DNA of 64,000 nucleotides, taken from Dictyoglomus turgidum DSM 6724. Its GTDB lineage: Bacteria > Dictyoglomota > Dictyoglomia > Dictyoglomales > Dictyoglomaceae. Made by a program: the position numbers and the translations under genes. Numbering within the stretch: the stretch's first letter is position 1; each line of letters begins with the position of its first letter. Positions 1-64,000 of this stretch are shown in pieces. Location: the NCBI RefSeq assembly GCF_000021645.1, contig NC_011661.1, forward strand, positions 838,723 to 902,722, given 5' to 3'. Below the pieces are notes generated by a model. It was not told where the DNA came from and did not search any database. It worked only from the letters and a program-made list of their open reading frames with translations.

Positions 1-60
1 GATCCCTCAGATCCTAATACAAAATGGAGGGTGCATTTTAGTTTTGGTGATATTTTTTAA
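1..60 (+). CDS. C-terminal end of an outer-membrane beta-barrel protein (BamA/Omp85-like), partial
   Basis: Frame 1 is open from the window edge to TAA at 58-60 and encodes 19 residues ending in HFSFGDIF. Alternating aromatic residues and a terminal Phe are the signature of the last strand of an outer-membrane barrel, which the Bam machinery recognises. The genes that follow (POTRA/barrel protein, two Skp/OmpH proteins, lpxD) are the usual neighbours of bamA, so BamA is the best guess. Only the tail is visible, so any other barrel protein remains possible. Confidence 0.5.
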   Translation, partial: DPSDPNTKWRVHFSFGDIF

Positions 61-81
61 AAAGGAATGGAGGGGTATAAA

Positions 82-1545
82 TTGAGAAAGATCATTGCTT
101 TTCTAATAGTTAGCATAATACTTTTGGGTGTAATGTATGGAGAAGAAAATTATCTTATTCAGGGAATAGTGTTTGATGGAGTGAAAAATGTTCCATATGA
201 CATCTTACAAAATACTCTTAATATAAAGGTTTTTAGCTCTTATTCTAAGGACTACATTGAGAGAGAAGTACAAAAACTTAAAAATACTGGTTATTTTAGA
301 GCTTTAACCTATGAGCTTGTTAAGAGAGATGTGGGATATGAATTAGTGATTCATGTAGAAGAATTGCCTGTTATATCTAAGATTATATTTCCTGATACTA
401 AACTTATTCCTATTGAAGAAATTAAAGGTATTCTTTATAGTAAGGAACGGGGATTTTTTAGTGAAGAAAAGGCTAAAGAAGATTGTGATAAAATTGAAAA
501 ATATTATATTAAAAAAGGCTTTGTTTTAGCCCAAAGTCCTGAATATTCTTTCAAAGATAACATACTGACCTTTAACTGGAAAGAGCTTCCTCCTATAGGA
601 AGAATTGAGATAAAGGCAAAGGGTTATTGGGAAGAACCTCTAATAAGGAATTTTCTTAAATTAAGAATTGGTGAGTATTTAGATATGAGGAAGATTGAAG
701 AATTAAATGATTTTTTCTATAAGAAGAATATAAAAATTAAGGTTGAACCTGAGTGGAAAATTGAAGATGAGAATACTGTTCTTTATCTTAACGTGGTGTA
801 CTTATCTCCCCGAGAGGTCTCCCTCTCTTATAACTACAATAAATCTATTGATCTAAAAATGGGCTACTTTTTAGGAAGCATTGGCTATCTTGAGACATCA
901 CTATCTTCTGACCTTCAAGGGAATTTAGATTATGGAATTAATTTACAAAGTTATTATTTTGATTTAGACATAAATAATAAGGGCTACAGTATTGCCTTAA
1001 AAAGATTGATGTCAAAAACAAATAACATAGAAGCTGAATTAGGCTATAAAGGGAGCTTTGTTTTAAATGATAAGGCTTTGTTTATCTATTTTACTCAAGA
1101 TTTAACAAAGACTTATAAAGGGATACCTGAATCTGGAAGGTATATAAGGTTAGGCTTAGATTTTCATGGGGGTGGATCTTCTTATAACTTCTCTATTTTA
1201 TCTTTTGAGGGTAAGTACTATTTAAGCTTAGGTGAGGGTTTAGATAGGAAGATAATTGGAGTTGAAGGTGAAATAGGGTACTCCTTTGGTGATTTACCAG
1301 ATGGCGGATATTTAGGAGTAAGGCTTTTATATATAATGCCTTTGGAATATCATACATATTTGAGTTTAAAGATTGGAGGTGATAGCAATTTTAGCAGTTT
1401 GAGTTCTTTTTCTGAGTTAAACTTTAACATCTTAGGTGGTTTTTGTTGGTATAGCATAAACGAACCTGTAGAGTATCTTATGAATTTAGAAAGTGATTTT
1501 GTGAGGGTTTTAAATTTAAAGCTTGAAACAAAAATAAAATTTTAG
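82..1545 (+). CDS. POTRA-domain outer-membrane protein with a short barrel (BamA/TamA-like)
   Basis: This is probably a small Omp85-superfamily protein. An N-terminal signal peptide (RKIIAFLIVSIILLGVMYG) is followed by POTRA-like repeats up to about residue 240, including a FDGVKNVPYDILQ-type strand-helix opening. The rest alternates hydrophobic and polar residues like barrel strands and ends in KLETKIKF, a terminal-Phe beta signal. At about 487 residues it is much shorter than BamA (about 800), and the part after the POTRAs is only about 240 residues. I chose TTG at 82 over ATG at 67 because GGAGGGG at 69-75 lies six bases before the TTG, and the protein then begins directly with its signal peptide. 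It lies six bases after the preceding barrel gene and just before two Skp-like genes, so a role in outer-membrane protein assembly is likely. Identity as TamA or a second BamA is not resolved. Confidence 0.7.
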   Translation: MRKIIAFLIVSIILLGVMYGEENYLIQGIVFDGVKNVPYDILQNTLNIKVFSSYSKDYIEREVQKLKNTGYFRALTYELVKRDVGYELVIHVEELPVISKIIFPDTKLIPIEEIKGILYSKERGFFSEEKAKEDCDKIEKYYIKKGFVLAQSPEYSFKDNILTFNWKELPPIGRIEIKAKGYWEEPLIRNFLKLRIGEYLDMRKIEELNDFFYKKNIKIKVEPEWKIEDENTVLYLNVVYLSPREVSLSYNYNKSIDLKMGYFLGSIGYLETSLSSDLQGNLDYGINLQSYYFDLDINNKGYSIALKRLMSKTNNIEAELGYKGSFVLNDKALFIYFTQDLTKTYKGIPESGRYIRLGLDFHGGGSSYNFSILSFEGKYYLSLGEGLDRKIIGVEGEIGYSFGDLPDGGYLGVRLLYIMPLEYHTYLSLKIGGDSNFSSLSSFSELNFNILGGFCWYSINEPVEYLMNLESDFVRVLNLKLETKIKF

Positions 1546-1559
1546 GAGGCGTATAAGAA

Positions 1560-2027
1560 ATGAAAAAGTATGGAATTTTAGCTTTAGTTCTATTAGTTTC
1601 TGTAGCTTTTATTTTTGTGGGTCTGAAAATAGTAGGGGCTCAAACTCCACAACCCAAAATAGCCTATATTGATGAAGATAAGCTTCTTAGGAACTATCCA
1701 CCCTTTATGAGTGCTTATAATAAATATCAGCAAGAATATCAGGATAGATTAAATAAGATATCAGAGGCACAAAAGGCAGGAAAATCTCAGGATGAGATTA
1801 AGAAGCTATCAGACCAATATGATAAAGAGTTAGAACCTTATAAGCAAGCAGTACAAAAGGTTTTGGAGAATTTAAGAAAAACCTTAGATGGAATTTTTGC
1901 TGATCTTTCTAAGAAGGAAGGATACATAGCAGTTTTGACTAAATCAGTGCAGGGACAAGATATAGTTATATGGGGTGGGGTAGATATTACTGATAAAGTT
2001 ATAAAAATACTTTCAGGTAGTAAGTAA
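1560..2027 (+). CDS. Skp/OmpH-family periplasmic chaperone
   Basis: The 155-residue protein has an N-terminal hydrophobic signal segment (GILALVLLVSVAFIFVGLKIVGA), then the OmpH/Skp start PKIAYIDEDKLLRNYP. A long charged helical region (about 55-110) forms the tentacle-like coiled coil of the family, and the protein ends in a strand segment with IWGGVDITDKVI. Skp escorts unfolded outer-membrane proteins across the periplasm to the Bam complex. The start has a clear Shine-Dalgarno (GGAGGCG at 1546-1552). A second family member follows two bases later with the same C-terminal IWGG(V/I)DIT motif, so the pair looks like an old tandem duplication. They could form mixed trimers, but this is inference. 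Confidence 0.85.
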   Translation: MKKYGILALVLLVSVAFIFVGLKIVGAQTPQPKIAYIDEDKLLRNYPPFMSAYNKYQQEYQDRLNKISEAQKAGKSQDEIKKLSDQYDKELEPYKQAVQKVLENLRKTLDGIFADLSKKEGYIAVLTKSVQGQDIVIWGGVDITDKVIKILSGSK

Positions 2028-2029
2028 TT

Positions 2030-2449
2030 ATGAGAATTAAATGGTTTTTAATTTCAATTTTGGCTTTAATTTTCACTTTTAATGTTATATCTTCTACTCA
2101 AACATTGAATGTTGGTGTTTTGGATTATTCTAAGGTCTTTCTGGAGTATAAAGAAACTAAAACTGTCCAGAATGAGATAAAGAAAAGGCAAGAGTTAATT
2201 CAAAAAATGGTTGAAGACTACAAAAAGAAGGGGATGAATGACAAACAGATTAATGAGTTAAGAGCTAAGGAGGAGAAAAAGTTAGGCGATTTTGTGGAAG
2301 AGGCAAGGATAAGGATAAGGGAAAGGATTTATAAAGAAGTTGAGAAAGTAGCAAAAGCTAAGAATTTGTCGGTAGTTTTGGAGAAAAGAATAAAAATTTG
2401 GGGTGGTATTGATATTACAACGGAGGTCTTAAATAATTTGAATAAATAA
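2030..2449 (+). CDS. Skp/OmpH-family periplasmic chaperone, second copy
   Basis: This 139-residue paralogue of the preceding gene has a signal peptide (WFLISILALIFTFNVISS), then LNVGVLDYSKVFLEYKETK, the usual OmpH opening with its conserved aromatic and Lys residues. A highly charged helix occupies about 45-105, and the end is IWGGIDITTEVL. Length and layout match Skp. It starts two bases after the first copy stops and lacks a strong Shine-Dalgarno, so translation is probably coupled. The pair between barrel-assembly genes and lpxD repeats the bamA-skp-lpxD-fabZ-lpxA order of classical Gram-negative bacteria, which supports a periplasmic chaperone role. Confidence 0.83.
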   Translation: MRIKWFLISILALIFTFNVISSTQTLNVGVLDYSKVFLEYKETKTVQNEIKKRQELIQKMVEDYKKKGMNDKQINELRAKEEKKLGDFVEEARIRIRERIYKEVEKVAKAKNLSVVLEKRIKIWGGIDITTEVLNNLNK

Positions 2450-2459
2450 GGTGGAGGAT

Positions 2460-3449
2460 ATGCTTTTAAGTGAAATTGCTAAGATTATTGAGGGAGAGTT
2501 GATTGGCGAGGATATGGATATAGAGAAGGTAGCAGAATGGGAGATTGCTACTGAAAAAGATCTTATCTTTGTTTTTAACAGTAAGGATATAGATAAGATT
2601 GAAGGCAAAACAAAGGCAAGGTCTCTTGTGATTCCCTTGGATGGAAAATCTAATAAGACTCATATAAAGGTGGAGAATCCAAGACTTGCTATGGCAAAGC
2701 TTTTGAAATTTTTTGACTTTAGAATTTATCCATCAGGGGTTCATGACACTGCCATTTTAGGAAAAAATGTAGAATTGGGCGAGGACATAGGTATAGGTGC
2801 TTATGTGGTTGTAGGAAACAATGTAAAGATAGGTAAAGGTACAAAGATTTTTCCAGGAGTTGTGATAGGAAATAACATAGAGATTGGAGAAAACTGTATA
2901 ATATATCCTCGGGTCACTATTTATGATCATGTGATAGTTGGAAATAATGTGATAATCCATTCGGGATGCAGTATTGGGGTAGATGGGTTTGGTTATGTCT
3001 GGAATGGAAAGGAGCATTTCAAAATTACTCACATAGGAAAGGTAGTTATTGAAGATAATGTAGAGATAGGTGGAAATACCGTTATTGAAAGAGCTACCTT
3101 GGGAGAAACTAAGATAGGAAAGGGCACGAAGATAGGATCTTTAATAATGATAGGTCATAATGTAAAAATTGGTGAAAATTGTGTAATAGTAAGTCAGAGT
3201 GGAATTGCAGGAAGTAGTGAACTTGGTAATAATGTGGTAATGGCTGGACAAAGTGGGGTTTCTGACCATGTAAGGGTGGGCAATAATGTGGTAATCTTGG
3301 CAAAGAGTGGAGTTACAAAGGATATTCCAGATAATATGGTGGTTTCAGGATTTCCTGCAAGACCTCATAGGGAAGAGATGAAAATTCAAGCCATTTTGAA
3401 GAAACTTCCAGATTTATGGGAAGAGATAAAGAAGCTGAAAAAAACTTAA
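2460..3449 (+). CDS. lpxD: UDP-3-O-acyl-glucosamine N-acyltransferase
   Basis: LpxD adds the second, N-linked hydroxyacyl chain to UDP-3-O-acyl-glucosamine, the third step of lipid A synthesis. The N-terminal uridine-binding domain (about 1-95, beginning MLLSEIAKIIEGELIGED) is followed by a long left-handed beta-helix of hexapeptide repeats (about 100-290). The catalytic His is most likely in MIGHNVKIG, and the protein ends with a helical tail (EEMKIQAILKKLPDLWEEIKKL). Length is typical. I start at ATG 2460, where homologues begin. A GTG at 2451 is in frame, and GGTGGAGG at 2450-2457 sits awkwardly close to either codon. The 3' end overlaps lpxC by 34 bases. It is the first of five consecutive lipid A genes. 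Confidence 0.93.
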   Translation: MLLSEIAKIIEGELIGEDMDIEKVAEWEIATEKDLIFVFNSKDIDKIEGKTKARSLVIPLDGKSNKTHIKVENPRLAMAKLLKFFDFRIYPSGVHDTAILGKNVELGEDIGIGAYVVVGNNVKIGKGTKIFPGVVIGNNIEIGENCIIYPRVTIYDHVIVGNNVIIHSGCSIGVDGFGYVWNGKEHFKITHIGKVVIEDNVEIGGNTVIERATLGETKIGKGTKIGSLIMIGHNVKIGENCVIVSQSGIAGSSELGNNVVMAGQSGVSDHVRVGNNVVILAKSGVTKDIPDNMVVSGFPARPHREEMKIQAILKKLPDLWEEIKKLKKT

Positions 3450-4273
3450 GAAGACAGGCAACAATAGATAAACCTTTTACCGTTGAGGGAAAGGGACTCC
3501 ATACGGGAGGTATTTCCAAGGTAACCTTTGTGCCTGCTCCTTCTGATACAGGAATAGTTTTTATAAAGGAAGGAGTGAGGATTCCTGCTCTTTATAACTA
3601 TGTCTCGGATACAAAAAGAAGAGTGATTTTAAAAAATAAGGATAAATCAGTATCTACTGTGGAACACTTACTTTCTGCTATTTATGCTTTAGGAATTTCA
3701 AATCTTTTTATTTATATAGAAGGAGAAGAAATTCCAATTTTAGATGGAAGTGCTCTTAAGTGGTGCGAGCTTTTAGAAAGTGCTGGAATTAAAATACAGG
3801 ATACGAGAAGAAGGACCTTCTATTTAAAGGAAAATCTTGTAGTAAGAAGTAATAATTCTCTTTTACTTCTTTTTCCATCAAATAGATTTGAGGTTTTATG
3901 TGTCATATCTTTTCCTAAATCGTTTATTAAATGGCAAAGATTTTATTTAGAGTCTTTAGATAAATATTTTACTGAGATTGCGCCTGCGAGGACCTTTGGA
4001 TTTTATTACGAGGTAAAAGATTTAATTGAAAAAGGATTAATATCAGGTGCAGATTTAGAGAGTGCTCTATTAATTGGTGAAGAATGGTATGTAAATTCGC
4101 CAAGATTTTGGGACGAACCTGTAAGGCATAAGATTTTAGATATTATTGGAGATTTTTCTCTATTGGGAATAGATTTGAAAATGAAAATTATCTCCATAGG
4201 TTCAGGTCATTCTCTACATGTAAAGGCTCTTGAGATTTTGACTGATAAAATAGAGGGAGGGAAGGGACTTTGA
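3416..4273 (+). CDS. lpxC: UDP-3-O-acyl-N-acetylglucosamine deacetylase
   Basis: LpxC removes the N-acetyl group from UDP-3-O-acyl-GlcNAc, the first committed step of lipid A synthesis, using a catalytic zinc. The zinc ligands can be read as H84 in TVEHLLSAI and H238/D242 in RHKILDIIGD. The general acid/base His is H265 in GSGHSLH. The early motif GKGLHTGG lies at 26-32. Length (285) fits a stand-alone LpxC, without the FabZ fusion seen in Bacteroidetes. The ATG at 3416 lies inside the end of lpxD and no better in-frame start exists before the conserved domain, so an overlap of about 34 bases and translational coupling are likely. It overlaps fabZ by four bases. Confidence 0.94.
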   Translation: MGRDKEAEKNLRRQATIDKPFTVEGKGLHTGGISKVTFVPAPSDTGIVFIKEGVRIPALYNYVSDTKRRVILKNKDKSVSTVEHLLSAIYALGISNLFIYIEGEEIPILDGSALKWCELLESAGIKIQDTRRRTFYLKENLVVRSNNSLLLLFPSNRFEVLCVISFPKSFIKWQRFYLESLDKYFTEIAPARTFGFYYEVKDLIEKGLISGADLESALLIGEEWYVNSPRFWDEPVRHKILDIIGDFSLLGIDLKMKIISIGSGHSLHVKALEILTDKIEGGKGL

Positions 4274-4704
4274 GAGAAATTGACATATTAAGTATTTTAC
4301 CCCATAGATTTCCATTTTTATTTGTAGATAAAGTTATAGAATACAAAGAGGGAGAAAGTCTAAAGGCTGTAAAGAATGTCTCTTATAATGATTACTTTTT
4401 TATAGGACATTTTCCTCAAAGACCTGTTATGCCAGGGGTTTTGATGGTAGAGGCTTTAGCACAGGCAAGTGGGCTTTTACTTTATCTTACTTACGGTGAG
4501 GGCAAAGATCCAAATAGTTTTATGGCCTATCTTGCTGGCATTAATAATTTTAAATTTAGGAGAAATGTATTTCCCGGAGATGTTTTAATCCTTGAAGTTA
4601 AGATTAAGCAGACCTTAAGAAACATTTACAAATTAGATACAAAAGCTTTTGTAGATGATAAATTAGTGGCTGAAGGGGAAATTACTATAGCCTTGGGAGG
4701 CTAA
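4270..4704 (+). CDS. fabZ: 3-hydroxyacyl-[acyl-carrier-protein] dehydratase
   Basis: FabZ dehydrates 3-hydroxyacyl-ACP in fatty-acid elongation. It competes with LpxA/LpxD for the hydroxyacyl-ACP pool, which explains its place among the lpx genes. The 144-residue hot-dog fold begins IDILSILPHRFPFLFVDKV and contains the active-site segment GHFPQRPVMPGVLMVEALAQ, with catalytic His in GHFP and Glu in MVEAL. The start is TTG at 4270, overlapping the lpxC stop (TTGA), with the purine-rich GAGGGAAGGG just before it. Length and motifs are fully typical. Confidence 0.95.
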   Translation: MREIDILSILPHRFPFLFVDKVIEYKEGESLKAVKNVSYNDYFFIGHFPQRPVMPGVLMVEALAQASGLLLYLTYGEGKDPNSFMAYLAGINNFKFRRNVFPGDVLILEVKIKQTLRNIYKLDTKAFVDDKLVAEGEITIALGG

Positions 4705-4706
4705 GT

Positions 4707-5480
4707 ATGAACTCCATAATTAGTGAAAAGGCGGAAATAGGTGAAAAAGTTGAAATAGGTCCCTTTTGTGTTATAGAGGATGGAGTTAAAATAGGGAATA
4801 ACACAAAGATTGAGAGTTTTGTTCACATAAAAAAGGGAACTATAATAGGGGAGAATTGTCATATACATTCTGGATGCATTTTGGGAGATATTCCTCAAGA
4901 TTTAGGTTTTAAAAATGAAGAAAGTTTCCTGATTATTGGTAATAATGTGGTTATAAGGGAAAATTGTGTGTTCCATCGTGCTACAGGAGAAGGTAATGCT
5001 ACTGTGATCGGCGATGGTTGTTATTTAATGGCATATGTTCATGTGGCTCATAATGTTAGGATAGGGAACAATGTAATAATAGCTAATGGTACGCAAATTG
5101 CAGGATATGTAGAGGTAGAAGATAAAGCTTTTATAAGTGGACTTGTTGGAATTCATCAGTTTGTGAGGATTGGAAGGTATGCTATGATAGGGGTCTCTAC
5201 AAAGCTTGTTAGGGATGTGCCTCCTTACTCCCTCTGTGATGGGAATCCTGCAAGAGTATATGGTATAAATGTTGTGGGATTAAAAAGAAATAATTTTTCT
5301 CCTGAAAAAATAAGAATAATAAGATCGCTATTTCATTTAATATACGATAAAAGTATTCCTTTTGAGGAAAGGCTGAAGTTATTGAGAGATAAAGAAGAGG
5401 AAGAAGCAAAGATCTTATATGAATTTATTACAAACTCAAAGCGTGGTATAACTGACGCTTCTTGGAGGAGTGAAGAATGA
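4707..5480 (+). CDS. lpxA: UDP-N-acetylglucosamine O-acyltransferase
   Basis: LpxA transfers a 3-hydroxyacyl chain from ACP to the 3-position of UDP-GlcNAc, the first step of lipid A synthesis. The 257 residues give about 190 residues of hexapeptide beta-helix and a C-terminal helical domain starting at NVVGLKRNNFS. The catalytic His is in the VHVAH segment (H115; H112 is the neighbouring conserved His). The family segment VGIHQFVRIG is present near 150, and DVPPYSLCDGNPA leads into the C-terminal domain. GGGAGG at 4695-4700 precedes the ATG. The stop overlaps the lpxB start (ATGA). The acyl-chain preference cannot be read from sequence alone. Confidence 0.94.
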   Translation: MNSIISEKAEIGEKVEIGPFCVIEDGVKIGNNTKIESFVHIKKGTIIGENCHIHSGCILGDIPQDLGFKNEESFLIIGNNVVIRENCVFHRATGEGNATVIGDGCYLMAYVHVAHNVRIGNNVIIANGTQIAGYVEVEDKAFISGLVGIHQFVRIGRYAMIGVSTKLVRDVPPYSLCDGNPARVYGINVVGLKRNNFSPEKIRIIRSLFHLIYDKSIPFEERLKLLRDKEEEEAKILYEFITNSKRGITDASWRSEE

Positions 5481-6568
5481 AAATATTTTTATCTGTCCTT
5501 GAAGTTTCAGCAGATGTTCATGGATCAAAATTGATTAATGCGCTAAAGAATAAAAAAAAGGATATATATTTTTATGGGCTTGGCGGAGAGAGAATGAAAG
5601 AAGAAGGAATGGAGGTAATGTATGATGTAACCCAATATAGTACTGTGGGGTTTATTGAACCCATTCCTTATATACCAAAGCTTTTGTTGGTGCAGGAGAA
5701 GGTTAAAAAGATAATAAAAGAAACAAAGCCTGATTTAATAATTTTCATTGATGCTCAAGGTTTTAATTTACCTCTTGCTAAATATGCTAAAAAATTAGGT
5801 ATTCAAACAATTTATTATTTTGCCCCCCAATATTGGCTTTGGGGAAACCAAGAAAAAGCAAGAGAAGTTTTAGACACTGTTTCCTATGTTGTTGCTACTT
5901 TTCCTCAGGAGTATAATCTGTATAAGAAGTTTGGAGATAATGTAGTCTATTTTGGTCATCCTCTTGTCGATTATTTACTACCATATGAAAATCTTGAAAA
6001 GGAAAATGATCTCATTGGACTCTTTCCGGGAAGCAGAATTCAAGAAATTAAAAATTTGGTTCCTTTGTTTTTAGAAATCTCTGATAGATTAAAAGAGGAA
6101 GGCTATAGGTTTGTGATGCCCATTGCTTCAGAAAAGTTTTCTGAGATGATCTTTAGATATATAAGAGGGAAAAATCATATAGAATTGGTCTCAGGCAGAG
6201 AAAGTCAAAAATATTTAAAACTTTCCTCCTTAAGTCTTGTAGCTTCTGGAACTGTAACCTTAGAGGCGGCTATTTTAAAGACTCCCGTTATGGTCTTTTA
6301 TAAAATATCCTCTATAACCTATAACATTGCTAAAAGACTTGTACATTATTCCTTTATAGCATTACCTAACATAATCCTTAACCAAATGATTTACCCCGAG
6401 TTTGTTCAAAAAATTGATATAAAGGAGGTAATGGATAGTATAAATAGAATTTTAAAAGATGAAGATTATAAAATAAACTTAGAGAATAAGCTTAGAGAAT
6501 TGGAATTCAAATTAGGAGAGCCCGGAGTTTTGGAAAGGATTTCAAAATTTATTTTAGAAATAATATGA
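5477..6568 (+). CDS. lpxB: lipid-A-disaccharide synthase
   Basis: LpxB (GT19 family, GT-B fold) joins UDP-2,3-diacylglucosamine to lipid X to form the lipid A disaccharide at the inner face of the cytoplasmic membrane. Diagnostic segments are LSVLEVSADVHGS at the N-terminus, YGLGGERMKEEGMEV, FIDAQGFNLPLAKYAKK, QYWLWG, the donor-binding FPGSRIQEI in the middle, and VASGTVTLEAAIL near residue 255. Length (363) is typical. It overlaps lpxA and the next gene by four bases each, so it sits in a coupled operon. No lpxH/lpxI or lpxK was found in this window. Confidence 0.94.
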   Translation: MKIFLSVLEVSADVHGSKLINALKNKKKDIYFYGLGGERMKEEGMEVMYDVTQYSTVGFIEPIPYIPKLLLVQEKVKKIIKETKPDLIIFIDAQGFNLPLAKYAKKLGIQTIYYFAPQYWLWGNQEKAREVLDTVSYVVATFPQEYNLYKKFGDNVVYFGHPLVDYLLPYENLEKENDLIGLFPGSRIQEIKNLVPLFLEISDRLKEEGYRFVMPIASEKFSEMIFRYIRGKNHIELVSGRESQKYLKLSSLSLVASGTVTLEAAILKTPVMVFYKISSITYNIAKRLVHYSFIALPNIILNQMIYPEFVQKIDIKEVMDSINRILKDEDYKINLENKLRELEFKLGEPGVLERISKFILEII

Positions 6569-7665
6569 GCAAGATTTATTTTTTAGTAAACGGTCCAGGA
6601 GAGATTTCAGGATGGTTGTATCCCCTGATTAGATGGATTAAGGAATTTAAACCATCATGGGCTGAAAGCTTCTCTTTTAATTCTATTATTGTTCCTTGCC
6701 AATTTGCGTCAGGTGAGGAGGAAAAAGTACTAAGATCTTGGAATTTTTTTAAAGAAATTATTCCTTCCAATAAATATTGGGATTTGTTTAAAGATAGGGT
6801 AAAGGATGAAAATTCAGTCCTTTTCCACATAGGGGGAGACCTATATTTTAATTTTATCCTTTCTAAAAGATGGAATAGCATTCCTATAGCCTACGTGGAA
6901 AAATATTTTTGGATAGAAAAATTTTACAAAAAAGTTTATACCTTGAGAGATATAAAGCTCAAAAACTCTATATTTGTGGGAGACTTAAGATTTGATTTCT
7001 TGCCTAAGGATGCCTTTGCTGATAATAATAAAATTGCTTTATTTCCAGGAAGCAGAAGCTATGTTTTAAGGTTTTTTATTCCTTTTTATTTAGCTTTGGT
7101 TAAAGAATTGGTAAAAGATTTTCCAGATCTCAATTTTACTTTTTTTATCTCCCCTTTTGTTGATGAAAGGATAGTAAAGGATACTTTGAAAAAATTGCAA
7201 ACCCTTATTAAAGAACTTCCCATAAATTTTGAAACTCTTGACGATATGAATAAATTGAAAGGATTTTTAATGGCAATAACTTTACCTGGAACCAATACCC
7301 TTCAGCTTGCTTACATGAAGATACCTATGATGATAATTCTTCCTTTGCATAAGCCTGATTTTATACCCTTGGAGGGATTAGCAAATTTTTTAAAGGGAAA
7401 TCTAAGGGAAAAATTAATTGAGTTTTATTTGCGGAAAAATCCTTATCTTGCCTTGCCCAACCAAATATACCCTGGGATTGTTCCTGAGATTGTAGGAAAA
7501 TTTCAGTTTAGGGAGGTCCTTAATTATATAAAGGAGATCTTATATAATAGAGAGAAATTAAAGAAAATCAATAAGATAATGGAGGAAAAATTTAATAAAG
7601 ACTATTTGACTTCTGAACTTATATGGAAAGATTTATATTATGAGATACTTAGCAAGATTACTTAA
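6565..7665 (+). CDS. LpxB-like glycosyltransferase of unknown acceptor
   Basis: The 366-residue protein looks like a distant LpxB relative with a GT-B fold. It starts KIYFLVNGPGEISGWLYPLIRW, has a central FPGSRSYVLRFFIPF that matches the donor-binding loop of LpxB, and a later TLPGTNTLQLAYMKIPMM in place of LpxB's SGTVTLEAAILKTPVM. It also keeps ALPNQIYPG near the end, where LpxB has ALPNIILNQMIYPE. Overall similarity to its neighbour is low, so this is not a recent duplication. It overlaps lpxB by four bases and the exporter gene by 26, so it is expressed with them. Its substrate is unknown; a sugar transfer onto or beside lipid A is a reasonable inference from position only. Confidence 0.6.
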   Translation: MSKIYFLVNGPGEISGWLYPLIRWIKEFKPSWAESFSFNSIIVPCQFASGEEEKVLRSWNFFKEIIPSNKYWDLFKDRVKDENSVLFHIGGDLYFNFILSKRWNSIPIAYVEKYFWIEKFYKKVYTLRDIKLKNSIFVGDLRFDFLPKDAFADNNKIALFPGSRSYVLRFFIPFYLALVKELVKDFPDLNFTFFISPFVDERIVKDTLKKLQTLIKELPINFETLDDMNKLKGFLMAITLPGTNTLQLAYMKIPMMIILPLHKPDFIPLEGLANFLKGNLREKLIEFYLRKNPYLALPNQIYPGIVPEIVGKFQFREVLNYIKEILYNREKLKKINKIMEEKFNKDYLTSELIWKDLYYEILSKIT

Positions 7666-9367
7666 ATTACTAAAACCATATGCTGGCTATTTTATAATAG
7701 GTCTTCTTTGTATTCTAATTGGCAATGGAGCTCAACTTTATGCTCCTAAATTTTTAGGAGAGTTATTAGATCAACTTTCCAAGGTAAAAGATCTTTCTAC
7801 CCTTAATAGACTCTCATTAATAATCATATTTCTTCTTTTCTTAAGAAGCCTTTTTTTGTATGGACAGATCTATGTTTTTTCCTTTATAGGGCATAGAATT
7901 GTTGCAGACTTGAGGGAAAAGCTTTTTTCTAAAATTCAATATTTATCCTTAGATTACTTAAATCGATGGAATAGTGGAGATTTAATTGCTAGAACTCTAC
8001 AAGATACTCAGTTGATTCAAACCTCTTTTCTTTCGGGAATTGCTGATCTTTTTTATGCTATTGTGCTTCTTTTTGGCATTTTAATAATTGTAATTTCTAC
8101 CGATTGGCAGCTTGCTCTTGCTACTTTTCTAGTTATACCTCTTTTTGTTTTTTCCATATCAGGAATAGGAAAAGAGATTCAAAAATGGTCTCTTTCAGTT
8201 CAGCGAAAGATTGCAGATCTTACTAGGATAATACAAGAGAGCATTAAAGGGGCAAGAGTGGTTAGGGTATTTTCTCAAGAAGAAACGGAGATAAAAAAGT
8301 TTAGAGAAGAAAATGAAAAGAACTTTTTTAGAAATTTAAAAATAGCAAGACTTACTGCAATCCAAATTCCCCTTTCTAGTTTTCTAACTGCTTTAGCTTT
8401 AGTTTTTATTTTATGGCTTGGAACAAGAAAAATAGCAAAAGGAGAAATGACTCTTGGGTCTTTTGTTGCCTTTTTGACCTATGTGGGAATGGCTATTGAT
8501 CCCACTCAAACAATTCTAAGGGTTTTAGCAGGTTTAAGACAAGCTTACGCTGCTCTTGAGAGAATTTTTGAGATACTGGAAATGGGAAGAGAAGTTGTGG
8601 AGATAAAAAATCCCATAATTCTTCCTCCTATAAAGGGTTTTGTAGAGTTTGATAATGTCTCCTTCACTTATGATGGAGTTAATTGGGTATTAAAAAATAT
8701 AAATCTAAAAGTAAAGGCTGGAGAGAAAATAGCTATTGTGGGAAGTAGCGGTGCAGGTAAAACTTCTTTAGTGAATTTAATACCACGTTTTATTGATCCC
8801 ACAGAGGGAGTAGTGAGAATTGATGGATATGATATTAAAAGGGTTAGTCTTAGATCTTTAAGGTCACAAATTGGTTTTGTACCTCAGGAAACAATTATCT
8901 TTCATGGTACTGTGAAGGATAATATAAGTTATGGTAATCCTTATGTTTCTTTTGAGGAAATTGTGGAGGCAGCAAAAATGGCAAGAGCTCATGATTTTAT
9001 AATGAAATTACCTCAAGGATACGATACTGTAATTGGAGAAGGAGGAGTTAATCTTTCTGGTGGACAGGCTCAGAGAATAGCTATAGCAAGAACTATTCTT
9101 TTAAAGCCAAAACTTATTATTCTTGATGAAGCCACATCTGCTCTTGATTCAGAATCGGAGGCTTTTGTTCAGGAGGCTCTCGATGAACTTATGAAAGGTA
9201 AAACTGCTTTTATTGTTGCCCATAGACTTTCCACTATAAAGAGAGCTGATAGAATTGTGGTGCTGGAAAATGGGGAGATAGTGGAAGAAGGCACTCATAA
9301 TGAGCTGTTGAAATTGGGCGGGGTTTATTTAAGAATAATAAAATGGCAGATAGAGGAGAGTAAGTAA
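7640..9367 (+). CDS. MsbA-like lipid A/lipid flippase, ABC exporter
   Basis: This is a half-transporter of the type I exporter class with six predicted membrane helices (about 15-310) fused to an ATPase domain (about 335-575). The ATPase has Walker A GSSGAGKTS, signature LSGGQ, Walker B LIILDEATSALD and switch AHRLST. Its place directly after lpxB and the LpxB-like gene, and before lptB, points to MsbA, which flips lipid A-core across the inner membrane. The family also includes drug and peptide exporters, so the substrate is inferred. Its first 26 bases overlap the previous gene. No clear Shine-Dalgarno is visible, which fits coupled translation. Confidence 0.8.
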   Translation: MRYLARLLKLLKPYAGYFIIGLLCILIGNGAQLYAPKFLGELLDQLSKVKDLSTLNRLSLIIIFLLFLRSLFLYGQIYVFSFIGHRIVADLREKLFSKIQYLSLDYLNRWNSGDLIARTLQDTQLIQTSFLSGIADLFYAIVLLFGILIIVISTDWQLALATFLVIPLFVFSISGIGKEIQKWSLSVQRKIADLTRIIQESIKGARVVRVFSQEETEIKKFREENEKNFFRNLKIARLTAIQIPLSSFLTALALVFILWLGTRKIAKGEMTLGSFVAFLTYVGMAIDPTQTILRVLAGLRQAYAALERIFEILEMGREVVEIKNPIILPPIKGFVEFDNVSFTYDGVNWVLKNINLKVKAGEKIAIVGSSGAGKTSLVNLIPRFIDPTEGVVRIDGYDIKRVSLRSLRSQIGFVPQETIIFHGTVKDNISYGNPYVSFEEIVEAAKMARAHDFIMKLPQGYDTVIGEGGVNLSGGQAQRIAIARTILLKPKLIILDEATSALDSESEAFVQEALDELMKGKTAFIVAHRLSTIKRADRIVVLENGEIVEEGTHNELLKLGGVYLRIIKWQIEESK

Positions 9368-9371
9368 GAAG

Positions 9372-10319
9372 ATGAGTAAAGTAAAAGTGGGAGTTGTAGG
9401 AGTAGGTTATTTAGGACAACATCATGTGAGAATATTTAATGAAATTCCTGACGTAGAACTTGTAGGCATTTGTGATATAAATCTTAAAAGGGCAAAAGAA
9501 ATAGCATCCATTTATAATGTACCTTTTGTAACTGATGATTATAGGGATTTACTTAATAGAGTTGAAGCTGTAAGTATTGTTACTCCAACTACCTCCCATT
9601 TTCAAATAGCAAAAGATTTTCTTGAGAAGGGAATTCATACTTTTATTGAAAAGCCTGTAACTCATAGTTTAAGGGAAGCAGAAATACTTTTAGATATTGC
9701 CAGTGGGAAGGATTTAGTATTACAAGTAGGACATATTGAGAGGTTTAATCCAGCAATACAGGAGTTAAAAAAATATGTGAAAGATCCTTTCTATATTGAG
9801 GCAAGAAGAATGGGACCCTTTGATGGTAGATCAACAGATGTAGGTGTTGTAATGGATCTCATGATACATGATCTAGATATTCTTTTCTATGTTCTTGGAA
9901 AAAACAGAAGGATTCTTGAAATTAGTGGAATAGGTTATTCTATTTATACCCCCTATGAGGATTTTGCTACGGTGAATATTCTTTTTGAGGGAGAAATTTT
10001 AGTGAACCTTATAGCAAGTAAGGTTTCACCTAAAAAGTTAAGAAAACTTGATATTCATGAAAAAAATGGTGATCAAATAATTGTGGATTATATTGAGCAG
10101 AGCATATCTGTAGTTCATGGAGGAGCAAGACATATTGAGTCAGCTTTGGAGTCGCCAGTTTTAGAAAGAGAAGAGCCTCTGAGATTAGAGCTTACGCATT
10201 TTGTTAAGTGTATTATAGAAGGAAAGGATCCTGAAGTGACTCTTGAGGATGGAAAATTAGCATTGGCTCTTGCTACAGAAATATTAAAGGAGTTGAAGAT
10301 TATTGATCTTAAAGCATAA
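9372..10319 (+). CDS. Gfo/Idh/MocA-family sugar dehydrogenase
   Basis: An N-terminal Rossmann domain carries GVVGVGYLGQHH (NAD(P)-binding GxGxxG, residues 7-18) and the family's catalytic EKP (93-95 in FIEKPV), followed by the C-terminal alpha/beta domain that binds the sugar. Related dehydrogenases sit in lpx operons of several bacteria. One, GnnA, oxidises the 3-OH of UDP-GlcNAc so that GnnB can aminate it, giving lipid A with an amide-linked 3-acyl chain. No GnnB-type aminotransferase is seen beside it here, so that role is only a possibility. It follows the exporter by four bases. Confidence 0.7.
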   Translation: MSKVKVGVVGVGYLGQHHVRIFNEIPDVELVGICDINLKRAKEIASIYNVPFVTDDYRDLLNRVEAVSIVTPTTSHFQIAKDFLEKGIHTFIEKPVTHSLREAEILLDIASGKDLVLQVGHIERFNPAIQELKKYVKDPFYIEARRMGPFDGRSTDVGVVMDLMIHDLDILFYVLGKNRRILEISGIGYSIYTPYEDFATVNILFEGEILVNLIASKVSPKKLRKLDIHEKNGDQIIVDYIEQSISVVHGGARHIESALESPVLEREEPLRLELTHFVKCIIEGKDPEVTLEDGKLALALATEILKELKIIDLKA

Positions 10320-10926
10320 ATTGATTATTTTTATATTATTTTTTTTAATTCTAATTAATTTGGCATATTTACAAGATCTTAACTCATTAGTGGAGTATTA
10401 TGAATTAAAACACAGGGAAAATCCAAAGGACCCTGATAATATTTTTAATTTACTTGTACTATATGGTGCTTTGGGAAATTTAGGTAAATTTTATGATTAC
10501 TACAATCTTTTGAATAAAATTGACCCTAATTATTTAAAAGAAAAAGCAAAGGAAAATGTTAAAGAGAACACAAATAATGTTTTTGACTTATATAAAACTG
10601 CTTTTTCTTATTATTTTTTGGGTGAAATAGAAAAGTCAATTTATTATTTCCATAAGCTAAACTCTTTAAAGCCTAATGATGATTGGGTGATAAGCTATCT
10701 TGCATATTTATATTACTTAAAAGAGGACTATTTAAAGGTAGAAAGCTTAATTAACAGAGGTTTTGAAATAAATGAAGATAACGAAGCTCTTCATGCCTTA
10801 AGGTGCGCTTTGTATTTGAAAAAAGGTAATTATTTCTTAGCCTTAAAGGAGTACTTTATTACTATGAATATTGTTCAGAGAAAGGGATACAAAAATATAT
10901 GGGAGATATTAAGAGGCCTAAGATAA
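10303..10926 (+). CDS. secreted TPR-repeat protein of unknown function
   Basis: The 207-residue protein has a hydrophobic N-terminus (LIIFILFFLILINLAYLQ) that looks like a signal peptide, then helix-turn-helix repeats of TPR type spaced by about 34 residues (such as AFSYYFLGEIEKSIYYFHKL and YLAYLYYLKEDYLKVESLI). TPR proteins act as protein-binding scaffolds. The TTG start at 10303 lies inside the end of the dehydrogenase gene (17-base overlap). Its position between msbA-like and lptB genes suggests an envelope role, but I recognise no specific family. Confidence 0.6.
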   Translation: MILKHKLIIFILFFLILINLAYLQDLNSLVEYYELKHRENPKDPDNIFNLLVLYGALGNLGKFYDYYNLLNKIDPNYLKEKAKENVKENTNNVFDLYKTAFSYYFLGEIEKSIYYFHKLNSLKPNDDWVISYLAYLYYLKEDYLKVESLINRGFEINEDNEALHALRCALYLKKGNYFLALKEYFITMNIVQRKGYKNIWEILRGLR

Positions 10927-10929
10927 AAA

Positions 10930-10958
10930 TTGACATGAGATTAAAAATTTTTTAACAT
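10930..10958 (+). promoter_or_regulatory. promoter for lptB, probably giving a leaderless mRNA
   Basis: TTGACA at 10930-10935 and TAACAT at 10953-10958 are separated by exactly 17 bases. The lptB ATG begins at 10967, only eight bases after the -10 box, so the predicted transcription start falls on or next to the start codon. No Shine-Dalgarno lies in the 40-base gap after the TPR gene. Confidence 0.55.
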
Positions 10959-10966
10959 AAAAACAT

Positions 10967-11686
10967 ATGGCTTTAGAAACCGTAGGGATTTATAAATATT
11001 ATGGTAGAAGGTGTGTAGTCAAAGATGTATCCCTCACTGTGAATCCTGGGTACGTAGTGGGTCTTTTAGGTCCTAATGGGGCTGGAAAAACTACTACCTT
11101 TTATACTATCATGGGAGAGGTTTATGCCGATGGTGGAAAAGTGCTTCTTGATGGAGAAGATATAACCAGTTTATCTATGCCCCAGAGAGCAAGAAAAGGA
11201 ATAGGATATCTTGCTCAAGATCCTACCATTTTTAGAAAACTAACGGTAGAAGAAAATATCAAATTAGTATTAGAACTCACAAATTTAACTCCTAAGGAAC
11301 AAAGAGAAAGACTTGAGGAATTAATTGATGAGTTTCAACTTCAAAAGGTTAGAAAGAACTTGGGATATACCTTATCAGGAGGAGAAAGGAGAAGGGTAGA
11401 AATAGCAAGGGTTTTGGCTCTTTCACCTAAATATATTCTTCTTGATGAACCTTTTGCGGGGGTAGATCCTATAACGGTTCAAAATCTCCAGGAGACTATT
11501 GCTTATTTAAAAGAGAAAGGGCTTGGTATTCTTATAACGGATCACAATGTACGTGATACTTTAGCTATAACCGATTATGCATATATTATTTTTTCAGGAG
11601 AGGTTTTAATTTCTGGAACTCCTGAGGAGATAATAAATAGTGATATTGCAAAAAGATTTTTTCTTGGAGAGAGGTTCAATCTCTGA
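10967..11686 (+). CDS. lptB: LPS export ABC transporter ATPase
   Basis: LptB powers extraction of lipopolysaccharide from the inner membrane by LptFG and its movement along the Lpt bridge. The 239 residues show Walker A GPNGAGKTT (35-43), a Q-loop in YLAQDPTIF, signature LSGGE (136-140), Walker B YILLDEPFAGVDP and switch H193 in ITDHNVRDTL. The segments FRKLTVEEN and FLGERFNL at the C-terminus are typical of LptB rather than of amino-acid importers. LptF/G and LptC/A are not in this window. The stop codon shares one base with the next start. A promoter directly upstream suggests it can be made independently of the lpx run. Confidence 0.92.
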   Translation: MALETVGIYKYYGRRCVVKDVSLTVNPGYVVGLLGPNGAGKTTTFYTIMGEVYADGGKVLLDGEDITSLSMPQRARKGIGYLAQDPTIFRKLTVEENIKLVLELTNLTPKEQRERLEELIDEFQLQKVRKNLGYTLSGGERRRVEIARVLALSPKYILLDEPFAGVDPITVQNLQETIAYLKEKGLGILITDHNVRDTLAITDYAYIIFSGEVLISGTPEEIINSDIAKRFFLGERFNL

Positions 11687-12876
11687 TGTCTGGAGTAATG
11701 CTAATAATCATATTGCTTGTTGCCAGTGGCCTGATAGCATATGCAGGGGATTATGTAGGAAGAAAAGCTGGCAAGAAGAAATTAACTATTTTTAATCTTC
11801 GTCCTAAGTATACATCACGGATTATAAGTGTTTTAACGGGGATTCTTATCATGGTTTTTGCCCTTATTGTTTTATCTGTTTTTTCTGAAAATGTTAGAAT
11901 AGCTCTTTTTGGTATGGAAAAATTAAAAAAAGAGATTTCCACTCTCCAACTTAATATAAAAAGTAAGGAAAAAGAGTTTTCAGAGATTATAAAAAAATAT
12001 GAAGCGGTAAAAGAAGAAAGAGGGAGAGCAATAAAAGAATTGGAGTCATACAAAATAAAACTTAACGAGTTAGAGGAGGATAGAGCTAAGATCCTTGAGG
12101 AACTTAATAAATTATCTAAGGAAAGAGAGATTCTTTGTAAAGAGAATGAAAAACTTCAAAGGTCCATATATGAAATTTCTCAAAAGATTTCCTCTCTAAG
12201 CAAAGAGAGGGAAAAATTATTGGAAGAAAAAAAAGAACTCCTTGATGAGATTCAGTTTTTAAATACTACGATAACTAATATGAGAACTGAAGGTATAGTT
12301 TTTAGAAGAGGAGAATTAATACTTAATTATATTTCTAAGGGAGATTTGACCGAAGAGAAGGCAAAAGAGGAAGCAAAAGTTCTTCTCTCGCTTATAGAGA
12401 ACATAGCTAAGGAAAGGGGAGCTGGAAACGAGGAGAAGGGATTTATATGGGTTCCTGAAGCGGAGTGGATAAAATTGCTAAATGCTTTTACGACTTCTGG
12501 CGAGAAATTAATAAGAGTTTTTTCTCTTGCAAATATCTTTGAGGGTGAACCTGCTCTTATAACTTTTGAGATATATCCTTATAAACTTATCTTCAAAAAG
12601 GGTGATGTGTTAGTTTTGAAGGTAATTGATGGTAGTGAAGATCTTAATAAAATTGAATCAAAGCTTTTGGAAATCCTTTCTGAGGTGAATAAAATAGCGC
12701 AGCAGAAAGGAGTGTTGCCAGATCCTCTTACTAACACGGTGGGAGAAATATCTTTTGAAGAATTTTACAATATAGTTTATAAAATAAAAGAGAAGGATAA
12801 AAAAGTTCTTCTAAAAGTCATAGTTGACGAAGATACATATAATAGTGGTCCTTTAAAGATAAGATTTGAGTTATAG
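11686..12876 (+). CDS. DUF3084-type membrane-anchored coiled-coil protein
   Basis: The 396-residue protein begins with two hydrophobic segments (about 5-21 and 45-68) separated by a basic stretch (GRKAGKKKLTIFNLRPKYTSR). A long heptad-type coiled coil follows (about 72-205, rich in Glu/Lys/Leu), then a globular alpha/beta region. This layout and the FNLRPKYTSRIISVLTG motif match the DUF3084 family of unknown function. It starts on the last base of lptB. An alternative ATG at 11698 exists but has a poorly spaced Shine-Dalgarno. Its place after lptB suggests an envelope role, which is inference. Confidence 0.75.
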   Translation: MSGVMLIIILLVASGLIAYAGDYVGRKAGKKKLTIFNLRPKYTSRIISVLTGILIMVFALIVLSVFSENVRIALFGMEKLKKEISTLQLNIKSKEKEFSEIIKKYEAVKEERGRAIKELESYKIKLNELEEDRAKILEELNKLSKEREILCKENEKLQRSIYEISQKISSLSKEREKLLEEKKELLDEIQFLNTTITNMRTEGIVFRRGELILNYISKGDLTEEKAKEEAKVLLSLIENIAKERGAGNEEKGFIWVPEAEWIKLLNAFTTSGEKLIRVFSLANIFEGEPALITFEIYPYKLIFKKGDVLVLKVIDGSEDLNKIESKLLEILSEVNKIAQQKGVLPDPLTNTVGEISFEEFYNIVYKIKEKDKKVLLKVIVDEDTYNSGPLKIRFEL

Positions 12877-12890
12877 GAGGTAGGAAAACC

Positions 12891-14333
12891 ATGGAAAAAA
12901 AGTTTGTAGAAGAGTTGACTTCTCAAAAAGAAGATTTTTCCAAGTGGTATACAGAAGTAGTTTTAAAGGCAGATCTTGTGGATTATTCTCCTGTTAAAGG
13001 ATGTATGGTAATAAAACCTTATGGATATGCTATTTGGGAGAACATGCAAAGAATTCTTGACGAGAAAATAAAGGAAACAGGACACGTAAATGCCTATTTT
13101 CCTCTATTTATACCCAAAAGTTTCTTGGAGAAGGAAGCAGAGCATGTAGAGGGGTTTTCTCCTCAAGTTGCTTGGGTGACTAAGGGGGGAGATGAGGATT
13201 TATTTGAGCCTCTTGCTGTAAGACCTACCTCAGAAGCGATTATCTGTAGTATGTATTCAAAATGGATTCAGTCTTGGAGAGATCTTCCTATTTTAATAAA
13301 TCAATGGGCAAATGTGGTTAGATGGGAAAAAGAGACAAGACCATTTTTGAGAACTACTGAGTTTTTATGGCAAGAAGGACATACTGCTCACAGAACTTTT
13401 GAAGAAGCAGAAGAGGAAGCCCTGAGGATGTTAAATGTCTATAAAGAGTTTGTAGAGAACGATCTTGCTATTCCTGTTATAGCTGGAAAAAAGACAGAGA
13501 ATGAAAAGTTTGCAGGAGCTCTTCATACTTATTCTATTGAAGTACTTCTCGCAGATGGAAGGGCTCTGCAAGCTGGAACTTCTCATAATTTAGGGCAACA
13601 TTTCGCAAAGGCTTTTGATATAATGTTTCAAGATGTAGATGGGGAGAGAAAATATGTATGGCAAACCAGTTGGGGCGTTTCTACAAGATTGATTGGAGCT
13701 CTGATAATGACTCATGGTGATGATTATGGGCTTGTATTGCCTCCAAGGGTTGCTCCTTATCAAATAGTTATTATACCCATATGGAAAAATGAAACTGATA
13801 AGGTAAAGGTCTATAATTATATAGATGAGATCTATGAAGTATTGAAAAAATATTTCAGAGTTAAAGTGGATAGAGATGAAGAACATACTCCAGGATGGAA
13901 ATTTAATGAATGGGAATTAAAGGGAGTTCCTGTAAGATTAGAGATAGGCCCTAAGGAGGTAGAGAAACAAGAAATATATGTGGCAAGGAGAGATTTGAGA
14001 ACCAAGATATCAATTAGGAGAGAGAACATGATTCAAGATCTTGAAAATCTTCTTAAAGATATTCAGAAAACTCTCTTTGAAAGGGCATTGAAATTCAGAG
14101 AAGAAAACACATATGAAATTAATAATTTTGAAGAGTTTAAAAAAATTATGGATACAAAGAGGGGTTTTGTGAAGGCAAGTTGGTGTGGAGATGGAGAATG
14201 TGAGCTGAAAATAAAGGAATTGACAGGGGCTACTATACGGAATATTCCCCTTGACTGGAAAGAGGAAGAGGGAAAATGTATTTTATGTGGAAGAGAGACT
14301 AAGATAAAAGCTTTATTTGCAAAAGCCTACTAA
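12891..14333 (+). CDS. proS: prolyl-tRNA synthetase, archaeal/eukaryote-like type
   Basis: ProS charges tRNA-Pro. The 480-residue length lacks the long editing insertion of the usual bacterial enzyme. The C-terminus carries the extra zinc-binding domain typical of archaeal-type ProS: C432, C437, C463 and C466, ending in a Tyr (FAKAY). Class II synthetase motifs are visible as [15 protein letters not shown] (motif 1 area), [24 protein letters not shown] (motif 2 region) and [19 protein letters not shown] (motif 3). GGAGGTAGG precedes the ATG. This type is common in thermophilic bacteria such as Thermus and Dictyoglomus. It follows the DUF3084 gene by 14 bases. Confidence 0.93.
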
Positions 14334-14334
14334 T

Positions 14335-14778
14335 ATGATTAGGGTTTTAATTGAAAGAATAGATAAAGATTTACCTCTTCCCAACTATGCTACCCATGGT
14401 TCGGCAGCATTAGATCTTTATTCTCGTATTGATTTTGAACTTCCTCCTTTTGGAGAAATTGGAGGAGGACTTGTAATTCCTACAGGTATAAGAATTGCTT
14501 TACCCGAAGGATATTTAGCTCTTGTTCTGCCAAGAAGTGGGCTTGCTGCAAGAGAGGGAATATCGGTTCTTAATACTCCGGGGCTTATTGATAGCGACTA
14601 TAGGGGAGAGATCTTTGTGAATTTAATTAATTTTTCTAATAAGCCTTTTTTGGGGAAAAGAGGTATGCGAATTGCTCAACTTTTGGTCCTTCAGTATTCT
14701 CGTATAATTTGGGAAGAAGTAGAACAGCTTCCCCAAACGGAGAGAGGCGAAGGGGGGCTGGGAAGTACAGGATTATAA
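14335..14778 (+). CDS. dut: deoxyuridine 5'-triphosphate nucleotidohydrolase (dUTPase)
   Basis: Dut hydrolyses dUTP to dUMP, keeping uracil out of DNA and feeding dTMP synthesis. All five trimeric-dUTPase motifs are visible: [10 protein letters not shown] (1), [11 protein letters not shown] (2), [14 protein letters not shown] (3, with the catalytic Asp), a motif-4 equivalent in RGMRIAQLL, and the C-terminal arm [10 protein letters not shown] (5). I start at ATG 14335, one base after the proS stop; a TTG at 14317 is in frame but overlaps proS. There is no strong Shine-Dalgarno, so it is probably coupled to proS. Confidence 0.93.
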
Positions 14779-14791
14779 TCTTCGGGTTTTT

Positions 14792-14802
14792 TATAATATA
14801 AT
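14792..14802 (+). promoter_or_regulatory. possible -10 region for the EF-G-like operon
   Basis: Two overlapping TATAAT boxes (14792-14797 and 14797-14802) lie in the 73-base gap between dut and the EF-G-like gene. No convincing -35 hexamer sits 16-18 bases upstream, so this is a weak promoter call. An AAGGGGG at 14832-14837 is the nearest Shine-Dalgarno-like sequence, but it lies 14 bases from the ATG. Confidence 0.35.
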
Positions 14803-14851
14803 TTTAAAAGCGATTAAAAAATATAAAAGGTAAGGGGGTTTTGAAAGAGAA

Positions 14852-16939
14852 ATGAAATATGAAACTGAAAACTTAAGAAATGTAGGACTTTTTGGGCACG
14901 GGGGTGCTGGAAAGACAAGTTTAGCGGAAGCAATTCTTTATACTGCAAAGGTAATTGATAGAATGGGAAAGGTGGAAAATGGAAATACGGTATCGGATTT
15001 TGAGCCTGAGGAGATAAAAAGAGGTATATCTCTAAGTCTATCTATCTTACCCTTAGAGTGGAAGGGAAAAAAGATAAACTTAGTAGATACCCCGGGATAT
15101 GCAGATTTTATTGGAGAAATTATAAGCGCACTAAGGGCTGTAGATAGTATGCTTATTGTCATAGATGCAATTTCAGGAATACAAGTGCAAACAGAAAAAG
15201 TATGGAGTATGGGAGAGGAGGAAAAACTCCCTGTAGCTTTTGTTGTGAACAAACTTGATAGAGAAAATTCAAACTTCTTTGAGATGGTAAAATCTATACA
15301 AGAGAGATTTGGGAGTAAAGCTATTCCCATATACCTTCCTGTAGGTAAGGAGAGTAGTTTTAATGGTGTTATTGATTTATTAGAAGGTAAGGCATATATT
15401 TATAAAGATGAGAAAGGAGAACCTGAAGTAACGGAAGTTCCTGTTGATTTAAGATCTGATTATGAGAAGTATAGGCAACAGCTTATTGAAACTATTATTG
15501 AGTTTGATGAGGAACTTTTACAAAAGTACTTGGAGGGAGAAGAGATATCTGGGGATCTAATTGCTAAGACCCTTAAAGAAGCTTTTAAGAATAGAGAAAT
15601 CTTTCCTATCTTTCCCGTATCATCTTTTAAAAATGTTGGGGTTTCAAAACTTCTTGATAGTGTAGTATCCTTCTTCCCAAGCCCTAAGGATCGCCCTGCC
15701 ATACCTGTAGAAGATACCAAGACAGGGGAAAAGAGGGCCATGTCCATCGGGGAGAAAAATGGTCTTTTAGCTTTTGTATTTAAGACCTCTGCTGATCCTT
15801 TCGTGGGTAAGATAAGTTATGTTAGAGTTATTTCTGGTGTTTTAAGACCAGATTCTAACTTATTTAATGTGAATAAAGGAGTTCAAGAAAAGATAGGAGG
15901 GCTCTTTTATCAGAGGGGAAAGAACCAAGAGCCTGCTACAGAGATAGGTCCAGGTGATATTGGAGTTATTACTAAATTAAAGGAAACTTCTACAAATGAA
16001 ACCTTAGGAGATAGAGATAATTCAGTGAAAGTTATTCCGGTAGAGTTTCCTGAGCCAGTTTTTGCAGTTGCTGTGGTTCCTAAGACAAGGGCAGACGAAG
16101 ATAGAATGAGCACTGCAATTGCAAGAATTCTTGAAGAGGACCCTACTTTGAGAGTGCAAAGAAACATTGAGACTAATGAAACCTTAATCTATGGATTGGG
16201 AGATTCTCATCTTGAAGTGGTAGTTGAAAGAATGCAGAGAAAGTTTGGAGTTAATGTTACCCTTGGTACCCCTCAAGTAGCATATAGAGAAACCATAAGA
16301 GCTACAGCTAAAGCAGAAGGTAAGGTTAAGAAACAGACAGGCGGAAGAGGACAGTATGGTCATGTATGGCTTGAGCTTGAACCTTTACCAAGAGGTGCAG
16401 GATTTGAATTTGTAGATAAAATTGTGGGAGGTGTAGTACCAAAGAACTATATACCAGCGGTAGAAAAGGGTGTAAGAGAGACTATGGAGAAAGGAATTCT
16501 TGCTGGGTATCCTATTGTAGATGTTAAGGTGACACTCTTTGATGGATCTTATCACGAAGTGGATTCTTCTGATATGGCATTTAAGATTGCAGCCTCAAAG
16601 GCGTTTAAAAAGGGTTTCTTGGAAGCAAAGCCTGTTCTTCTTGAACCTATAATGAGTGTGGAGATTACTGCTCCTGACGAATATACTGGGGATATAATTA
16701 GTGATTTAAATGGTAGAAGAGGAAAGGTGACTTCTATAGAAGCTTTAGGAAAATTACAGGTAATAAAAGCTCTTGTTCCTCTTGCTGAAATGTTGAGATA
16801 CTCTTCAGTTTTAAAGTCTATAACCCAAGGCAGAGGGTCTTATTCTATGAAATTTTCTCATTATGAAGAAGTACCTGCTAAGATACAAGAAGAAATAATT
16901 GCTAAAGCTAAACCAAGAGCTGAAGAGGAAGAGGAATGA
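14852..16939 (+). CDS. EF-G-like translational GTPase, divergent paralogue
   Basis: The 695-residue protein has the full domain order of EF-G: a GTPase domain (about 8-280), domain II, then domains III-V ending near 680. It differs from true EF-G at key sites. The P-loop reads GHGGAGKTS (15-23) instead of AHIDAGKTT. The G3 motif reads DTPGYADF (79-86), so the catalytic His of canonical EF-G is Tyr (Y83). NKLD (G4) is intact. These changes define the EF-G-like group (EF-G2-type in Thermus and others), whose function is poorly known. It overlaps the DUF951 gene by four bases. The canonical fusA must lie elsewhere. Confidence 0.85.
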   Translation: MKYETENLRNVGLFGHGGAGKTSLAEAILYTAKVIDRMGKVENGNTVSDFEPEEIKRGISLSLSILPLEWKGKKINLVDTPGYADFIGEIISALRAVDSMLIVIDAISGIQVQTEKVWSMGEEEKLPVAFVVNKLDRENSNFFEMVKSIQERFGSKAIPIYLPVGKESSFNGVIDLLEGKAYIYKDEKGEPEVTEVPVDLRSDYEKYRQQLIETIIEFDEELLQKYLEGEEISGDLIAKTLKEAFKNREIFPIFPVSSFKNVGVSKLLDSVVSFFPSPKDRPAIPVEDTKTGEKRAMSIGEKNGLLAFVFKTSADPFVGKISYVRVISGVLRPDSNLFNVNKGVQEKIGGLFYQRGKNQEPATEIGPGDIGVITKLKETSTNETLGDRDNSVKVIPVEFPEPVFAVAVVPKTRADEDRMSTAIARILEEDPTLRVQRNIETNETLIYGLGDSHLEVVVERMQRKFGVNVTLGTPQVAYRETIRATAKAEGKVKKQTGGRGQYGHVWLELEPLPRGAGFEFVDKIVGGVVPKNYIPAVEKGVRETMEKGILAGYPIVDVKVTLFDGSYHEVDSSDMAFKIAASKAFKKGFLEAKPVLLEPIMSVEITAPDEYTGDIISDLNGRRGKVTSIEALGKLQVIKALVPLAEMLRYSSVLKSITQGRGSYSMKFSHYEEVPAKIQEEIIAKAKPRAEEEEE

Positions 16940-17148
16940 TAGACAAAATTCAGGTAGGAGACATTTTGGAGCTTCCTAAAAAGCATCCCTGTGGAGGAAA
17001 CAGGTGGATAGTACTTTTCTCAGGAGTTGATATAAAGCTTAAATGTGAAAAATGTGGGCGTATTGTGATGCTTCCAAGAATAGAGGTGAGGAGAAAGGCA
17101 AAAAAGGTTGGAGAGGTAAACTTAGAGGAGCTTTTAAAGTATGAATAA
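16936..17148 (+). CDS. DUF951-family small protein
   Basis: The 70-residue protein contains the DUF951 hallmarks: GDILELPKKHPCGGNRW, then LKCEKCGRIVMLPR and a basic VRRKAKKV. The Cys residues in HPCGG and CEKCGR suggest a small metal-binding fold. The family's function is unknown. It is translationally coupled to the EF-G-like gene (ATGA overlap) and overlaps the start of proB by eight bases, so the three form one operon. Confidence 0.85.
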   Translation: MIDKIQVGDILELPKKHPCGGNRWIVLFSGVDIKLKCEKCGRIVMLPRIEVRRKAKKVGEVNLEELLKYE

Positions 17149-18256
17149 TTGGAAAAGAATTGTAGTAAAAGTAGGTACTTCAAGTATTACCGATGGAAGA
17201 GGAAGCCCTTCTGGGGAGAAAATTTTGTCCTTAGTTAAGGAGTGTGTAAAGCTTATAAGGGCAGATAAAGAATTAGTTCTTGTGTCCTCGGGTGCTATAG
17301 CTTCGGGAAGAGAGATTATACAAAAGCTCTCTAAAAGGAAAGATCTTCCTGCAAAGCAGGCTCTTTCTGCAGTAGGACAAGTAAGATTGATGCAGTATTA
17401 CTCTCAGCTTTTTTCTATCTTTAAGCAACCTATTGCTCAAATCCTTCTTACTGCAGAAGATCTTAGAGATAGAAAGAGGTATATAAACATTTCTCAAACC
17501 TTTGAGACATTGTTAGAAGAAAAAATTATCCCTATCGTAAATGAAAATGATACCGTAGCTGTCGAGGAAATAAAAATAGGTGACAACGATACTCTTTCTG
17601 CAAAGGTAGCTTGTGCTATTAATGCTGATCTTCTTGTAATTTTATCTGATGTTGAGGGTTTATATTCAGAAGACCCAAATATTTCATCAAATGCATTACT
17701 GATAACTGACGTATATGAAATTGACGAGAGTATAGAGAAAATAGCTGGTCCAGGGAAAGGTACAGGAGGAATGTTTACTAAAGTACAGGCTGCTAAAATA
17801 GTAACCGAAGCTGGCATTCCTATGATTCTTGCCAGAGCTGATGTGGAAAATATCCTTGAAAGAATTGTTTTAAAGAAAGAAAAAGTTGGAACCTTCTTTT
17901 ATCCATCAGAAAAACATTTAAACAAAAGAAAGCATTGGATGCTTTTTATGGCAAAGCCTGAAGGCAGAATTTACATAGATGACGGAGCAAAGGATGCGCT
18001 CCTAAAAAGGGGAAAAAGTCTTCTTCCTGTGGGAATTAAAAAGGTAGAGGGAGAATTCACAAGGGGAGATACGGTAAGTATTTTTGATCTTAGAGGGGAG
18101 GAAATTGCCCGAGGAATAACAAATTATGATAGTTTGGAATTAGATAAGATAAAGGGTAAGAATACCGAGGAAATAAGAAACATTTTAGGGGAAGATTTTT
18201 ACGAGGAAGTAATTCACAGAAATAATTTAGTATTAACCAATAGAGGGGACCTTTAA
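17141..18256 (+). CDS. proB: glutamate 5-kinase
   Basis: ProB phosphorylates glutamate in the first step of proline synthesis. The amino-acid-kinase domain (about 1-255) begins RIVVKVGTSSITDGRG and contains LVSSGAIASG, VNENDTVAVEE and GDNDTLSAKVA. The C-terminal PUA domain (about 275-365) includes IYIDDGAKDALLKRGKSLLPVG. Length (371) matches E. coli ProB. GAGGAGC lies about eight bases before the ATG at 17141. No proA follows: a terminator folds over the last codons and the next gene is a tRNA on the other strand. Confidence 0.94.
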   Translation: MNNWKRIVVKVGTSSITDGRGSPSGEKILSLVKECVKLIRADKELVLVSSGAIASGREIIQKLSKRKDLPAKQALSAVGQVRLMQYYSQLFSIFKQPIAQILLTAEDLRDRKRYINISQTFETLLEEKIIPIVNENDTVAVEEIKIGDNDTLSAKVACAINADLLVILSDVEGLYSEDPNISSNALLITDVYEIDESIEKIAGPGKGTGGMFTKVQAAKIVTEAGIPMILARADVENILERIVLKKEKVGTFFYPSEKHLNKRKHWMLFMAKPEGRIYIDDGAKDALLKRGKSLLPVGIKKVEGEFTRGDTVSIFDLRGEEIARGITNYDSLELDKIKGKNTEEIRNILGEDFYEEVIHRNNLVLTNRGDL

Positions 18257-18273
18257 TGTCCCCTCTATTTATT
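18241..18273 (+). terminator. rho-independent terminator of proB
   Basis: A perfect 10-bp stem (18241-18250 with 18258-18267) has a 7-base loop containing the proB stop codon, followed by TTTATTT. The left arm is coding sequence for the last residues of ProB. Confidence 0.8.
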
Positions 18274-18281
18274 TCCAATTT

Positions 18282-18356
18282 TGGTGGAGGCGATGGGATT
18301 TGAACCCACGACCTCTTGCATGCGAAGCAAGCGCTCTCCCGCTGAGCTACGCCCCC
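18282..18356 (-). tRNA. tRNA-Ala (anticodon CGC)
   Basis: On the minus strand GGGGGCG pairs with CGCCTCC (one G-U pair). The D-arm GCTC...GAGC, anticodon stem CTTGC/GCAAG, loop TTCGCAT (anticodon CGC) and T-arm GTGGG-TTCAAAT-CCCAT are all intact. The 3' CCA is encoded. It reads alanine codon GCG. A strong minus-strand promoter lies upstream. Confidence 0.95.
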
Positions 18357-18388
18357 ACTTAATCTCCATTTATCAAATGCCTATTAAG

Positions 18389-18417
18389 TTTATAAGTGAT
18401 AAAAATATTTTTGTCAA
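18389..18417 (-). promoter_or_regulatory. promoter of tRNA-Ala
   Basis: Read on the minus strand, TTGACA (18417-18412) and TATAAA (18394-18389) are separated by 17 bases, a near-perfect sigma-70-type promoter. The predicted start lies about 25 bases before the mature tRNA. Confidence 0.75.
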
Positions 18418-18440
18418 ATACTTTTAAAAGGAAATAAAAT
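18411..18440 (+). promoter_or_regulatory. sigma-70-type promoter candidate for the exporter operon, sharing its -35 box with tRNA-Ala
   Basis: TTGTCA at 18411-18416 and TAAAAT at 18435-18440 are spaced by 18 bases, facing the exporter operon. The -35 box occupies almost the same bases as the tRNA-Ala -35 box on the other strand. Confidence 0.45.
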
Positions 18441-18456
18441 TATTGAAAAAAGCGTC
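18431..18456 (+). promoter_or_regulatory. ECF-sigma-type promoter candidate for the exporter operon
   Basis: GAAATA (18431-18436) and CGTC (18453-18456) are 16 bases apart. The same arrangement, GGAATA-16-CGTC, occurs at 26238-26263 before the Spy-like/ECF sigma genes. ECF factors typically recognise a GAA-rich -35 box and a CGTC/CGTA -10 box with about 16 bases between. This is inference from pattern alone. Confidence 0.4.
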
Positions 18457-18499
18457 TCATTAAAGAGAAATCTTCATAAGAAAGGGTGTGAGAAGGAAA

Positions 18500-19207
18500 A
18501 TGGAAGATGTTTTTGTTTTGGATAACGTGGTTAAAATTTATAAGATGGACAGTGTAGAGACTATAGCCTTAAATGGTGTTTCTTTAAGAGTTGAAAAGGG
18601 AGAATTTATAGCCATAATGGGACCATCTGGATCAGGTAAATCTACTATGATGCATCTTATGGGATGTCTTGATAGGCCTACATCGGGGAAAATCTATTTT
18701 GAGGGAAAAGATGTCTCAACACTTTCTGATGATGAACTTGCAGAGATAAGAAATAAAAAAATAGGCTTTGTATTTCAAAGTTTTTATCTTCTTCCCCGTT
18801 ATGATGCTCTTCAGAATGTGGAACTACCCCTTATATATAGGGGTGTTCCTCCTAAGGAGCGAAGAGAAAAAGCAAAGTTAATACTTGAGAAAATAGGGCT
18901 TGGAGACCGATTACATCATAGGCCAACTCAGCTTTCAGGAGGTCAACAGCAGAGAGTAGCTATTGCAAGAGCTTTAATTGTGGATCCTGTTGTTCTTCTT
19001 GCTGATGAGCCTACTGGAAATTTAGATTCTAAATCCAGCCATGAGATAATGGAGCTTATTAGCAGATTACATAAAGAAGAAAATCTGACTATAGTGCTTG
19101 TTACTCACGAGGCTGATATTGCAAGTTATGCTGAGAAAATTATTAGGATGCAAGATGGTAAGATAGTGGATATTGAGGATAGGAAAAGGGAGATAAGCCA
19201 TGTATAA
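18500..19207 (+). CDS. MacB/LolD-type ABC transporter ATPase
   Basis: The protein (about 235 residues) is an ATP-binding subunit of the MacB/LolD class: Walker A GPSGSGKST, a Q-loop in GFVFQSFYLLPRYDALQNVELPL, signature LSGGQQQRVAIARAL, Walker B LLADEPTGNLDSKSS and switch VTHEADIA. It energises a separate MacB-type permease encoded four genes downstream. I prefer ATG 18500 to GTG 18488 because homologues start there, although the AGAAGG before it is only three bases away. It overlaps the TolC-type gene by eight bases. Candidate sigma-70 and ECF promoters lie upstream. Confidence 0.88.
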   Translation: MEDVFVLDNVVKIYKMDSVETIALNGVSLRVEKGEFIAIMGPSGSGKSTMMHLMGCLDRPTSGKIYFEGKDVSTLSDDELAEIRNKKIGFVFQSFYLLPRYDALQNVELPLIYRGVPPKERREKAKLILEKIGLGDRLHHRPTQLSGGQQQRVAIARALIVDPVVLLADEPTGNLDSKSSHEIMELISRLHKEENLTIVLVTHEADIASYAEKIIRMQDGKIVDIEDRKREISHV

Positions 19208-20540
19208 GAAAACCGTATTTTATCTTCTGCTAATTCTTATTTTTATTGTGACTCTTAGCTTTTCTGAGGACTATTTAACTCTTGAAAGCCTTAAACCTTT
19301 GTTAATAAAATCTCCTCTTTATAAAATTTACCAGGTGCAATATAATAACGCTTTACAAGAATATAATCTTGCCTATTCTAACTTAAAACCTCAACTCTCT
19401 TTACAGTTTTCTTATAATCAAGGTGAGACGAGTGTGACCTTAAATAATGTCACCTCTATGAGCGAGACAAAATCAGGGAATCTATCTCTTAGTTTTTCCC
19501 AAGTTCTTTTCCTAAAGGGACAGGCAGGTATAAGTATAAAATTAGCTGAGCTAAATTTGGAACAAGAGAAGAATAATTTTAAAACTAACTGTCAAAATCT
19601 ATACTACCAATTTATACAAAGCTTTTACAATTTATATCTTGCCCAAGAACAGTTAAAAATTTACGAAGAAAGTTATAATCTTAGCAAAAAGCAAGAAGAG
19701 GTAGCGGAAAAGCAATTTAAAGACGGTGTAATAAATGAAATTACTCTTTTAGACTATAAGCAGAAAGCAAAGCTTGCAGAGATAAATTACAATTCTGCAA
19801 AAAATAACTTGGAGTTAAGTTATAAATCTCTTGAAAATTTGTTGGGAACCACTCTCCCCAGAGTACCTGTAAAACTTGATGTAAATTATGAACCCATTAC
19901 GTATTCTGCTGATGAATTAATATCAAGGCTGTATTCAAATAATTTAACTATTAAAAATTCAACCCTTGATCTTGAGAAGGCGAAAGTAAATTTGGAGAAG
20001 GCAAATCTCCCGTCTTGGAATATTGGTATAAGTGGAAGTTATAGTTCGGGGAATATTACTTATGCTTTGTCCTTTGATACTCAAAATTATGCTCTTAATG
20101 CTTCGGTAAGTCCAAGCTGGAGTACTTCTCAAAAAAGTACTGAAAATATATGGAACTTTAAAATATCCTTCAGCACTCCTATTTTAGATGGTGGAAGTAA
20201 AAACATTACTAAATCTCAAGCTCAAATCTCTTTAGATCAAGCCCAAATAAATTATGAAAAAACTAAAAAAGATGTGGAACTCAATTTTTGGAAAACCTAT
20301 TATAATCTCTTGACAGCTCAAGAAACTATAGAGCAAAAGAAACTTCTTTTAGAACAAAAGAAGACCAATTTAGAGGCTCAGAAAATAAGATATAACCTTG
20401 GTTTGATTACAGATCTTGATCTTAAAAATTATGAGATTGACTATATGCAGGCTCAGTATGATCTTAAAAATGCAATTTTAAATTTTAATCTTCAAAAAAT
20501 TCAGTTAGATATTCTTTTAGGAAACTGGGAGGTAAATTAA
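19200..20540 (+). CDS. TolC-family outer-membrane efflux channel
   Basis: The 446-residue protein has a signal peptide (TVFYLLLILIFIVTLSFS), then two structural repeats of long amphipathic helices, as in TolC. Barrel-strand segments interrupt the helices at about 60-105 (PQLSLQFSYNQGETSVTLNN and LSLSFSQVLF) and 275-335 (IGISGSYSSGN, ALNASVSPSW, FKISFSTPIL). This gives the expected trimeric channel spanning the outer membrane and periplasm. The helix motif RYNLGLITDLDL in the second repeat is typical. It is the second gene of the exporter operon. Length and strand content are normal, unlike the next gene. Confidence 0.88.
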   Translation: MYKKTVFYLLLILIFIVTLSFSEDYLTLESLKPLLIKSPLYKIYQVQYNNALQEYNLAYSNLKPQLSLQFSYNQGETSVTLNNVTSMSETKSGNLSLSFSQVLFLKGQAGISIKLAELNLEQEKNNFKTNCQNLYYQFIQSFYNLYLAQEQLKIYEESYNLSKKQEEVAEKQFKDGVINEITLLDYKQKAKLAEINYNSAKNNLELSYKSLENLLGTTLPRVPVKLDVNYEPITYSADELISRLYSNNLTIKNSTLDLEKAKVNLEKANLPSWNIGISGSYSSGNITYALSFDTQNYALNASVSPSWSTSQKSTENIWNFKISFSTPILDGGSKNITKSQAQISLDQAQINYEKTKKDVELNFWKTYYNLLTAQETIEQKKLLLEQKKTNLEAQKIRYNLGLITDLDLKNYEIDYMQAQYDLKNAILNFNLQKIQLDILLGNWEVN

Positions 20541-20541
20541 G

Positions 20542-21570
20542 ATGAGAAGGCTATTCATAATTTTTGTATCTTTTGTGCTATTACTCTCCATCTCTTTTTC
20601 TCAAGAAGCAAAAGTATTATCTCTTGAAGAGGCTATAGATATTGCGTTGAAGAACAATGGAGATCTTTTGGTAGCAAAAATCAACTTAGATAATGCTTTT
20701 GTTGATTATGAAAATAAGAAAAAGGATCCTACAACTTTAATATTGGCGTTAAAACAGGCAGAGTTAAACTTAAGTTTAGAAAAGGTTAGATATGAAAATA
20801 CAAAATTACAAGTTATTCAAAATGTGAGAAATGCATATTTTAACGTCTTGGAGGCACAAACTCAGGTTAAATTATATGAAAAGCAATTGGCATATTATGA
20901 AGAGACCTTTAATGCTACAAAAGCCAAGTATCAAGTAGGGAATGCCACAGCAACTGATGTAAGTCAGGCTGAGTTAAACTATCTTTCTGCAGTAAATTCC
21001 TTAAAGACTGCACAAAATAATCTAACAATTTACTGGAGCCAGTTTTGGCAAACTCTTGGAATATCACCCATAGAAAAAGTGGTATTAAGAGAGCCAGAGA
21101 TGAAGGTATATAATTTTAATCTTGATGATCTGTTTAATATAGCTAAGGAAAACCTATCTTCTTTAGTTCAAGCCAAGAATAATGTTGAACTTTACGAGCT
21201 TCAAGTTAAACTTTGTGACAATGATTATACACCTAAAGCTACACTAATTTCTGCGATGAATTCTCTTGAAAGCGCAAAGAAGTCCTATGAACAGACTTTA
21301 AATAGTACAAAGATCACTATTGCTCAAAGGTTAGAACAATTAAACGCAAGTTTAAAGGATATAGAAGTTCAACAGAAAAATTTAGATCTTGCTAAGGAAA
21401 ATTACAAAATAATCCAGCTTAAGCTTGACGCTGGCTTAGTGACTAAACTTGATCTGATGAATGCTGAAATAAATGTCATAAAAGCTGAAAATAATTATTA
21501 TTCTTCCCTTCATAATTACTGGAAAAGTTTGGATAGCTTATCCTTAGCAGTAGGAAAGGCTCTTTATTAA
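20542..21570 (+). CDS. TolC-like protein apparently lacking the beta-barrel segments
   Basis: The 342-residue protein has a signal peptide (IIFVSFVLLLSISFSQ) and clear TolC-family helices: LSLEEAIDIALKNNGDLLVAKINL, a first-repeat helix pair with KYQVGNATATDVSQAELNYL, and the second-repeat KLDAGLVTKLDLMNAEINV. At the two places where TolC proteins carry about 50 residues of barrel strands (here near 55-65 and 220-235), the helices run straight on (KKDPTTLILALKQ and NDYTPKATLISAMN). The protein is about 100 residues shorter than its upstream neighbour, which is what loss of both barrel insertions would give. Without strands it should not span the outer membrane. It may form a periplasmic tube or combine with the full TolC. 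Confidence 0.7.
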   Translation: MRRLFIIFVSFVLLLSISFSQEAKVLSLEEAIDIALKNNGDLLVAKINLDNAFVDYENKKKDPTTLILALKQAELNLSLEKVRYENTKLQVIQNVRNAYFNVLEAQTQVKLYEKQLAYYEETFNATKAKYQVGNATATDVSQAELNYLSAVNSLKTAQNNLTIYWSQFWQTLGISPIEKVVLREPEMKVYNFNLDDLFNIAKENLSSLVQAKNNVELYELQVKLCDNDYTPKATLISAMNSLESAKKSYEQTLNSTKITIAQRLEQLNASLKDIEVQQKNLDLAKENYKIIQLKLDAGLVTKLDLMNAEINVIKAENNYYSSLHNYWKSLDSLSLAVGKALY

Positions 21571-21585
21571 TTGGAGGTTGAAATT

Positions 21586-22884
21586 ATGAAAAAGAGGCTG
21601 ATTATTATATTCATAATAGTAATTCTAATAGGAATTGGGGTTTGGTGGGGGTTTGGAAGATCTAAGAATAATGAGAAAAATAGTTCTATTCTCAATACTT
21701 ATACAGTAAGAAGAGGAGATTTGCTTGTTACGGTCTCGGGAAGCGGAACTTTGGAGGCTGAAAGAAGTCTTGATATTACAAGCAAGGTTTCAGGAACAGT
21801 TATATACGTAGTTGAAGAAGGCACAAGGGTTAAGGAAGGAGATATTTTAGTAAAAATTGATCCAACAGATTATCAAAATACCTATCAACAAGCTTTGATC
21901 ACTTACAAGAACTACGAGAATTCTTATGAGCAAGCACGATTAAATTATGATACCCAAAAGAGGCAGCTTGAGAAAAATCTTAAAGATGCTCAAATAAGTA
22001 GGGATAATGCATACATAGAGTATCAGAATGCAAAAAATAATTTAGAAAGAACTGAAGAATTGTTTAAGAAAGGTTTTGCTTCTCAAAGCGATTTAGATAC
22101 TGCGAGATTTAATTTTGAAAAAGCTAAAAACTCTATAACTCAGGCAGAGAATAACCTAAAATTAATAAAAGAAAATTATGATACTCAATTAAAAACTTTA
22201 CAAAGGGATCTGGAGGCAAGCAAACTTTCTTTAGAAAAAGCGAAAATAGATCTTTCGAATGCTAAGAGAAATTTAGATAATACTATAATTAGAGCTCCTT
22301 TTTCAGGTATTGTGGCAAATGTAAATGTAGTTAAGGGCCAGAATATATCTTCAAATGTCACGTTGATGACCCTTCTTGATACTAAAAATGTGGAACTTTC
22401 TCTTGAAGTGGATGAGACCGATATAGGTAAGGTTTTTGTGGGGCTTCCTGTGAGAATATCCTTAGATGCTTTTCCTGATGAGGAATTTGAGGGTAAAGTT
22501 ATTAGAATATCTCCTACAGCAACAATTTCCAATAACATCCCTATCTTTAAAGTGAGAGTTAGAGTTCCTAATAAAGATTTTAGGTTAAAAGTAGGAATGA
22601 GTGCCGATGGAGATATTATCCTTTTAGAAAGAAAGAATGTTCTTCTTGTTCCTCTTAAGGCAGTACAGAAAACCGAGAGGAGAAGTTATGTGGAGGTATT
22701 GAAACCTAATGGATCAAGGGAGTTGGTCAGAATAACCCTCGGAGAAGATGATGGGACAAATGTGGTGGTGGAAAGTGGACTGAAAGAAGGTGATGTAGTT
22801 ATTGTTCCATCTTCAAGTACATCCTCTAATACTAGTAGGAATCAACAATTACAAATAAGGATTCCAGGAGTTCCTTTAAGGTAG
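21586..22884 (+). CDS. MacA/HlyD-type periplasmic adaptor subunit
   Basis: This is a membrane-fusion protein linking the inner-membrane ABC permease to TolC. After an N-terminal membrane anchor (LIIIFIIVILIGIGVWWGFG) come a split lipoyl/barrel-sandwich domain (VSGSGTLEAERSLDITSK... and IRAPFSGIVANVNVVKGQNI), a long alpha-hairpin coiled coil (about 100-220), a beta-barrel domain (LSLEVDETDIGKVFVG...) and a membrane-proximal domain ending VVVESGLKEGDVVIVP. I chose ATG 21586, eight bases after GGAGG at 21573-21577, over the in-frame TTG at 21571. A Ser/Thr-rich tail closes the protein. Confidence 0.88.
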   Translation: MKKRLIIIFIIVILIGIGVWWGFGRSKNNEKNSSILNTYTVRRGDLLVTVSGSGTLEAERSLDITSKVSGTVIYVVEEGTRVKEGDILVKIDPTDYQNTYQQALITYKNYENSYEQARLNYDTQKRQLEKNLKDAQISRDNAYIEYQNAKNNLERTEELFKKGFASQSDLDTARFNFEKAKNSITQAENNLKLIKENYDTQLKTLQRDLEASKLSLEKAKIDLSNAKRNLDNTIIRAPFSGIVANVNVVKGQNISSNVTLMTLLDTKNVELSLEVDETDIGKVFVGLPVRISLDAFPDEEFEGKVIRISPTATISNNIPIFKVRVRVPNKDFRLKVGMSADGDIILLERKNVLLVPLKAVQKTERRSYVEVLKPNGSRELVRITLGEDDGTNVVVESGLKEGDVVIVPSSSTSSNTSRNQQLQIRIPGVPLR

Positions 22885-22893
22885 GTGAAAGAT

Positions 22894-24111
22894 ATGTTCT
22901 TAGAAATAATAAAAATGGCTCTTCATAGTTTTTCTACAAATAAATTAAGAACATTTCTCACTACCTTAGGAATTATTATCGGAGTTGCCGCTGTGGTCAC
23001 TCTTATGTCTTTGGGGGAAGGAACAAAAGCTACCATTGAGAAGCAATTTACTTCTTTGGGATCAAATTTATTAACAGTCTTTCCAAGATTCGGAAGAGGG
23101 ATAGGTCTTGTAAGAGGTGCTCCAAGAAGCTCTATTACTAATGATGATTACGAGGCTTTGTCGAAAGAATTAGATCCAAATAAGGTTGTAGCTATAGTAC
23201 CTTATAGTTCCAGAAATGTTCAGGTGAAATATAAGTCTGAAAATACAAATACCCAAGTAATTGGGACGTCTCCTGATTATTTAAAAGTGAGAGAAGTAAA
23301 GGTTGCTAATGGATCTTTTTTCTCTGAAGAGGAGTATAAAGCCAGCAAGAAGGTAGCGGTTTTAGGAGCATCGGTAGCAGAAACTTTATTTGGTAATGAT
23401 GATCCTATTGGACAGAGCATAAAAATTGCAGGTGTTACTTTCAAAGTTGTAGGAGTACTTGAACCTCAGGGACAACTTGGAGGCTTTGCTAATCTTGATG
23501 ATATGATATTTATTCCCTTAACCACTTTTCAAAGAAAGATCCAAGGTGGAAATTCTTTAAATAATATATACATTTCTGCCATAAGTCCCGATGTAATGAA
23601 TGACTTGCAATCTCAAATAGAGGATATTTTGAGAAAGAGACATAAAATAACAGATCCTAATAATGATGATTTTATGGTGCAAAATCAGCTCACTATACTT
23701 TCGTCATTAAACCAGTCTATGCAGACATTAACTTTGTTTTTAGCAGGGATTGCTGCTATATCTCTCCTTGTGGGAGGAATTGGGATAATGAATATCATGC
23801 TTGTTAATGTAACGGAAAGAATAAAAGAGATAGGAATAAGGAAAGCAGTTGGAGCAAAAGCAAGGTACATATTATATCAATTTTTGACGGAGTCAGTTAT
23901 TGTATCCGTTGCTGGGGGTATATTTGGAATATTAGTTGGAATTGTACTTTCTCAAGTTATAAAATCTCTATCAGGTCTTTCCGCTGTTGTAACTTTGTAT
24001 CCTGTGGTATTGTCTTTTACAGTTTCTGCTCTTGTGGGAATATTCTTTGGATATTATCCAGCTTATAGGGCATCAAAACTGAATCCTATTGAAGCCTTAA
24101 GGTATGAATGA
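22894..24111 (+). CDS. MacB-type ABC transporter permease
   Basis: The protein (about 405 residues) has the MacB layout: one N-terminal membrane helix (TFLTTLGIIIGVAAVVTLMSLG), a large periplasmic domain (about 50-275), and three C-terminal membrane helices, with the FtsX-domain motif RIKEIGIRKAVGAKARYIL and the terminal YPAYRASKLNPIEALRYE. It works by mechanotransmission with the separately encoded ATPase and the adaptor/TolC proteins, exporting periplasmic substrates. ATG 22894 has AGGTG six bases upstream; GTG 22885 is an in-frame alternative. The substrate is unknown. Confidence 0.9.
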   Translation: MFLEIIKMALHSFSTNKLRTFLTTLGIIIGVAAVVTLMSLGEGTKATIEKQFTSLGSNLLTVFPRFGRGIGLVRGAPRSSITNDDYEALSKELDPNKVVAIVPYSSRNVQVKYKSENTNTQVIGTSPDYLKVREVKVANGSFFSEEEYKASKKVAVLGASVAETLFGNDDPIGQSIKIAGVTFKVVGVLEPQGQLGGFANLDDMIFIPLTTFQRKIQGGNSLNNIYISAISPDVMNDLQSQIEDILRKRHKITDPNNDDFMVQNQLTILSSLNQSMQTLTLFLAGIAAISLLVGGIGIMNIMLVNVTERIKEIGIRKAVGAKARYILYQFLTESVIVSVAGGIFGILVGIVLSQVIKSLSGLSAVVTLYPVVLSFTVSALVGIFFGYYPAYRASKLNPIEALRYE

Positions 24112-24123
24112 GGAGGTGGAAAG

Positions 24124-24702
24124 ATGAGAAGGATAAAAGCGGTTTTAGGTCTTGTATTTATAATTCTTTTTTTTGTCTCTGTAGTTAATGCTCAAACAAC
24201 TCAGACCCAAACTCCAAGAAGAGGTTTTATGTCTCAAGAGGTGCAATATTTGACAAGATTGATAAGAGACTTGAGAGAACTGGATAAGGATAAAAAAGTT
24301 GCCATAACAAAAGATCAGGCTAGGAAGCTTATTTCTATTCTTCAAGAGCTTGGGAAAATGAGTGAATTACCTAAAAAAGAGGCTGATAAATTTATTAGTC
24401 GCATTGAGGGGACACTTACAGATGCACAATTAACTTATCTTGATAAACTACAGATAGAGAGGCAAAAGAGAATAGAAGAAATGAGACAAAAAATGTCTCA
24501 GCAACAATCTTCCTCGCAACAGCCTCAATTTAACCCTCAGTTGAGAAATCAACAGAATTTTCAAATGAGTGAAAGAGAAAGACAAGAATTTCAAAAATTT
24601 ATGGATGCTTGGAGTAAAGGAAAACCATTAAATCCTTTTTATCATTTATCTATTTATAAGAAACAACTTAACGATCTTATTGATTACTTAAAGAAAAAAT
24701 AA
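24124..24702 (+). CDS. secreted helical protein, Gln-rich, unknown function
   Basis: The 192-residue protein has a signal peptide ([19 protein letters not shown]), a helical region with [19 protein letters not shown] and [19 protein letters not shown], a Gln/Ser-rich stretch (about 125-155) and a helical end. The LTDAQ...LD element recalls Spy/CpxP (LTXXQ) periplasmic proteins, but the match is weak. It follows the permease by 12 bases and probably belongs to the exporter operon. Another Spy-like protein lies at 26302. Confidence 0.55.
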
Positions 24703-24745
24703 GAAAATTAAAATGGAAAAATATTTGAGGGGGAGGTTGATGTTG

Positions 24746-26230
24746 ATGTATATTCTTGCCTTGGATCAAGGTACTACAAGCTCAAGAGCTATTATTTTTG
24801 ACCAATTGGGAAATGTTATAAGTGTGGCTCAAAAGGAATTTCCTCAAATTTTTCCGAAGTCTGGCTGGGTAGAACACAATCCATGGGATATATGGAATTC
24901 TCAAAGGGAAGTAATGATTGAGGCAATAGAAAAGGCAAAAATAAAACCTAAAGAAATTTCTACTATTGGAGTTACAAACCAAAGGGAAACTACTATTGTG
25001 TGGGACAAACATACAGGACAACCCATATATAATGCTATAGTCTGGCAATGTAGAAGAACTGCAGATTACTGTGAAGAATTAAAAAGAAATGGACTTTCAG
25101 AGGTTATTAAAGAAAAAACTGGACTTGTCATAGATGCGTATTTCTCAGGTCCTAAGATAAAGTGGATTCTTGATAATGTACCCGAGGCAAGAGAAAAGGC
25201 TGAAGAAGGAAGATTGCTTTTTGGTACTGTGGATACATGGCTTATATGGAACTTAACAGGAGGAAAAGTGCATGCTACAGACTATACTAATGCATCCAGG
25301 ACTATGTTATTCAACATAAAAAATTTAGATTGGGATGATGAACTTTTGGAGATAATGAATATTCCAAGAAGCATGCTTCCTAAAACCTTCCCCTCCAGTT
25401 ATTTTTATGGAGTCTGTAATATTTTTGATGGTGTGGAGATTCCCATAACAGGAATAGCGGGTGATCAGCAGGCAGCTTTGTTTGGACAGTGTGGCTTTGA
25501 AGAAGGAGTTGTGAAAAACACCTATGGAACGGGATGTTTTATCCTTCTTAATACGGGTGAAAATATTAAATATTCTTCAAAGGGATTAATAACTACTATT
25601 GCTTATGGAATTGGAGAAAAAGTTAACTATGCATTGGAGGGTAGTATTTTTATAGCAGGAGCGGTAATTCAGTGGCTGAGAGATAATCTTGGACTTATTA
25701 AGAGTTCTTCAGAAAGCGAAATCTTAGCTAAGATGGTTGAGGATAACGGTGGGGTATATTTTGTTCCAGCCTTTGTAGGGCTTGGAGCACCTTATTGGGA
25801 CATGTTTGCAAGAGGTTTAATTATTGGACTTACCAGAGGGGCAAAGAAGGAACATCTGGTGAGAGCTGCTTTAGAATCCATAGCATATCAAACTAATGAT
25901 GTAGTAGAGCTTATGGAGCAAGAGACAGGTATTAAAATAAAAGAATTAAGAGTGGATGGAGGTGCTTCAGCAAATAATTTTCTCATGCAGTTTCAATCAG
26001 ATATTTCTAATTTAAAAGTTATAAGACCTTATATTACTGAAACTACCTCTCTTGGAGCAGCTTTTCTCGCAGGTCTTGGAGTAGGGATATGGAAAGATCT
26101 TGATGAAATTAAGAGAATTTGGAAAGAAGAAAAGGTATTTACTCCTTGTATGCCTGAGGAAAAAAGAAGATATTATTTATCAAAATGGAAGGAAGCTGTG
26201 AATAGGTCTAGAGGTTGGGATAAGGAATGA
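24746..26230 (+). CDS. glpK: glycerol kinase
   Basis: GlpK phosphorylates glycerol to sn-glycerol 3-phosphate. The FGGY-family signatures are clear: [18 protein letters not shown] at the start, [64 protein letters not shown] and [17 protein letters not shown] start at ATG 24746 because homologues begin [10 protein letters not shown] and GGGGGAGG at 24729-24736 is well spaced for it; ATG 24740 and 24713 are in-frame alternatives. Length is then 494, as usual. No glpF or glpD is next to it, so its place between two envelope-stress-like gene groups is unexplained. Confidence 0.94.
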
Positions 26231-26237
26231 TATTTTT

Positions 26238-26263
26238 GGAATAAAAAATAGAAAAAGCACGTC
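26238..26263 (+). promoter_or_regulatory. ECF-sigma-type promoter candidate for the Spy-like/sigma operon
   Basis: GGAATA (26238-26243) and CGTC (26260-26263) are separated by 16 bases, a typical ECF arrangement. It lies about 39 bases before the Spy-like gene and upstream of the ECF sigma gene, as expected for autoregulation. A matching element lies at 18431-18456. Confidence 0.45.
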
Positions 26264-26301
26264 AAATGCAGTAAGAAGGTGTAAAAAGGGAGGTGGTAGA
26301 C

Positions 26302-26943
26302 ATGAAAAAGGTTGTAAAAATATTGGGGGTAGTTTTAGTACTGCTAACAATGATGTTGGCTTTTTCGTATGCTTCTTCATTTAGAAGTACGCCTGTGGTG
26401 CAAAGAGAAAGGATAAGAGTGATTGAGAGAGATAGATTAATGCTCCAAAATAGTTTGCAGTTCTCTCAGGAATTTAGGAATCTGATAAGAGAGAGGGATA
26501 GGATCCAAGCTCAGATTCAACTTCTTTTAAGAAGTGGAAAGGTAAATTCTGATGAACTTCAGAAATATTTGACTCAGTTAGAAGATATAGAGAACAAGCT
26601 TTTTGCTGAATTTAAAAAGGATCTTATAAATAATCTTTCTAATGCTCTGAAGCTCAAGGAAGAGCAAAGACAAAAAGTAGCGGAAATATTAAACAAGTAT
26701 ATGGATGATATTAGAAATCTGAGGATAGAATTAAGGAATAAAAATTTAGAGATGAGGGCTTTAGGTATTAATGAACAAAGTAAGCAAAGAGAGATTAAAG
26801 ATAAGATACAGAAGCTAAGAAATGAGATAAGGGAAAAAAGAACTGCTATGCTCAATGAGTTGAAGCAAGTACTTGACCAAAATCAATTTAGGATCCTTAC
26901 AAGAATAATGTGGAGATATAATATAAAGATTAAAGTATTCTAA
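26302..26943 (+). CDS. Spy/LTXXQ-like periplasmic helical protein
   Basis: The protein (about 213 residues) has a signal peptide (ILGVVLVLLTMMLAFSYA) and is then almost entirely charged amphipathic helix, with LKLKEEQRQKVAEILNKYMDDIRNLRIEL resembling the LTxxQ-type helices of Spy/CpxP/ZraP periplasmic chaperones. ATG 26302 is preceded by GGGAGGT with seven bases' spacing; GTG 26293 is in frame but lies within that site. It immediately precedes the ECF sigma factor, a common arrangement in envelope-stress operons. Function as chaperone or sensor is inferred. Confidence 0.6.
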   Translation: MKKVVKILGVVLVLLTMMLAFSYASSFRSTPVVQRERIRVIERDRLMLQNSLQFSQEFRNLIRERDRIQAQIQLLLRSGKVNSDELQKYLTQLEDIENKLFAEFKKDLINNLSNALKLKEEQRQKVAEILNKYMDDIRNLRIELRNKNLEMRALGINEQSKQREIKDKIQKLRNEIREKRTAMLNELKQVLDQNQFRILTRIMWRYNIKIKVF

Positions 26944-26966
26944 ATTTTTGAAAAGAAGGGAAAAAT

Positions 26967-27638
26967 ATGGAAAAAAGTATAATTAATGTAATTAAAGGAA
27001 AGTACCCCCTTTCAACTCATACCTCCCAGCCGTCTCCCCTCGGCTGGGAGGAGAAAAATAAGCTTTCTGATCAGTCTTTGATATCTTTGATAAAGAATGG
27101 AGATAAAGAGGCCTTTAATATATTAGTAAAAAGGTACGAAAAGAAGGTCTTGAACATTCTTTATCTACAATTGGGGAATATTCCTGATTTAGAGGATCTT
27201 GCTCAAGAGGTTTTTATTAAAATTTTTAAGAATATCAAGGGATTTAGAGGAGAGGCAAAGTTTTCTACTTGGATCTATAGGATTACTATGAATGTGGCTT
27301 ATGATTATAAAAGGAAAAATAAAGAAATGTATTCCTTAGATGAGCCAATGAAGGAGGATGAAGAAGACACCTTTGAAAAAGTTATTCCCAGCGAAGAAGA
27401 AGATCCTCTTTCGGTAGTAGAGAGAGAGGATATAAGAAGTAAATTACAAAAATTGATAAGAGAACTTCCTAAGGAATACCAAGAGGTTTTAATTTTGCGA
27501 GAGTATGAAGGACTATCTTACGAAGAGATCTCAAATATTCTTAAATGTCCTGTGGGCACTGTAGAATCTCGCCTTTTTAGAGCAAGAAGGGAGTTAAAAG
27601 AAAAGTTGTTAAGGGAAGTAGGGAGTTATGCGTTGTAA
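26967..27638 (+). CDS. ECF-family RNA polymerase sigma factor
   Basis: The 223-residue protein has a sigma-2 region (about 45-115, with IPDLEDLAQEVFIKIFKNI and FSTWIYRITMNVAYDYKRK) and a sigma-4 helix-turn-helix (about 155-215, LPKEYQEVLILREYEGLSYEEI and CPVGTVESRLFRARRELKEKL), as in RpoE/SigW. The N-terminus has about 33 extra residues before the normal start of the domain, and this stretch contains a GC-rich perfect hairpin at DNA level. ATG 26967 is supported by GAAGGG upstream, and no later in-frame start is well placed. It overlaps the anti-sigma gene by 11 bases. Confidence 0.93.
   Translation: MEKSIINVIKGKYPLSTHTSQPSPLGWEEKNKLSDQSLISLIKNGDKEAFNILVKRYEKKVLNILYLQLGNIPDLEDLAQEVFIKIFKNIKGFRGEAKFSTWIYRITMNVAYDYKRKNKEMYSLDEPMKEDEEDTFEKVIPSEEEDPLSVVEREDIRSKLQKLIRELPKEYQEVLILREYEGLSYEEISNILKCPVGTVESRLFRARRELKEKLLREVGSYAL
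27022..27051 (+). repeat. GC-rich perfect palindrome inside the sigma-factor gene
   Basis: CCTCCCAGCCG (27022-27032) and CGGCTGGGAGG (27041-27051) form a perfect 11-bp stem with an 8-base loop. The element is far richer in G+C than the surrounding DNA and stays in frame, encoding the segment around SQPSPLGW. The right arm contains a Shine-Dalgarno-like GGGAGG that the hairpin would hide. There is no T-run, so it is not a terminator. Confidence 0.85.
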
Positions 27639-28068
27639 AGAGGTAAGAAGACTTCTTTCCGCATATATAGATGGGGAAGTATCTCCCGCAAAAAGGATGG
27701 AGATAGAAGAGCATCTTTCTTATTGCCTTGAGTGTAAGAAGGAGTTGTTAACTCTTGAAAAATTAATAAAAGAACTTCATGAAATTCCTGAGATAATACC
27801 CTCGGAAGATTTCTCTAAAAGGTTATGGACCAAAATAGCCCTTGGAGATGAAAGAAACACATCTTATATCAATTGGAGGAAAATTTTTATAGTTTTGGGT
27901 ACTGCTGCCATATTTTTGGGTTTGATTTTTGTTATTCAAAGCTATTTTAATCAGTTTTTGAGCAAACAAAATAATACTTATGTATATTATGAATTACATG
28001 GAAAAATGATTAATTCTACTTTTACCCGTGAAAATAACTTAGTTGAATTGGTTATATTTAGAGAATAA
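27628..28068 (+). CDS. membrane-bound zinc anti-sigma factor
   Basis: The 146-residue protein starts with a zinc anti-sigma (ZAS/zf-HC2) domain: C3, H29, C33 and C36 give the C-x25-H-x3-C-x2-C pattern. A membrane helix lies at about 85-107 (IFIVLGTAAIFLGLIFVI), followed by a short outer segment of about 40 residues. It should hold the ECF sigma factor at the membrane until an envelope signal releases it. It overlaps the sigma gene by 11 bases, and the next gene encodes an RseB-like partner. Confidence 0.88.
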   Translation: MRCKEVRRLLSAYIDGEVSPAKRMEIEEHLSYCLECKKELLTLEKLIKELHEIPEIIPSEDFSKRLWTKIALGDERNTSYINWRKIFIVLGTAAIFLGLIFVIQSYFNQFLSKQNNTYVYYELHGKMINSTFTRENNLVELVIFRE

Positions 28069-28070
28069 CA

Positions 28071-29063
28071 ATGAATAAAATTCTCTCCACCACATTAGTT
28101 GTCTTATTTTTCATTCCTATATTTGCTATTGACCCTATGGAAATAATCAAAAACTATGGTTTAAATAGTGGCAAGATTTCCTATGAGGGGATAGAAGTGT
28201 CGATCTTGTTTGATAATCCTGATTTTCCAAAAACAAGTATGGCAAAGGTTATTGCTAACGGCAAATATATGGTCAGGAGAGATTTTCTTTCTCCTCCCTT
28301 TATGCTCGGAAGAATCAACATAGATGATGGAAAGTTTCAATATGATTTTGATCCTAAGAAGAATTTGGTTAAGATCTCTCCCTCAAGTACTATCTTTTTA
28401 AATAAAGACGAAATAAATAAGAGGTTAAATCTTATTAAAAAGAATTTCTCTACTAAATTAGAGAGAGAAGAGGTATATCTTGGAAGAAAGGTTTATGTTT
28501 TGACTATTAGTTCTGTATATACTAAAAAGGTTGTTTTAAGGCTTTGGATTGATAAAGATAAGTATATTCCTTTAAGAATTGACAAATATAATAGTGATGG
28601 AGTTTTGATTGGAAGAATAATGTTTGTTGAGATAGGCTTTAATCCTAAATTGCAAAATGATCTATTTGATTCGAATATCCTTAAGGATAAAAATGTGAAA
28701 ATGGAGGAAACAAAATTAAGGGAAGAGAAATTAGAAAATGCAAGTGTGCCTTCGGAACTTTCCTTAGGATATTCCCTTATTAAGTATTATACCATATGGG
28801 AGAGAGATGATAAGTTTACTCATTACTTCAAGTATACTGACGGCTTAAATGATGCGTCTCTTTTTAAGGGATTAATGCCTTTTAAGCTTCCAGGAAAACC
28901 TACGGATATAGATAATTTTCATGTCTTTTATGATTCTAATGTTTTGTGGAAGTCTATTTCTTGGGTTGATGGAGATAATTTTTACTTGCTCATAGGCGAT
29001 TTTCCAAAGGATTATTTAAGTAAAATAATTTCTACTTTTATAAAAGATCCTGTTGTTAAATAA
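28071..29063 (+). CDS. RseB/MucB-like periplasmic sensor protein
   Basis: The 330-residue protein has a signal peptide (ILSTTLVVLFFIPIFA). A lipoprotein-carrier-like beta domain (about 20-205, with YEGIEVSILFDN, VYLGRKVYVLTISS and LWIDKDKYIPLRIDKYNSDG) is followed by a smaller C-terminal domain (about 225-330) ending in WVDGDNFYLLIGDFPKDYLSKII. RseB binds the anti-sigma factor and senses mislocalised lipoprotein or LPS, and its position right after the anti-sigma gene supports this role. Its last 48 bases overlap the convergent DNA-glycosylase gene. Confidence 0.72.
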   Translation: MNKILSTTLVVLFFIPIFAIDPMEIIKNYGLNSGKISYEGIEVSILFDNPDFPKTSMAKVIANGKYMVRRDFLSPPFMLGRINIDDGKFQYDFDPKKNLVKISPSSTIFLNKDEINKRLNLIKKNFSTKLEREEVYLGRKVYVLTISSVYTKKVVLRLWIDKDKYIPLRIDKYNSDGVLIGRIMFVEIGFNPKLQNDLFDSNILKDKNVKMEETKLREEKLENASVPSELSLGYSLIKYYTIWERDDKFTHYFKYTDGLNDASLFKGLMPFKLPGKPTDIDNFHVFYDSNVLWKSISWVDGDNFYLLIGDFPKDYLSKIISTFIKDPVVK

Positions 29064-29687
29064 ATACCTCCTAAGGAAACAATGGTTTGGACATTTCTTG
29101 CAACTTCTCTTTCCGTGTTCTACAATTAAAGCATGATATTCTTGAAAGAGCTGATATATGGGAAATAGAGAATTGTGAAATATTTTTTGCCAATCCTCAT
29201 AAGGTAGGTCAAAGCTACCTATTCCTAAGCATGAAAAAATCCTCTTTGTATAATTGTCTATCACAAAGACAGGCCTGTTGAAAACGTAAAGTAAAATTGA
29301 ATCTACAGTTTCTTTTCCTAAACCTTTTATCTTAAGTAACTCTTCTCTTAATTCTCTGGTAGGATTTCTATTCATGGCTAAAAGATCTCCGTGGTATTCT
29401 TTTACAAAATAATTGATAAAATTCTTTAATCTTTGAGCCTTTATTTTATAGAAACCTACTGGTTTTATTAATACAGAGAGTTTTTCCTCGTTAAGGGAAT
29501 AAAGTTTAAAAGGATCAAGCAAATTTTCCTCTTTGAGATTTCTTATAGCTTTTTCCACGTTTCTCCAGTTAGTAGCTTGAGTCAAAATTGCACCAATGAT
29601 TACCTCAAAAGGTGTATCTGCAGGCCACCAGTATTGAGGTCCATATTTGTCAAAAAGTACTTTAAAAATGTCTTCAATTAGGTTCAA
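29016..29687 (-). CDS. HhH-GPD DNA glycosylase (endonuclease III/MagIII-like)
   Basis: The 223-residue protein has the endonuclease III fold: FEVIIGAILTQATNWRNVEKAI, the helix-hairpin-helix LLKIKGLGKETVDSILLY, and the catalytic Asp in VFVIDNYTKRI (D144). The Lys that gives endonuclease III its lyase activity is Glu here (E126), as in monofunctional members such as MagIII and MutY. The C-terminal Cys pattern (C196, C199, C203) does not match the usual C-x6-C-x2-C-x5-C iron-sulfur site. It is therefore probably a monofunctional base-excision glycosylase, and an alkyl-purine substrate is plausible. It overlaps purH by four bases. Confidence 0.8.
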   Translation of the reverse strand: MNLIEDIFKVLFDKYGPQYWWPADTPFEVIIGAILTQATNWRNVEKAIRNLKEENLLDPFKLYSLNEEKLSVLIKPVGFYKIKAQRLKNFINYFVKEYHGDLLAMNRNPTRELREELLKIKGLGKETVDSILLYVFNRPVFVIDNYTKRIFSCLGIGSFDLPYEDWQKIFHNSLFPIYQLFQEYHALIVEHGKRSCKKCPNHCFLRRYLFNNRIFYKSRNYFT

Positions 29688-31180
29688 TGTCTAAAGTGTC
29701 TTGAAGATATCATTACTAAGATGATTCCGTGTCTTTCGGCTGCTTCTATGACCTCGTTGTCCCTTATAGAACCTCCAGGTTGTATTATGGCTTTTATTCC
29801 GTATTTTGCTGCTATTTCTATAGAATCTGGGAAAGGAAAGAAGGCGTCTGATGCAAGGTAGGCTCCTTTAGCTTTTTCTCCTGCTTGTTCTAAAGCAATT
29901 TTTACTGAATTTACTCTATTCATTTGTCCCGCTCCTATGCCTAAGGTTTGCTTCTCTTTACTTACTACGATAGCATTTGATTTAACATGTTTTACCACTT
30001 TTAGTGCAAATATTAATTCTTCTATATCCTTTTCTGTGGGCTTATGGGATGTCTTAACCTCATGGTTATCAAAGAGGATTCTGTTAAAGGTCTGGATTAA
30101 AAATCCCCTTCTAAGGGATCTTATCTCAAAGGGGTTTTCTAATATATCTTCTCTATATCTTAAGACCCTTAGATTTTTCTTTTGAGAAAAGATCTTTAAG
30201 GCTTCTTCTTTGTAAGAAGGCGCTACTATGACTTCAAAAAAGTGTTTTATAACTTCTTTTGCCAAATCCTCTCCCACTTCAAAATTACATGCTATGATTC
30301 CTCCATAGGCTGAAACAGGATCCCCTTCAAAGGCTTTAATAAAAGCCCTTAAAGTATCATTGTCAGAAGCAACACCACAAGGGTTATTATGTTTTATTAT
30401 AGCTACAGTAGGTTCGTTAAATTCTTTTATTAGGTTCCAGGCAGAGTCAGTATCTAACAAATTATTGTATGAAAGCTCTTTTCCCTGGTATTGAATAAAA
30501 GGTGGGTCTTCATCATCTAACATGTAAAATCCTGCTTTTTGTTGGGGATTTTCCCCATACCTTAGGTCTAATTTTTTAGTGAGATAAAGGGCAATATTCT
30601 CTTCTAAATTTTGAGCAAGATAGCCTGATATAATATTGTCATAAATACTGGTTAAAGAAAAGGCTCTTATAGCCATTTTTCTTCTAAATTCTATATCATC
30701 TCCACCCTTTTCTAAATAATCTATAACTTCCTCATAATATTTGGGGGATGGAACTACAAGTACATGAGGAAAATTTTTAGCTGCAGCTCTAAGAAGTGAA
30801 ACTCCACCAATATCTATATTCTCAAGAGCTTCTTCTAAGGTTACATTTTCTTTTTTTATTACTTGCTGGAAAGGATATAGATTGCATACTACTATATTAA
30901 TAACAGGTATACTTTCTTTCTCAAGATCCTCTATGTCCTTTGGATTATCTCTTCTTGCTAATATTCCTGCAAATATTTTGGGATGTAGGGTTTTAACTCT
31001 TCCTCCAATAAGTTCAGAGAAGCCTGTAATTTCTGAGGTTTCTTTTACTTTAAAGCCATATTCCCTAAGATATTTTGCAGTAGAGGATGTGGCAATAAGA
31101 CCATATCCTAGATTTACTATTTTGTTACAAAGTTTTTCAAGGTCTGTCTTATCCCAAACGCTGATAAGAGCGTACTTCAT
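29684..31180 (-). CDS. purH: bifunctional AICAR formyltransferase / IMP cyclohydrolase
   Basis: PurH carries out the last two steps of IMP synthesis. The N-terminal IMP cyclohydrolase (MGS-like) domain begins YALISVWDKTDLEKLC and includes TGFSELIGGRVKTLHPKI and IDIGGVSLLRAAAKN. The AICAR transformylase domain follows, with LRYGENPQQKA, IIKHNNPCGVA, YGGIIACN, AGQMNRVNSVKIA and DAFFPFPDSIEIA, ending in the usual ...ISSRHFRH. Length (498) is normal for compact bacterial PurH. GGAGGG precedes the start. No other purine gene is nearby. Confidence 0.95.
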   Translation of the reverse strand: MKYALISVWDKTDLEKLCNKIVNLGYGLIATSSTAKYLREYGFKVKETSEITGFSELIGGRVKTLHPKIFAGILARRDNPKDIEDLEKESIPVINIVVCNLYPFQQVIKKENVTLEEALENIDIGGVSLLRAAAKNFPHVLVVPSPKYYEEVIDYLEKGGDDIEFRRKMAIRAFSLTSIYDNIISGYLAQNLEENIALYLTKKLDLRYGENPQQKAGFYMLDDEDPPFIQYQGKELSYNNLLDTDSAWNLIKEFNEPTVAIIKHNNPCGVASDNDTLRAFIKAFEGDPVSAYGGIIACNFEVGEDLAKEVIKHFFEVIVAPSYKEEALKIFSQKKNLRVLRYREDILENPFEIRSLRRGFLIQTFNRILFDNHEVKTSHKPTEKDIEELIFALKVVKHVKSNAIVVSKEKQTLGIGAGQMNRVNSVKIALEQAGEKAKGAYLASDAFFPFPDSIEIAAKYGIKAIIQPGGSIRDNEVIEAAERHGIILVMISSRHFRH

Positions 31181-31208
31181 TTTTCTACAGACCCTCCTAT
31201 AACTCTAT

Positions 31209-31682
31209 TTATTGTTTTTTAAATTCATCAGGGTTTAAATCTTGAAGAAGCTTAGTTAATTCTTCTTCAGCACTATACTCCTCCACAAAGCCTGCTTCTT
31301 CTATGAGTTTTGAATCCACATAGATGGGAGAATTTGTTCTTAAAGCAAGAGCCATGGCGTCCGATGGTCTTGAGTCTACCTCTAAGGTTTTATCATCTAT
31401 ATTTATATAAATAGTTGCGTAAAAAGTGTTTTCTTTTAAAGAGTGAATAAATACTTTCTCTACTTTAGCATCTAATGCTTCAATTATGTTTTTCATAAGA
31501 TCATGAGTAAGAGGTCTTCCTATATCTATCTTTTCAAGGGCGATTGCGATAGCATTGGCTTCAAAAGGACCTATCCATATAGGAAGAAATCTTTTGCCTT
31601 CGCTCTTTTCACGGAGTATTACGACAAACTGGTTTGTTTGTGGGTCTAAACTTAATCCTGCTACGTAAACCTCTACCATCAT
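31209..31682 (-). CDS. bifunctional nuclease-family protein (DUF151)
   Basis: The protein (about 157 residues) starts MVEVYVAGLSLDPQTNQFVVIL and contains LPIWIGPFEANAIAIALE, RPLTHDLMKNII and VDSRPSDAMALALRTNSPIYV, the core of the DUF151/BFN family. Some members cut DNA and RNA in vitro; the physiological role is unclear. A C-terminal acidic helix (EEYSAEEELTKLLQDL) replaces the UVR domain seen in longer members. I chose the ATG at 31682 (minus strand), which has GAGGTG six bases upstream, rather than the GTG at 31691 inside that site. Confidence 0.86.
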   Translation of the reverse strand: MMVEVYVAGLSLDPQTNQFVVILREKSEGKRFLPIWIGPFEANAIAIALEKIDIGRPLTHDLMKNIIEALDAKVEKVFIHSLKENTFYATIYINIDDKTLEVDSRPSDAMALALRTNSPIYVDSKLIEEAGFVEEYSAEEELTKLLQDLNPDEFKKQ

Positions 31683-31715
31683 AAAGTTCACCTCTTTTTG
31701 GTAGATGTTTCTTTT

Positions 31716-31744
31716 ATATTAACTTAAATATCTTGTTTTGTAAA
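31716..31744 (-). promoter_or_regulatory. promoter of the DUF151 gene
   Basis: On the minus strand TTTACA (31744-31739) and TAATAT (31721-31716) are 17 bases apart, about 35 bases before the start codon. The -35 box lies inside the spacer of the divergent permease promoter. Confidence 0.55.
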
Positions 31745-31753
31745 TTATTGTGG

Positions 31754-31759
31754 TATAAT
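31754..31759 (+). promoter_or_regulatory. extended -10 promoter of the EamA permease, near-leaderless
   Basis: TATAAT (31754-31759) is preceded by TGG, giving an extended -10 box; the nearest -35-like sequence (TTGTTT, 31733-31738) is 15 bases away. The ATG at 31770 is only 10 bases downstream and has no Shine-Dalgarno. Confidence 0.5.
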
Positions 31760-31769
31760 TCAATTCTGT

Positions 31770-32642
31770 ATGGAAAGTAAAGAAATTAAAGGGTTCTTTA
31801 TCCTTATACTGGTAACTTTTATTTGGGGTAGTACTTTTTCTTTTACAAAGATTGCTCTTAAGGTGTTCACACCCTTTTTTCTTCTTTTCCTTAGGTTTCT
31901 TTTTGGAGCTTTATTTTTATTTTTATTTTTAAAACTTAAAAAACAAAGAATATCTGTAAACCGGTCAGGTATTATTCTTGGATTGATAAATTTTAGCGCT
32001 ATTGCTTTTCAAACCTTTGGACTGCAATATACCACTGCTACTAAAACCGCCTTTATTACTGGTATTTCAATTCTCTTAGTACCTTTCTTTGAGAAGTTCA
32101 TTTTTAAGAACAAAATTTATTGGAATTTATGGCTTGCTGTAATTATAGGGTTTATAGGGCTTATTTTTTTAACCACAGATTTTTCAGTGGTTTCTAAAAT
32201 TAATTGGGGAGATTTCTTGGTGTTTATATGTGCTGTATTATATGCTCTCCAGATTGTGTATATTTCTTATGTGGTGGAACATAGAGAAGTATTTGATCTG
32301 GCTTTTTCTGAGATTTTGTTTACTGCCATATTTTCTTTTTTGTTTTTTTTGTTCTTTGAACCAAGAAATCTCCCCTTATATTTTATTTTTCAAAATTCTT
32401 TGCCTATTGTTTACTTAGGAGTTGTTGCTACAGCTTTTACTCTGACTCTGCAACTTATTGGTCAAAAGTATGTACCTCCTACTAAATCTGCTTTAATATA
32501 CAATTTAGAACCAGTTTTTGCTACATTATTTGCCTTTATACTTCTTTCTGAAAAATTGACTCATCTTCAAATCATAGGAGCTCTTTTGATACTTATGTCT
32601 TTATTTATCTCTATCCCTTCATCTTTTCAAAATAAGTCCTGA
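31770..32642 (+). CDS. EamA/DMT-family transporter
   Basis: The 290-residue, ten-helix inner-membrane protein is made of two EamA repeats: the first opens FFILILVTFIWGSTFSFTKIAL, and the second has WGDFLVFICAVLYALQIVYISYVVE. The drug/metabolite transporter motif ALIYNLEPVFATLFAFILLSEKL lies near the end of the second repeat. Members export amino acids or other small metabolites; the substrate here cannot be told. It starts almost at the predicted transcription start and its 3' end overlaps the convergent ribU gene by 32 bases. Confidence 0.85.
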   Translation: MESKEIKGFFILILVTFIWGSTFSFTKIALKVFTPFFLLFLRFLFGALFLFLFLKLKKQRISVNRSGIILGLINFSAIAFQTFGLQYTTATKTAFITGISILLVPFFEKFIFKNKIYWNLWLAVIIGFIGLIFLTTDFSVVSKINWGDFLVFICAVLYALQIVYISYVVEHREVFDLAFSEILFTAIFSFLFFLFFEPRNLPLYFIFQNSLPIVYLGVVATAFTLTLQLIGQKYVPPTKSALIYNLEPVFATLFAFILLSEKLTHLQIIGALLILMSLFISIPSSFQNKS

Positions 32643-33144
32643 TGAGGGATATGGATAACAATATATAAGTTATTATGGAGTTTATTCCTGCTTTTATTAA
32701 ATTAAAGGGAATAATGACAGGAAAAATTAATGGATAAATAGTATTTCTTGGTACCCCTAAATATATAGGGGTGAATATGATATTTGCCACAGCCATAACT
32801 ATAGCCATACTAATGGTTCCAAATGTAAGACCTAATATTAAATTCTTAGTCTTTGTGTAGACATAGCCTGATACGACAATTAATGTGCCTGAGGCTAAAA
32901 AATGCATTAATGCTCCAATGGGACCTCCTTGTCCAGTTAGAACTGCCATTAATATAGCTACAATTAGGGTTGCAAGTATACCGTGAGATATTCCTACTTG
33001 GGTTGAGATTAGTATTAATGGAATATCTCCTGGATCATAGAGTAGATATGGGGCTTGGGGAAGAATGGGGAAATAGATAGTGATGGAAAGAATGATTGAT
33101 AATGCAGTAAGGATTGACACAAATACAAGTTTTTTAGTACCCAT
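32611..33144 (-). CDS. ribU: riboflavin ECF transporter S component
   Basis: The 177-residue protein has six predicted membrane helices. It carries the RibU-type opening LVFVSILTALSIILS, the loop LLYDPGDIPLILIS, and GPIGALMHFLASGTLIV, which contribute to flavin binding in the S-component family. It captures riboflavin and works with a shared EcfAA'T module not present in this window. The upstream FMN riboswitch with a terminator confirms a flavin-related role. The start has a strong Shine-Dalgarno (AGGAGGTAAG on the minus strand). Confidence 0.9.
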   Translation of the reverse strand: MGTKKLVFVSILTALSIILSITIYFPILPQAPYLLYDPGDIPLILISTQVGISHGILATLIVAILMAVLTGQGGPIGALMHFLASGTLIVVSGYVYTKTKNLILGLTFGTISMAIVMAVANIIFTPIYLGVPRNTIYPLIFPVIIPFNLIKAGINSIITYILLSISLIRTYFEKMKG

Positions 33145-33172
33145 GATCTTACCTCCTTTTTGTTTTTTATAT

Positions 33173-33211
33173 AAAAAAAGCCCTGAAGGTATATACCTTC
33201 AGGGCTTTTTT
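33173..33211 (-). terminator. riboswitch-controlled terminator before ribU
   Basis: A perfect 26-base palindrome (33180-33205) on the minus strand is followed by seven T residues (33179-33173). The GAAGGTA in its stem repeats the 3' strand of riboswitch stem P1, giving an obvious antiterminator/terminator switch. Confidence 0.9.
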
Positions 33212-33225
33212 ATCAAAAAATTAAA

Positions 33226-33397
33226 TTACCTTCTCCCATCCGGACTATACCGTCGGCTCTGGATTCTCACCAGATCTGCAAGCCCTTTAGGCTTGCTCGC
33301 AGGCTTAGGTATCCCCATATTTGGAGATACCATCACTGCCGGTCGGGAATTGAGAGGAACTTTTATTGTTCCTCTCTCACCCTGCCCCGAAGGTAAT
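33226..33397 (-). promoter_or_regulatory. FMN riboswitch (RFN element)
   Basis: On the minus strand the element runs from stem P1 (TTACCTTC, 33397-33390) to its partner GAAGGTAA (33233-33226). Between them are the conserved RFN blocks: GGGGCAGGGTGA, CCGACCGGCAGTGATGG, GCCTGCGAGC, CCAGAGCCGACGGT and AGTCCGGATGGGAGAAG. FMN binding should stabilise P1 and allow the terminator at 33173-33211 to form, turning ribU off. Confidence 0.97.
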
Positions 33398-33405
33398 TTT
33401 TTAAG

Positions 33406-33434
33406 ATTATATACAAAAATTTATCTCGATTCAA
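33406..33434 (-). promoter_or_regulatory. promoter for the riboswitch-ribU transcript, inside the end of degV
   Basis: On the minus strand TTGAAT (33434-33429) and TATAAT (33411-33406) are exactly 17 bases apart. Predicted transcription starts at about 33399, right at the first base of the riboswitch. The -35 box is within the last codons of degV. Confidence 0.75.
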
Positions 33435-34332
33435 TATCAAGAGACAGACTTAAGGGGTAGGCTATTACTCCTATCGTTCCTGGTCCTGAGTGTACGCTTA
33501 GTGCTGCACTTAGCTTATTCACTATTATGTCTCTTAACTCAAATACTTTTGAAATCTCTTCTTTTATTTTGTTTATCTCTTCCATGGCATTTGCATGTAA
33601 AAATCCCACATTTAAAACTTTATTATCTTTAAAAAAGTCTTGCATATGAGAAACTATTCTTTGATATGTTTTTAATCTTCCTACGGCTTTATCTAAAGCG
33701 ACCAAAACCCCTTCGGGATTCACCGAGATTATGGGATTTATTTTCAAAACTTCTGCAAGAAGATATTGGGCTTTTCCTATTCTTCCTCCAGCTGCAAGAA
33801 ATTTAAGAGTGTCATTTGTAAAAGCATGGAATAAATTTTCTCTGATTTTACTGATATGTTTTATAGTCTCTTTAATATTCCATCCGTTAAGAGATGCTTT
33901 TGCTGCTTCTATTACCATAAAGCCGGTACCCAAAGATACACTTTTTGAATCTATGACTTCTATTTCGTAATTTGGATTTTCTTCTTTAAGGATCTGCTTT
34001 GCAGTATTTGCTGATTGAAAGGCTCCGCTTCCCCATGAAGTCATGTGGATGCTTAACACTTTTTTTCCTTTTTCCAATATTTTTTTAAAAGCCTCATAGT
34101 ACTCTCCAACTCCAGGACAGGCGGTCTTAGGTAATTTGGATAAATCTTCAAGGTTCTCCATATAATTCCAAATATATTCCGGAGTTATATCTACATTCTC
34201 CTGAAAAGCTTTTTCTTGCAGGTGTATGTAATAGGGTATTACTTCTATTTCCAATTCTTTGCTAATTTCTTCTGGTATATCGGCAGTACTATCGGTTACC
34301 ACTTTAAATTGTATTTTTGTATTATTGTTCAT
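33421..34332 (-). CDS. DegV-family fatty-acid-binding protein
   Basis: The 303-residue protein begins FKVVTDSTADIPEEISKEL and contains TACPGVGEYYEAFKKIL, MTSWGSGAFQSA, EVIDSKSVSLGTGFMV, LKFLAAGGRIGKAQYLL and VHSGPGTIGV, the standard DegV segments that bind a fatty-acid carboxylate. DegV/FakB proteins present fatty acids to FakA for phosphorylation in bacteria that have it; no fakA is seen here. AGGAGG precedes the start codon. Its terminal codons carry the ribU promoter. Confidence 0.9.
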   Translation of the reverse strand: MNNNTKIQFKVVTDSTADIPEEISKELEIEVIPYYIHLQEKAFQENVDITPEYIWNYMENLEDLSKLPKTACPGVGEYYEAFKKILEKGKKVLSIHMTSWGSGAFQSANTAKQILKEENPNYEIEVIDSKSVSLGTGFMVIEAAKASLNGWNIKETIKHISKIRENLFHAFTNDTLKFLAAGGRIGKAQYLLAEVLKINPIISVNPEGVLVALDKAVGRLKTYQRIVSHMQDFFKDNKVLNVGFLHANAMEEINKIKEEISKVFELRDIIVNKLSAALSVHSGPGTIGVIAYPLSLSLDIESR

Positions 34333-34428
34333 TAAGTATCCTCCTAAAACTAATTTTTAGAATTGTCTTATTATATTATATATTTGGGTATATATAAAGC
34401 ATTGCTTTGAAAATGTTTAAATTGTCTC

Positions 34429-34457
34429 TTTCATTTTTATATGAGTTTGGATATAAT
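34429..34457 (+). promoter_or_regulatory. promoter of the GH3 glycosidase gene
   Basis: A perfect TATAAT (34452-34457) lies 40 bases before the ATG. The best -35 candidate is TTTCAT (34429-34434) with 17 bases' spacing, a weak match, which would suit a regulated promoter. Confidence 0.5.
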
Positions 34458-34467
34458 TACTAAGTGT

Positions 34468-34479
34468 AAAAACGTTTTT
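34468..34479 (+). promoter_or_regulatory. operator-like palindrome before the GH3 gene
   Basis: AAAAACGTTTTT is a perfect 12-base palindrome with a central CG, sitting just after the predicted transcription start and before the Shine-Dalgarno (AAGGGAGGT). LacI-family operators often have this A/T-flanked CG centre. No matching copy was seen elsewhere in the window. Confidence 0.4.
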
Positions 34480-34496
34480 CTAAGGGAGGTAAAGCA

Positions 34497-36785
34497 ATGG
34501 AGGAAAAAGAAATCTTAAAGAAAGTTAGAGATTTAATTTCAAAAATGACCCTTGAGGAAAAAATTGCTCAGCTACAGTCGGTTTTTGGGAAAGAGTTAGT
34601 GGATGAGAGTGGCAATTTTTCTGAGGAGAAGGCGGAGAAACTTTTAAAGAATGGGATTGGACAAATCTCTCGAGTGGCAGGAGAAAAAGGAATGGATCCA
34701 GAAAGGGCTGTTGAACTTGCTAATAAAATTCAGAAATTTTTAAAGGAGAAAACAAGACTTGGTATTCCTGCAATAATTCATGAAGAATGTCTTAGTGGAT
34801 TTATGGCAAAGGGGGCAACAGTATTTCCTCAGGCTATTGGTATGGCAAGCACTTTTGAACCTGAACTCATAAGAAGAGTAAGTGATGTTATAAGACAGCA
34901 TATGAGAGCAGCTAATGTGCATCAAGGGCTTTCCCCTGTTCTTGATATTCCAAGAGATCCAAGATGGGGTAGGACAGAAGAGACCTTTGGAGAAGATCCT
35001 TATCTTGTGTCCAGAATGGCTGCAGAGTATGTAAAGGGGCTTCAAGGAGAAGATTGGAGAGAAGGAATTATTGCTACAGTTAAACATTTTACAGCTTACG
35101 GTATTTCTGAGGGGGCAAGAAATTTGGGCCCTGCTAAGGTTGGAGAAAGAGAGCTTAGAGAAGTATTTTTATTCCCCTTTGAGGTAGCAATAAAAGAGGG
35201 TCAAGCTGGTTCTTTGATGAATGCATATCATGAGATAGATGGTGTACCTTGTGCTTCATCAAAATTTTTGTTAACAAAGATTCTAAGATGGGAATGGGGT
35301 TTTAAAGGTTATGTAGTATCTGATTATATCGCTATAAGAATGTTAGAAAATTTTCATAGAGTAGCAAAAGATGCAAAAGAAGCAGCTGTTCTTGCTTTAG
35401 AAGCTGGAATTGATATTGAATTACCAAGCGTGGACTGTTATGGAGAGCCTTTGATTCAAGCAGTAAAAGAAGGACTTATTTCTGAAGAAGTTATAAATGC
35501 ATCTGTTGAAAGAGTTCTAAGGGCAAAATTTATGCTCGGATTATTTGATGGTGATTTAGAGAAGGATCCTAAGAAAGTGTATGATATTTTTGATAAACCG
35601 GAGTTTAGAGAATTATCAAGAGAGGTTGCAAGAAGGTCTATAGTGCTCCTTAAGAATGACGGAATATTACCTCTTTCTAAGAATATTAGAACAGTTGCAG
35701 TGATTGGCCCTAATGCAGATAATCCCAGAAATCTACACGGAGATTATAGTTATACTGCTCATATACCATCAGTATCGGAAACCCTTGAGGGAGTAAAGAT
35801 ACCTGAGGAATGTGCGGTAAGAACAGTAAGTATTCTTGAAGGAATTAAGAATAAAGTATCAGCTGAAACTCAAGTTTTATATGCTAAGGGTTGTGAAATT
35901 CTTAGTGATTCTAAAGAGGGATTTGACGAGGCAATAGAGATTGCTAAGAGGGCTGATGTGATTATAGCGGTAATGGGTGAGGAAAGCGGTTTGTTCCACA
36001 GAGGAATCTCTGGTGAAGGTAATGATAGAACAACTCTTGAACTTTTTGGAATACAGAGAGACCTGTTAAGAGAACTTCATAAACTTGGTAAACCTATTGT
36101 TCTTGTACTTGTTAATGGGAGACCTCAGGCATTAAAGTGGGAGCATGAAAATCTCAATGCGATATTAGAAGCATGGTATCCAGGTGAAGAAGGTGGAGAT
36201 GCTGTAGCTGATGTAATTTTTGGAGATTATAATCCATCTGGAAAATTACCTATTTCTTTTCCTGCTGTAACAGGACAGGTACCTGTTTACTATAATAGGA
36301 AGCCTTCAGCCTTTACCGATTATGTGGAAGAATCAGCCAAACCCTTGTATCCTTTTGGACATGGTCTCTCTTACACCACTTTTGAGTATTCTAATCTGAA
36401 GATTCATCCAGAAAAGGTGAATGCTTTAGAGAAAGTAGAAATTAGTTTTACTATTAAGAATACAGGAGTCAGAGAGGGAGAAGAAGTAGTTCAATTATAT
36501 GTTCATGACCAAGTAGCGAGCTTAGAAAGACCTGTTAAGGAGTTGAAAGGATTTAAGAAAATACATCTTAAGCCTGGAGAGTCAAAAAGAGTAACCTTTA
36601 TTCTTTATCCTGAGCAGCTTGCTTTCTATGATGAGTTTATGAGATTTGTTGTAGAAAAAGGTATTTTTGAGATAATGATTGGAAGCTCTTCTGAAGATAT
36701 AAGACTTACAGGAACCTTTGAAGTACTTGAGACAAAAGTAATAACAGAAAAAAGAAAATTTGCAAGTGAGATTAAAGTAGAGTAG
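34497..36785 (+). CDS. glycoside hydrolase family 3 (beta-glucosidase/beta-xylosidase type)
   Basis: The 762-residue protein lacks a signal peptide, so it acts in the cytoplasm. The GH3 N-terminal barrel (about 1-345) has SPVLDIPRDPRWGRTEETFG, VKHFTAYG and the nucleophile Asp in GYVVSDYIAI (D276). The C-terminal alpha/beta sandwich (about 385-610) contains VIGPNADNPRN and LFHRGISGEGNDRTTLELFG, and a fibronectin-III-like domain (about 655-735) follows with VSFTIKNTG-type strands and ELKGFKKIHLKPGESKRV. Related thermophile enzymes hydrolyse aryl and oligosaccharide beta-glucosides or beta-xylosides. The exact substrate is not certain. It is monocistronic, with its own promoter and terminator. 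Confidence 0.92.
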   Translation: MEEKEILKKVRDLISKMTLEEKIAQLQSVFGKELVDESGNFSEEKAEKLLKNGIGQISRVAGEKGMDPERAVELANKIQKFLKEKTRLGIPAIIHEECLSGFMAKGATVFPQAIGMASTFEPELIRRVSDVIRQHMRAANVHQGLSPVLDIPRDPRWGRTEETFGEDPYLVSRMAAEYVKGLQGEDWREGIIATVKHFTAYGISEGARNLGPAKVGERELREVFLFPFEVAIKEGQAGSLMNAYHEIDGVPCASSKFLLTKILRWEWGFKGYVVSDYIAIRMLENFHRVAKDAKEAAVLALEAGIDIELPSVDCYGEPLIQAVKEGLISEEVINASVERVLRAKFMLGLFDGDLEKDPKKVYDIFDKPEFRELSREVARRSIVLLKNDGILPLSKNIRTVAVIGPNADNPRNLHGDYSYTAHIPSVSETLEGVKIPEECAVRTVSILEGIKNKVSAETQVLYAKGCEILSDSKEGFDEAIEIAKRADVIIAVMGEESGLFHRGISGEGNDRTTLELFGIQRDLLRELHKLGKPIVLVLVNGRPQALKWEHENLNAILEAWYPGEEGGDAVADVIFGDYNPSGKLPISFPAVTGQVPVYYNRKPSAFTDYVEESAKPLYPFGHGLSYTTFEYSNLKIHPEKVNALEKVEISFTIKNTGVREGEEVVQLYVHDQVASLERPVKELKGFKKIHLKPGESKRVTFILYPEQLAFYDEFMRFVVEKGIFEIMIGSSSEDIRLTGTFEVLETKVITEKRKFASEIKVE

Positions 36786-36793
36786 GTATAAAA

Positions 36794-36827
36794 AGGGGGA
36801 GAATTAACTCCCCCTCTTCTTTTTTCT
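36794..36827 (+). terminator. terminator of the GH3 gene
   Basis: AGGGGGAG (36794-36801) and CTCCCCCT (36808-36815) form an 8-bp stem with loop AATTAA, followed by a T-rich tract (CTTCTTTTTTCTT). Confidence 0.88.
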
Positions 36828-36860
36828 TATATCCCCTAGAAATATGGTCTTGATCCTCTA

Positions 36861-36915
36861 TTGACTATTTGTGTTAAATATGATACCTTTTAATTAAAAG
36901 TGGTATTAAATTGGT
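36861..36915 (+). promoter_or_regulatory. promoter/operator region of the GntR-LacI regulator
   Basis: TTGACT (36861-36866) and TACCTT (36884-36889, preceded by TGA) are spaced by 17 bases. Inverted arms ATACC (36883-36887) and GGTAT (36902-36906) overlap the -10 box and enclose the palindrome TTTTAATTAAAA (36888-36899). TGGTATTAAATTGGT (36901-36915) recurs with one mismatch at 37958-37972. This layout suggests autoregulation. Confidence 0.45.
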
Positions 36916-36921
36916 TGAAAT

Positions 36922-37953
36922 ATGAAAATTTCCCCTTTGATTAAAGAGAAAATTAAAGAGGAACTCTTAAAGATAATTGAAAAGAATAGGAAAGAGGATT
37001 ATGTAAAATTATCCTCTGAGAGGGAACTTGCTCAAACTTTTAATGTAAGTAGAACTACCATAAGAAGCGTAATGAAGGAACTCATAGAAGAAGGGATAAT
37101 AGTACAATTTCAAGGAAAAGGAACTTATATTGTCCCCAAAAAGGAGAAACATGTGTATGTTTTGAATTCTCCCGATTTAAAAACTGAAGATCCTTTTTAT
37201 TCTAAATTTTTTGTGGCTCTAACAAATAGGCTTACTGAGAGGGGTTTTAGCTTGAATTTTATATCTATGGACAAGGTAATAAAAAACCGAAATAGAGACA
37301 TTCCGTTATTACTGGTAGGTTTGATTAATGACGAATCCATTGAAAAACTCAAAGAGAAATTCCAATATTTAATTTCTATTGAGCAGTACTTCAATCATGA
37401 TAAGATTATTCAAATTTCTGTAGATGATTATAAGATAGGCTGGTCTGCGGCTGAAGCCTTTATTAAGAGAAAACATAATTATATTATACATCTTTGTGGT
37501 CCAGAAAGATATACTGCAGCTCGTTTAAGGAAATTAGGTTTCTTGGATAGGGTGAAAATTGAAGAAGGTATAAAGTATGAGATAATTGAAGGTAAAATGA
37601 ACTATAAATCTGGTTATGAGCTTGGAGAGAAAATCTTAGACATTTTTAATAATGAGAGGAAGAGTAAAATTGGCATCTTTGCGGCAAATGATTGGATGGC
37701 TATAGGTTTAATTCAGAGATTAAAAGAATCTGGAATTTTAGTGGGTAAAGAATTGAGCATAATTGGATGTGATGATATTCCATTAGCCAAAGAGGTTGTT
37801 CCTAACTTAACTACTTTTAAGTGGGATGTGGAAAAAATTATAAGCGAAATAATAGAGCTTTTGGATGATATAATAAACAAAAAGAAAATTATTTCTAATA
37901 AACGAGTTTTAGTATCTGCTAAGCTTATTATAAGAGAAACACTGATGAATTGA
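36922..37953 (+). CDS. GntR-type DNA-binding regulator with LacI-like sugar-sensing domain (AraR-like)
   Basis: The 343-residue protein has an N-terminal winged helix of GntR type (about 1-72: VKLSSERELAQTFNVSRTTIRSVMKELIEEGI and FQGKGTYIV). A LacI/periplasmic-binding-protein-like effector domain follows (about 80-343), with DYKIGWSAAEAFI, GIFAANDWMAIGLIQRLKESG, ELSIIGCDDIPLA and TTFKWDVEKI. This architecture is that of AraR-like repressors. It stands directly before the galactan ABC importer and galactanase, so it probably represses them until a galacto-oligosaccharide or related sugar binds. No Shine-Dalgarno precedes the ATG. Confidence 0.88.
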   Translation: MKISPLIKEKIKEELLKIIEKNRKEDYVKLSSERELAQTFNVSRTTIRSVMKELIEEGIIVQFQGKGTYIVPKKEKHVYVLNSPDLKTEDPFYSKFFVALTNRLTERGFSLNFISMDKVIKNRNRDIPLLLVGLINDESIEKLKEKFQYLISIEQYFNHDKIIQISVDDYKIGWSAAEAFIKRKHNYIIHLCGPERYTAARLRKLGFLDRVKIEEGIKYEIIEGKMNYKSGYELGEKILDIFNNERKSKIGIFAANDWMAIGLIQRLKESGILVGKELSIIGCDDIPLAKEVVPNLTTFKWDVEKIISEIIELLDDIINKKKIISNKRVLVSAKLIIRETLMN

Positions 37954-37957
37954 TAGG

Positions 37958-37972
37958 TGGTTTTAAATTGGT
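37958..37972 (+). promoter_or_regulatory. probable operator copy before the galactan importer
   Basis: TGGTTTTAAATTGGT matches TGGTATTAAATTGGT at 36901-36915 in 14 of 15 positions. One copy lies before the regulator gene and one before the operon it probably controls. Confidence 0.45.
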
Positions 37973-38047
37973 ACAAGGGGAGGTGAAAAGAAAAAAATTA
38001 AAAAAATAAATAGCTTTTCCAATAAACCTTTTGAAAGGGGGTTCACT

Positions 38048-39244
38048 ATGAGAAAGTTAAGTTATGTGCTAATGTTGATTTCTTTGATGCTTCTTTTCCT
38101 TAGTTTGACAGGTGCTCAAACTAATAAGATTACTGTCTGGTGCTCTGAAAAACAAGTGGATATCCTCCAGAGATTAGGAGAGGAGTTTAAGGCAAAATAC
38201 GGTGTCAGTGTTGACGTTCAGTATGTGGAATTTGGTTCTATTAAGCCTAACTTTTTGACTGCTGCCCCTCAAGGTAAAGGTGCAGATGTGATTGTAGGTG
38301 CCCATGATTGGGTAGGAGAACTTGTAGTAAACGGCTTATTAGAACCAATAGCTCAATTTAAAGACCAAAATCAATTTTACACTACTGCTTTGAATGCTTT
38401 TTCTTATGGTGGTAAGCTTTATGGATTACCCTACGCTATGGAGGCTATTGCACTAATCTACAATAAAGATTATGTAAAACTGCCTCCTTCAACCTTTGAT
38501 GCTTTAATCTCAACGGCTAAAAGGATAGATACTGCTTATAAAGGAAAAGTAAGAGGCTTTATAACCAGTGGAGCAGAATTCTATTATGTGGCACCTGTTC
38601 TTTTCGGTTATGGAGGATATGTATTTAAGGAAACATCAAAAGGCCTTGATGTCTCTGATATTGGGCTTGCAAATCCTGGTGCTATAAAGGGTGCAAAACT
38701 TTGGAAGAGGCTATTTGACGAAAAGATTTTGACTCCTGGAGATAACTATCAGATAATGGATTCAATGTTTAAAGAAGGAAAAGCAGCAATGATAATTAAT
38801 GGTCCATGGGCAGTGAAAGCTTATAAGGATGCGGGTATAAACTATGGAGTAGCAGTAATTCCAAGCTTAGAAAAAGGGGTTGTAGCAAAACCTTTCGTAG
38901 GAGTTCAAGGTTTCATGATAAATGCAAAATCTCCTAATAAGATTCTTGCAAGGGATTTTGTACTCAATTATATAGCCACAAAAGATACCATGTATAAGAT
39001 TTATCTTGCTGATCCAAGAATTCCTGCAAGAAAAGATGTTCTTGCTATGATTAAGGATAATCCAGATATTGTTGGTTTTACAAAGAGTGCAGCAAATGGT
39101 ATACCTATGCCTAATGTTCCTGAGATGGCCTTTGTTTGGAGTGCTATGAATGATGCTCTTAATCTAATTGTAAATGGTAAAGCAACTCCTGAGGAAGCTT
39201 TAGAAAATGCAGTAAAAGCTATAAAAGCTCAAATTAAGAGATAG
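38048..39244 (+). CDS. extracellular solute-binding protein of a MalE-type oligosaccharide importer
   Basis: The 398-residue protein has a signal peptide (VLMLISLMLLFLSLTGAQ) and no lipobox Cys, so it is likely free in the periplasm. Family 1 binding-protein features include KITVWCSEKQVDILQRL, GKGADVIVGAHDWVGEL, YGLPYAMEAIALIYNKD, MFKEGKAAMIINGPWAV and PFVGVQGFMINA. It resembles the MalE-like proteins of Thermotoga loci that also carry GH53. Galacto-oligosaccharides are the likely ligand from context. AAGGGGG precedes the ATG. A hairpin follows the stop. Confidence 0.88.
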   Translation: MRKLSYVLMLISLMLLFLSLTGAQTNKITVWCSEKQVDILQRLGEEFKAKYGVSVDVQYVEFGSIKPNFLTAAPQGKGADVIVGAHDWVGELVVNGLLEPIAQFKDQNQFYTTALNAFSYGGKLYGLPYAMEAIALIYNKDYVKLPPSTFDALISTAKRIDTAYKGKVRGFITSGAEFYYVAPVLFGYGGYVFKETSKGLDVSDIGLANPGAIKGAKLWKRLFDEKILTPGDNYQIMDSMFKEGKAAMIINGPWAVKAYKDAGINYGVAVIPSLEKGVVAKPFVGVQGFMINAKSPNKILARDFVLNYIATKDTMYKIYLADPRIPARKDVLAMIKDNPDIVGFTKSAANGIPMPNVPEMAFVWSAMNDALNLIVNGKATPEEALENAVKAIKAQIKR

Positions 39245-39250
39245 AAAAAA

Positions 39251-39271
39251 GGCCCGGGGTATTCCCGGGCC
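39251..39271 (+). terminator. intercistronic hairpin between binding-protein and permease genes
   Basis: GGCCCGGG (39251-39258) and CCCGGGCC (39264-39271) form a perfect 8-bp, all-GC stem with a 5-base loop. No T-run follows, so it is better seen as an mRNA-stabilising or attenuating hairpin that would give more binding protein than permease. Confidence 0.75.
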
Positions 39272-39289
39272 TATTAGGAGGTAGATAGT

Positions 39290-41017
39290 TTGACTTCAAA
39301 AGTAATAAAACTTATTTTATGGTTTATATTAGCATTAATTAATGGTCTTCTTTTTTGGTCAGGAGTCTATCTAATTCAGAATTATTATTATGAACTTGGT
39401 ATTGTTGTTATAATTGCCTTACTTCTTATTGACTTTTTCATCTTTAATCCAAAAGCGTATCCATACAGATACACAATTCCTGCTCTTATTTTTTTATTTT
39501 TACTTGTTATTTATCCCATATATTTTACTATAAAAACTGCCTTTACTAATTATGGGACTGGACATATATTTACTCGTGAAGAGGCAGTTGAGAGATTGTT
39601 GTATGATCCTAACTATACTTATGTGATAGAGAAAAACCCTATAGATTTTAAGATCTTTACTGTATATGAGAATTTAAAACCCACAGAAGACTTTCTTATT
39701 CTGTTTAAGATAAATGGGGAAAACTATTTAGGAAAAACTCCTATTCCTACTATTAGAAAAGGTACCGAGGTTTTACTTAGAGAAGGTAGGCTCTTTAAAG
39801 TGAATTCTTCAAAGATAGAGAGAGATGGAATGGTTTATGAATTTCAACCTTCATTGGAGAATGCAGAGAAAATAATTTTAGATAATAAAGTCTACAGATT
39901 GATGTATTCTTCTGAAAGTTCTGATTTGGAAAAAAATACTTATTATTTTGTTCTGTTAGTTCAAAAGTATCTTTCTAATACAGAATATTTAGATCAGGAA
40001 AGAGGAAGAATAATAGGAATAAAGGTTGACACTGATGGTAAGTGGAAGTTCTTTTTTATAAATAGATTGTATAGACTTTCCTTTGAAGATTTAAGAGAAG
40101 GAGATAAATTTTATAGAAGAAGTGTGATAATAAACACCAAAACCCAAAAGCCATTAATAGAGGAAAAAGGTTCCTTTTACGACCTCGACGAGAGTGGTAA
40201 TAGAATTTTCTTGATAGGTTATACCACTTTTGTAGGTTTAGAGAATTTTGGAAGAATTTTTAAAGATGAGAGAATTTCTAGACCATTTTTGAATATATTT
40301 ATGTGGACAGTGGAATGGTCTTTATTTACCGTATTATTGTCTTTTTCCATAGGTCTTGCTTTTGCTCTTGCTTTGAACAATAGGAGATTAAAGGGAAGAA
40401 ATATTTACAGAACTCTTCTAATAATTCCATGGGCAATTCCTTATTTTATATCGGTTTTGACCTGGAAAAACGGTATATTTAACGAAACTTATGGAATTCT
40501 TAACAAGATAATTCTTCCAATGATGGGATTAAATCCAATAAAATGGTTTAATGATCCCTTCTGGGCAAAGGTAATATGTATAGTTGTAAACACATGGCTT
40601 ACTTTTCCATACATGATGACCATATCTCTGGGTGCTTTACAGTCAATTCCCGATGAACTCTATGAGGTGGCCGCGATTGACGGGGCTGGTAGAATAGCAA
40701 GATTCAGATATATAACCCTTCCTATGCTTTTGACCATTGTAGCACCGCTTTTAATAAGTAGTTTTGCTTATACTTTTAATAATTTCACTTTAATATATCT
40801 TTTAACAGCAGGTGGTCCTCCTATGGTTTCTGCGACTACCCCAGCGGGTCATACCGATATTTTAATATCTTATGTATATAAACTTGCTTTTGAGGGAAGG
40901 GGACAAGAATTTGGTTTTGCAAGTGCTATTTCTATTTTAATATTCTTCTTAGTAGCTGGTATAAGTTTGGTTAATTTTAAAATATCGGGTTCTTTTGAAG
41001 AGGTAAGAGGTGAATAG
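39290..41017 (+). CDS. MalF-type ABC importer permease
   Basis: The 575-residue inner-membrane protein has two or three N-terminal helices (about 5-90), a large extracytoplasmic region (about 95-310, equivalent to the P2 loop of MalF but with its own sequence), and a six-helix core permease domain. The ABC-interaction EAA loop is SIPDELYEVAAIDGAGRIARFRYITLPML. The segment GGPPMVSATTPAGHTDILISYVYKLAF near the end is typical of MalF. It starts at TTG 39290 with AGGAGG upstream. It pairs with the MalG-like protein two bases downstream. Confidence 0.9.
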   Translation: MTSKVIKLILWFILALINGLLFWSGVYLIQNYYYELGIVVIIALLLIDFFIFNPKAYPYRYTIPALIFLFLLVIYPIYFTIKTAFTNYGTGHIFTREEAVERLLYDPNYTYVIEKNPIDFKIFTVYENLKPTEDFLILFKINGENYLGKTPIPTIRKGTEVLLREGRLFKVNSSKIERDGMVYEFQPSLENAEKIILDNKVYRLMYSSESSDLEKNTYYFVLLVQKYLSNTEYLDQERGRIIGIKVDTDGKWKFFFINRLYRLSFEDLREGDKFYRRSVIINTKTQKPLIEEKGSFYDLDESGNRIFLIGYTTFVGLENFGRIFKDERISRPFLNIFMWTVEWSLFTVLLSFSIGLAFALALNNRRLKGRNIYRTLLIIPWAIPYFISVLTWKNGIFNETYGILNKIILPMMGLNPIKWFNDPFWAKVICIVVNTWLTFPYMMTISLGALQSIPDELYEVAAIDGAGRIARFRYITLPMLLTIVAPLLISSFAYTFNNFTLIYLLTAGGPPMVSATTPAGHTDILISYVYKLAFEGRGQEFGFASAISILIFFLVAGISLVNFKISGSFEEVRGE

Positions 41018-41019
41018 TC

Positions 41020-43260
41020 ATGGTTGAGAGAAAGACCTACTTTTTAACTCATATTATTCTTTGGATCCTGATTCCTCTTATATTGTTTCCTGTGGTTTGG
41101 GTGGTTAGTACCTCTATAAGGAGGGATGAAGCTGCTTTCTCTACTAAAATTTTCTCATCAAGGATATCTTTACAAAATTATAAAGATCTCCTTGCTCCTG
41201 AGAAAAATATGCCTGCCCTTGTTCAAGAACTTCAAAATCTTATAATGTTAACTCCTCCTTATGATACTTGGGATAGAGGGAGAGTTGAAAGGGAAATAGA
41301 AAAGGACATTTCTAACTTGAAATCCTATATAGACGAAACTAAGAGTAGATATGATAAAGCAGAAAAAGGCTATAGAGACTTGAATAATTATTTAGCTTTA
41401 AAAACTAATGAAATAAAAAATAACATATACCTACAATTGGAGGCTTTAAAGAAATACTTGGAGGAAAATCTTCCCAAAAAAGGAGAAGAGAGTAATTTGT
41501 CTATAAAGTTATCAGAGTTGAAAATTTTGAAAGAAAGAATTAACAATTTAAACTATAAAATATCTCAGAATAGAGAAGAATATAATAAAGTTTTGGTAAA
41601 AATTGATGCTCTTCAAAGAGAAATACTGGAGATAAATAATAAGATTAATGCTTTGAACAACGAAATTACATTCCTCAACAACAAGCTTGATCAATATTCA
41701 TTAGTAAGTTATAAAAAGGCCTCCTCTCTTGACAGAGTGTTTTCTTCTCTAATCGACAGACTTTCAAAATATTTAGACTTTGATTTGCTATTACAGAATA
41801 TTAGAAGCCTTTCTCGAAAGATAAAATATTTCACATCTGACAGTAAATACTTGTATTTTCAAGCTTCTTTCTTAAAGGTTTCTGAAAATCTTAACAATCT
41901 AATTGATCAGCTTGACGCAAAAGTTTCAGAATTAAATGCATACAATAGAAAAGTTGCCATATTGAATCAAGAGAATGAATTTCTTGAGATGCAAAAGGAA
42001 CTTCTTCAAAATCAAGAAGAGAACATAAAGGAAGAAGTAAGACCATTGACAAAAGTTGACCAGTTGAAAGAATTTATCTCGTCTCTTGATGCGAAATTAG
42101 ATAAGCTTCAAACAGTAGATGGTTTGGATGCCTTAATTAATGAGGTTTCTGTCTGGGAGGGTGAATTTAGAGATTTTGTTACTTCCTATATTATTGAGTA
42201 TGGAAGAGATAATTTAAGTTCAAGGATTGAGAATACAGCAGATAAATTTAAATGGTTTAATGACTATAAAACGTTAAAAGATAGATTTGAAAACCTTTCT
42301 TCCTATTTAACTAAGAATCTTCAAAAGGCTAATGAATTGACATCTATTATAGAGAGTAGGTGGAGAAGCTTTTTTGAAAAGAGTCTTCAGGGAGATAAAA
42401 CATATCTTCCTGAACTTGACAGTTTGTACAATCTGATAAAGACTGATTTTGTTAATTTCGTAAGTGCTAACATGAATATTGTATCTAAAAAAGCTGGAGA
42501 TTTGATGGATAATGTACCTTTTAAAGAGACAAAGAGATGGCTTAATGTGATCGATAGTGAACTATTTAGAATAGATCAGATTTGGAAACAAAAGACAAAG
42601 CATTACTTTTTGAAATGGGTTAGGAATTCTATCGTGGTTTCGGGGATTGCTGCTATTATAACTACTTTGATATGTTCTCTTGCAGCTTATCCCTTTAGCA
42701 GGATGAGATTTTGGGGTAGAAGATATGGTATCTTGACTCTGCTTCTTATTCAAATGTTTCCCAGCGCAGTATATATGATTGCTATATATAGCTTGCTTAA
42801 CATTTTAGGTAGATTTATTCCTTTTCTTGGGCTTGATACTCTTTCAGGTCTTACCTTTGTTTATTTAGGAAATATTGCCTATAATATGTACCTCATAAAG
42901 GGATATTATGACACCATACCTGATTCCCTTGAAGAATCGGCAATGATCGATGGTGCTACTAGATTTCAAACTTTTTACAAGATTGTGTTGCCCTTAGCAA
43001 GACCTATACTAACTGTTGTAGTAATTCTCACGTTTATGAGTATTTTCAATGAATTCATTTTTGCACGTATAATTCTTCAAGATGCCCAAAAGTATACCTA
43101 TGCTATTGGATTATGGACTTTCTCTTCAGGACCTTATCAAACAGAGTGGGGATTATTTACTGCAGCTGCTCTTCTTGGCATGTTACCTATGACTATATTA
43201 TTCTTATCATTGCAAAAGTATATTGTCAGTGGTTTAACGAAGGGAGCAGTTAAAGGATAA
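41020..43260 (+). CDS. MalG-type ABC importer permease with a large coiled-coil insertion
   Basis: The 746-residue protein is more than twice the usual length of MalG (about 300). The first membrane helix (about 9-30) and the conserved RRDEAAFSTKIFSSRISLQNYKDLL are followed by about 450 residues of extracytoplasmic sequence (about 62-520) rich in Leu, Asn, Lys and Glu heptads, predicted coiled coil. The normal permease core then resumes at HYFLKWVRNSIVVSGIAA, with the EAA loop TIPDSLEESAMIDGATRFQTFYKIVLPLA, and ends with SGLTKGAVKG. Long MalG proteins also occur in Thermotoga, as I recall. The insertion probably reaches into the periplasm towards the binding protein. Confidence 0.9.
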   Translation: MVERKTYFLTHIILWILIPLILFPVVWVVSTSIRRDEAAFSTKIFSSRISLQNYKDLLAPEKNMPALVQELQNLIMLTPPYDTWDRGRVEREIEKDISNLKSYIDETKSRYDKAEKGYRDLNNYLALKTNEIKNNIYLQLEALKKYLEENLPKKGEESNLSIKLSELKILKERINNLNYKISQNREEYNKVLVKIDALQREILEINNKINALNNEITFLNNKLDQYSLVSYKKASSLDRVFSSLIDRLSKYLDFDLLLQNIRSLSRKIKYFTSDSKYLYFQASFLKVSENLNNLIDQLDAKVSELNAYNRKVAILNQENEFLEMQKELLQNQEENIKEEVRPLTKVDQLKEFISSLDAKLDKLQTVDGLDALINEVSVWEGEFRDFVTSYIIEYGRDNLSSRIENTADKFKWFNDYKTLKDRFENLSSYLTKNLQKANELTSIIESRWRSFFEKSLQGDKTYLPELDSLYNLIKTDFVNFVSANMNIVSKKAGDLMDNVPFKETKRWLNVIDSELFRIDQIWKQKTKHYFLKWVRNSIVVSGIAAIITTLICSLAAYPFSRMRFWGRRYGILTLLLIQMFPSAVYMIAIYSLLNILGRFIPFLGLDTLSGLTFVYLGNIAYNMYLIKGYYDTIPDSLEESAMIDGATRFQTFYKIVLPLARPILTVVVILTFMSIFNEFIFARIILQDAQKYTYAIGLWTFSSGPYQTEWGLFTAAALLGMLPMTILFLSLQKYIVSGLTKGAVKG

Positions 43261-43296
43261 AAACTTATTGAATTTAGAGTATAAAGGAGTGATATT

Positions 43297-45156
43297 ATGG
43301 GGAAGAAAAAAGTATTGTTAATATTATTTTTACTGGGGGTTTTTATGACAACTTCAGGATATGGAGAGAGTAAAGTGTTAGTAAATCCCATAGAAAATAT
43401 ATCGAAGGATTTTATTAAGGGTGTTGATATATCAATGGTATATGAGGTTGAGAAAAATGGAGGAAAATACTTTGATAATGGGGTTCAAAAAGATCCACTT
43501 CAGATATTAAAAGATCACGGTGTTAATTGGGTAAGGGTTAGAATATGGAATGATCCATATGATGAAAAAGGAAATCCCTATGGAGGAGGAAACTGCGATT
43601 ATAAAAATATGACTGAGCTTGCCAAAAGAGCAAAATCTATTGGTTTAAAAGTGCTTGTAGATTTTCATTACAGTGATTTTTGGGCTGATCCTGGTAAACA
43701 GGAAAAACCAAAAGCATGGAAAAATTTAAAAGGTAAGGCTCTTGAGAAAGCAGTTTCTGATTTTACTTATCAAGTTGTTAAATACATGAAGGATAACAAA
43801 GCTCTACCAGATATGGTACAGATCGGTAATGAAGTAAACAATGGATTTTTGTGGCCAGATGGAAAACTTGTTGGAGATGATGCAGGGGGTTTTGAAAATT
43901 TTGTCAAACTATTCAACGCTGGAGTCAATGCTGTAAGAAGAGTAGACAAGAATATTAAAATAGCAGTACATCTTGCTGAAGGAGGAAATAGTGCCTTATT
44001 TAGATGGTTTTTTGGAAATGTTTTAAGTTTAAAAATGGATTTTGATGTTATTGGAGTATCCTATTATCCTTATTGGCATGGTACCATAGATGAGCTTAGG
44101 GAAAACTTAAACAGTATTGCTCTTTGGCTAAATAAGGAAATAGCAATTTTTGAGACCGCCTATGCTTGGACCTTAGATGATGCTGACGGCCATCCAAATA
44201 TCTTTGGCGGAGATTTATGGAAAATAGGAGGATATAAACCTACAATACAGGGGCAAGCTACAGCCATAAGGGATATTATGGATGTGGTGGCTCATATTCC
44301 AAATAATAAGGGGATAGGAATATTTTATTGGGAAGGGTGTTGGATTCCTGTTAAAGGAGCAGGATGGAAACAAGGAGAGGGTAATCCATGGGAAAATCAA
44401 GCATTATTTGATTTTAAAGGTAATACTCTTCCATCCTTAGATGTTTTTAATCTTGTTTATGGAAAAGAAAAGATAACTCCTAATCCAATAGAGGTATTGT
44501 CAGAAGTAAATATAAAAGTTTCTACAGGAGAAATTCCAAATTTGCCTGAAAAAGCTAAAGTGTTGTTTGATGATGATTCAATTAGAAGTATTAAAATTAA
44601 GTGGGATAATATTGATCCCAAATTCCTTACAACTCCTGGAGAGTTTAAACTAAGAGGGATTATTGAGGGGATTCAGAAAGAGATATATGCAAATATTTAT
44701 GTAAGTGGCCAGAAAAACTATATACAAAATCCAAGTTTTGAATCTGGTACCCTTTCTCCTTGGAAGGTTGAAGGAGATATCTCGGCTGTAAAAGTTGTAA
44801 AAGCAACCCCACCTCAAAACGCAAAGTCAGGGGATTATGCTCTTAATTACTGGCTTGATAAACCCTTTAAATTTGAACTATACCAAGTTATTAAAAATCT
44901 TAGTCCTGGTAAATATAAAGTAAGTTTTTGGATACAGGGTGGAGGTGGAGAAAATTTAATAAGATTTAAAGTAAGTGGGTATGGTGGTGAAGATAAATTT
45001 ATTGATATAATTAATACTGGTTGGCTAAATTGGAAGAATCCTACTATAAGTGATATTGAAGTTACTACAGGAGAAATAAAAATAAGCATAATAGTAGATG
45101 GAAATACAGGTAATTGGGCTTGGATTGATGATTTTGAATTAAAAGAGCAAGAGTAA
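43297..45156 (+). CDS. secreted GH53 endo-beta-1,4-galactanase with Ig-like and CBM61-like domains
   Basis: The 619-residue enzyme cuts beta-1,4-galactan side chains of pectin outside the cytoplasm. A signal peptide (VLLILFLLGVFMTTSGYG) is followed by the GH53 barrel (about 38-390) with FIKGVDISMVYE, the acid/base Glu in MVQIGNEVNNG (E179) and the nucleophile in IAIFETAYAW (E286). A small Ig-like (Big_4-type) domain spans about 405-470. The C-terminal domain (about 475-617, NYIQNPSFESGTLSPWK...NWAWIDDFEL) resembles CBM61, a galactan-binding module known on the Thermotoga galactanase. It closes the importer operon. Confidence 0.93.
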   Translation: MGKKKVLLILFLLGVFMTTSGYGESKVLVNPIENISKDFIKGVDISMVYEVEKNGGKYFDNGVQKDPLQILKDHGVNWVRVRIWNDPYDEKGNPYGGGNCDYKNMTELAKRAKSIGLKVLVDFHYSDFWADPGKQEKPKAWKNLKGKALEKAVSDFTYQVVKYMKDNKALPDMVQIGNEVNNGFLWPDGKLVGDDAGGFENFVKLFNAGVNAVRRVDKNIKIAVHLAEGGNSALFRWFFGNVLSLKMDFDVIGVSYYPYWHGTIDELRENLNSIALWLNKEIAIFETAYAWTLDDADGHPNIFGGDLWKIGGYKPTIQGQATAIRDIMDVVAHIPNNKGIGIFYWEGCWIPVKGAGWKQGEGNPWENQALFDFKGNTLPSLDVFNLVYGKEKITPNPIEVLSEVNIKVSTGEIPNLPEKAKVLFDDDSIRSIKIKWDNIDPKFLTTPGEFKLRGIIEGIQKEIYANIYVSGQKNYIQNPSFESGTLSPWKVEGDISAVKVVKATPPQNAKSGDYALNYWLDKPFKFELYQVIKNLSPGKYKVSFWIQGGGGENLIRFKVSGYGGEDKFIDIINTGWLNWKNPTISDIEVTTGEIKISIIVDGNTGNWAWIDDFELKEQE

Positions 45157-45212
45157 ATAGGCAAGGGGGCCTTCGAATAAAATAAATCTGATTAATTTAT
45201 GGGGAGGTTAGG

Positions 45213-46787
45213 ATGAGGAAATATCTTATTTTTTTGTTGATCTTGGTTCTTTTTGTAAATTTTGCTCACTCTCAAACTCCCAAGAGAGGGGGGACGTTAG
45301 TTTTTGGGAGAGGAGGAGACTCGGTTAAATTAGATCCAATAAATGTTACTGATGGTGAATCTTTGAGAGTTACTCACCAAATTTTTGATACCCTGGTGAA
45401 GTATAAACCCAATAATACAGAAGTAGTACCCTCATTAGCTGTTAAATGGAGTGTTTCAAAAGATCAAAAAGTTTGGACCTTTTATTTTAGAAAAGGGGTA
45501 AAGTTTCATGATGGTACTCCCTTTAATGCTCAGGCGGTGAAATTTAATTTTGACAGATGGAGAGACCCTAAGAATCCTTACCATATCGGAGGAGAGTTTG
45601 AATATTGGGGGTACATGTTTGGAGGATTTCCAGGAGTAGTTAAATCTGTAGATGTAGTAGATGATTATACTGTGAGGATTACTTTGACAAAGCCTTTAGC
45701 TCCATTTCTCTCTAATCTTGCAATGCCCTGTTTTGCAATAGCAAGTCCTACAGCTATTAAGAAGTATAAAGAAGATTTCTTCAAAAATCCTGTAGGTACT
45801 GGACCATTCAAATTTGTCTCTTGGAGTAAAGGGGATAAGATTGTTTTAGAGGCAAATAAGAATTATTGGGATGGTCCTCCTTACTTAGATAAGATAATAT
45901 TTAGATCCATTCCAGATAATTCAGCAAGATTTATGGAGCTTGAAGCAGGAACCGTAGACATCATCGATGGTATTAATCCAGAGGATGTGGAAAGAGTAAA
46001 GCAAAATAAAAATTTACAGCTTTTTATAAGACCAAGTTTAAATGTGTGCTATATCGCAATGAATATGGATAAAAAACCTTTTGATGATATAAGGGTAAGG
46101 CTCGCTATAAATTATGCTATAGATAAAAAAGCCATAATAGATGCTTATTATCCTAAGGGGCTTGCTATGGTGGCTAAAAATCCTATTCCTCCTACCTTAT
46201 GGGGGTACAATGATAAGATTCAAGATTATCCATATGATCCCAAGATGGCGAAGAAATTGTTAGCAGAAGCAGGATATTCTAATGGATTTAAGACTACATT
46301 GTGGGCAATGCCTGTTAACAGACCCTATATTCCACAACCCATGAAGGTGGCAGAAGCGGTACAAAGTTATTTGAAGGCTGTAGGTATTGACGCTGAGATT
46401 GTGACATATGATTGGGGAACTTATCTTCAAAAAACTGAGAATGGCGAACATGATATGGCATTTTTAGGGTGGACAGGGGATAATGGTGATCCTGATAATT
46501 TCTTCTATGTTCTTTTAGATAAAGATAATGCTGTAAAAGGAAGTGCAGGAAATATTGCTTTCTATAGATCCGATGAATTGCATGATATACTTATCAAGGC
46601 TCAAACCATATCTGATCAAAGGGAAAGAGCTAAACTTTATGAGAAGGCTTGTGAGATAGTTCATAGAGATGTGCCATGGGTAATATTAGCTCATACGATG
46701 CCTCCTCTTGCTGGTAAAATAACTGTGCACAATTATATTCCTCATGCTACTGGAAGTGAACCACTTAATAAGGTTTGGAAAGAATAA
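45213..46787 (+). CDS. DppA/OppA-type extracellular solute-binding protein
   Basis: The 524-residue protein has a signal peptide (LIFLLILVLFVNFAHSQ) and family 5 binding-protein features: KRGGTLVFGRGGDSVKLDP, WTFYFRKGVKFHDGTPFNA, NPVGTGPFKFVSW, NKNYWDGPPYLDKI and RVRLAINYAIDKKAII. Dipeptides or oligopeptides are the usual ligands, but in Thermotoga-like organisms this family also imports oligosaccharides, so the substrate is open. GGGGAGG precedes the ATG. A strong hairpin separates it from the permease genes. Confidence 0.88.
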   Translation: MRKYLIFLLILVLFVNFAHSQTPKRGGTLVFGRGGDSVKLDPINVTDGESLRVTHQIFDTLVKYKPNNTEVVPSLAVKWSVSKDQKVWTFYFRKGVKFHDGTPFNAQAVKFNFDRWRDPKNPYHIGGEFEYWGYMFGGFPGVVKSVDVVDDYTVRITLTKPLAPFLSNLAMPCFAIASPTAIKKYKEDFFKNPVGTGPFKFVSWSKGDKIVLEANKNYWDGPPYLDKIIFRSIPDNSARFMELEAGTVDIIDGINPEDVERVKQNKNLQLFIRPSLNVCYIAMNMDKKPFDDIRVRLAINYAIDKKAIIDAYYPKGLAMVAKNPIPPTLWGYNDKIQDYPYDPKMAKKLLAEAGYSNGFKTTLWAMPVNRPYIPQPMKVAEAVQSYLKAVGIDAEIVTYDWGTYLQKTENGEHDMAFLGWTGDNGDPDNFFYVLLDKDNAVKGSAGNIAFYRSDELHDILIKAQTISDQRERAKLYEKACEIVHRDVPWVILAHTMPPLAGKITVHNYIPHATGSEPLNKVWKE

Positions 46788-46791
46788 AATT

Positions 46792-46815
46792 ATGGGGGAG
46801 AGTCCTCTCCCCCAT
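46792..46815 (+). terminator. intercistronic hairpin after the Dpp-type binding-protein gene
   Basis: ATGGGGGAGAG (46792-46802) and CTCTCCCCCAT (46805-46815) are perfectly complementary over 11 bases, then GTTTTAGG. It probably acts as a partial terminator or 3' stabiliser, as in the sugar importer operon at 39251. Confidence 0.8.
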
Positions 46816-46836
46816 GTTTTAGGGGTAATAAAGTAG

Positions 46837-47838
46837 ATGAGGGAATATATAATAAAAAGATTGTTGCTTCTAATTCCTATTGTAATTGGAGTTTCTTTCT
46901 TTTCTTTTATATTAATAAGGTTAATACCAGGAGATCCTGCGAGGATAATTTTAGGAGAAAGAGCAACTCCTCAGGAACTCGAACGAATAAGAGAAGAACT
47001 TGGCTTAAATAAGCCAATTTTAGTTCAGTATTTAATTTTTTTGAAACAAATTGCTAAGGGAGATCTTGGAAGGTCTATTATAACAAGGGAAAAGGTAATT
47101 AAAGAGATTATGAATAGATTTCCTGCTACCATTGAATTAACTTTTTTCTCTATGTTTATAGCAGTTTTTTTTGGCATATTTTTTGGGATTTTAGCATCAT
47201 TAAAACCTGGTTCTTTTATTGATTCTTTTGTAATGTTTCTTGCACTTATTGGAGTTTCCATGCCTATTTTTTGGCTGGGTCTTATGTTAATATGGTTCGG
47301 ATCTCTTTATTTAGGATGGTTTCCTCCTTCAGGAAGATTAGACGTGGATATAAACCTCAATGTTATAACAAATTTTTATTTAGTTGATAGTATATTGACA
47401 GGTAACTTTAAAGCTTTTTTTAATTCTTTATATCACCTTATACTACCAAGCATTGCGTTATCATCAGTACCTATGGCGACAATTGCAAGAATGACAAGGT
47501 CAAGTATGTTAGAAGTTTTAAATCAAGAATATATTTTAGCAGAATACGCTAAAGGCTTACCTAAGAGAAAAATTATTCTAAGGTCTGCTTTAAGAAATGC
47601 TCTTATACCTATAATTACAGTTATTGGATTAGAATTTGGCTTTTTGCTTGGCGGAGCTATTATGACAGAAACTATATTTTCATGGCCTGGGATGGGGAGA
47701 TTAGTATATGATGCTATAATGTCCCGTGATTACCCCTTGATTCAAGGAGCCATATTGTTATCAGCTTTTTTGTTTGTGATGATTAACCTCGTAGTAGATG
47801 TTATCTATGTTTTTATTGATCCAAGAATACGTTATTAG
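46837..47838 (+). CDS. DppB-type ABC importer permease
   Basis: The 333-residue, six-helix inner-membrane protein starts IIKRLLLLIPIVIGVSFFSFILIRLIPGDPA, the DppB/OppB hallmark. It continues with GERATPQELERIREELGLNKPI and has the EAA loop LNQEYILAEYAKGLPKRKIILRSALRNALIPIITV. The end GRLVYDAIMSRDYPLIQGAIL is equally typical. It forms the translocation pore with the DppC-type protein encoded nine bases downstream. Confidence 0.93.
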   Translation: MREYIIKRLLLLIPIVIGVSFFSFILIRLIPGDPARIILGERATPQELERIREELGLNKPILVQYLIFLKQIAKGDLGRSIITREKVIKEIMNRFPATIELTFFSMFIAVFFGIFFGILASLKPGSFIDSFVMFLALIGVSMPIFWLGLMLIWFGSLYLGWFPPSGRLDVDINLNVITNFYLVDSILTGNFKAFFNSLYHLILPSIALSSVPMATIARMTRSSMLEVLNQEYILAEYAKGLPKRKIILRSALRNALIPIITVIGLEFGFLLGGAIMTETIFSWPGMGRLVYDAIMSRDYPLIQGAILLSAFLFVMINLVVDVIYVFIDPRIRY

Positions 47839-47847
47839 GAGAAGCTT

Positions 47848-48711
47848 ATGATGAGAACCGAAAATTTTTGTCAAAAACCCACAAGAAGAATGTTTAAGAA
47901 ATTTTTGAGGCATAAAACAGGGCTTTTAGGTAGTTTTTTGCTTTTTTCTTTTATTTTTTTGGCAATTCTTGCTCCTATTATAACTCCATATGATCCGTAC
48001 ACTCAAAATTTAACCGAGAGACTGCTTCCTCCATCTTCTAAACATTTATTTGGAACCGACTACGCAGGAAGAGATATTTTTACAAGGATAATTTATGGGG
48101 CAAGAATCTCTCTTATTATAGGATTTATATCGGTCTTTTTTGCTTTATCTTTTGGGGTTTTTTTAGGACTGATCTCAGGATATTTTGGAGGAGTATGGGA
48201 TGTTGTGATAATGAGATTAATTGACATAATGCTGGCTTTTCCGACGATATTGCTTGCTATTGGTATTGTAGCTGTTTTAGGTCCTAAGTTGGAAAATACA
48301 ATGATTGCTGTAGGTATTGTCTCTATACCAACCTTTGCAAGAGTGGTTAGGGCTTCGGTTCTTTCAATTAAGGAAAAGGATTTTATTGCTGCAGCAAAAG
48401 CTGTAGGAGTGAGTACAGGAAAAATTTTGTTAAAACATATTTTACCTAATATTGTTGCTCCTATAATTGTACAAGCAACTTTAGGGATAGCTTCTGCTAT
48501 TCTTGAAGCGGCAGGTCTTTCCTTTTTGGGACTTGGTGCAAAACCTCCTACTCCCGAATGGGGTGCTATGCTTTCCGAATCAAGGCAATATCTGAGATCT
48601 GCTCCTTGGACTGTTGTATTTCCAGGTCTTGCTATAATGTTATTAGTTCTTGCTTTTAATCTTTTTGGTGATGCTTTAAGGGATGTATTTGATCCAAAGT
48701 CTTATAGATGA
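47848..48711 (+). CDS. DppC-type ABC importer permease
   Basis: The 287-residue protein has the DppC/OppC features: an N-terminal cytoplasmic stretch ([28 protein letters not shown]), [29 protein letters not shown], the EAA loop [22 protein letters not shown], and [19 protein letters not shown] near the end. The usual DppD and DppF ATPase genes do not follow: the next gene encodes methylglyoxal synthase. Confidence 0.93.
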
Positions 48712-48722
48712 GGTGCAAAGAT

Positions 48723-49184
48723 ATGGGGTATAGAGAGATCATTATGGGGAAGCAAAAAAGAATTGCCTTAGTAGCCCATGATAATAAAAAACAAGAATTA
48801 TTAGAATGGGCAAAATTCAATAAAGGGACTTTAGCTAACCATATCTTATACGCTACAGGAACTACAGGAGATATTATAGAAAGAGAGCTTGGACTGAAGG
48901 TGATAAAATTTTATAGTGGACCTCTTGGAGGAGATCAACAAATTGGAGCAAAGATTGCAGAAGGAGAAATAGATTTCCTTATATTTTTCTGGGATCCATT
49001 GGAACCCCTTCCTCATGATCCTGACGTAAAGGCTCTTCTTAGAATTGCCGTAGTATGGAATATACCTATAGCATCAAATAGAGCAACAGCAGATTTTATT
49101 ATCTCATCTCCATTGATGAATACAGAATATGTAAGACTTGTTCCTGATTATCAAGGATACATTCATAGAAAAATAAATTTGTAA
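48723..49184 (+). CDS. mgsA: methylglyoxal synthase
   Basis: MgsA turns dihydroxyacetone phosphate into methylglyoxal and phosphate, a bypass that relieves sugar-phosphate overload. The protein (about 153 residues) has [68 protein letters not shown] (catalytic Asp region) and [18 protein letters not shown] chose ATG 48723, seven bases after GAGGTG at 48710-48715; ATG 48708 (overlapping the dppC stop) and 48744 are alternatives. It is the last gene of the importer operon. Confidence 0.93.
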
Positions 49185-49216
49185 AATTTTATCACAAATA
49201 TATTGATTTCATTATG

Positions 49217-49245
49217 TTGACATCTAATTATTTTAAAAGTATAAT
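49217..49245 (+). promoter_or_regulatory. consensus promoter of the SLH outer-membrane protein gene
   Basis: TTGACA (49217-49222), exactly 17 bases, and TATAAT (49240-49245): a full sigma-70 consensus, as expected for a very abundant envelope protein. The predicted transcript start near 49252 leaves a leader of about 145 bases. Confidence 0.88.
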
Positions 49246-49251
49246 TTAATT

Positions 49252-49396
49252 GAGTTTTCATGAAGGGAGGTGGAGAGGGAAATTCTAAATTAGCCTCTTT
49301 AACCGGTCTTAATTGGGAATTTAGAGAGGAAGCTCTTTATCCCTTTTGGGGTAAAGGTAGCTCTCTCTAAAAAATAATTTATTATGGGAGGGTCGT
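49252..49396 (+). promoter_or_regulatory. structured 5' leader of the SLH protein mRNA, with a possible 36-codon leader ORF
   Basis: The leader can fold into two competing hairpins. In one, CTAAATT (49285-49291) pairs with AATTTAG (49318-49324). In the other, TTTAGAGAG (49320-49328) pairs with CTCTCTAAA (49363-49371), enclosing CTTTATCCC (49335-49343) paired with GGGGTAAAG (49348-49356). An ATG at 49260 opens a 36-codon ORF ending at 49370. A Shine-Dalgarno-like AAGGGAGGTGG lies inside it, at 49263-49273. It matches no riboswitch class I recognise. Confidence 0.5.
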
Positions 49397-51481
49397 ATGA
49401 GTAGGAGGATTTTAGGCTTAATATTAGTGGGGTTTTTAATCTTCAGTGTCTCTTATGCTCAAGTAGGTAAATTCAAGGATGTACCATCTAATCATTGGGC
49501 AGCAGAAGCAGTTAAATACATGACAGATTTAGGGATAATTACTGGAATTAAGCCTGATACCTTTGGTGGAGATCTGTATGTAACAAGATATCAAGTTGCA
49601 GTATTACTTTACAAGTTAATACAAGCTCTACAGAGTGGTAAGATTGTTTTGCCCGCAGCAGATGTTAGTGAACTTAAAGATCTTGTTTCTCAACTTCAGG
49701 ATGAATTACAACTTATTGGCGCAAATGTGGAAGATTTAATGAGTGCATTGCAAGATCTTGATTCCAGAGTTTCTGACTTAGAGGCAGCAATAACCGAGAA
49801 GGTAGGAGTAGAAGATGTTGAGAATATGATTAATGAAGCACTATCAGATGTAAATGCAAGACTTGATGACTTAGAGGCAAAGGTAGAATCCATAGAAAAA
49901 GTAGAAGTTACGCCTGAGCAGATTGAAGCAGTGGTGGGAGAAAGGTTAGAACAGCTCGTAGAATCTAAATTAGAAGATTTAACCAATAGAGTAACTGATC
50001 TTGAGGGGTTTGTAACTGATTTAGACTCCAGGCTTGCGGATGTTGAGGCAGCATTAGTAGATAAGCCATCCTTAGATGAAGTACAGGCGATGATTGAGGA
50101 GAAGATGAGTGAGATTCAAGTTCCAGATGTTGAAGATTTAACCAATAGAGTAACTGATCTTGAGGGGTTTGTAACTGATTTAGACTCCAGGCTTGCGGAT
50201 GTTGAGGCAGCATTAGTAGATAAGCCATCCTTAGATGAAGTACAGGCGATGATTGAGGAGAAGATGAGTGAGATTCAAGTTCCAGATGTTGAAGATTTAA
50301 CCAATAGAGTAACTGATCTTGAGGATAGAGTCTCAGCTGTAGAAACAAGACTTGATGATGTAGATAGTGCAATTTCTGATATTATGAGTTCTGTAGATGA
50401 TCTTAATGCAAATCTTGTGGATCTTTCTGGAAAAGTTGACGAAGTGCTTGCACTGAAAGATCAACTTGATCAGTTGATTTTAAGGATTGAATCTATACAA
50501 GGCATAGAAGTTCCTGCAGAGCTTGATGAAATTAAATCATTCATAATGGATTTAGATTCAAGATTAAGTGAACTTTCTACTGCAATTGATGATGTTAACA
50601 CTGTAGTAAGTGAATTGCAATCTCAAGTTGATGATGTTAATGCAAAAGTTGATGAGATTAATACTAATATTGAGAATATTAATTCTACTTTAGATGCTCT
50701 ATCCACCAGTGTGGATGATCTATATCTACTAAATGATGGTGTATCCACAAGATTAGATGAGACAGTAGATAGATTATCTACTTTAGATGAGAGAGTAACA
50801 AATCTTGAGAAAGCTGTAGAAAAGAACTTTACAGTAACATTAGGGTTCGATACAAGTATAAATATAGCCACAAGAAAGCCAGAAAATAGTAGTACTGTAG
50901 CAGTAACTTTAAATAATTTGAACTTAGGTTTCGGAACAACAAAACTTAATTTACAAGCCACAAATAAAGCGAGCGAAGTAGACTTAACTGTTACCCTTTC
51001 TGGTTCTATGGACAAAGTAGCCTATAGTGTATACGGAGTATTAACAGGTGATATAGGTCCATTAGGTATAGATTTAAGCATGCCAGTTAGCAAAGATATA
51101 GTAGGATTTGCAGGAGCTTCATATAATAATGCAAAATTCTCAGTATATGGTGGAGTAGAATTATCGATGTTAAAGAATACTGTAATTGATATTACAGTTG
51201 GAGTTCCTGATATTTCTGCACTTGGTACTGGAGAATTAAAGGATACAGTATCTTTAAAGCTTGGTGCATCCTTCAAGTTAAGTGATAAGGTTACCTTAAC
51301 AGGCTATGCCACAAACCTTGAAAATGGAGCAGCAGCTGCTAAATTAGCAGTAGTTTACACTCCTGTTTCTAACGCTAATCTATCAGTTGGAGTATACTTA
51401 TATGGATTAGGAAACCTTATTAGTGGTAACTTTGATGCTATTGATAAATACCTAACATTCTCTACAGGAGTTTCCTTCTAA
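49397..51481 (+). CDS. SLH-domain, coiled-coil, outer-membrane barrel protein (Omp-alpha/OmpM-like)
   Basis: The 694-residue protein links the outer membrane to the cell wall. A signal peptide (ILGLILVGFLIFSVSYAQ) is followed by one SLH domain (about 22-75, FKDVPSNHWAAEAVKYMTDLGIITG) and a long coiled coil (about 90-475) of repeats such as VTDLDSRLADVEAAL. The last roughly 210 residues (from NFTVTLGFDTSIN) are barrel-like beta strands ending in YLTFSTGVSF with terminal Phe. This layout is found in Thermotoga, Thermus/Deinococcus and Negativicutes. The coil contains a perfect 53-residue tandem repeat. GGGAGGG precedes the ATG, and a strong promoter and terminator flank the gene. Confidence 0.92.
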   Translation: MSRRILGLILVGFLIFSVSYAQVGKFKDVPSNHWAAEAVKYMTDLGIITGIKPDTFGGDLYVTRYQVAVLLYKLIQALQSGKIVLPAADVSELKDLVSQLQDELQLIGANVEDLMSALQDLDSRVSDLEAAITEKVGVEDVENMINEALSDVNARLDDLEAKVESIEKVEVTPEQIEAVVGERLEQLVESKLEDLTNRVTDLEGFVTDLDSRLADVEAALVDKPSLDEVQAMIEEKMSEIQVPDVEDLTNRVTDLEGFVTDLDSRLADVEAALVDKPSLDEVQAMIEEKMSEIQVPDVEDLTNRVTDLEDRVSAVETRLDDVDSAISDIMSSVDDLNANLVDLSGKVDEVLALKDQLDQLILRIESIQGIEVPAELDEIKSFIMDLDSRLSELSTAIDDVNTVVSELQSQVDDVNAKVDEINTNIENINSTLDALSTSVDDLYLLNDGVSTRLDETVDRLSTLDERVTNLEKAVEKNFTVTLGFDTSINIATRKPENSSTVAVTLNNLNLGFGTTKLNLQATNKASEVDLTVTLSGSMDKVAYSVYGVLTGDIGPLGIDLSMPVSKDIVGFAGASYNNAKFSVYGGVELSMLKNTVIDITVGVPDISALGTGELKDTVSLKLGASFKLSDKVTLTGYATNLENGAAAAKLAVVYTPVSNANLSVGVYLYGLGNLISGNFDAIDKYLTFSTGVSF
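49973..50290 (+). repeat. perfect 159-bp tandem repeat in the coiled coil
   Basis: Two copies (49973-50131 and 50132-50290) are identical in every base by reading. A third partial copy (50291-50323) matches the first 33 bases, then diverges. The unit is 53 codons, so the frame is kept. Identity at silent sites points to a very recent duplication or ongoing conversion. Confidence 0.95.
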
Positions 51482-51504
51482 TTGAAGTTAAATAAGAAGT
51501 TTAT

Positions 51505-51541
51505 GGGAGGAGAGAATTCTCTCCTCCCCTCTTTTATTTTT
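51505..51541 (+). terminator. terminator of the SLH gene
   Basis: A perfect 24-base palindrome (GGGAGGAGAGAA/TTCTCTCCTCCC, 51505-51528) is followed by CTCTTTTATTTTTT. It lies between convergent genes and could also stop minus-strand transcription only poorly, since no T-run is present on that side. Confidence 0.88.
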
Positions 51542-52731
51542 TAAAATAAAGAGTCTAAAAGTTTTGGTGTTAATTTCAATACTCTATAGAAATCTTTATT
51601 TTTAAGTAACTTAGGAACTATTTTCAATATTGATGTCTGATATGCAGTATCTCCAAAATTCTCAATGGTTCTTATAATTTCCTCAGAGTTAATTATCTTG
51701 TATATTTCGTTTAAATTCTCATCACTCAGTTGGTCTAAGAATTTTCTTGCTATTTTTGTAAATTTTAATTCTTTTCCAAATTTTTTATAAGTTAGTTTAG
51801 GAAATACTTTTAGGTGATTAATATTGCTGTCTTTAAGGTATTTTTTTACCTGCTCTATAGCTATTTGAGCTCCATAAAGACCAAAATATATTCCTCCACC
51901 TGTGGTGGATTTGTTATAACCTGCAGCATCACCAATAATAATGATATTAGGGTATAAATATTCTTCGTAAGGACCAAGAATGGGTATAATTCCACCATAA
52001 GTTCTTAATATTTCAGGTTTTAAATTTCGAGTTTTTTTAAGAGTATTTATGAATTTGTCAAGATATATTTTAGGATTTTCAGAAGGTTTTACAGCAACTC
52101 CGATCTTGGCCATATCTCCATAGGGAGAGATCCAGAGAAAGAATCCTTTAGAATACTCTAATCCAAGATAAACTTCAACGCATTCATTATCGAGAAGTTC
52201 TAATCCTGTAACCTCGTATTGAAGGGATACTAAATAAGGGTTTATTCTAAGACCTAATTTTTTAGCAAATTGTCTTTTGGCTCCTTCAGCGTTAATTATT
52301 ACTCTTGTTTCAATCTCTTTTCTTTTACCTTTTTCTTCTACAATTAATTTTGTCTTATTATTTTCTTTTTCAATTCCAATAGCTTTTGCTGACATTAAAA
52401 AGGTACAGCCATTTTTTTCAGCCATTTTTGCAAGCATTATATCAAAAAGAGATCGATCAAGAATATAAGAATCAGGATTTGCTTTTTTTAACTTTATAAA
52501 ATTTCCATTAGGAAAGAAGAAATAGCCACCTTTTAAATTGCTTCTTATAGGTTCGTGAGGAAGAGGAAATTCTTCAAAAGCATGTACACTTAATTTTCCT
52601 AAACAATGCAGAGGTTCACCTATCTTGTTATGTTCTTCTACTATAAGGGTTTTTAGATTATGATTTCCTGCTAAATACCCTGCAAAGCTTCCTACAGGTC
52701 CTCCACCAATAATTACCAGGTCCCAAATCAT
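51541..52731 (-). CDS. geranylgeranyl-reductase-family FAD-dependent oxidoreductase
   Basis: The 396-residue flavoprotein begins with a Rossmann dinucleotide fold (WDLVIIGGGPVGSFAGYLA), has the family segment EPLHCLGKLS, the ring-binding YILDRSLFDIMLAKMAEKNG, and IIIIGDAAGYNKSTTGGGIYFGLYGA, the second FAD motif of geranylgeranyl reductases. These enzymes saturate isoprenoid chains of archaeal lipids, chlorophyll or quinones. In a bacterium like this the substrate is unknown; a polyprenyl carrier or quinone tail is possible. The start overlaps the aminotransferase stop by four bases, so the two genes are coupled. Confidence 0.83.
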   Translation of the reverse strand: MIWDLVIIGGGPVGSFAGYLAGNHNLKTLIVEEHNKIGEPLHCLGKLSVHAFEEFPLPHEPIRSNLKGGYFFFPNGNFIKLKKANPDSYILDRSLFDIMLAKMAEKNGCTFLMSAKAIGIEKENNKTKLIVEEKGKRKEIETRVIINAEGAKRQFAKKLGLRINPYLVSLQYEVTGLELLDNECVEVYLGLEYSKGFFLWISPYGDMAKIGVAVKPSENPKIYLDKFINTLKKTRNLKPEILRTYGGIIPILGPYEEYLYPNIIIIGDAAGYNKSTTGGGIYFGLYGAQIAIEQVKKYLKDSNINHLKVFPKLTYKKFGKELKFTKIARKFLDQLSDENLNEIYKIINSEEIIRTIENFGDTAYQTSILKIVPKLLKNKDFYRVLKLTPKLLDSLF

Positions 52732-53942
52732 ATAGTTATTTTCTCTTTTTCTTTCTCTTTATATTCCTCCCATGCTCTTATGAGTCTTTTGACGCCTTCT
52801 TCGACTTTATCTACCGGAACTTGAGAGAAAGATATTCGCGCAGTGTTTTTTCCCTCTTGAGATACAAAAAACTCTTCCCCAGGAACAAAACTTGTTTTGT
52901 TATTTAATGCATACTCTGCAAGTTTATATGCATCCACCCATTCTGGAAAAGTTAAGAAAAAGAAAAAGCCTCCCTGAGGATAGTTCCATTTGGCAATAGT
53001 CTTAAATGTATTCTCTAAAGCTGTTTTCAATGCATCTCTTTTTTCTTTATATGATTTTCTAAGTTTTTCCACATGTTTTTCAAGAAAGCCTAATCTCCAA
53101 TATTGATATATCATTTTTTGATTTAAAGTACCAGAACAAAGGTCAGAGGCTTCTTTCAATCTTATAAGAGCATTAATTACTTCTCTATTAGCAATGATGA
53201 ATCCTGTTCTAAGTCCTGGAGATAAGATTTTTGAAAAGCTTCCTATAGTAATGATTTTCTCACTCTTTGAAATAGTAATAAGGGGAGGAAGAGTATTAGT
53301 ATCATATGAGAGCAAACTATATGCCAAGTCTTCTACTACAAAGAAGTCATATTTTTCAGAAAGCTCTAAGATTTTTTTCCTTCTTTCTATGACAAGGCAT
53401 GTACCAGCAGGATTAGAAAAATCGGGAACTATGTAAAGTACTTTTACCCTTTCATCTAAGTTTCTCAGTACATCTTCTAAGTAGTCTGTATTGATACCAT
53501 ATTCATCTTGAGGAATTCCTATAAGTCTACTGGTAAACATGCTCCATGCCTGTATAGTACCAAGGTATCCTGGTTCTTCTATTAATGCAATATCATCTTC
53601 ATCAAGGAATAATTTTCCAAGTAAATCTAAGGCCTGCTGAGATCCTTCTGTTAAGATTATATTTTCAGGATTTATGGTCAAACCCCATTTGCTGAAAAAT
53701 TGCTCTCCAATTAACTCTCTTAGTTTCAAATCCCCCATAGTTGAAGAATATTGGAAAGCACAGTTTCCTTCAGTTCTCAGTACTTCTTCATAAGCATATT
53801 TTAATTCTTCCACTGGGAAGAGATTGTTGTCTGGGAGACCCCCTGCAAAAGAAATAGTTTCAGGATCCTGGGCTAATACAAATTTAGACATAGCATCAGA
53901 GGTTCTTTGGGAGATTCTTTTTGAAAATTTTCTATATCCCAT
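52728..53942 (-). CDS. PLP-dependent aminotransferase, class I/II (LysN/MocR-aminotransferase type)
   Basis: The 404-residue protein is a fold-type I aminotransferase with ETISFAGGLPDNNLFPVEELK, LTEGSQQALDLLGKLFLDEDD, IEEPGYLGTIQ, IVPDFSNPAGTCLVIERR and the PLP-binding Lys in GSFSKILSPGLRTGFI. It resembles the thermophile 2-aminoadipate/branched-chain aminotransferases, which lack the GntR domain of true MocR regulators. The amino-acid substrate cannot be assigned by eye. AAGGAGAG precedes the start. Confidence 0.85.
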   Translation of the reverse strand: MGYRKFSKRISQRTSDAMSKFVLAQDPETISFAGGLPDNNLFPVEELKYAYEEVLRTEGNCAFQYSSTMGDLKLRELIGEQFFSKWGLTINPENIILTEGSQQALDLLGKLFLDEDDIALIEEPGYLGTIQAWSMFTSRLIGIPQDEYGINTDYLEDVLRNLDERVKVLYIVPDFSNPAGTCLVIERRKKILELSEKYDFFVVEDLAYSLLSYDTNTLPPLITISKSEKIITIGSFSKILSPGLRTGFIIANREVINALIRLKEASDLCSGTLNQKMIYQYWRLGFLEKHVEKLRKSYKEKRDALKTALENTFKTIAKWNYPQGGFFFFLTFPEWVDAYKLAEYALNNKTSFVPGEEFFVSQEGKNTARISFSQVPVDKVEEGVKRLIRAWEEYKEKEKEKITI

Positions 53943-54017
53943 TTTCCCACTCTCCTTAACTTTTTCACAAAAATTAGCATAATTATTCCATTAAGTCAAG
54001 ATTTATCTAAAAATTTT

Positions 54018-54950
54018 TTAACATAATCTTTTCACTTTTACTTTATCTTTTAAAATAAATATTTCCTTAATTTGTTGCTTATCTATTATCTCTGGATATT
54101 TTGTTTTTACATATCCTGAGGCACAAGCTAATTTTATTGCCTCAAAGGGATCTTGATAATTTTTGAGACCAAAGATAAATCCTGCTAAGAATGAGTCTCC
54201 TGTTCCCCATTGGATACCATCGTTAGGAGGCAGTGTGGCCTTATATATACCCTCTTCTATTCCAATCAAGGCTCCTTTTTTACTAAGAGAGATAAGGGGA
54301 TATTTTATATTGAAACTTCTGAGATAACGAATTGCATAAATATAATCATTTTTATTTTTTAATTTTTTGCTTAATAAATTTTCCATTTCTTCTTTATTTG
54401 GTTTTACAATATCTGGTGATTCTTTTAGAGCTTCTTTTAGTACGTTATCTCTTGCATCTAATACTCTAAGTATTTTGGGATTTTTAATCTCCTTTAACAT
54501 TAAAGCATAAATTTCTGTGGGAGTTTCTGGAGGAATACTTCCTGAAATTATTACTATTTTAGCGTTTTCTAGATTTTCTTTGAAGATTTTAAAAAAACTA
54601 TTCCATTCCTCTTCGTTTATCTTGTCTCCAGATCCATTTAAAACAGTGAATTCTTTCTTCTTATCTTCCTTTATTCCTATGGCAAATCTCGTTTTACCTT
54701 TGATCTCCACAAGTTCATAATCAATGTTTCTCTTTTTAAGTTCTTCTTTTAAGATTATTCCCGTTGATCCTCCGCAAAAACCAATTACTTTAACTTCTTC
54801 TCCAAAAGCCTTTAAAGTTTTTGCCACATTTATTCCCTTTCCGCCTGGAACAATTTCTTCCTTATAAGATCTGTTTACCTTACTTTTGTGAAAGCCTTTT
54901 GTGTAGAATATCACATCTAAACTGGGATTTATATTGACTATCAATATCAT
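54018..54950 (-). CDS. PfkB-family sugar-phosphate kinase (1-phosphofructokinase/tagatose-6-phosphate kinase type)
   Basis: The 310-residue kinase begins ILIVNINPSLDVIFYTKGF and has VPGGKGINVAKTLKAFGEEV, VIISGSIPPETP, DIVKPNKEEMENLL and the anion-hole/catalytic motif WGTGDSFLAGFIFG with the base Asp. These features match the FruK/LacC branch, which phosphorylates fructose 1-phosphate or tagatose 6-phosphate. With galactan use nearby, tagatose 6-phosphate is conceivable, but no lac/tag pathway partner is seen. AAGGAG precedes the start. The -10 area overlaps that of the divergent TPR gene. Confidence 0.85.
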   Translation of the reverse strand: MILIVNINPSLDVIFYTKGFHKSKVNRSYKEEIVPGGKGINVAKTLKAFGEEVKVIGFCGGSTGIILKEELKKRNIDYELVEIKGKTRFAIGIKEDKKKEFTVLNGSGDKINEEEWNSFFKIFKENLENAKIVIISGSIPPETPTEIYALMLKEIKNPKILRVLDARDNVLKEALKESPDIVKPNKEEMENLLSKKLKNKNDYIYAIRYLRSFNIKYPLISLSKKGALIGIEEGIYKATLPPNDGIQWGTGDSFLAGFIFGLKNYQDPFEAIKLACASGYVKTKYPEIIDKQQIKEIFILKDKVKVKRLC

Positions 54951-54965
54951 TTTTCGTCTCCTTAT

Positions 54966-54993
54966 TTGATTTTAGTTTTAAATATATTATACT
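54966..54993 (+). promoter_or_regulatory. promoter of the TPR gene, leaderless
   Basis: TTGATT (54966-54971), 16 bases, TATACT (54988-54993), then the ATG at 55001 only seven bases later with no Shine-Dalgarno. The predicted transcript starts on or next to the ATG. A minus-strand TATAAT (54991-54986) for the kinase gene occupies the same bases. Confidence 0.55.
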
Positions 54994-55000
54994 TTTAACT

Positions 55001-55603
55001 ATGAAAAAAGACTTTACTGATTTGTTAAGAAAAGCAGATGACCTTAAACAAAGAGGTAAACTTTATAAAGCTATAACTCTCTATGAAGAGATTTTGTCAG
55101 CAATTGATGATAACGAACTCTTGGAATGGCTTAGGATAACCCTTGCAGATCTTTATTTCTGGGTGAAAGAGTTTGATAAAGCAAAAAACTTAGTAATGGA
55201 TAATATTAATCAGAATCCTCAAGAAGCCTTTAACTATTACTTTATGGGGTTTCTTTTAATAGGAGAAGGTAAATTTTGTGAGGCTAAAGAATACTTTAAT
55301 ATGGCTTGTGAAATTGAACCTGAGAATCCTGAGTATTTAAGAGGATTGGGATTAGTTGAATTTTTATTAGACAATTTTGATACTGCTGAGAATATTTTAA
55401 GAGAGGTTTTGAAAAGAGATCCTGAAAATAGTGCTGCAAGAGATAATCTTATTGAGTTATTGATAAGAATTGGGAAAGTAGAAGAAGCAGAAAAAGAAAT
55501 CTCCGAATTTAGGAGAAAGGATCCAAAGGATTGGCAAATTTTATATAGGGTTCAAGAATTGAGAAATAAGAAAGAGGAAATAAAAAAAGGAGGAAGCTCA
55601 TAA
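55001..55603 (+). CDS. cytoplasmic TPR-repeat protein
   Basis: The 200-residue protein without signal peptide consists of about five tetratricopeptide-like repeats (for example AITLYEEILSAIDDNELLEWLRITLADLYFWVKEFDKA, AFNYYFMGFLLIGEGKFCEAKEYFNMACEIEP and YLRGLGLVEFLLDNFDTAENILREVLKRDP). TPR arrays mediate protein-protein contacts; the partner is unknown. The 3' end meets the convergent ftsH gene with a six-base overlap, and a hairpin covers both stop codons. Confidence 0.75.
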   Translation: MKKDFTDLLRKADDLKQRGKLYKAITLYEEILSAIDDNELLEWLRITLADLYFWVKEFDKAKNLVMDNINQNPQEAFNYYFMGFLLIGEGKFCEAKEYFNMACEIEPENPEYLRGLGLVEFLLDNFDTAENILREVLKRDPENSAARDNLIELLIRIGKVEEAEKEISEFRRKDPKDWQILYRVQELRNKKEEIKKGGSS

Positions 55604-55613
55604 AGCTTCCTCC
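55582..55613 (-). terminator. terminator of ftsH folded over both convergent stop codons
   Basis: GGAGGAAGCT (55589-55598) and AGCTTCCTCC (55604-55613) form a perfect 10-bp stem with a 5-base loop. On the minus strand seven T residues (55588-55582) follow. The stem lies in the last codons of ftsH and at the end of the TPR gene. Confidence 0.88.
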
Positions 55614-57421
55614 ACCTTTGAGGTATCTTTAAATAGATATTTATCAATTTCACTTCCATCAAGAGTTTCCTTTTCCATAAGGATTTTGGAAAGCTCTCTT
55701 AATGTGTTTTCATGATTTTTAAGTAAATCAAGGGCTTTATTGTACGTTTTATCTATTATGCTTTTTATCTCTTCATCAATAATCTTTGCTGTATCTTCAG
55801 AGTAGTTTTTGATTTGCATCAAATCTTTTCCTAAGAATATTTCTGAGTGGTTTTCTCCTAAGGAAAGGTTTCTTAATTTTTCACTCATTCCATATTCACA
55901 AACCATTTTTCTTGCAAGTTCGGTGGCTCTTCTTAAATCATCGGCAGCACCAGAAGTGGGTTGTCCGAAGATTAATTCTTCAGCAGCTCTTCCCCCAAGA
56001 AGTACTGTAATTTCTGCCTCTAATTCTTTTTTAGTTAGTAAGTATCTATCTTCCTCTGGTAGTTGAAGAGTATATCCTAAGGCAAGTCCTCTTGGAATAA
56101 TAGTGACTTTATGGACAGGAGTGGCATCAGGAGTTAATTTTGCAACTAAAGCATGTCCTAATTCATGAAAAGCTACAAGTTCTTTTTCTTGAGGTCTCAA
56201 GAGCCTATTTTTCTTCTCCGGTCCTGCAATGACTTTTTCAATGGCTTCCTCAAATTCTTCCATATTGATTTCTCGCTTGTTTTTTCTCGCAGCTAAAATG
56301 GCTGCTTCATTTACTAAATTAGCAAGATCTGCTCCTACAAAACCAGGAGTACTTTTAGCAATTATATCAATGTTTACATCTTTCCCTGTAGGCTTTCCTC
56401 TTAAATGTACTTCTAATATCTTCTTTCTGCCCTCAAAGTCAGGTCTATCTACTATCACTCTTCGGTCAAAACGCCCTGGTCTTAATAGAGCGGGATCTAA
56501 TATGTCAGGTCTATTTGTGGCTGCAAGTACTATAACATTAGTGTTTTCATCAAAGCCATCCATTTCTACAAGAAGTTGGTTCAATGTCTGTTCTCTCTCA
56601 TCATGGCCTCCACCAAGTCCGGCCCCTCTATGTCTTCCCACAGCATCTAATTCATCAATAAAGATTATTGAAGGGCTTAATTTTTTGGCTTGAGTAAATA
56701 AATCTCTTACCCTTGCAGCTCCCACTCCAACAAACATCTCTACGAACTCTGAGCCACTTATGGAGAAGAATGGCACATTAGCCTCTCCGGCAACAGCCCT
56801 TGCAAGTAAAGTTTTTCCTGTTCCAGGAGGTCCTACGAGTAGTATTCCTCTTGGTATTCTTGCTCCTAATTGTCTATATTTTTGAGGAAACTTAAGAAAG
56901 TCAACCACTTCTTTAAGCTCTTGCTTAGCTTCGTCAGCTCCAGCCACATCTGCGAAAGTTACTTTTGGCCTGTTATCAAGAAATAGTCTTGCTCTGCTTC
57001 TTCCAAAGGAAAAAGCTTGGTTATTGCTACCTTGAACCTGCCTAAACATCATCCAGAAGAAGAATATAAGGATAAGGTAAGGTGCAAACCCCAAAAGAAA
57101 ACTTATCCAAAAAGAAGTAGTCTCTGGTGGTCTAACTTCAACTTCCACGTCATTTTTTACAAGGATAGGTATAAGATTGGGATCTTGACTTGGAATATAA
57201 ACCTTAAACTTGGTCCCATCTCTAAAAAGACCTGTAGCATCGTTTTCTCCTATCTCCACTTTATAAACTTCCTTGTTTTCAACATATTTCAGAAATTCTG
57301 AGTAAGAGATCTGTTTTTCCTTATTGTTAAGATTAAGAGAATTTGGATTTATAAAAGTATATATTAAAAATATAATTAGAAAAACTATTATAATTCTTTG
57401 TATCAGACTTTTCCAGTTCAA
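55598..57421 (-). CDS. ftsH: ATP-dependent zinc metalloprotease FtsH
   Basis: FtsH is the membrane-bound AAA+ protease that removes damaged membrane proteins and selected regulators. The 607 residues show an N-terminal helix (about 7-24), a periplasmic domain (about 30-102), a second helix (about 104-126), Walker A GPPGTGKT (197-204), Walker [10 protein letters not shown], the second region of homology [20 protein letters not shown], and the zinc site HELGH (419-423). The start is TTG at 57421 (minus strand) with AAGGAGGG upstream, a few bases after the tilS stop. The tilS-ftsH order is widely conserved in bacteria. Confidence 0.96.
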
Positions 57422-57425
57422 TTAT

Positions 57426-58793
57426 TTAGCCCTCCTTCTTTAGACTCAAATGTAGTATTGTTTTTGTATCATTAGTAATTTTAGCAATATCGGATCTTAT
57501 TATTCCTGGAATCCATAATATTTCATCTTTATAGAGTACCAAGGGAACAACTGTTCTTTTCCATCTTGGAATTTTTTTGTCCACAAAGACGTCTTGTACT
57601 TTTTTACTCTTTCCGCCAAGCCCAAAAGGTTTTATTTTATCTCCTTCTTTCCAGTTTCTAACTATCAACTCCTTAGCTTTTATTTTATCATAGTCAAAAT
57701 ATGCCTGCCATAAGTTGTTAAAATTAAATTCAGTTTTTTTATTTTCCAACAATTTTGCTTCTATAACCTCCCCTGTTGGGAGATTAATCTTTCCAGGTAT
57801 GGGAAGTATCAGTAAAAACTCATTCCTCTCTTTTTTGTAAACATATATTTTTTTATTGTAGATATAGATTTCAACATTTCCTATATTTATAGTTTTTCCC
57901 TCTTTTATCTCGGACACTTCTTTAAGAATATAAAATATTCCTTCGTTAGATAATTCTTCATTAAAATCTTTAAATACCTCTTTTAAAACTCTAATCTTTA
58001 TAGCATCATGCATAGTATTCCAATCTTCTCTTTCTATCTCTATCATAGTATTAGATCCTTTTAACTTATTGAAATATTCCAGAGAGATGTTTTTTAGAAA
58101 ATCATTTTCAATGTAAAGTATTTTGCTTTGAGAAATAACACTTTGAGGAAATTGCTGTATGGTCTCTTTCAAAAAGGGAACTATTTGATGTCTGATTCTA
58201 TTTCTTAAGGTTATAGGTAGAAGATTTGTGAAATCATCAATGTATTTTAAGCTCTTCCTTTCGCAGTATTCAATGACTTCACTTTTGGAAAGAATAATAA
58301 TAGGTCTTATAAATTTATCCCTTTTTACAGGTATTCCACACAATCCTTCCATTCCATAGCCTTTAAAGAAATTCATAATAATGGTTTCTATCTGATCATC
58401 TAAAGTATGACCCAAAGCAATTTTATTAAAGTTAAGCTCTTCCGAAAATTTTATAAGCGCTTTATATCTTTCATCCCTTAGGGTTTTCTCAGTAAAGTCT
58501 TTTGGATAAATATCAAGAAAAGAATAAGGGATATTTCTTGAGGTTGCATAATCTTTTATTAGTTCTTTCTCTTTATAAGTATTTTTGCGAACATGATGAT
58601 CTATGTATACAATATGTAATTTTAAACCAAGAATAGGAGATAAATTATATAAAATTTCAGAGAGGGCTATAGAATCGCTCCCTCCAGACACACTTAAAAT
58701 AATAGAGTCCCCCAAGGATATGAGGGACTCACTTCTTGTAAAATTTAAGACTTTTTTTTCAATGTAATCTAAACTATTTATGTCTTTAATCAC
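57426..58793 (-). CDS. tilS: tRNA(Ile)-lysidine synthase
   Basis: TilS converts C34 of the CAT-anticodon tRNA-Ile to lysidine so that it reads AUA. The 455 residues have the PP-loop ATPase motif SVSGGSDS (35-42), HIVYIDHHVRKNTYKEKE, IALGHTLDDQIETIIMNFFKG, IDDFTNLLPITLRNRIRHQIVP, and a C-terminal domain with RNWKEGDKIKPFGLGGKSKKVQDVFVDKKIPRWKR. The GTG start at 58793 lies only seven bases after the CCA end of tRNA-Met on the same strand and has no Shine-Dalgarno, so its mRNA may be released by tRNA processing. Confidence 0.93.
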   Translation of the reverse strand: MIKDINSLDYIEKKVLNFTRSESLISLGDSIILSVSGGSDSIALSEILYNLSPILGLKLHIVYIDHHVRKNTYKEKELIKDYATSRNIPYSFLDIYPKDFTEKTLRDERYKALIKFSEELNFNKIALGHTLDDQIETIIMNFFKGYGMEGLCGIPVKRDKFIRPIIILSKSEVIEYCERKSLKYIDDFTNLLPITLRNRIRHQIVPFLKETIQQFPQSVISQSKILYIENDFLKNISLEYFNKLKGSNTMIEIEREDWNTMHDAIKIRVLKEVFKDFNEELSNEGIFYILKEVSEIKEGKTINIGNVEIYIYNKKIYVYKKERNEFLLILPIPGKINLPTGEVIEAKLLENKKTEFNFNNLWQAYFDYDKIKAKELIVRNWKEGDKIKPFGLGGKSKKVQDVFVDKKIPRWKRTVVPLVLYKDEILWIPGIIRSDIAKITNDTKTILHLSLKKEG

Positions 58794-58800
58794 TTTTTAT

Positions 58801-58876
58801 TGGTGGCGGTGCAGGGATTCGAACCCTGGACACCACGGTTATGAACCGTGTGCTCTAACCGCTGAGCTACACCGCC
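58801..58876 (-). tRNA. tRNA-Met (anticodon CAT), elongator type
   Basis: On the minus strand GGCGGTG pairs with CACCGCC; D-arm GCTC/GAGC; anticodon stem CACGG/CCGTG with loop TTCATAA; T-arm CAGGG-TTCGAAT-CCCTG; encoded CCA. It has a normal 1:72 pair and lacks the three G-C pairs of an initiator. The acceptor stem has G4 and G5, not the C4-G69/C5-G68 pairs that E. coli TilS uses, so lysidine-type tRNA-Ile is unlikely. Confidence 0.9.
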
Positions 58877-58896
58877 AAATTTTCTCTTCAAACTGA

Positions 58897-58925
58897 ATTA
58901 TAATAAAAATTTTTGTTTTAGACAA
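58897..58925 (-). promoter_or_regulatory. promoter of the tRNA-Met/tilS transcript
   Basis: On the minus strand TTGTCT (58925-58920) and TATAAT (58902-58897) are exactly 17 bases apart, with a predicted start near 58890, about 14 bases before the tRNA. Confidence 0.75.
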
Positions 58926-58928
58926 TAC

Positions 58929-58957
58929 TTTACGAACAATAAAACTTATGATAAACT
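58929..58957 (+). promoter_or_regulatory. promoter candidate of tRNA-Leu
   Basis: TTTACG (58929-58934) and TAAACT (58952-58957, preceded by TGA as an extended -10) are 17 bases apart. The predicted start is about 23 bases before the tRNA. Confidence 0.45.
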
Positions 58958-58986
58958 TTTAAACCAAGAGAGGTTTAGGAATTACC

Positions 58987-59074
58987 GCCGGAGTGGCGGA
59001 ATGGCAGACGCACTGGACTTAAAATCCAGTGGGGAGCAATCCCCGTGCCGGTTCGAGTCCGGCCTCCGGCACCA
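58987..59074 (+). tRNA. tRNA-Leu (anticodon TAA)
   Basis: GCCGGAG pairs with CTCCGGC; anticodon stem CTGGA/TCCAG with loop CTTAAAA (anticodon TAA); a long variable arm (GGGGAGCAATCCCC) as in all tRNA-Leu; T-arm GCCGG-TTCGAGT-CCGGC; encoded CCA at 59072-59074. It reads TTA, a frequent codon in this A+T-rich genome. Confidence 0.97.
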
Positions 59075-59078
59075 TTCC

Positions 59079-59112
59079 AACCCCTCTTAAATATTTAAGT
59101 AAAAGAGGTGTT
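59079..59112 (+). promoter_or_regulatory. hairpin hiding the Shine-Dalgarno of the DUF1292 gene
   Basis: AACCCCTCTT (59079-59088) can pair with AAGAGGTGTT (59103-59112) at 9 of 10 positions, and the loop contains TTAAATATTTAA. The right arm includes the AAGAGGTG that serves the ATG at 59118. It begins five bases after tRNA-Leu, so it could also mark the tRNA's 3' processing region. Confidence 0.45.
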
Positions 59113-59117
59113 AAGTA

Positions 59118-59453
59118 ATGCCAGACAAAGATTACGAAGAAGATATAATTGTTTTAGAAGGGGAGGATGGAAATACTTACGAGTATGTGGTAAGGGATTT
59201 TGTGGAAGTGGACGATAAAACTTATGTTCTTCTCACACCTAAGGATTCCGAGGATATGGAAGAAGTGTATATATTTCGCTGCAGGCTTGCAGAGAAAGAT
59301 GGCGAATTATATATAGAGGCTCTTGAAGAAATAGAAGATGATGACGAATATGAAAGAGTTATTGAAGCACTTGAGGAAGAGGAAGAGTGGGAAGACGAGG
59401 ATTGGGAAGAGGACGAATTGGAAGAGGAAGAAGATTGGGAAGAAGATCAATAA
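59118..59453 (+). CDS. DUF1292-domain protein with an extremely acidic tail
   Basis: The 111-residue protein has a DUF1292 beta domain (about 8-75: IIVLEGEDGNTYEYVVRDF, DDKTYVLLTPK and EEVYIFRC). Its tail (about 78-111) is almost only Glu and Asp with a few Trp (for example EEEWEDEDWEEDELEEEED). Many bacterial DUF1292 proteins are small and of unknown function. The acidic tail is encoded by GAA/GAG/GAC/GAT runs whose +1 frame encodes the basic N-terminus of MltG. The next gene therefore overlaps this one deeply. Confidence 0.82.
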   Translation: MPDKDYEEDIIVLEGEDGNTYEYVVRDFVEVDDKTYVLLTPKDSEDMEEVYIFRCRLAEKDGELYIEALEEIEDDDEYERVIEALEEEEEWEDEDWEEDELEEEEDWEEDQ

Positions 59454-60465
59454 TTTTTCTTTATATTTCCTACTAATTTTCTCTCTCTTAGTTTTTATAG
59501 GCTTTTTAGTATATTTATATCTATCTTCGCCTAAAAGTAAAATAGAGAGGGAGATAGAAGTATATATTCCGGAAGGTTCTTCTGCATATAAAGTTGCAGA
59601 CATTCTTTTGGATAATAGTTTGATAAAGTCTAAAGAAGTATTTATAGCAACTCTTAAATTAATGGGGAAAGATAAAGGGCTTAAGAGTGGATATTACATA
59701 TTATCTCCCTCATTTTCTATGTTTGATATAATTGATATACTTACCCAGGGGAAGGGGTTAAGAGTAAAAATAACAATTCCTGAAGGTAGCAGTCTAAAAG
59801 ATATGGCTCATTTATTTTCAGAAAAGTTAGCTCTTTCTAAAGAAAAGTTTATAACTTTATGCAAAGATGAAAATTTTATTGACAGTGTAATGAAGGATTA
59901 TAAAAATTATTTTAGCTCATATAAATCTTTAAAAACCTTAGAGGGATATTTGTATCCTTCAACTTACTATTTCAACAAAGGAATAAAAGAAGAAGACATA
60001 ATAAAATTCCTTATAAAAGAGTTTTTTAATCAGATAAATGTTCATATACCTGAATACAAAGAGAGGTTGAAGAGTTTGAATTTATCTTTCAATGATTGGA
60101 TTATTCTTGCATCAATCGTAGAGAAGGAGGCTAAAGTTGATCAGGAGAGACCTCTTATTGCAGGTGTATTTTTAAATCGTTTAAAGAAAGGATATAAACT
60201 TCAGTCTTGCGCAACAGTAGAATACGTTTATGATTTTAAAAAGTCGGTGCTTTTATATAAAGATTTAGAGATTGATTCTCCTTATAATACCTACATATAT
60301 TATGGTCTTCCACCATCTCCTATTTGTTCTCCATCTTTAAATTCTTTGAAGGCAGTGCTCTATCCTCAAGGGGATTATCTTTTCTTTGTGGCAAAAGGAG
60401 ATGGGACTCATATCTTTACCAAAACTTATGAAGAACATTTAAAAGCTCAGGAATTTAAAAAATGA
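59338..60465 (+). CDS. mltG: endolytic murein transglycosylase, MltG/YceG family
   Basis: MltG cuts nascent peptidoglycan strands and may set glycan length. The protein has a strongly basic cytoplasmic N-terminus (about 10-37), one membrane helix (about 41-62, LYFLLIFSLLVFIGFLVYLYL), a LysM-like region with YIPEGSSAYKVADIL and TIPEGSSLKDMAHLF, and the catalytic domain with the active Glu in ASIVEKEAKVDQERPLIAGVFLNRL (E262 or E264), ending SPICSPSLNSLKAVLYPQ...YLFFVAKGDGTHIF. The start is uncertain: ATG 59338, 59341 or 59350 or TTG 59362 or 59371. All lie inside the DUF1292 gene, and no ATG, GTG or TTG is available between there and the membrane helix. Confidence 0.85.
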   Translation: MMTNMKELLKHLRKRKSGKTRIGKRTNWKRKKIGKKINNFSLYFLLIFSLLVFIGFLVYLYLSSPKSKIEREIEVYIPEGSSAYKVADILLDNSLIKSKEVFIATLKLMGKDKGLKSGYYILSPSFSMFDIIDILTQGKGLRVKITIPEGSSLKDMAHLFSEKLALSKEKFITLCKDENFIDSVMKDYKNYFSSYKSLKTLEGYLYPSTYYFNKGIKEEDIIKFLIKEFFNQINVHIPEYKERLKSLNLSFNDWIILASIVEKEAKVDQERPLIAGVFLNRLKKGYKLQSCATVEYVYDFKKSVLLYKDLEIDSPYNTYIYYGLPPSPICSPSLNSLKAVLYPQGDYLFFVAKGDGTHIFTKTYEEHLKAQEFKK

Positions 60466-60995
60466 GACTTCCTATGTTGGATATATTAAAACCTAAAAGA
60501 TTTGTTGACTCCATATTTGATATCAATTTCGAAGATTTATATAAAAGGGGCTATAGAGGTATAATTTTTGATCTTGACAATACTATAGTTCCATGGGATG
60601 GTAATGAACTCGATCCTAAAACTAAGGATCTAATTGATCATATTAAAAATATAGGTTTTAAAGTGGTTATTTTGTCAAATAACTGGTCTCATAGAAGGGT
60701 AAAATATTTTTCAAAAATTATGAAACTACCTGCTTTAGGCTCTGCTTTCAAGCCGAGAGTTAGATCTTTTAAAAAAGCCATGAAGTTGATGGATACAGAA
60801 CCTGAGACCACTTTAGTTATTGGTGATAGAATATTAACAGATATATTTGGAGGTAACAAAATTGGAATGTATACTATATTAGTAGCACCTATTAATAAAA
60901 ACGAGATGTGGATAAAAAAGTGGACAGTAAGGAAATTAGAAAATTGGCTCTTAGATTTATGGATTAGAAGAGGAGAAATTACTAAGGGGGAATGA
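60462..60995 (+). CDS. YqeG-family HAD phosphatase
   Basis: The 177-residue protein is a class IIIA HAD hydrolase. Motif 1 is GIIFDLDNTIVPWDG with the nucleophile Asp, motif 2 VVILSNN, a conserved Lys lies in AFKPRVRSFKKAMKLM, and motif 3 is TLVIGDRILTDIFGGNKIGM. YqeG-type enzymes act on phosphatidylglycerol phosphate or similar substrates in some bacteria, but the assignment here is not certain. It overlaps mltG by four bases; an inner ATG at 60474 is an alternative start. Confidence 0.88.
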   Translation: MRLPMLDILKPKRFVDSIFDINFEDLYKRGYRGIIFDLDNTIVPWDGNELDPKTKDLIDHIKNIGFKVVILSNNWSHRRVKYFSKIMKLPALGSAFKPRVRSFKKAMKLMDTEPETTLVIGDRILTDIFGGNKIGMYTILVAPINKNEMWIKKWTVRKLENWLLDLWIRRGEITKGE

Positions 60996-60996
60996 A

Positions 60997-63612
60997 ATGG
61001 ATTCTATTAATGTTAACGAAAGATTAATAGAGATTTTAAAAAGTAGAAATCTTATTCCTTCAGGAATATTGGATAATATTCTTTCTAATTTGAAGGGGAA
61101 GGATTTTCAGGAGGTTTTATTAGAAGAGGGTTTAATCTCTAAGGAAAAGTTAACAGATCTACTTTCTGAAATATTAGGTTGGAAAGTACTTACAGGTAAG
61201 GAATTTAAACCTGATGAAGAGGCGGTTAAAAGTATCCCTCCGTTTTTAACTAAATTTCATAATTTTGTTCCCCTTAAAATTGAAGAAAAAACCATGAAAG
61301 TTGGTTTCTTTCCTCCCGTAAAGCCTACTGCAATTGAGGATATCAGGCTCCTAACTGGTTATGATGTAGAACCCTATTTATTAAAGATCACTTTAGAAGA
61401 AAATGAAAATTTAACGTCTTTAGATCTTTTATCTACGAATAGCAATATGGAGACTAAGACTGAAAGTAAAAATAGTGAAGGTGAGGGGTTGGTAAAAGGT
61501 ATTGAGATAGGTAATTGGGATGAGTCTGAGCTAAATAAAATAATTGAAGAATTAACCCCTGAAGGAGGTATTTTTGAGGAAGGCTCAAGTAGTTCTTTAG
61601 TAAATAATGAAGAGGTTATGGAAACTAAACAGGAAGAGCCTATACCAACTATAGAGGTGAAAGAAGAATCAATTTCAGAAGTACTATCTCAAATAGAGGG
61701 GGTTGAAATTTTAGAAGAGGGAAAGATAGAAGAAACAGAGGAAAAAGGTGTGAGAGTTGAAAGGGTGGAAGAGAAAGAAACAAAGAAAGAGGAGATTTCT
61801 AAAAAGACTGAGAAAGATTTAGCGGATAAGATTATTGAAAGTATTAGGAGTAGCTTATCCTCTACTGAAAAGAAAGGAATGGATGATAAAAAACTTATGA
61901 AGTCTCCTATAAGAAGGGTAGGAAGAAGAAAATTATTAGGAGAGGTTTTACTGGAAAAGAATCTTATAACAAAAGAACAGCTAGATGAGGCATTAGCTCT
62001 TTCTTCTAAGAAAGGTATAAGGCTTGGAGAAGCTTTGTTAGAATTGAAACTCCTTGATGATGTTCAACTTGCTAAGATTTTAAGCGAGCAATTTGATATT
62101 CCTTTTAAATCTTTAAGGGAAGTAAGAATTGATCATGACCTTGCCCGGTTACTTTCTCCTCAAAAGGCAAGGGAAAATTTGATTCTTCCCTTGTATAGAG
62201 AGAATGGGAGAATTATAGTAGGAATTGTGGATCCAAGCAATATTTTTGCCCTAGACGATTTACGTATGGTTACAAAGAGTGAGGTTTTTCCTGTTATAGT
62301 GCCAAGAAATGAGCTTGTAGAAGCTATAAACCAGATATGGGGCAGTGAAGAGGTGGAAAAAGTTTTAGAAGAAATAATTGTTCAAAAAGAGGAGGAAGAA
62401 AATCAGTATCAAGAAGTTTCTCTTGAGGAAATATCATCTCAAGAGGGTCCTATTGCAAAATTGGTAAATAGTATTCTTGTGGATGCTGTAAGGAGAGGAG
62501 CCAGTGATATACATATCGAGCCTACAGAAAAGAATGTGAGAGTAAGATTCAGAATTGATGGTGTTCTTCATGAAATAATGTTTATTCAGAAAAGATACCA
62601 AGCAGCTATAGTTTCAAGAATTAAGATCATGAGTGATATGGATATATCTGAAAGAAGAATACCTCAAGATGGAAGGATAAAAGCAAATATTAGAGGAGAG
62701 GTGTATGATTTTCGTGTATCCACGCTTCCTGGGGTTTTTGGAGAAAAAGTAGTGCTGAGAATCCTTGGAAGAGGTTCTATTTCTTTGACTCTTGAGAGCT
62801 TAGGATTTTCTGAACATAATTATGAAAGATATTTGAAGATGTTAAAAACACCTTATGGAATAATATTAGTAACTGGACCTACAGGAAGTGGTAAGTCAAC
62901 CACCCTTTATGCATCTTTAAATATGATAAATTCTCCTGATATAAACATAATTACGGTAGAAGATCCAGTGGAATATCAGCTTCCTGGAATTCATCAAGTA
63001 CAAGTAAATCCCAAAGCAGGACTTACTTTTGCTTCAGCTTTAAGATCCATATTAAGACAAGACCCTGATGTGGTGCTTGTAGGTGAGATCCGTGATGAGG
63101 AGACTGCAAGAATTGCTATTCAAGCTGCATTAACAGGTCACTTGGTACTTTCAACCTTACACACTAACGATGCTCCTTCTGCTGTAACAAGATTGATAGA
63201 TATGGGAATTGAACCTTTCTTAATTAGTTCTTCGCTTCTTGGAGCTGTTGCTCAAAGACTTGTAAGGACTATATGTCCAAACTGTAAAGCTCCCTATGAA
63301 CCTACAAAAGAAGAGATAGAAGCCATAAAAGCTACCTTAGGAGATATTGACCTTTCTAACATAACCTTTTATAAGGGTAAAGGGTGTCCTAAATGTAATG
63401 GAAAAGGCTATAAAGGAAGGACCGCTATTCATGAGATTATGTTGATGAATGATGAGATAAGAGAGTTGGTTTTGAAAAAAGCGTCAAGAGAAACTATAAA
63501 AGAGGTTGCAAGAAAATATGGTATGGTGACGTTGAGAGAGGATGGTATGCAAAAGGTTCTAAAGGGTATTACCACTGTTGAAGAGGTAATGAGAGTTACT
63601 GCTGCAGATTAA
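60997..63612 (+). CDS. pilB: type IV pilus/type II secretion assembly ATPase with two MshEN domains
   Basis: The 871-residue protein is longer than typical PilB (about 560). It has a first MshEN-like domain (about 1-145, FQEVLLEEGLISKEKLTDLLSEILGW), an acidic Glu-rich linker (about 150-300), and a second MshEN domain (about 310-455, LLGEVLLEKNLITKEQLDEAL and LGEALLELKLLDDVQLAKILSEQF). The ATPase core has Walker A GPTGSGKST (627-635), an Asp box ITVEDPVEYQ, Walker B VVLVGEIRDEETA, His box LSTLHTNDA and a tetracysteine zinc site (CPNC...CPKC). MshEN domains can bind cyclic di-GMP, so pilus extension may be c-di-GMP-controlled. pilT follows. Confidence 0.93.
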   Translation: MDSINVNERLIEILKSRNLIPSGILDNILSNLKGKDFQEVLLEEGLISKEKLTDLLSEILGWKVLTGKEFKPDEEAVKSIPPFLTKFHNFVPLKIEEKTMKVGFFPPVKPTAIEDIRLLTGYDVEPYLLKITLEENENLTSLDLLSTNSNMETKTESKNSEGEGLVKGIEIGNWDESELNKIIEELTPEGGIFEEGSSSSLVNNEEVMETKQEEPIPTIEVKEESISEVLSQIEGVEILEEGKIEETEEKGVRVERVEEKETKKEEISKKTEKDLADKIIESIRSSLSSTEKKGMDDKKLMKSPIRRVGRRKLLGEVLLEKNLITKEQLDEALALSSKKGIRLGEALLELKLLDDVQLAKILSEQFDIPFKSLREVRIDHDLARLLSPQKARENLILPLYRENGRIIVGIVDPSNIFALDDLRMVTKSEVFPVIVPRNELVEAINQIWGSEEVEKVLEEIIVQKEEEENQYQEVSLEEISSQEGPIAKLVNSILVDAVRRGASDIHIEPTEKNVRVRFRIDGVLHEIMFIQKRYQAAIVSRIKIMSDMDISERRIPQDGRIKANIRGEVYDFRVSTLPGVFGEKVVLRILGRGSISLTLESLGFSEHNYERYLKMLKTPYGIILVTGPTGSGKSTTLYASLNMINSPDINIITVEDPVEYQLPGIHQVQVNPKAGLTFASALRSILRQDPDVVLVGEIRDEETARIAIQAALTGHLVLSTLHTNDAPSAVTRLIDMGIEPFLISSSLLGAVAQRLVRTICPNCKAPYEPTKEEIEAIKATLGDIDLSNITFYKGKGCPKCNGKGYKGRTAIHEIMLMNDEIRELVLKKASRETIKEVARKYGMVTLREDGMQKVLKGITTVEEVMRVTAAD

Positions 63613-63629
63613 AGGGGGTAGAAAATATA

Positions 63630-64000
63630 ATGAGAGATGATCTTTCCATAATTGAAATTCTTCAAAACGCTCTTCAAAAAGAGGCTTCCGACGTACATAT
63701 AACTTCTGGAATTCCTCCAGTTTTCCGTATAAAAGGACATTTAATACCTCAAACCCAATATCCTGTTTTAACTCCTCAGCTAACTTATAGACTTGTCTTT
63801 AGCCTTTTGACCGAAGAGCAAAAACAAAAATTACAAGAAAATAAGGAATTAGATTTTTCAGTGGGAATTAGTGGGGAGGGAAGATTTAGAGTAAATGCTT
63901 TTTGGCAAAGAGGAAGTCTTGCTGCTGTATTTAGATTGATACCTTGGAAAATTCCAACTATAGAAGAGCTGAGACTTCCTCTTGTTTTAAAAGATTTAGC
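63630..64000 (+). CDS. pilT: type IV pilus retraction ATPase, N-terminal part (cut by window end)
   Basis: An open frame of 123 codons runs from ATG 63630 to the window edge. It encodes the PilT/PilU-type PAS-like N-terminal domain: IIEILQNALQKEASDVHITSG, PPVFRIKGHLIPQ, LTEEQKQKLQENKELDFSVGI, GRFRVNAFWQRGSLAAVFRLIP and a final PTIEELRLPLVLKDL just before the ATPase core. PilT disassembles pilins to retract the pilus. AAAGGGGG lies about 11 bases upstream. Pairing with pilB directly upstream supports a type IV pilus locus continuing beyond the window. Confidence 0.9.
   Translation, partial: MRDDLSIIEILQNALQKEASDVHITSGIPPVFRIKGHLIPQTQYPVLTPQLTYRLVFSLLTEEQKQKLQENKELDFSVGISGEGRFRVNAFWQRGSLAAVFRLIPWKIPTIEELRLPLVLKDL

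Follow-up and report, generated by a model that had tools for sequence, protein, structure and literature searches.

We present evidence that in Dictyoglomus turgidum the gene for the endolytic transglycosylase MltG probably starts inside the preceding DUF1292 gene, forming a genuine long same-strand overlap in the +1 phase that is conserved across the Dictyoglomaceae. In bacteria, a long overlap on the same strand is usually written off as an error in start-site assignment. Because the synonymous sites of one gene decide where stops and starts arise in the other, this overlap is testable from sequence alone, and the outcome is positive. As a known kind of system, it is a probable, unusually long and family-wide dual-coding overlap.

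The window, that is the whole stretch of DNA analysed, spans 64,000 nucleotides of a genome that consists of one contig of 1,855,560 bp. The relevant features are the following:

58987-59074, + strand: tRNA-Leu(TAA), found with ARAGORN; also upstream of the gene pair in relatives
59118-59453, + strand: DUF1292 gene, 111 aa, with an acidic C-terminal tail (PF06949, E 2.9e-11, residues 16-87)
59338-59373, + strand: all canonical in-frame mltG starts (ATG 59338, 59341 and 59350; TTG 59362 and 59371)
59350-59352, + strand: ATG, best candidate for the mltG start; all six species have ATG or TTG at the equivalent DUF1292 codon
59350-60465, + strand: mltG, 371 aa if the start is at 59350 (PF02618, E 7.9e-88)
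59350-59453, + strand: putative dual-coding overlap, 104 nt, based on the frame relation and start in six genomes and on the absence of stop-forming codons
59434-59436, + strand: ATT, rival non-standard start in frame, present in 6/6 species at a D(W/F/L)EE motif
59452-59526, + strand: predicted MltG membrane helix, residues 35-59 counted from a start at 59350 (AlphaFold2 model)

The identity of both genes is clear, each frame of this phase 1 same-strand pair matching a recognised family (PF06949 and PF02618). The mltG product has the N-terminal membrane helix and YceG domain of the MltG / YceG family, and matches NCBIfam TIGR00247 (MltG) above the cut-off with an E value of 1.5e-79 and PDB 4iiw with an E value of 2.7e-51. 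Its AlphaFold2 model has a mean pLDDT of 74.9, with residues 2-5 and 7-33 below 50 and hence disordered, so that the predicted protein opens with about 33 basic, disordered residues ahead of the helix at residues 35-59. At its other end, mltG shares a common 4-nt overlap (ATGA, 60462-60465) with the next gene downstream, which encodes a HAD-family phosphatase.

The mltG frame is open from 59335 to 60465. Across the overlap, frame 0 encodes the acidic DUF1292 tail and frame +1 the basic MltG N-terminus; the original prediction of an acidic tail overprinted by a Lys/Arg-rich frame had described the frames, coordinates and codons correctly. The tail itself (59388-59450) is built of repeated acidic units containing Trp or Leu, WEDEDWEE and DELEEEEDWEE, whereas DUF1292 proteins elsewhere have plain short acidic ends without such units. 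Re-reading also bears out that the mltG frame holds no ATG, GTG or TTG between TTG 59371 and the membrane helix (from 59374 on), and that counting from this TTG gives a minimum overlap of 83 nt. The further claim, that mltG starts inside the overlap, is most likely right in view of six-genome conservation and codon choice, but the innermost start from which it was argued is not conserved: TTG 59371 is TCG in the nearest relative (G002) and is rejected as the mltG start. For this reason ATG 59350, with its 104-nt overlap, fits conservation better. We favour, with reasonable confidence, a start at 59350 or elsewhere within 59338-59362, the exact codon being putative.

The seven Dictyoglomaceae genomes compared include six with the DUF1292-mltG pair; in the seventh (G003, 72% complete) neither gene was found. 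In all six, which represent two genera, tRNA-Leu, DUF1292 and mltG keep the same order and the two genes the same +1 relation, and the orthologs retain the overlap. Measured from the conserved ATG or TTG, the overlap spans 104, 74, 107, 77, 77 and 77 nt, which answers the suggestion to compare its length in relatives, and tail length differs between species by whole codons. The conserved start coincides with a DUF1292 motif, E(Y/F)E, that reads as ATG in the mltG frame in the first genus (TAT G) and as TTG in the second (TTT G). Taken alone, the conserved position is weak evidence for a start, because the motif largely forces it: Tyr or Phe followed by Glu gives ATG or TTG.

Stronger evidence comes from codon choice. 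Our null model samples synonymous codons with the usage of the genome, conditioned on the next base, and gives a probability that the mltG frame is open of 0.073 here and of 0.139, 0.082, 0.024, 0.009 and 0.124 in the relatives. In 20-kb stretches sampled from this genome as background, the +1 frame is open over the last 33 codons in 8 of 369 genes (2.2%), and in none of the five genes with acid-rich C-termini. The open frame does not come free, since a stop can form wherever a Leu, Val or Ile codon is followed by G or A. Such stop-forming codons account for 0/23 of the Leu, Val and Ile codons in the overlap and for 26/64 in the preceding gene body (Fisher 9.8e-5; six genes). Likewise, all three of the shared alignment columns (3/3) are clean of stop-forming codons in the six species, as against 6 of 72 background columns drawn from the DUF1292, mltG and HAD genes, which by our own arithmetic gives p of about 1e-3. 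Synonymous codons are nearly randomised between the six species (retention r=0.03-0.31), so that the species are nearly independent. When the observed retentions are used in a simulation, the probability is 5e-5 for the three columns, or 1e-6 once the Leu codons of the tail are added. The empirical 1e-3 is safer, because there are more clean background columns in the data than in the simulation and because the TTG (Leu) codons of the tail could derive from TGG. Acidic context does not explain the stop avoidance, as TTA and CTA are used freely in acid-rich contexts elsewhere.

Codon choice also bears on starts. Asp before Glu in the tail is written GAC in 6/6 cases, as against about 12-18% GAC genome-wide, so that ATG in the mltG frame is avoided in a region rich in ribosome-binding-like sequence. 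The signal is less strong here than for stops, because GAC is already enriched in the region immediately preceding the overlap (in the DUF1292 body, 12/37 before G). A high third-position GC content behind the choice of GAC and TTG was judged unlikely, the Glu codons of the tail looking ordinary by eye. The DUF1292 frame is constrained in turn: Lys is AAG in 55/60 cases in the overlap and in 64/227 in the rest of mltG. Constraint at the codon level is thus seen in both frames of the pair, in a data set that is small: six genomes and three fully shared informative columns. Computation directly yields the frame relation, its conservation, the stop avoidance and the avoidance of ATG-making codons, and the mltG frame appears to be translated through the DUF1292 tail.

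The purine-rich tail and the pyrimidine-rich codons of the membrane helix (59380-59510) can form a long hairpin, with stability in most species no greater than that of shuffled sequence; pairing between tail and helix codons was rejected as an RNA structure since it does no better than shuffles (z -2.2 to +0.5).

The mirrored charges of the two products carry no such information. A GAN codon before G reads ANG in the +1 frame and never gives a stop, and GAR becomes ARG, that is Lys or Arg; a run of Glu and Asp written GAR/GAY thus reads as Lys, Arg, Thr and Met. When the frame is open, the null model expects a +1-frame charge of 15.3+-0.5 in this genome, and 15 is observed; for the relatives, expected and observed values are 11.3/11, 17.5/17, 12.0/12, 10.2/10 and 9.8/9. 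Because synonymous sampling reproduces the observed charge, opposite charges are rejected as evidence of dual selection or adaptation: the acidic/basic mirror is a by-product of the genetic code. The original prediction had seen the opposite charges as suiting each product and had proposed comparing them in relatives; all six genomes match the code expectation, and basic stretches before the MltG membrane helix are ordinary, other MltGs having them without any overlap. That the two tails bind each other is speculation, for which we found no basis.

We propose that DUF1292 is translated to its own stop at 59453, while MltG would be initiated separately about 100 nt upstream of this stop, in the ATG/TTG cluster (best at ATG 59350) that sits at the end of the DUF1292 domain. 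The first 27-40 or so residues of MltG would then form a basic, disordered stretch in the cytoplasm that ends just ahead of the single membrane helix. The GAA and GAG codons of the tail, unable to make a +1 stop, would be read as Lys or Arg and either be tolerated by MltG or be used as a positive-inside anchor. Translational coupling or low-level expression may accompany this arrangement, and the basic segment may have a function of its own. A bolder extension, which we put forward only tentatively, is that the overlap serves to control expression: the potentially harmful wall-cutting enzyme MltG might be kept at a low level by a start inside DUF1292 that lacks a Shine-Dalgarno sequence. Selection would then, just as tentatively, strip in-frame ATG from the ribosome-binding-like tail and thereby keep strong internal starts from arising, and about 75-107 nt would conceivably be dual-coding family-wide, beyond the limit of about 60 bp for real same-strand overlaps.

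The main rival, which we think unlikely, is that MltG starts at the conserved ATT 59434 in the manner of infC. Its N-terminus would then be short and basic (M-G-K-K-I-N-N), the overlap would shrink to about 17-26 nt, and the openness of the frame upstream would be a coincidence of acidic codons. The ATT lies 14-23 nt before the DUF1292 stop in 6/6 species, short overlaps are the rule, and short MltG n-regions such as MRKKF, often seen in other phyla, count against the long form. A good Shine-Dalgarno is absent from the conserved ATG/TTG in five of the six species, while a Shine-Dalgarno-like purine stretch of -3.0 to -10.2 kcal/mol precedes the ATT. This context is however matched by other codons of the purine-rich tail (p=0.35), and Shine-Dalgarno support for the ATT is rejected as lying within the tail background. 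An ATT also arises wherever GAT precedes the T-starting codon of a D(W/L/F)EE repeat, and its efficiency is cited as about 0.3% of that of ATG (PMC10666635). The ATT, itself conserved, differs from the infC-like class of ATT-initiated genes in its indistinct Shine-Dalgarno and in the canonical in-frame starts upstream. A start at the ATT also leaves the stop avoidance upstream of it unexplained, and we favour the region of 59350 on these accounts.

Very unlikely, in our judgement, is a non-coding open frame that acidic codons produced by chance, mltG itself starting downstream in some other way. GAN codons indeed give no +1 stop and the charge equals the code expectation, but stops could also form at the Val, Leu and Ile codons of the stretch, which happens in none of the six species, and there is no canonical start downstream before the helix. 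Least probable of all is that a programmed +1 frameshift in the tail yields a DUF1292-MltG fusion. Such a fusion would predict the stop avoidance, and the mltG frame, in +1, does stay open through the tail, but neither a long A-run nor any known slippery or prfB-like motif was seen, and in-frame canonical starts are present in every species.

Separate initiation of mltG within DUF1292, our preferred reading, illustrates a rule of the code: an acidic, GAR-rich gene end automatically has an open, Lys/Arg-rich +1 frame, and overlaps can therefore form easily where an acidic gene end lies over the basic start of a membrane protein. Such pairs deserve a check before annotation trims their overlaps.

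A search of the literature on overlapping genes in Dictyoglomus matched only work on heliorhodopsins, which is not relevant. In a survey of 338 genomes, no same-strand overlap of more than 60 bp was accepted as real, and the longest accepted one was that of holD/rimI, at 32-56 bp (PMC2478687); this published limit counts against a long overlap here. That long overlaps are enriched in phase 1 is already known and has been explained by composition (PMC2542354). Like our pair, holD and rimI of Enterobacteria are co-directional neighbours whose +1-phase overlap is conserved within a family (PMC2478687); unlike them, the present pair overlaps by 74-107 nt and has one acidic low-complexity frame that forces the other to be basic. 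The same genes occur in the same order in Negativicutes, Bacilli and Halanaerobium, but with a gap of at least 15 nt in nearly all. Only one locus, from Erysipelotrichaceae (L090, 5591-5609), overlaps: by 17 nt and in the same +1 frame, with YEEEN* over MKKRTK, apparently an independent use of the same code relation. There TAT GAA GAA GAG AAC TAA also reads ATG AAG AAG AGA ACT AAG. As for the protein, in MltG of Enterococcus faecalis, as in the MltG predicted here, a disordered cytoplasmic segment at the N-terminus precedes one membrane helix; in E. faecalis it is extended and is phosphorylated with functional effect (PMC12369325), whereas the segment predicted here is short, at about 27-40 aa, is very basic and has its coding sequence inside another gene.
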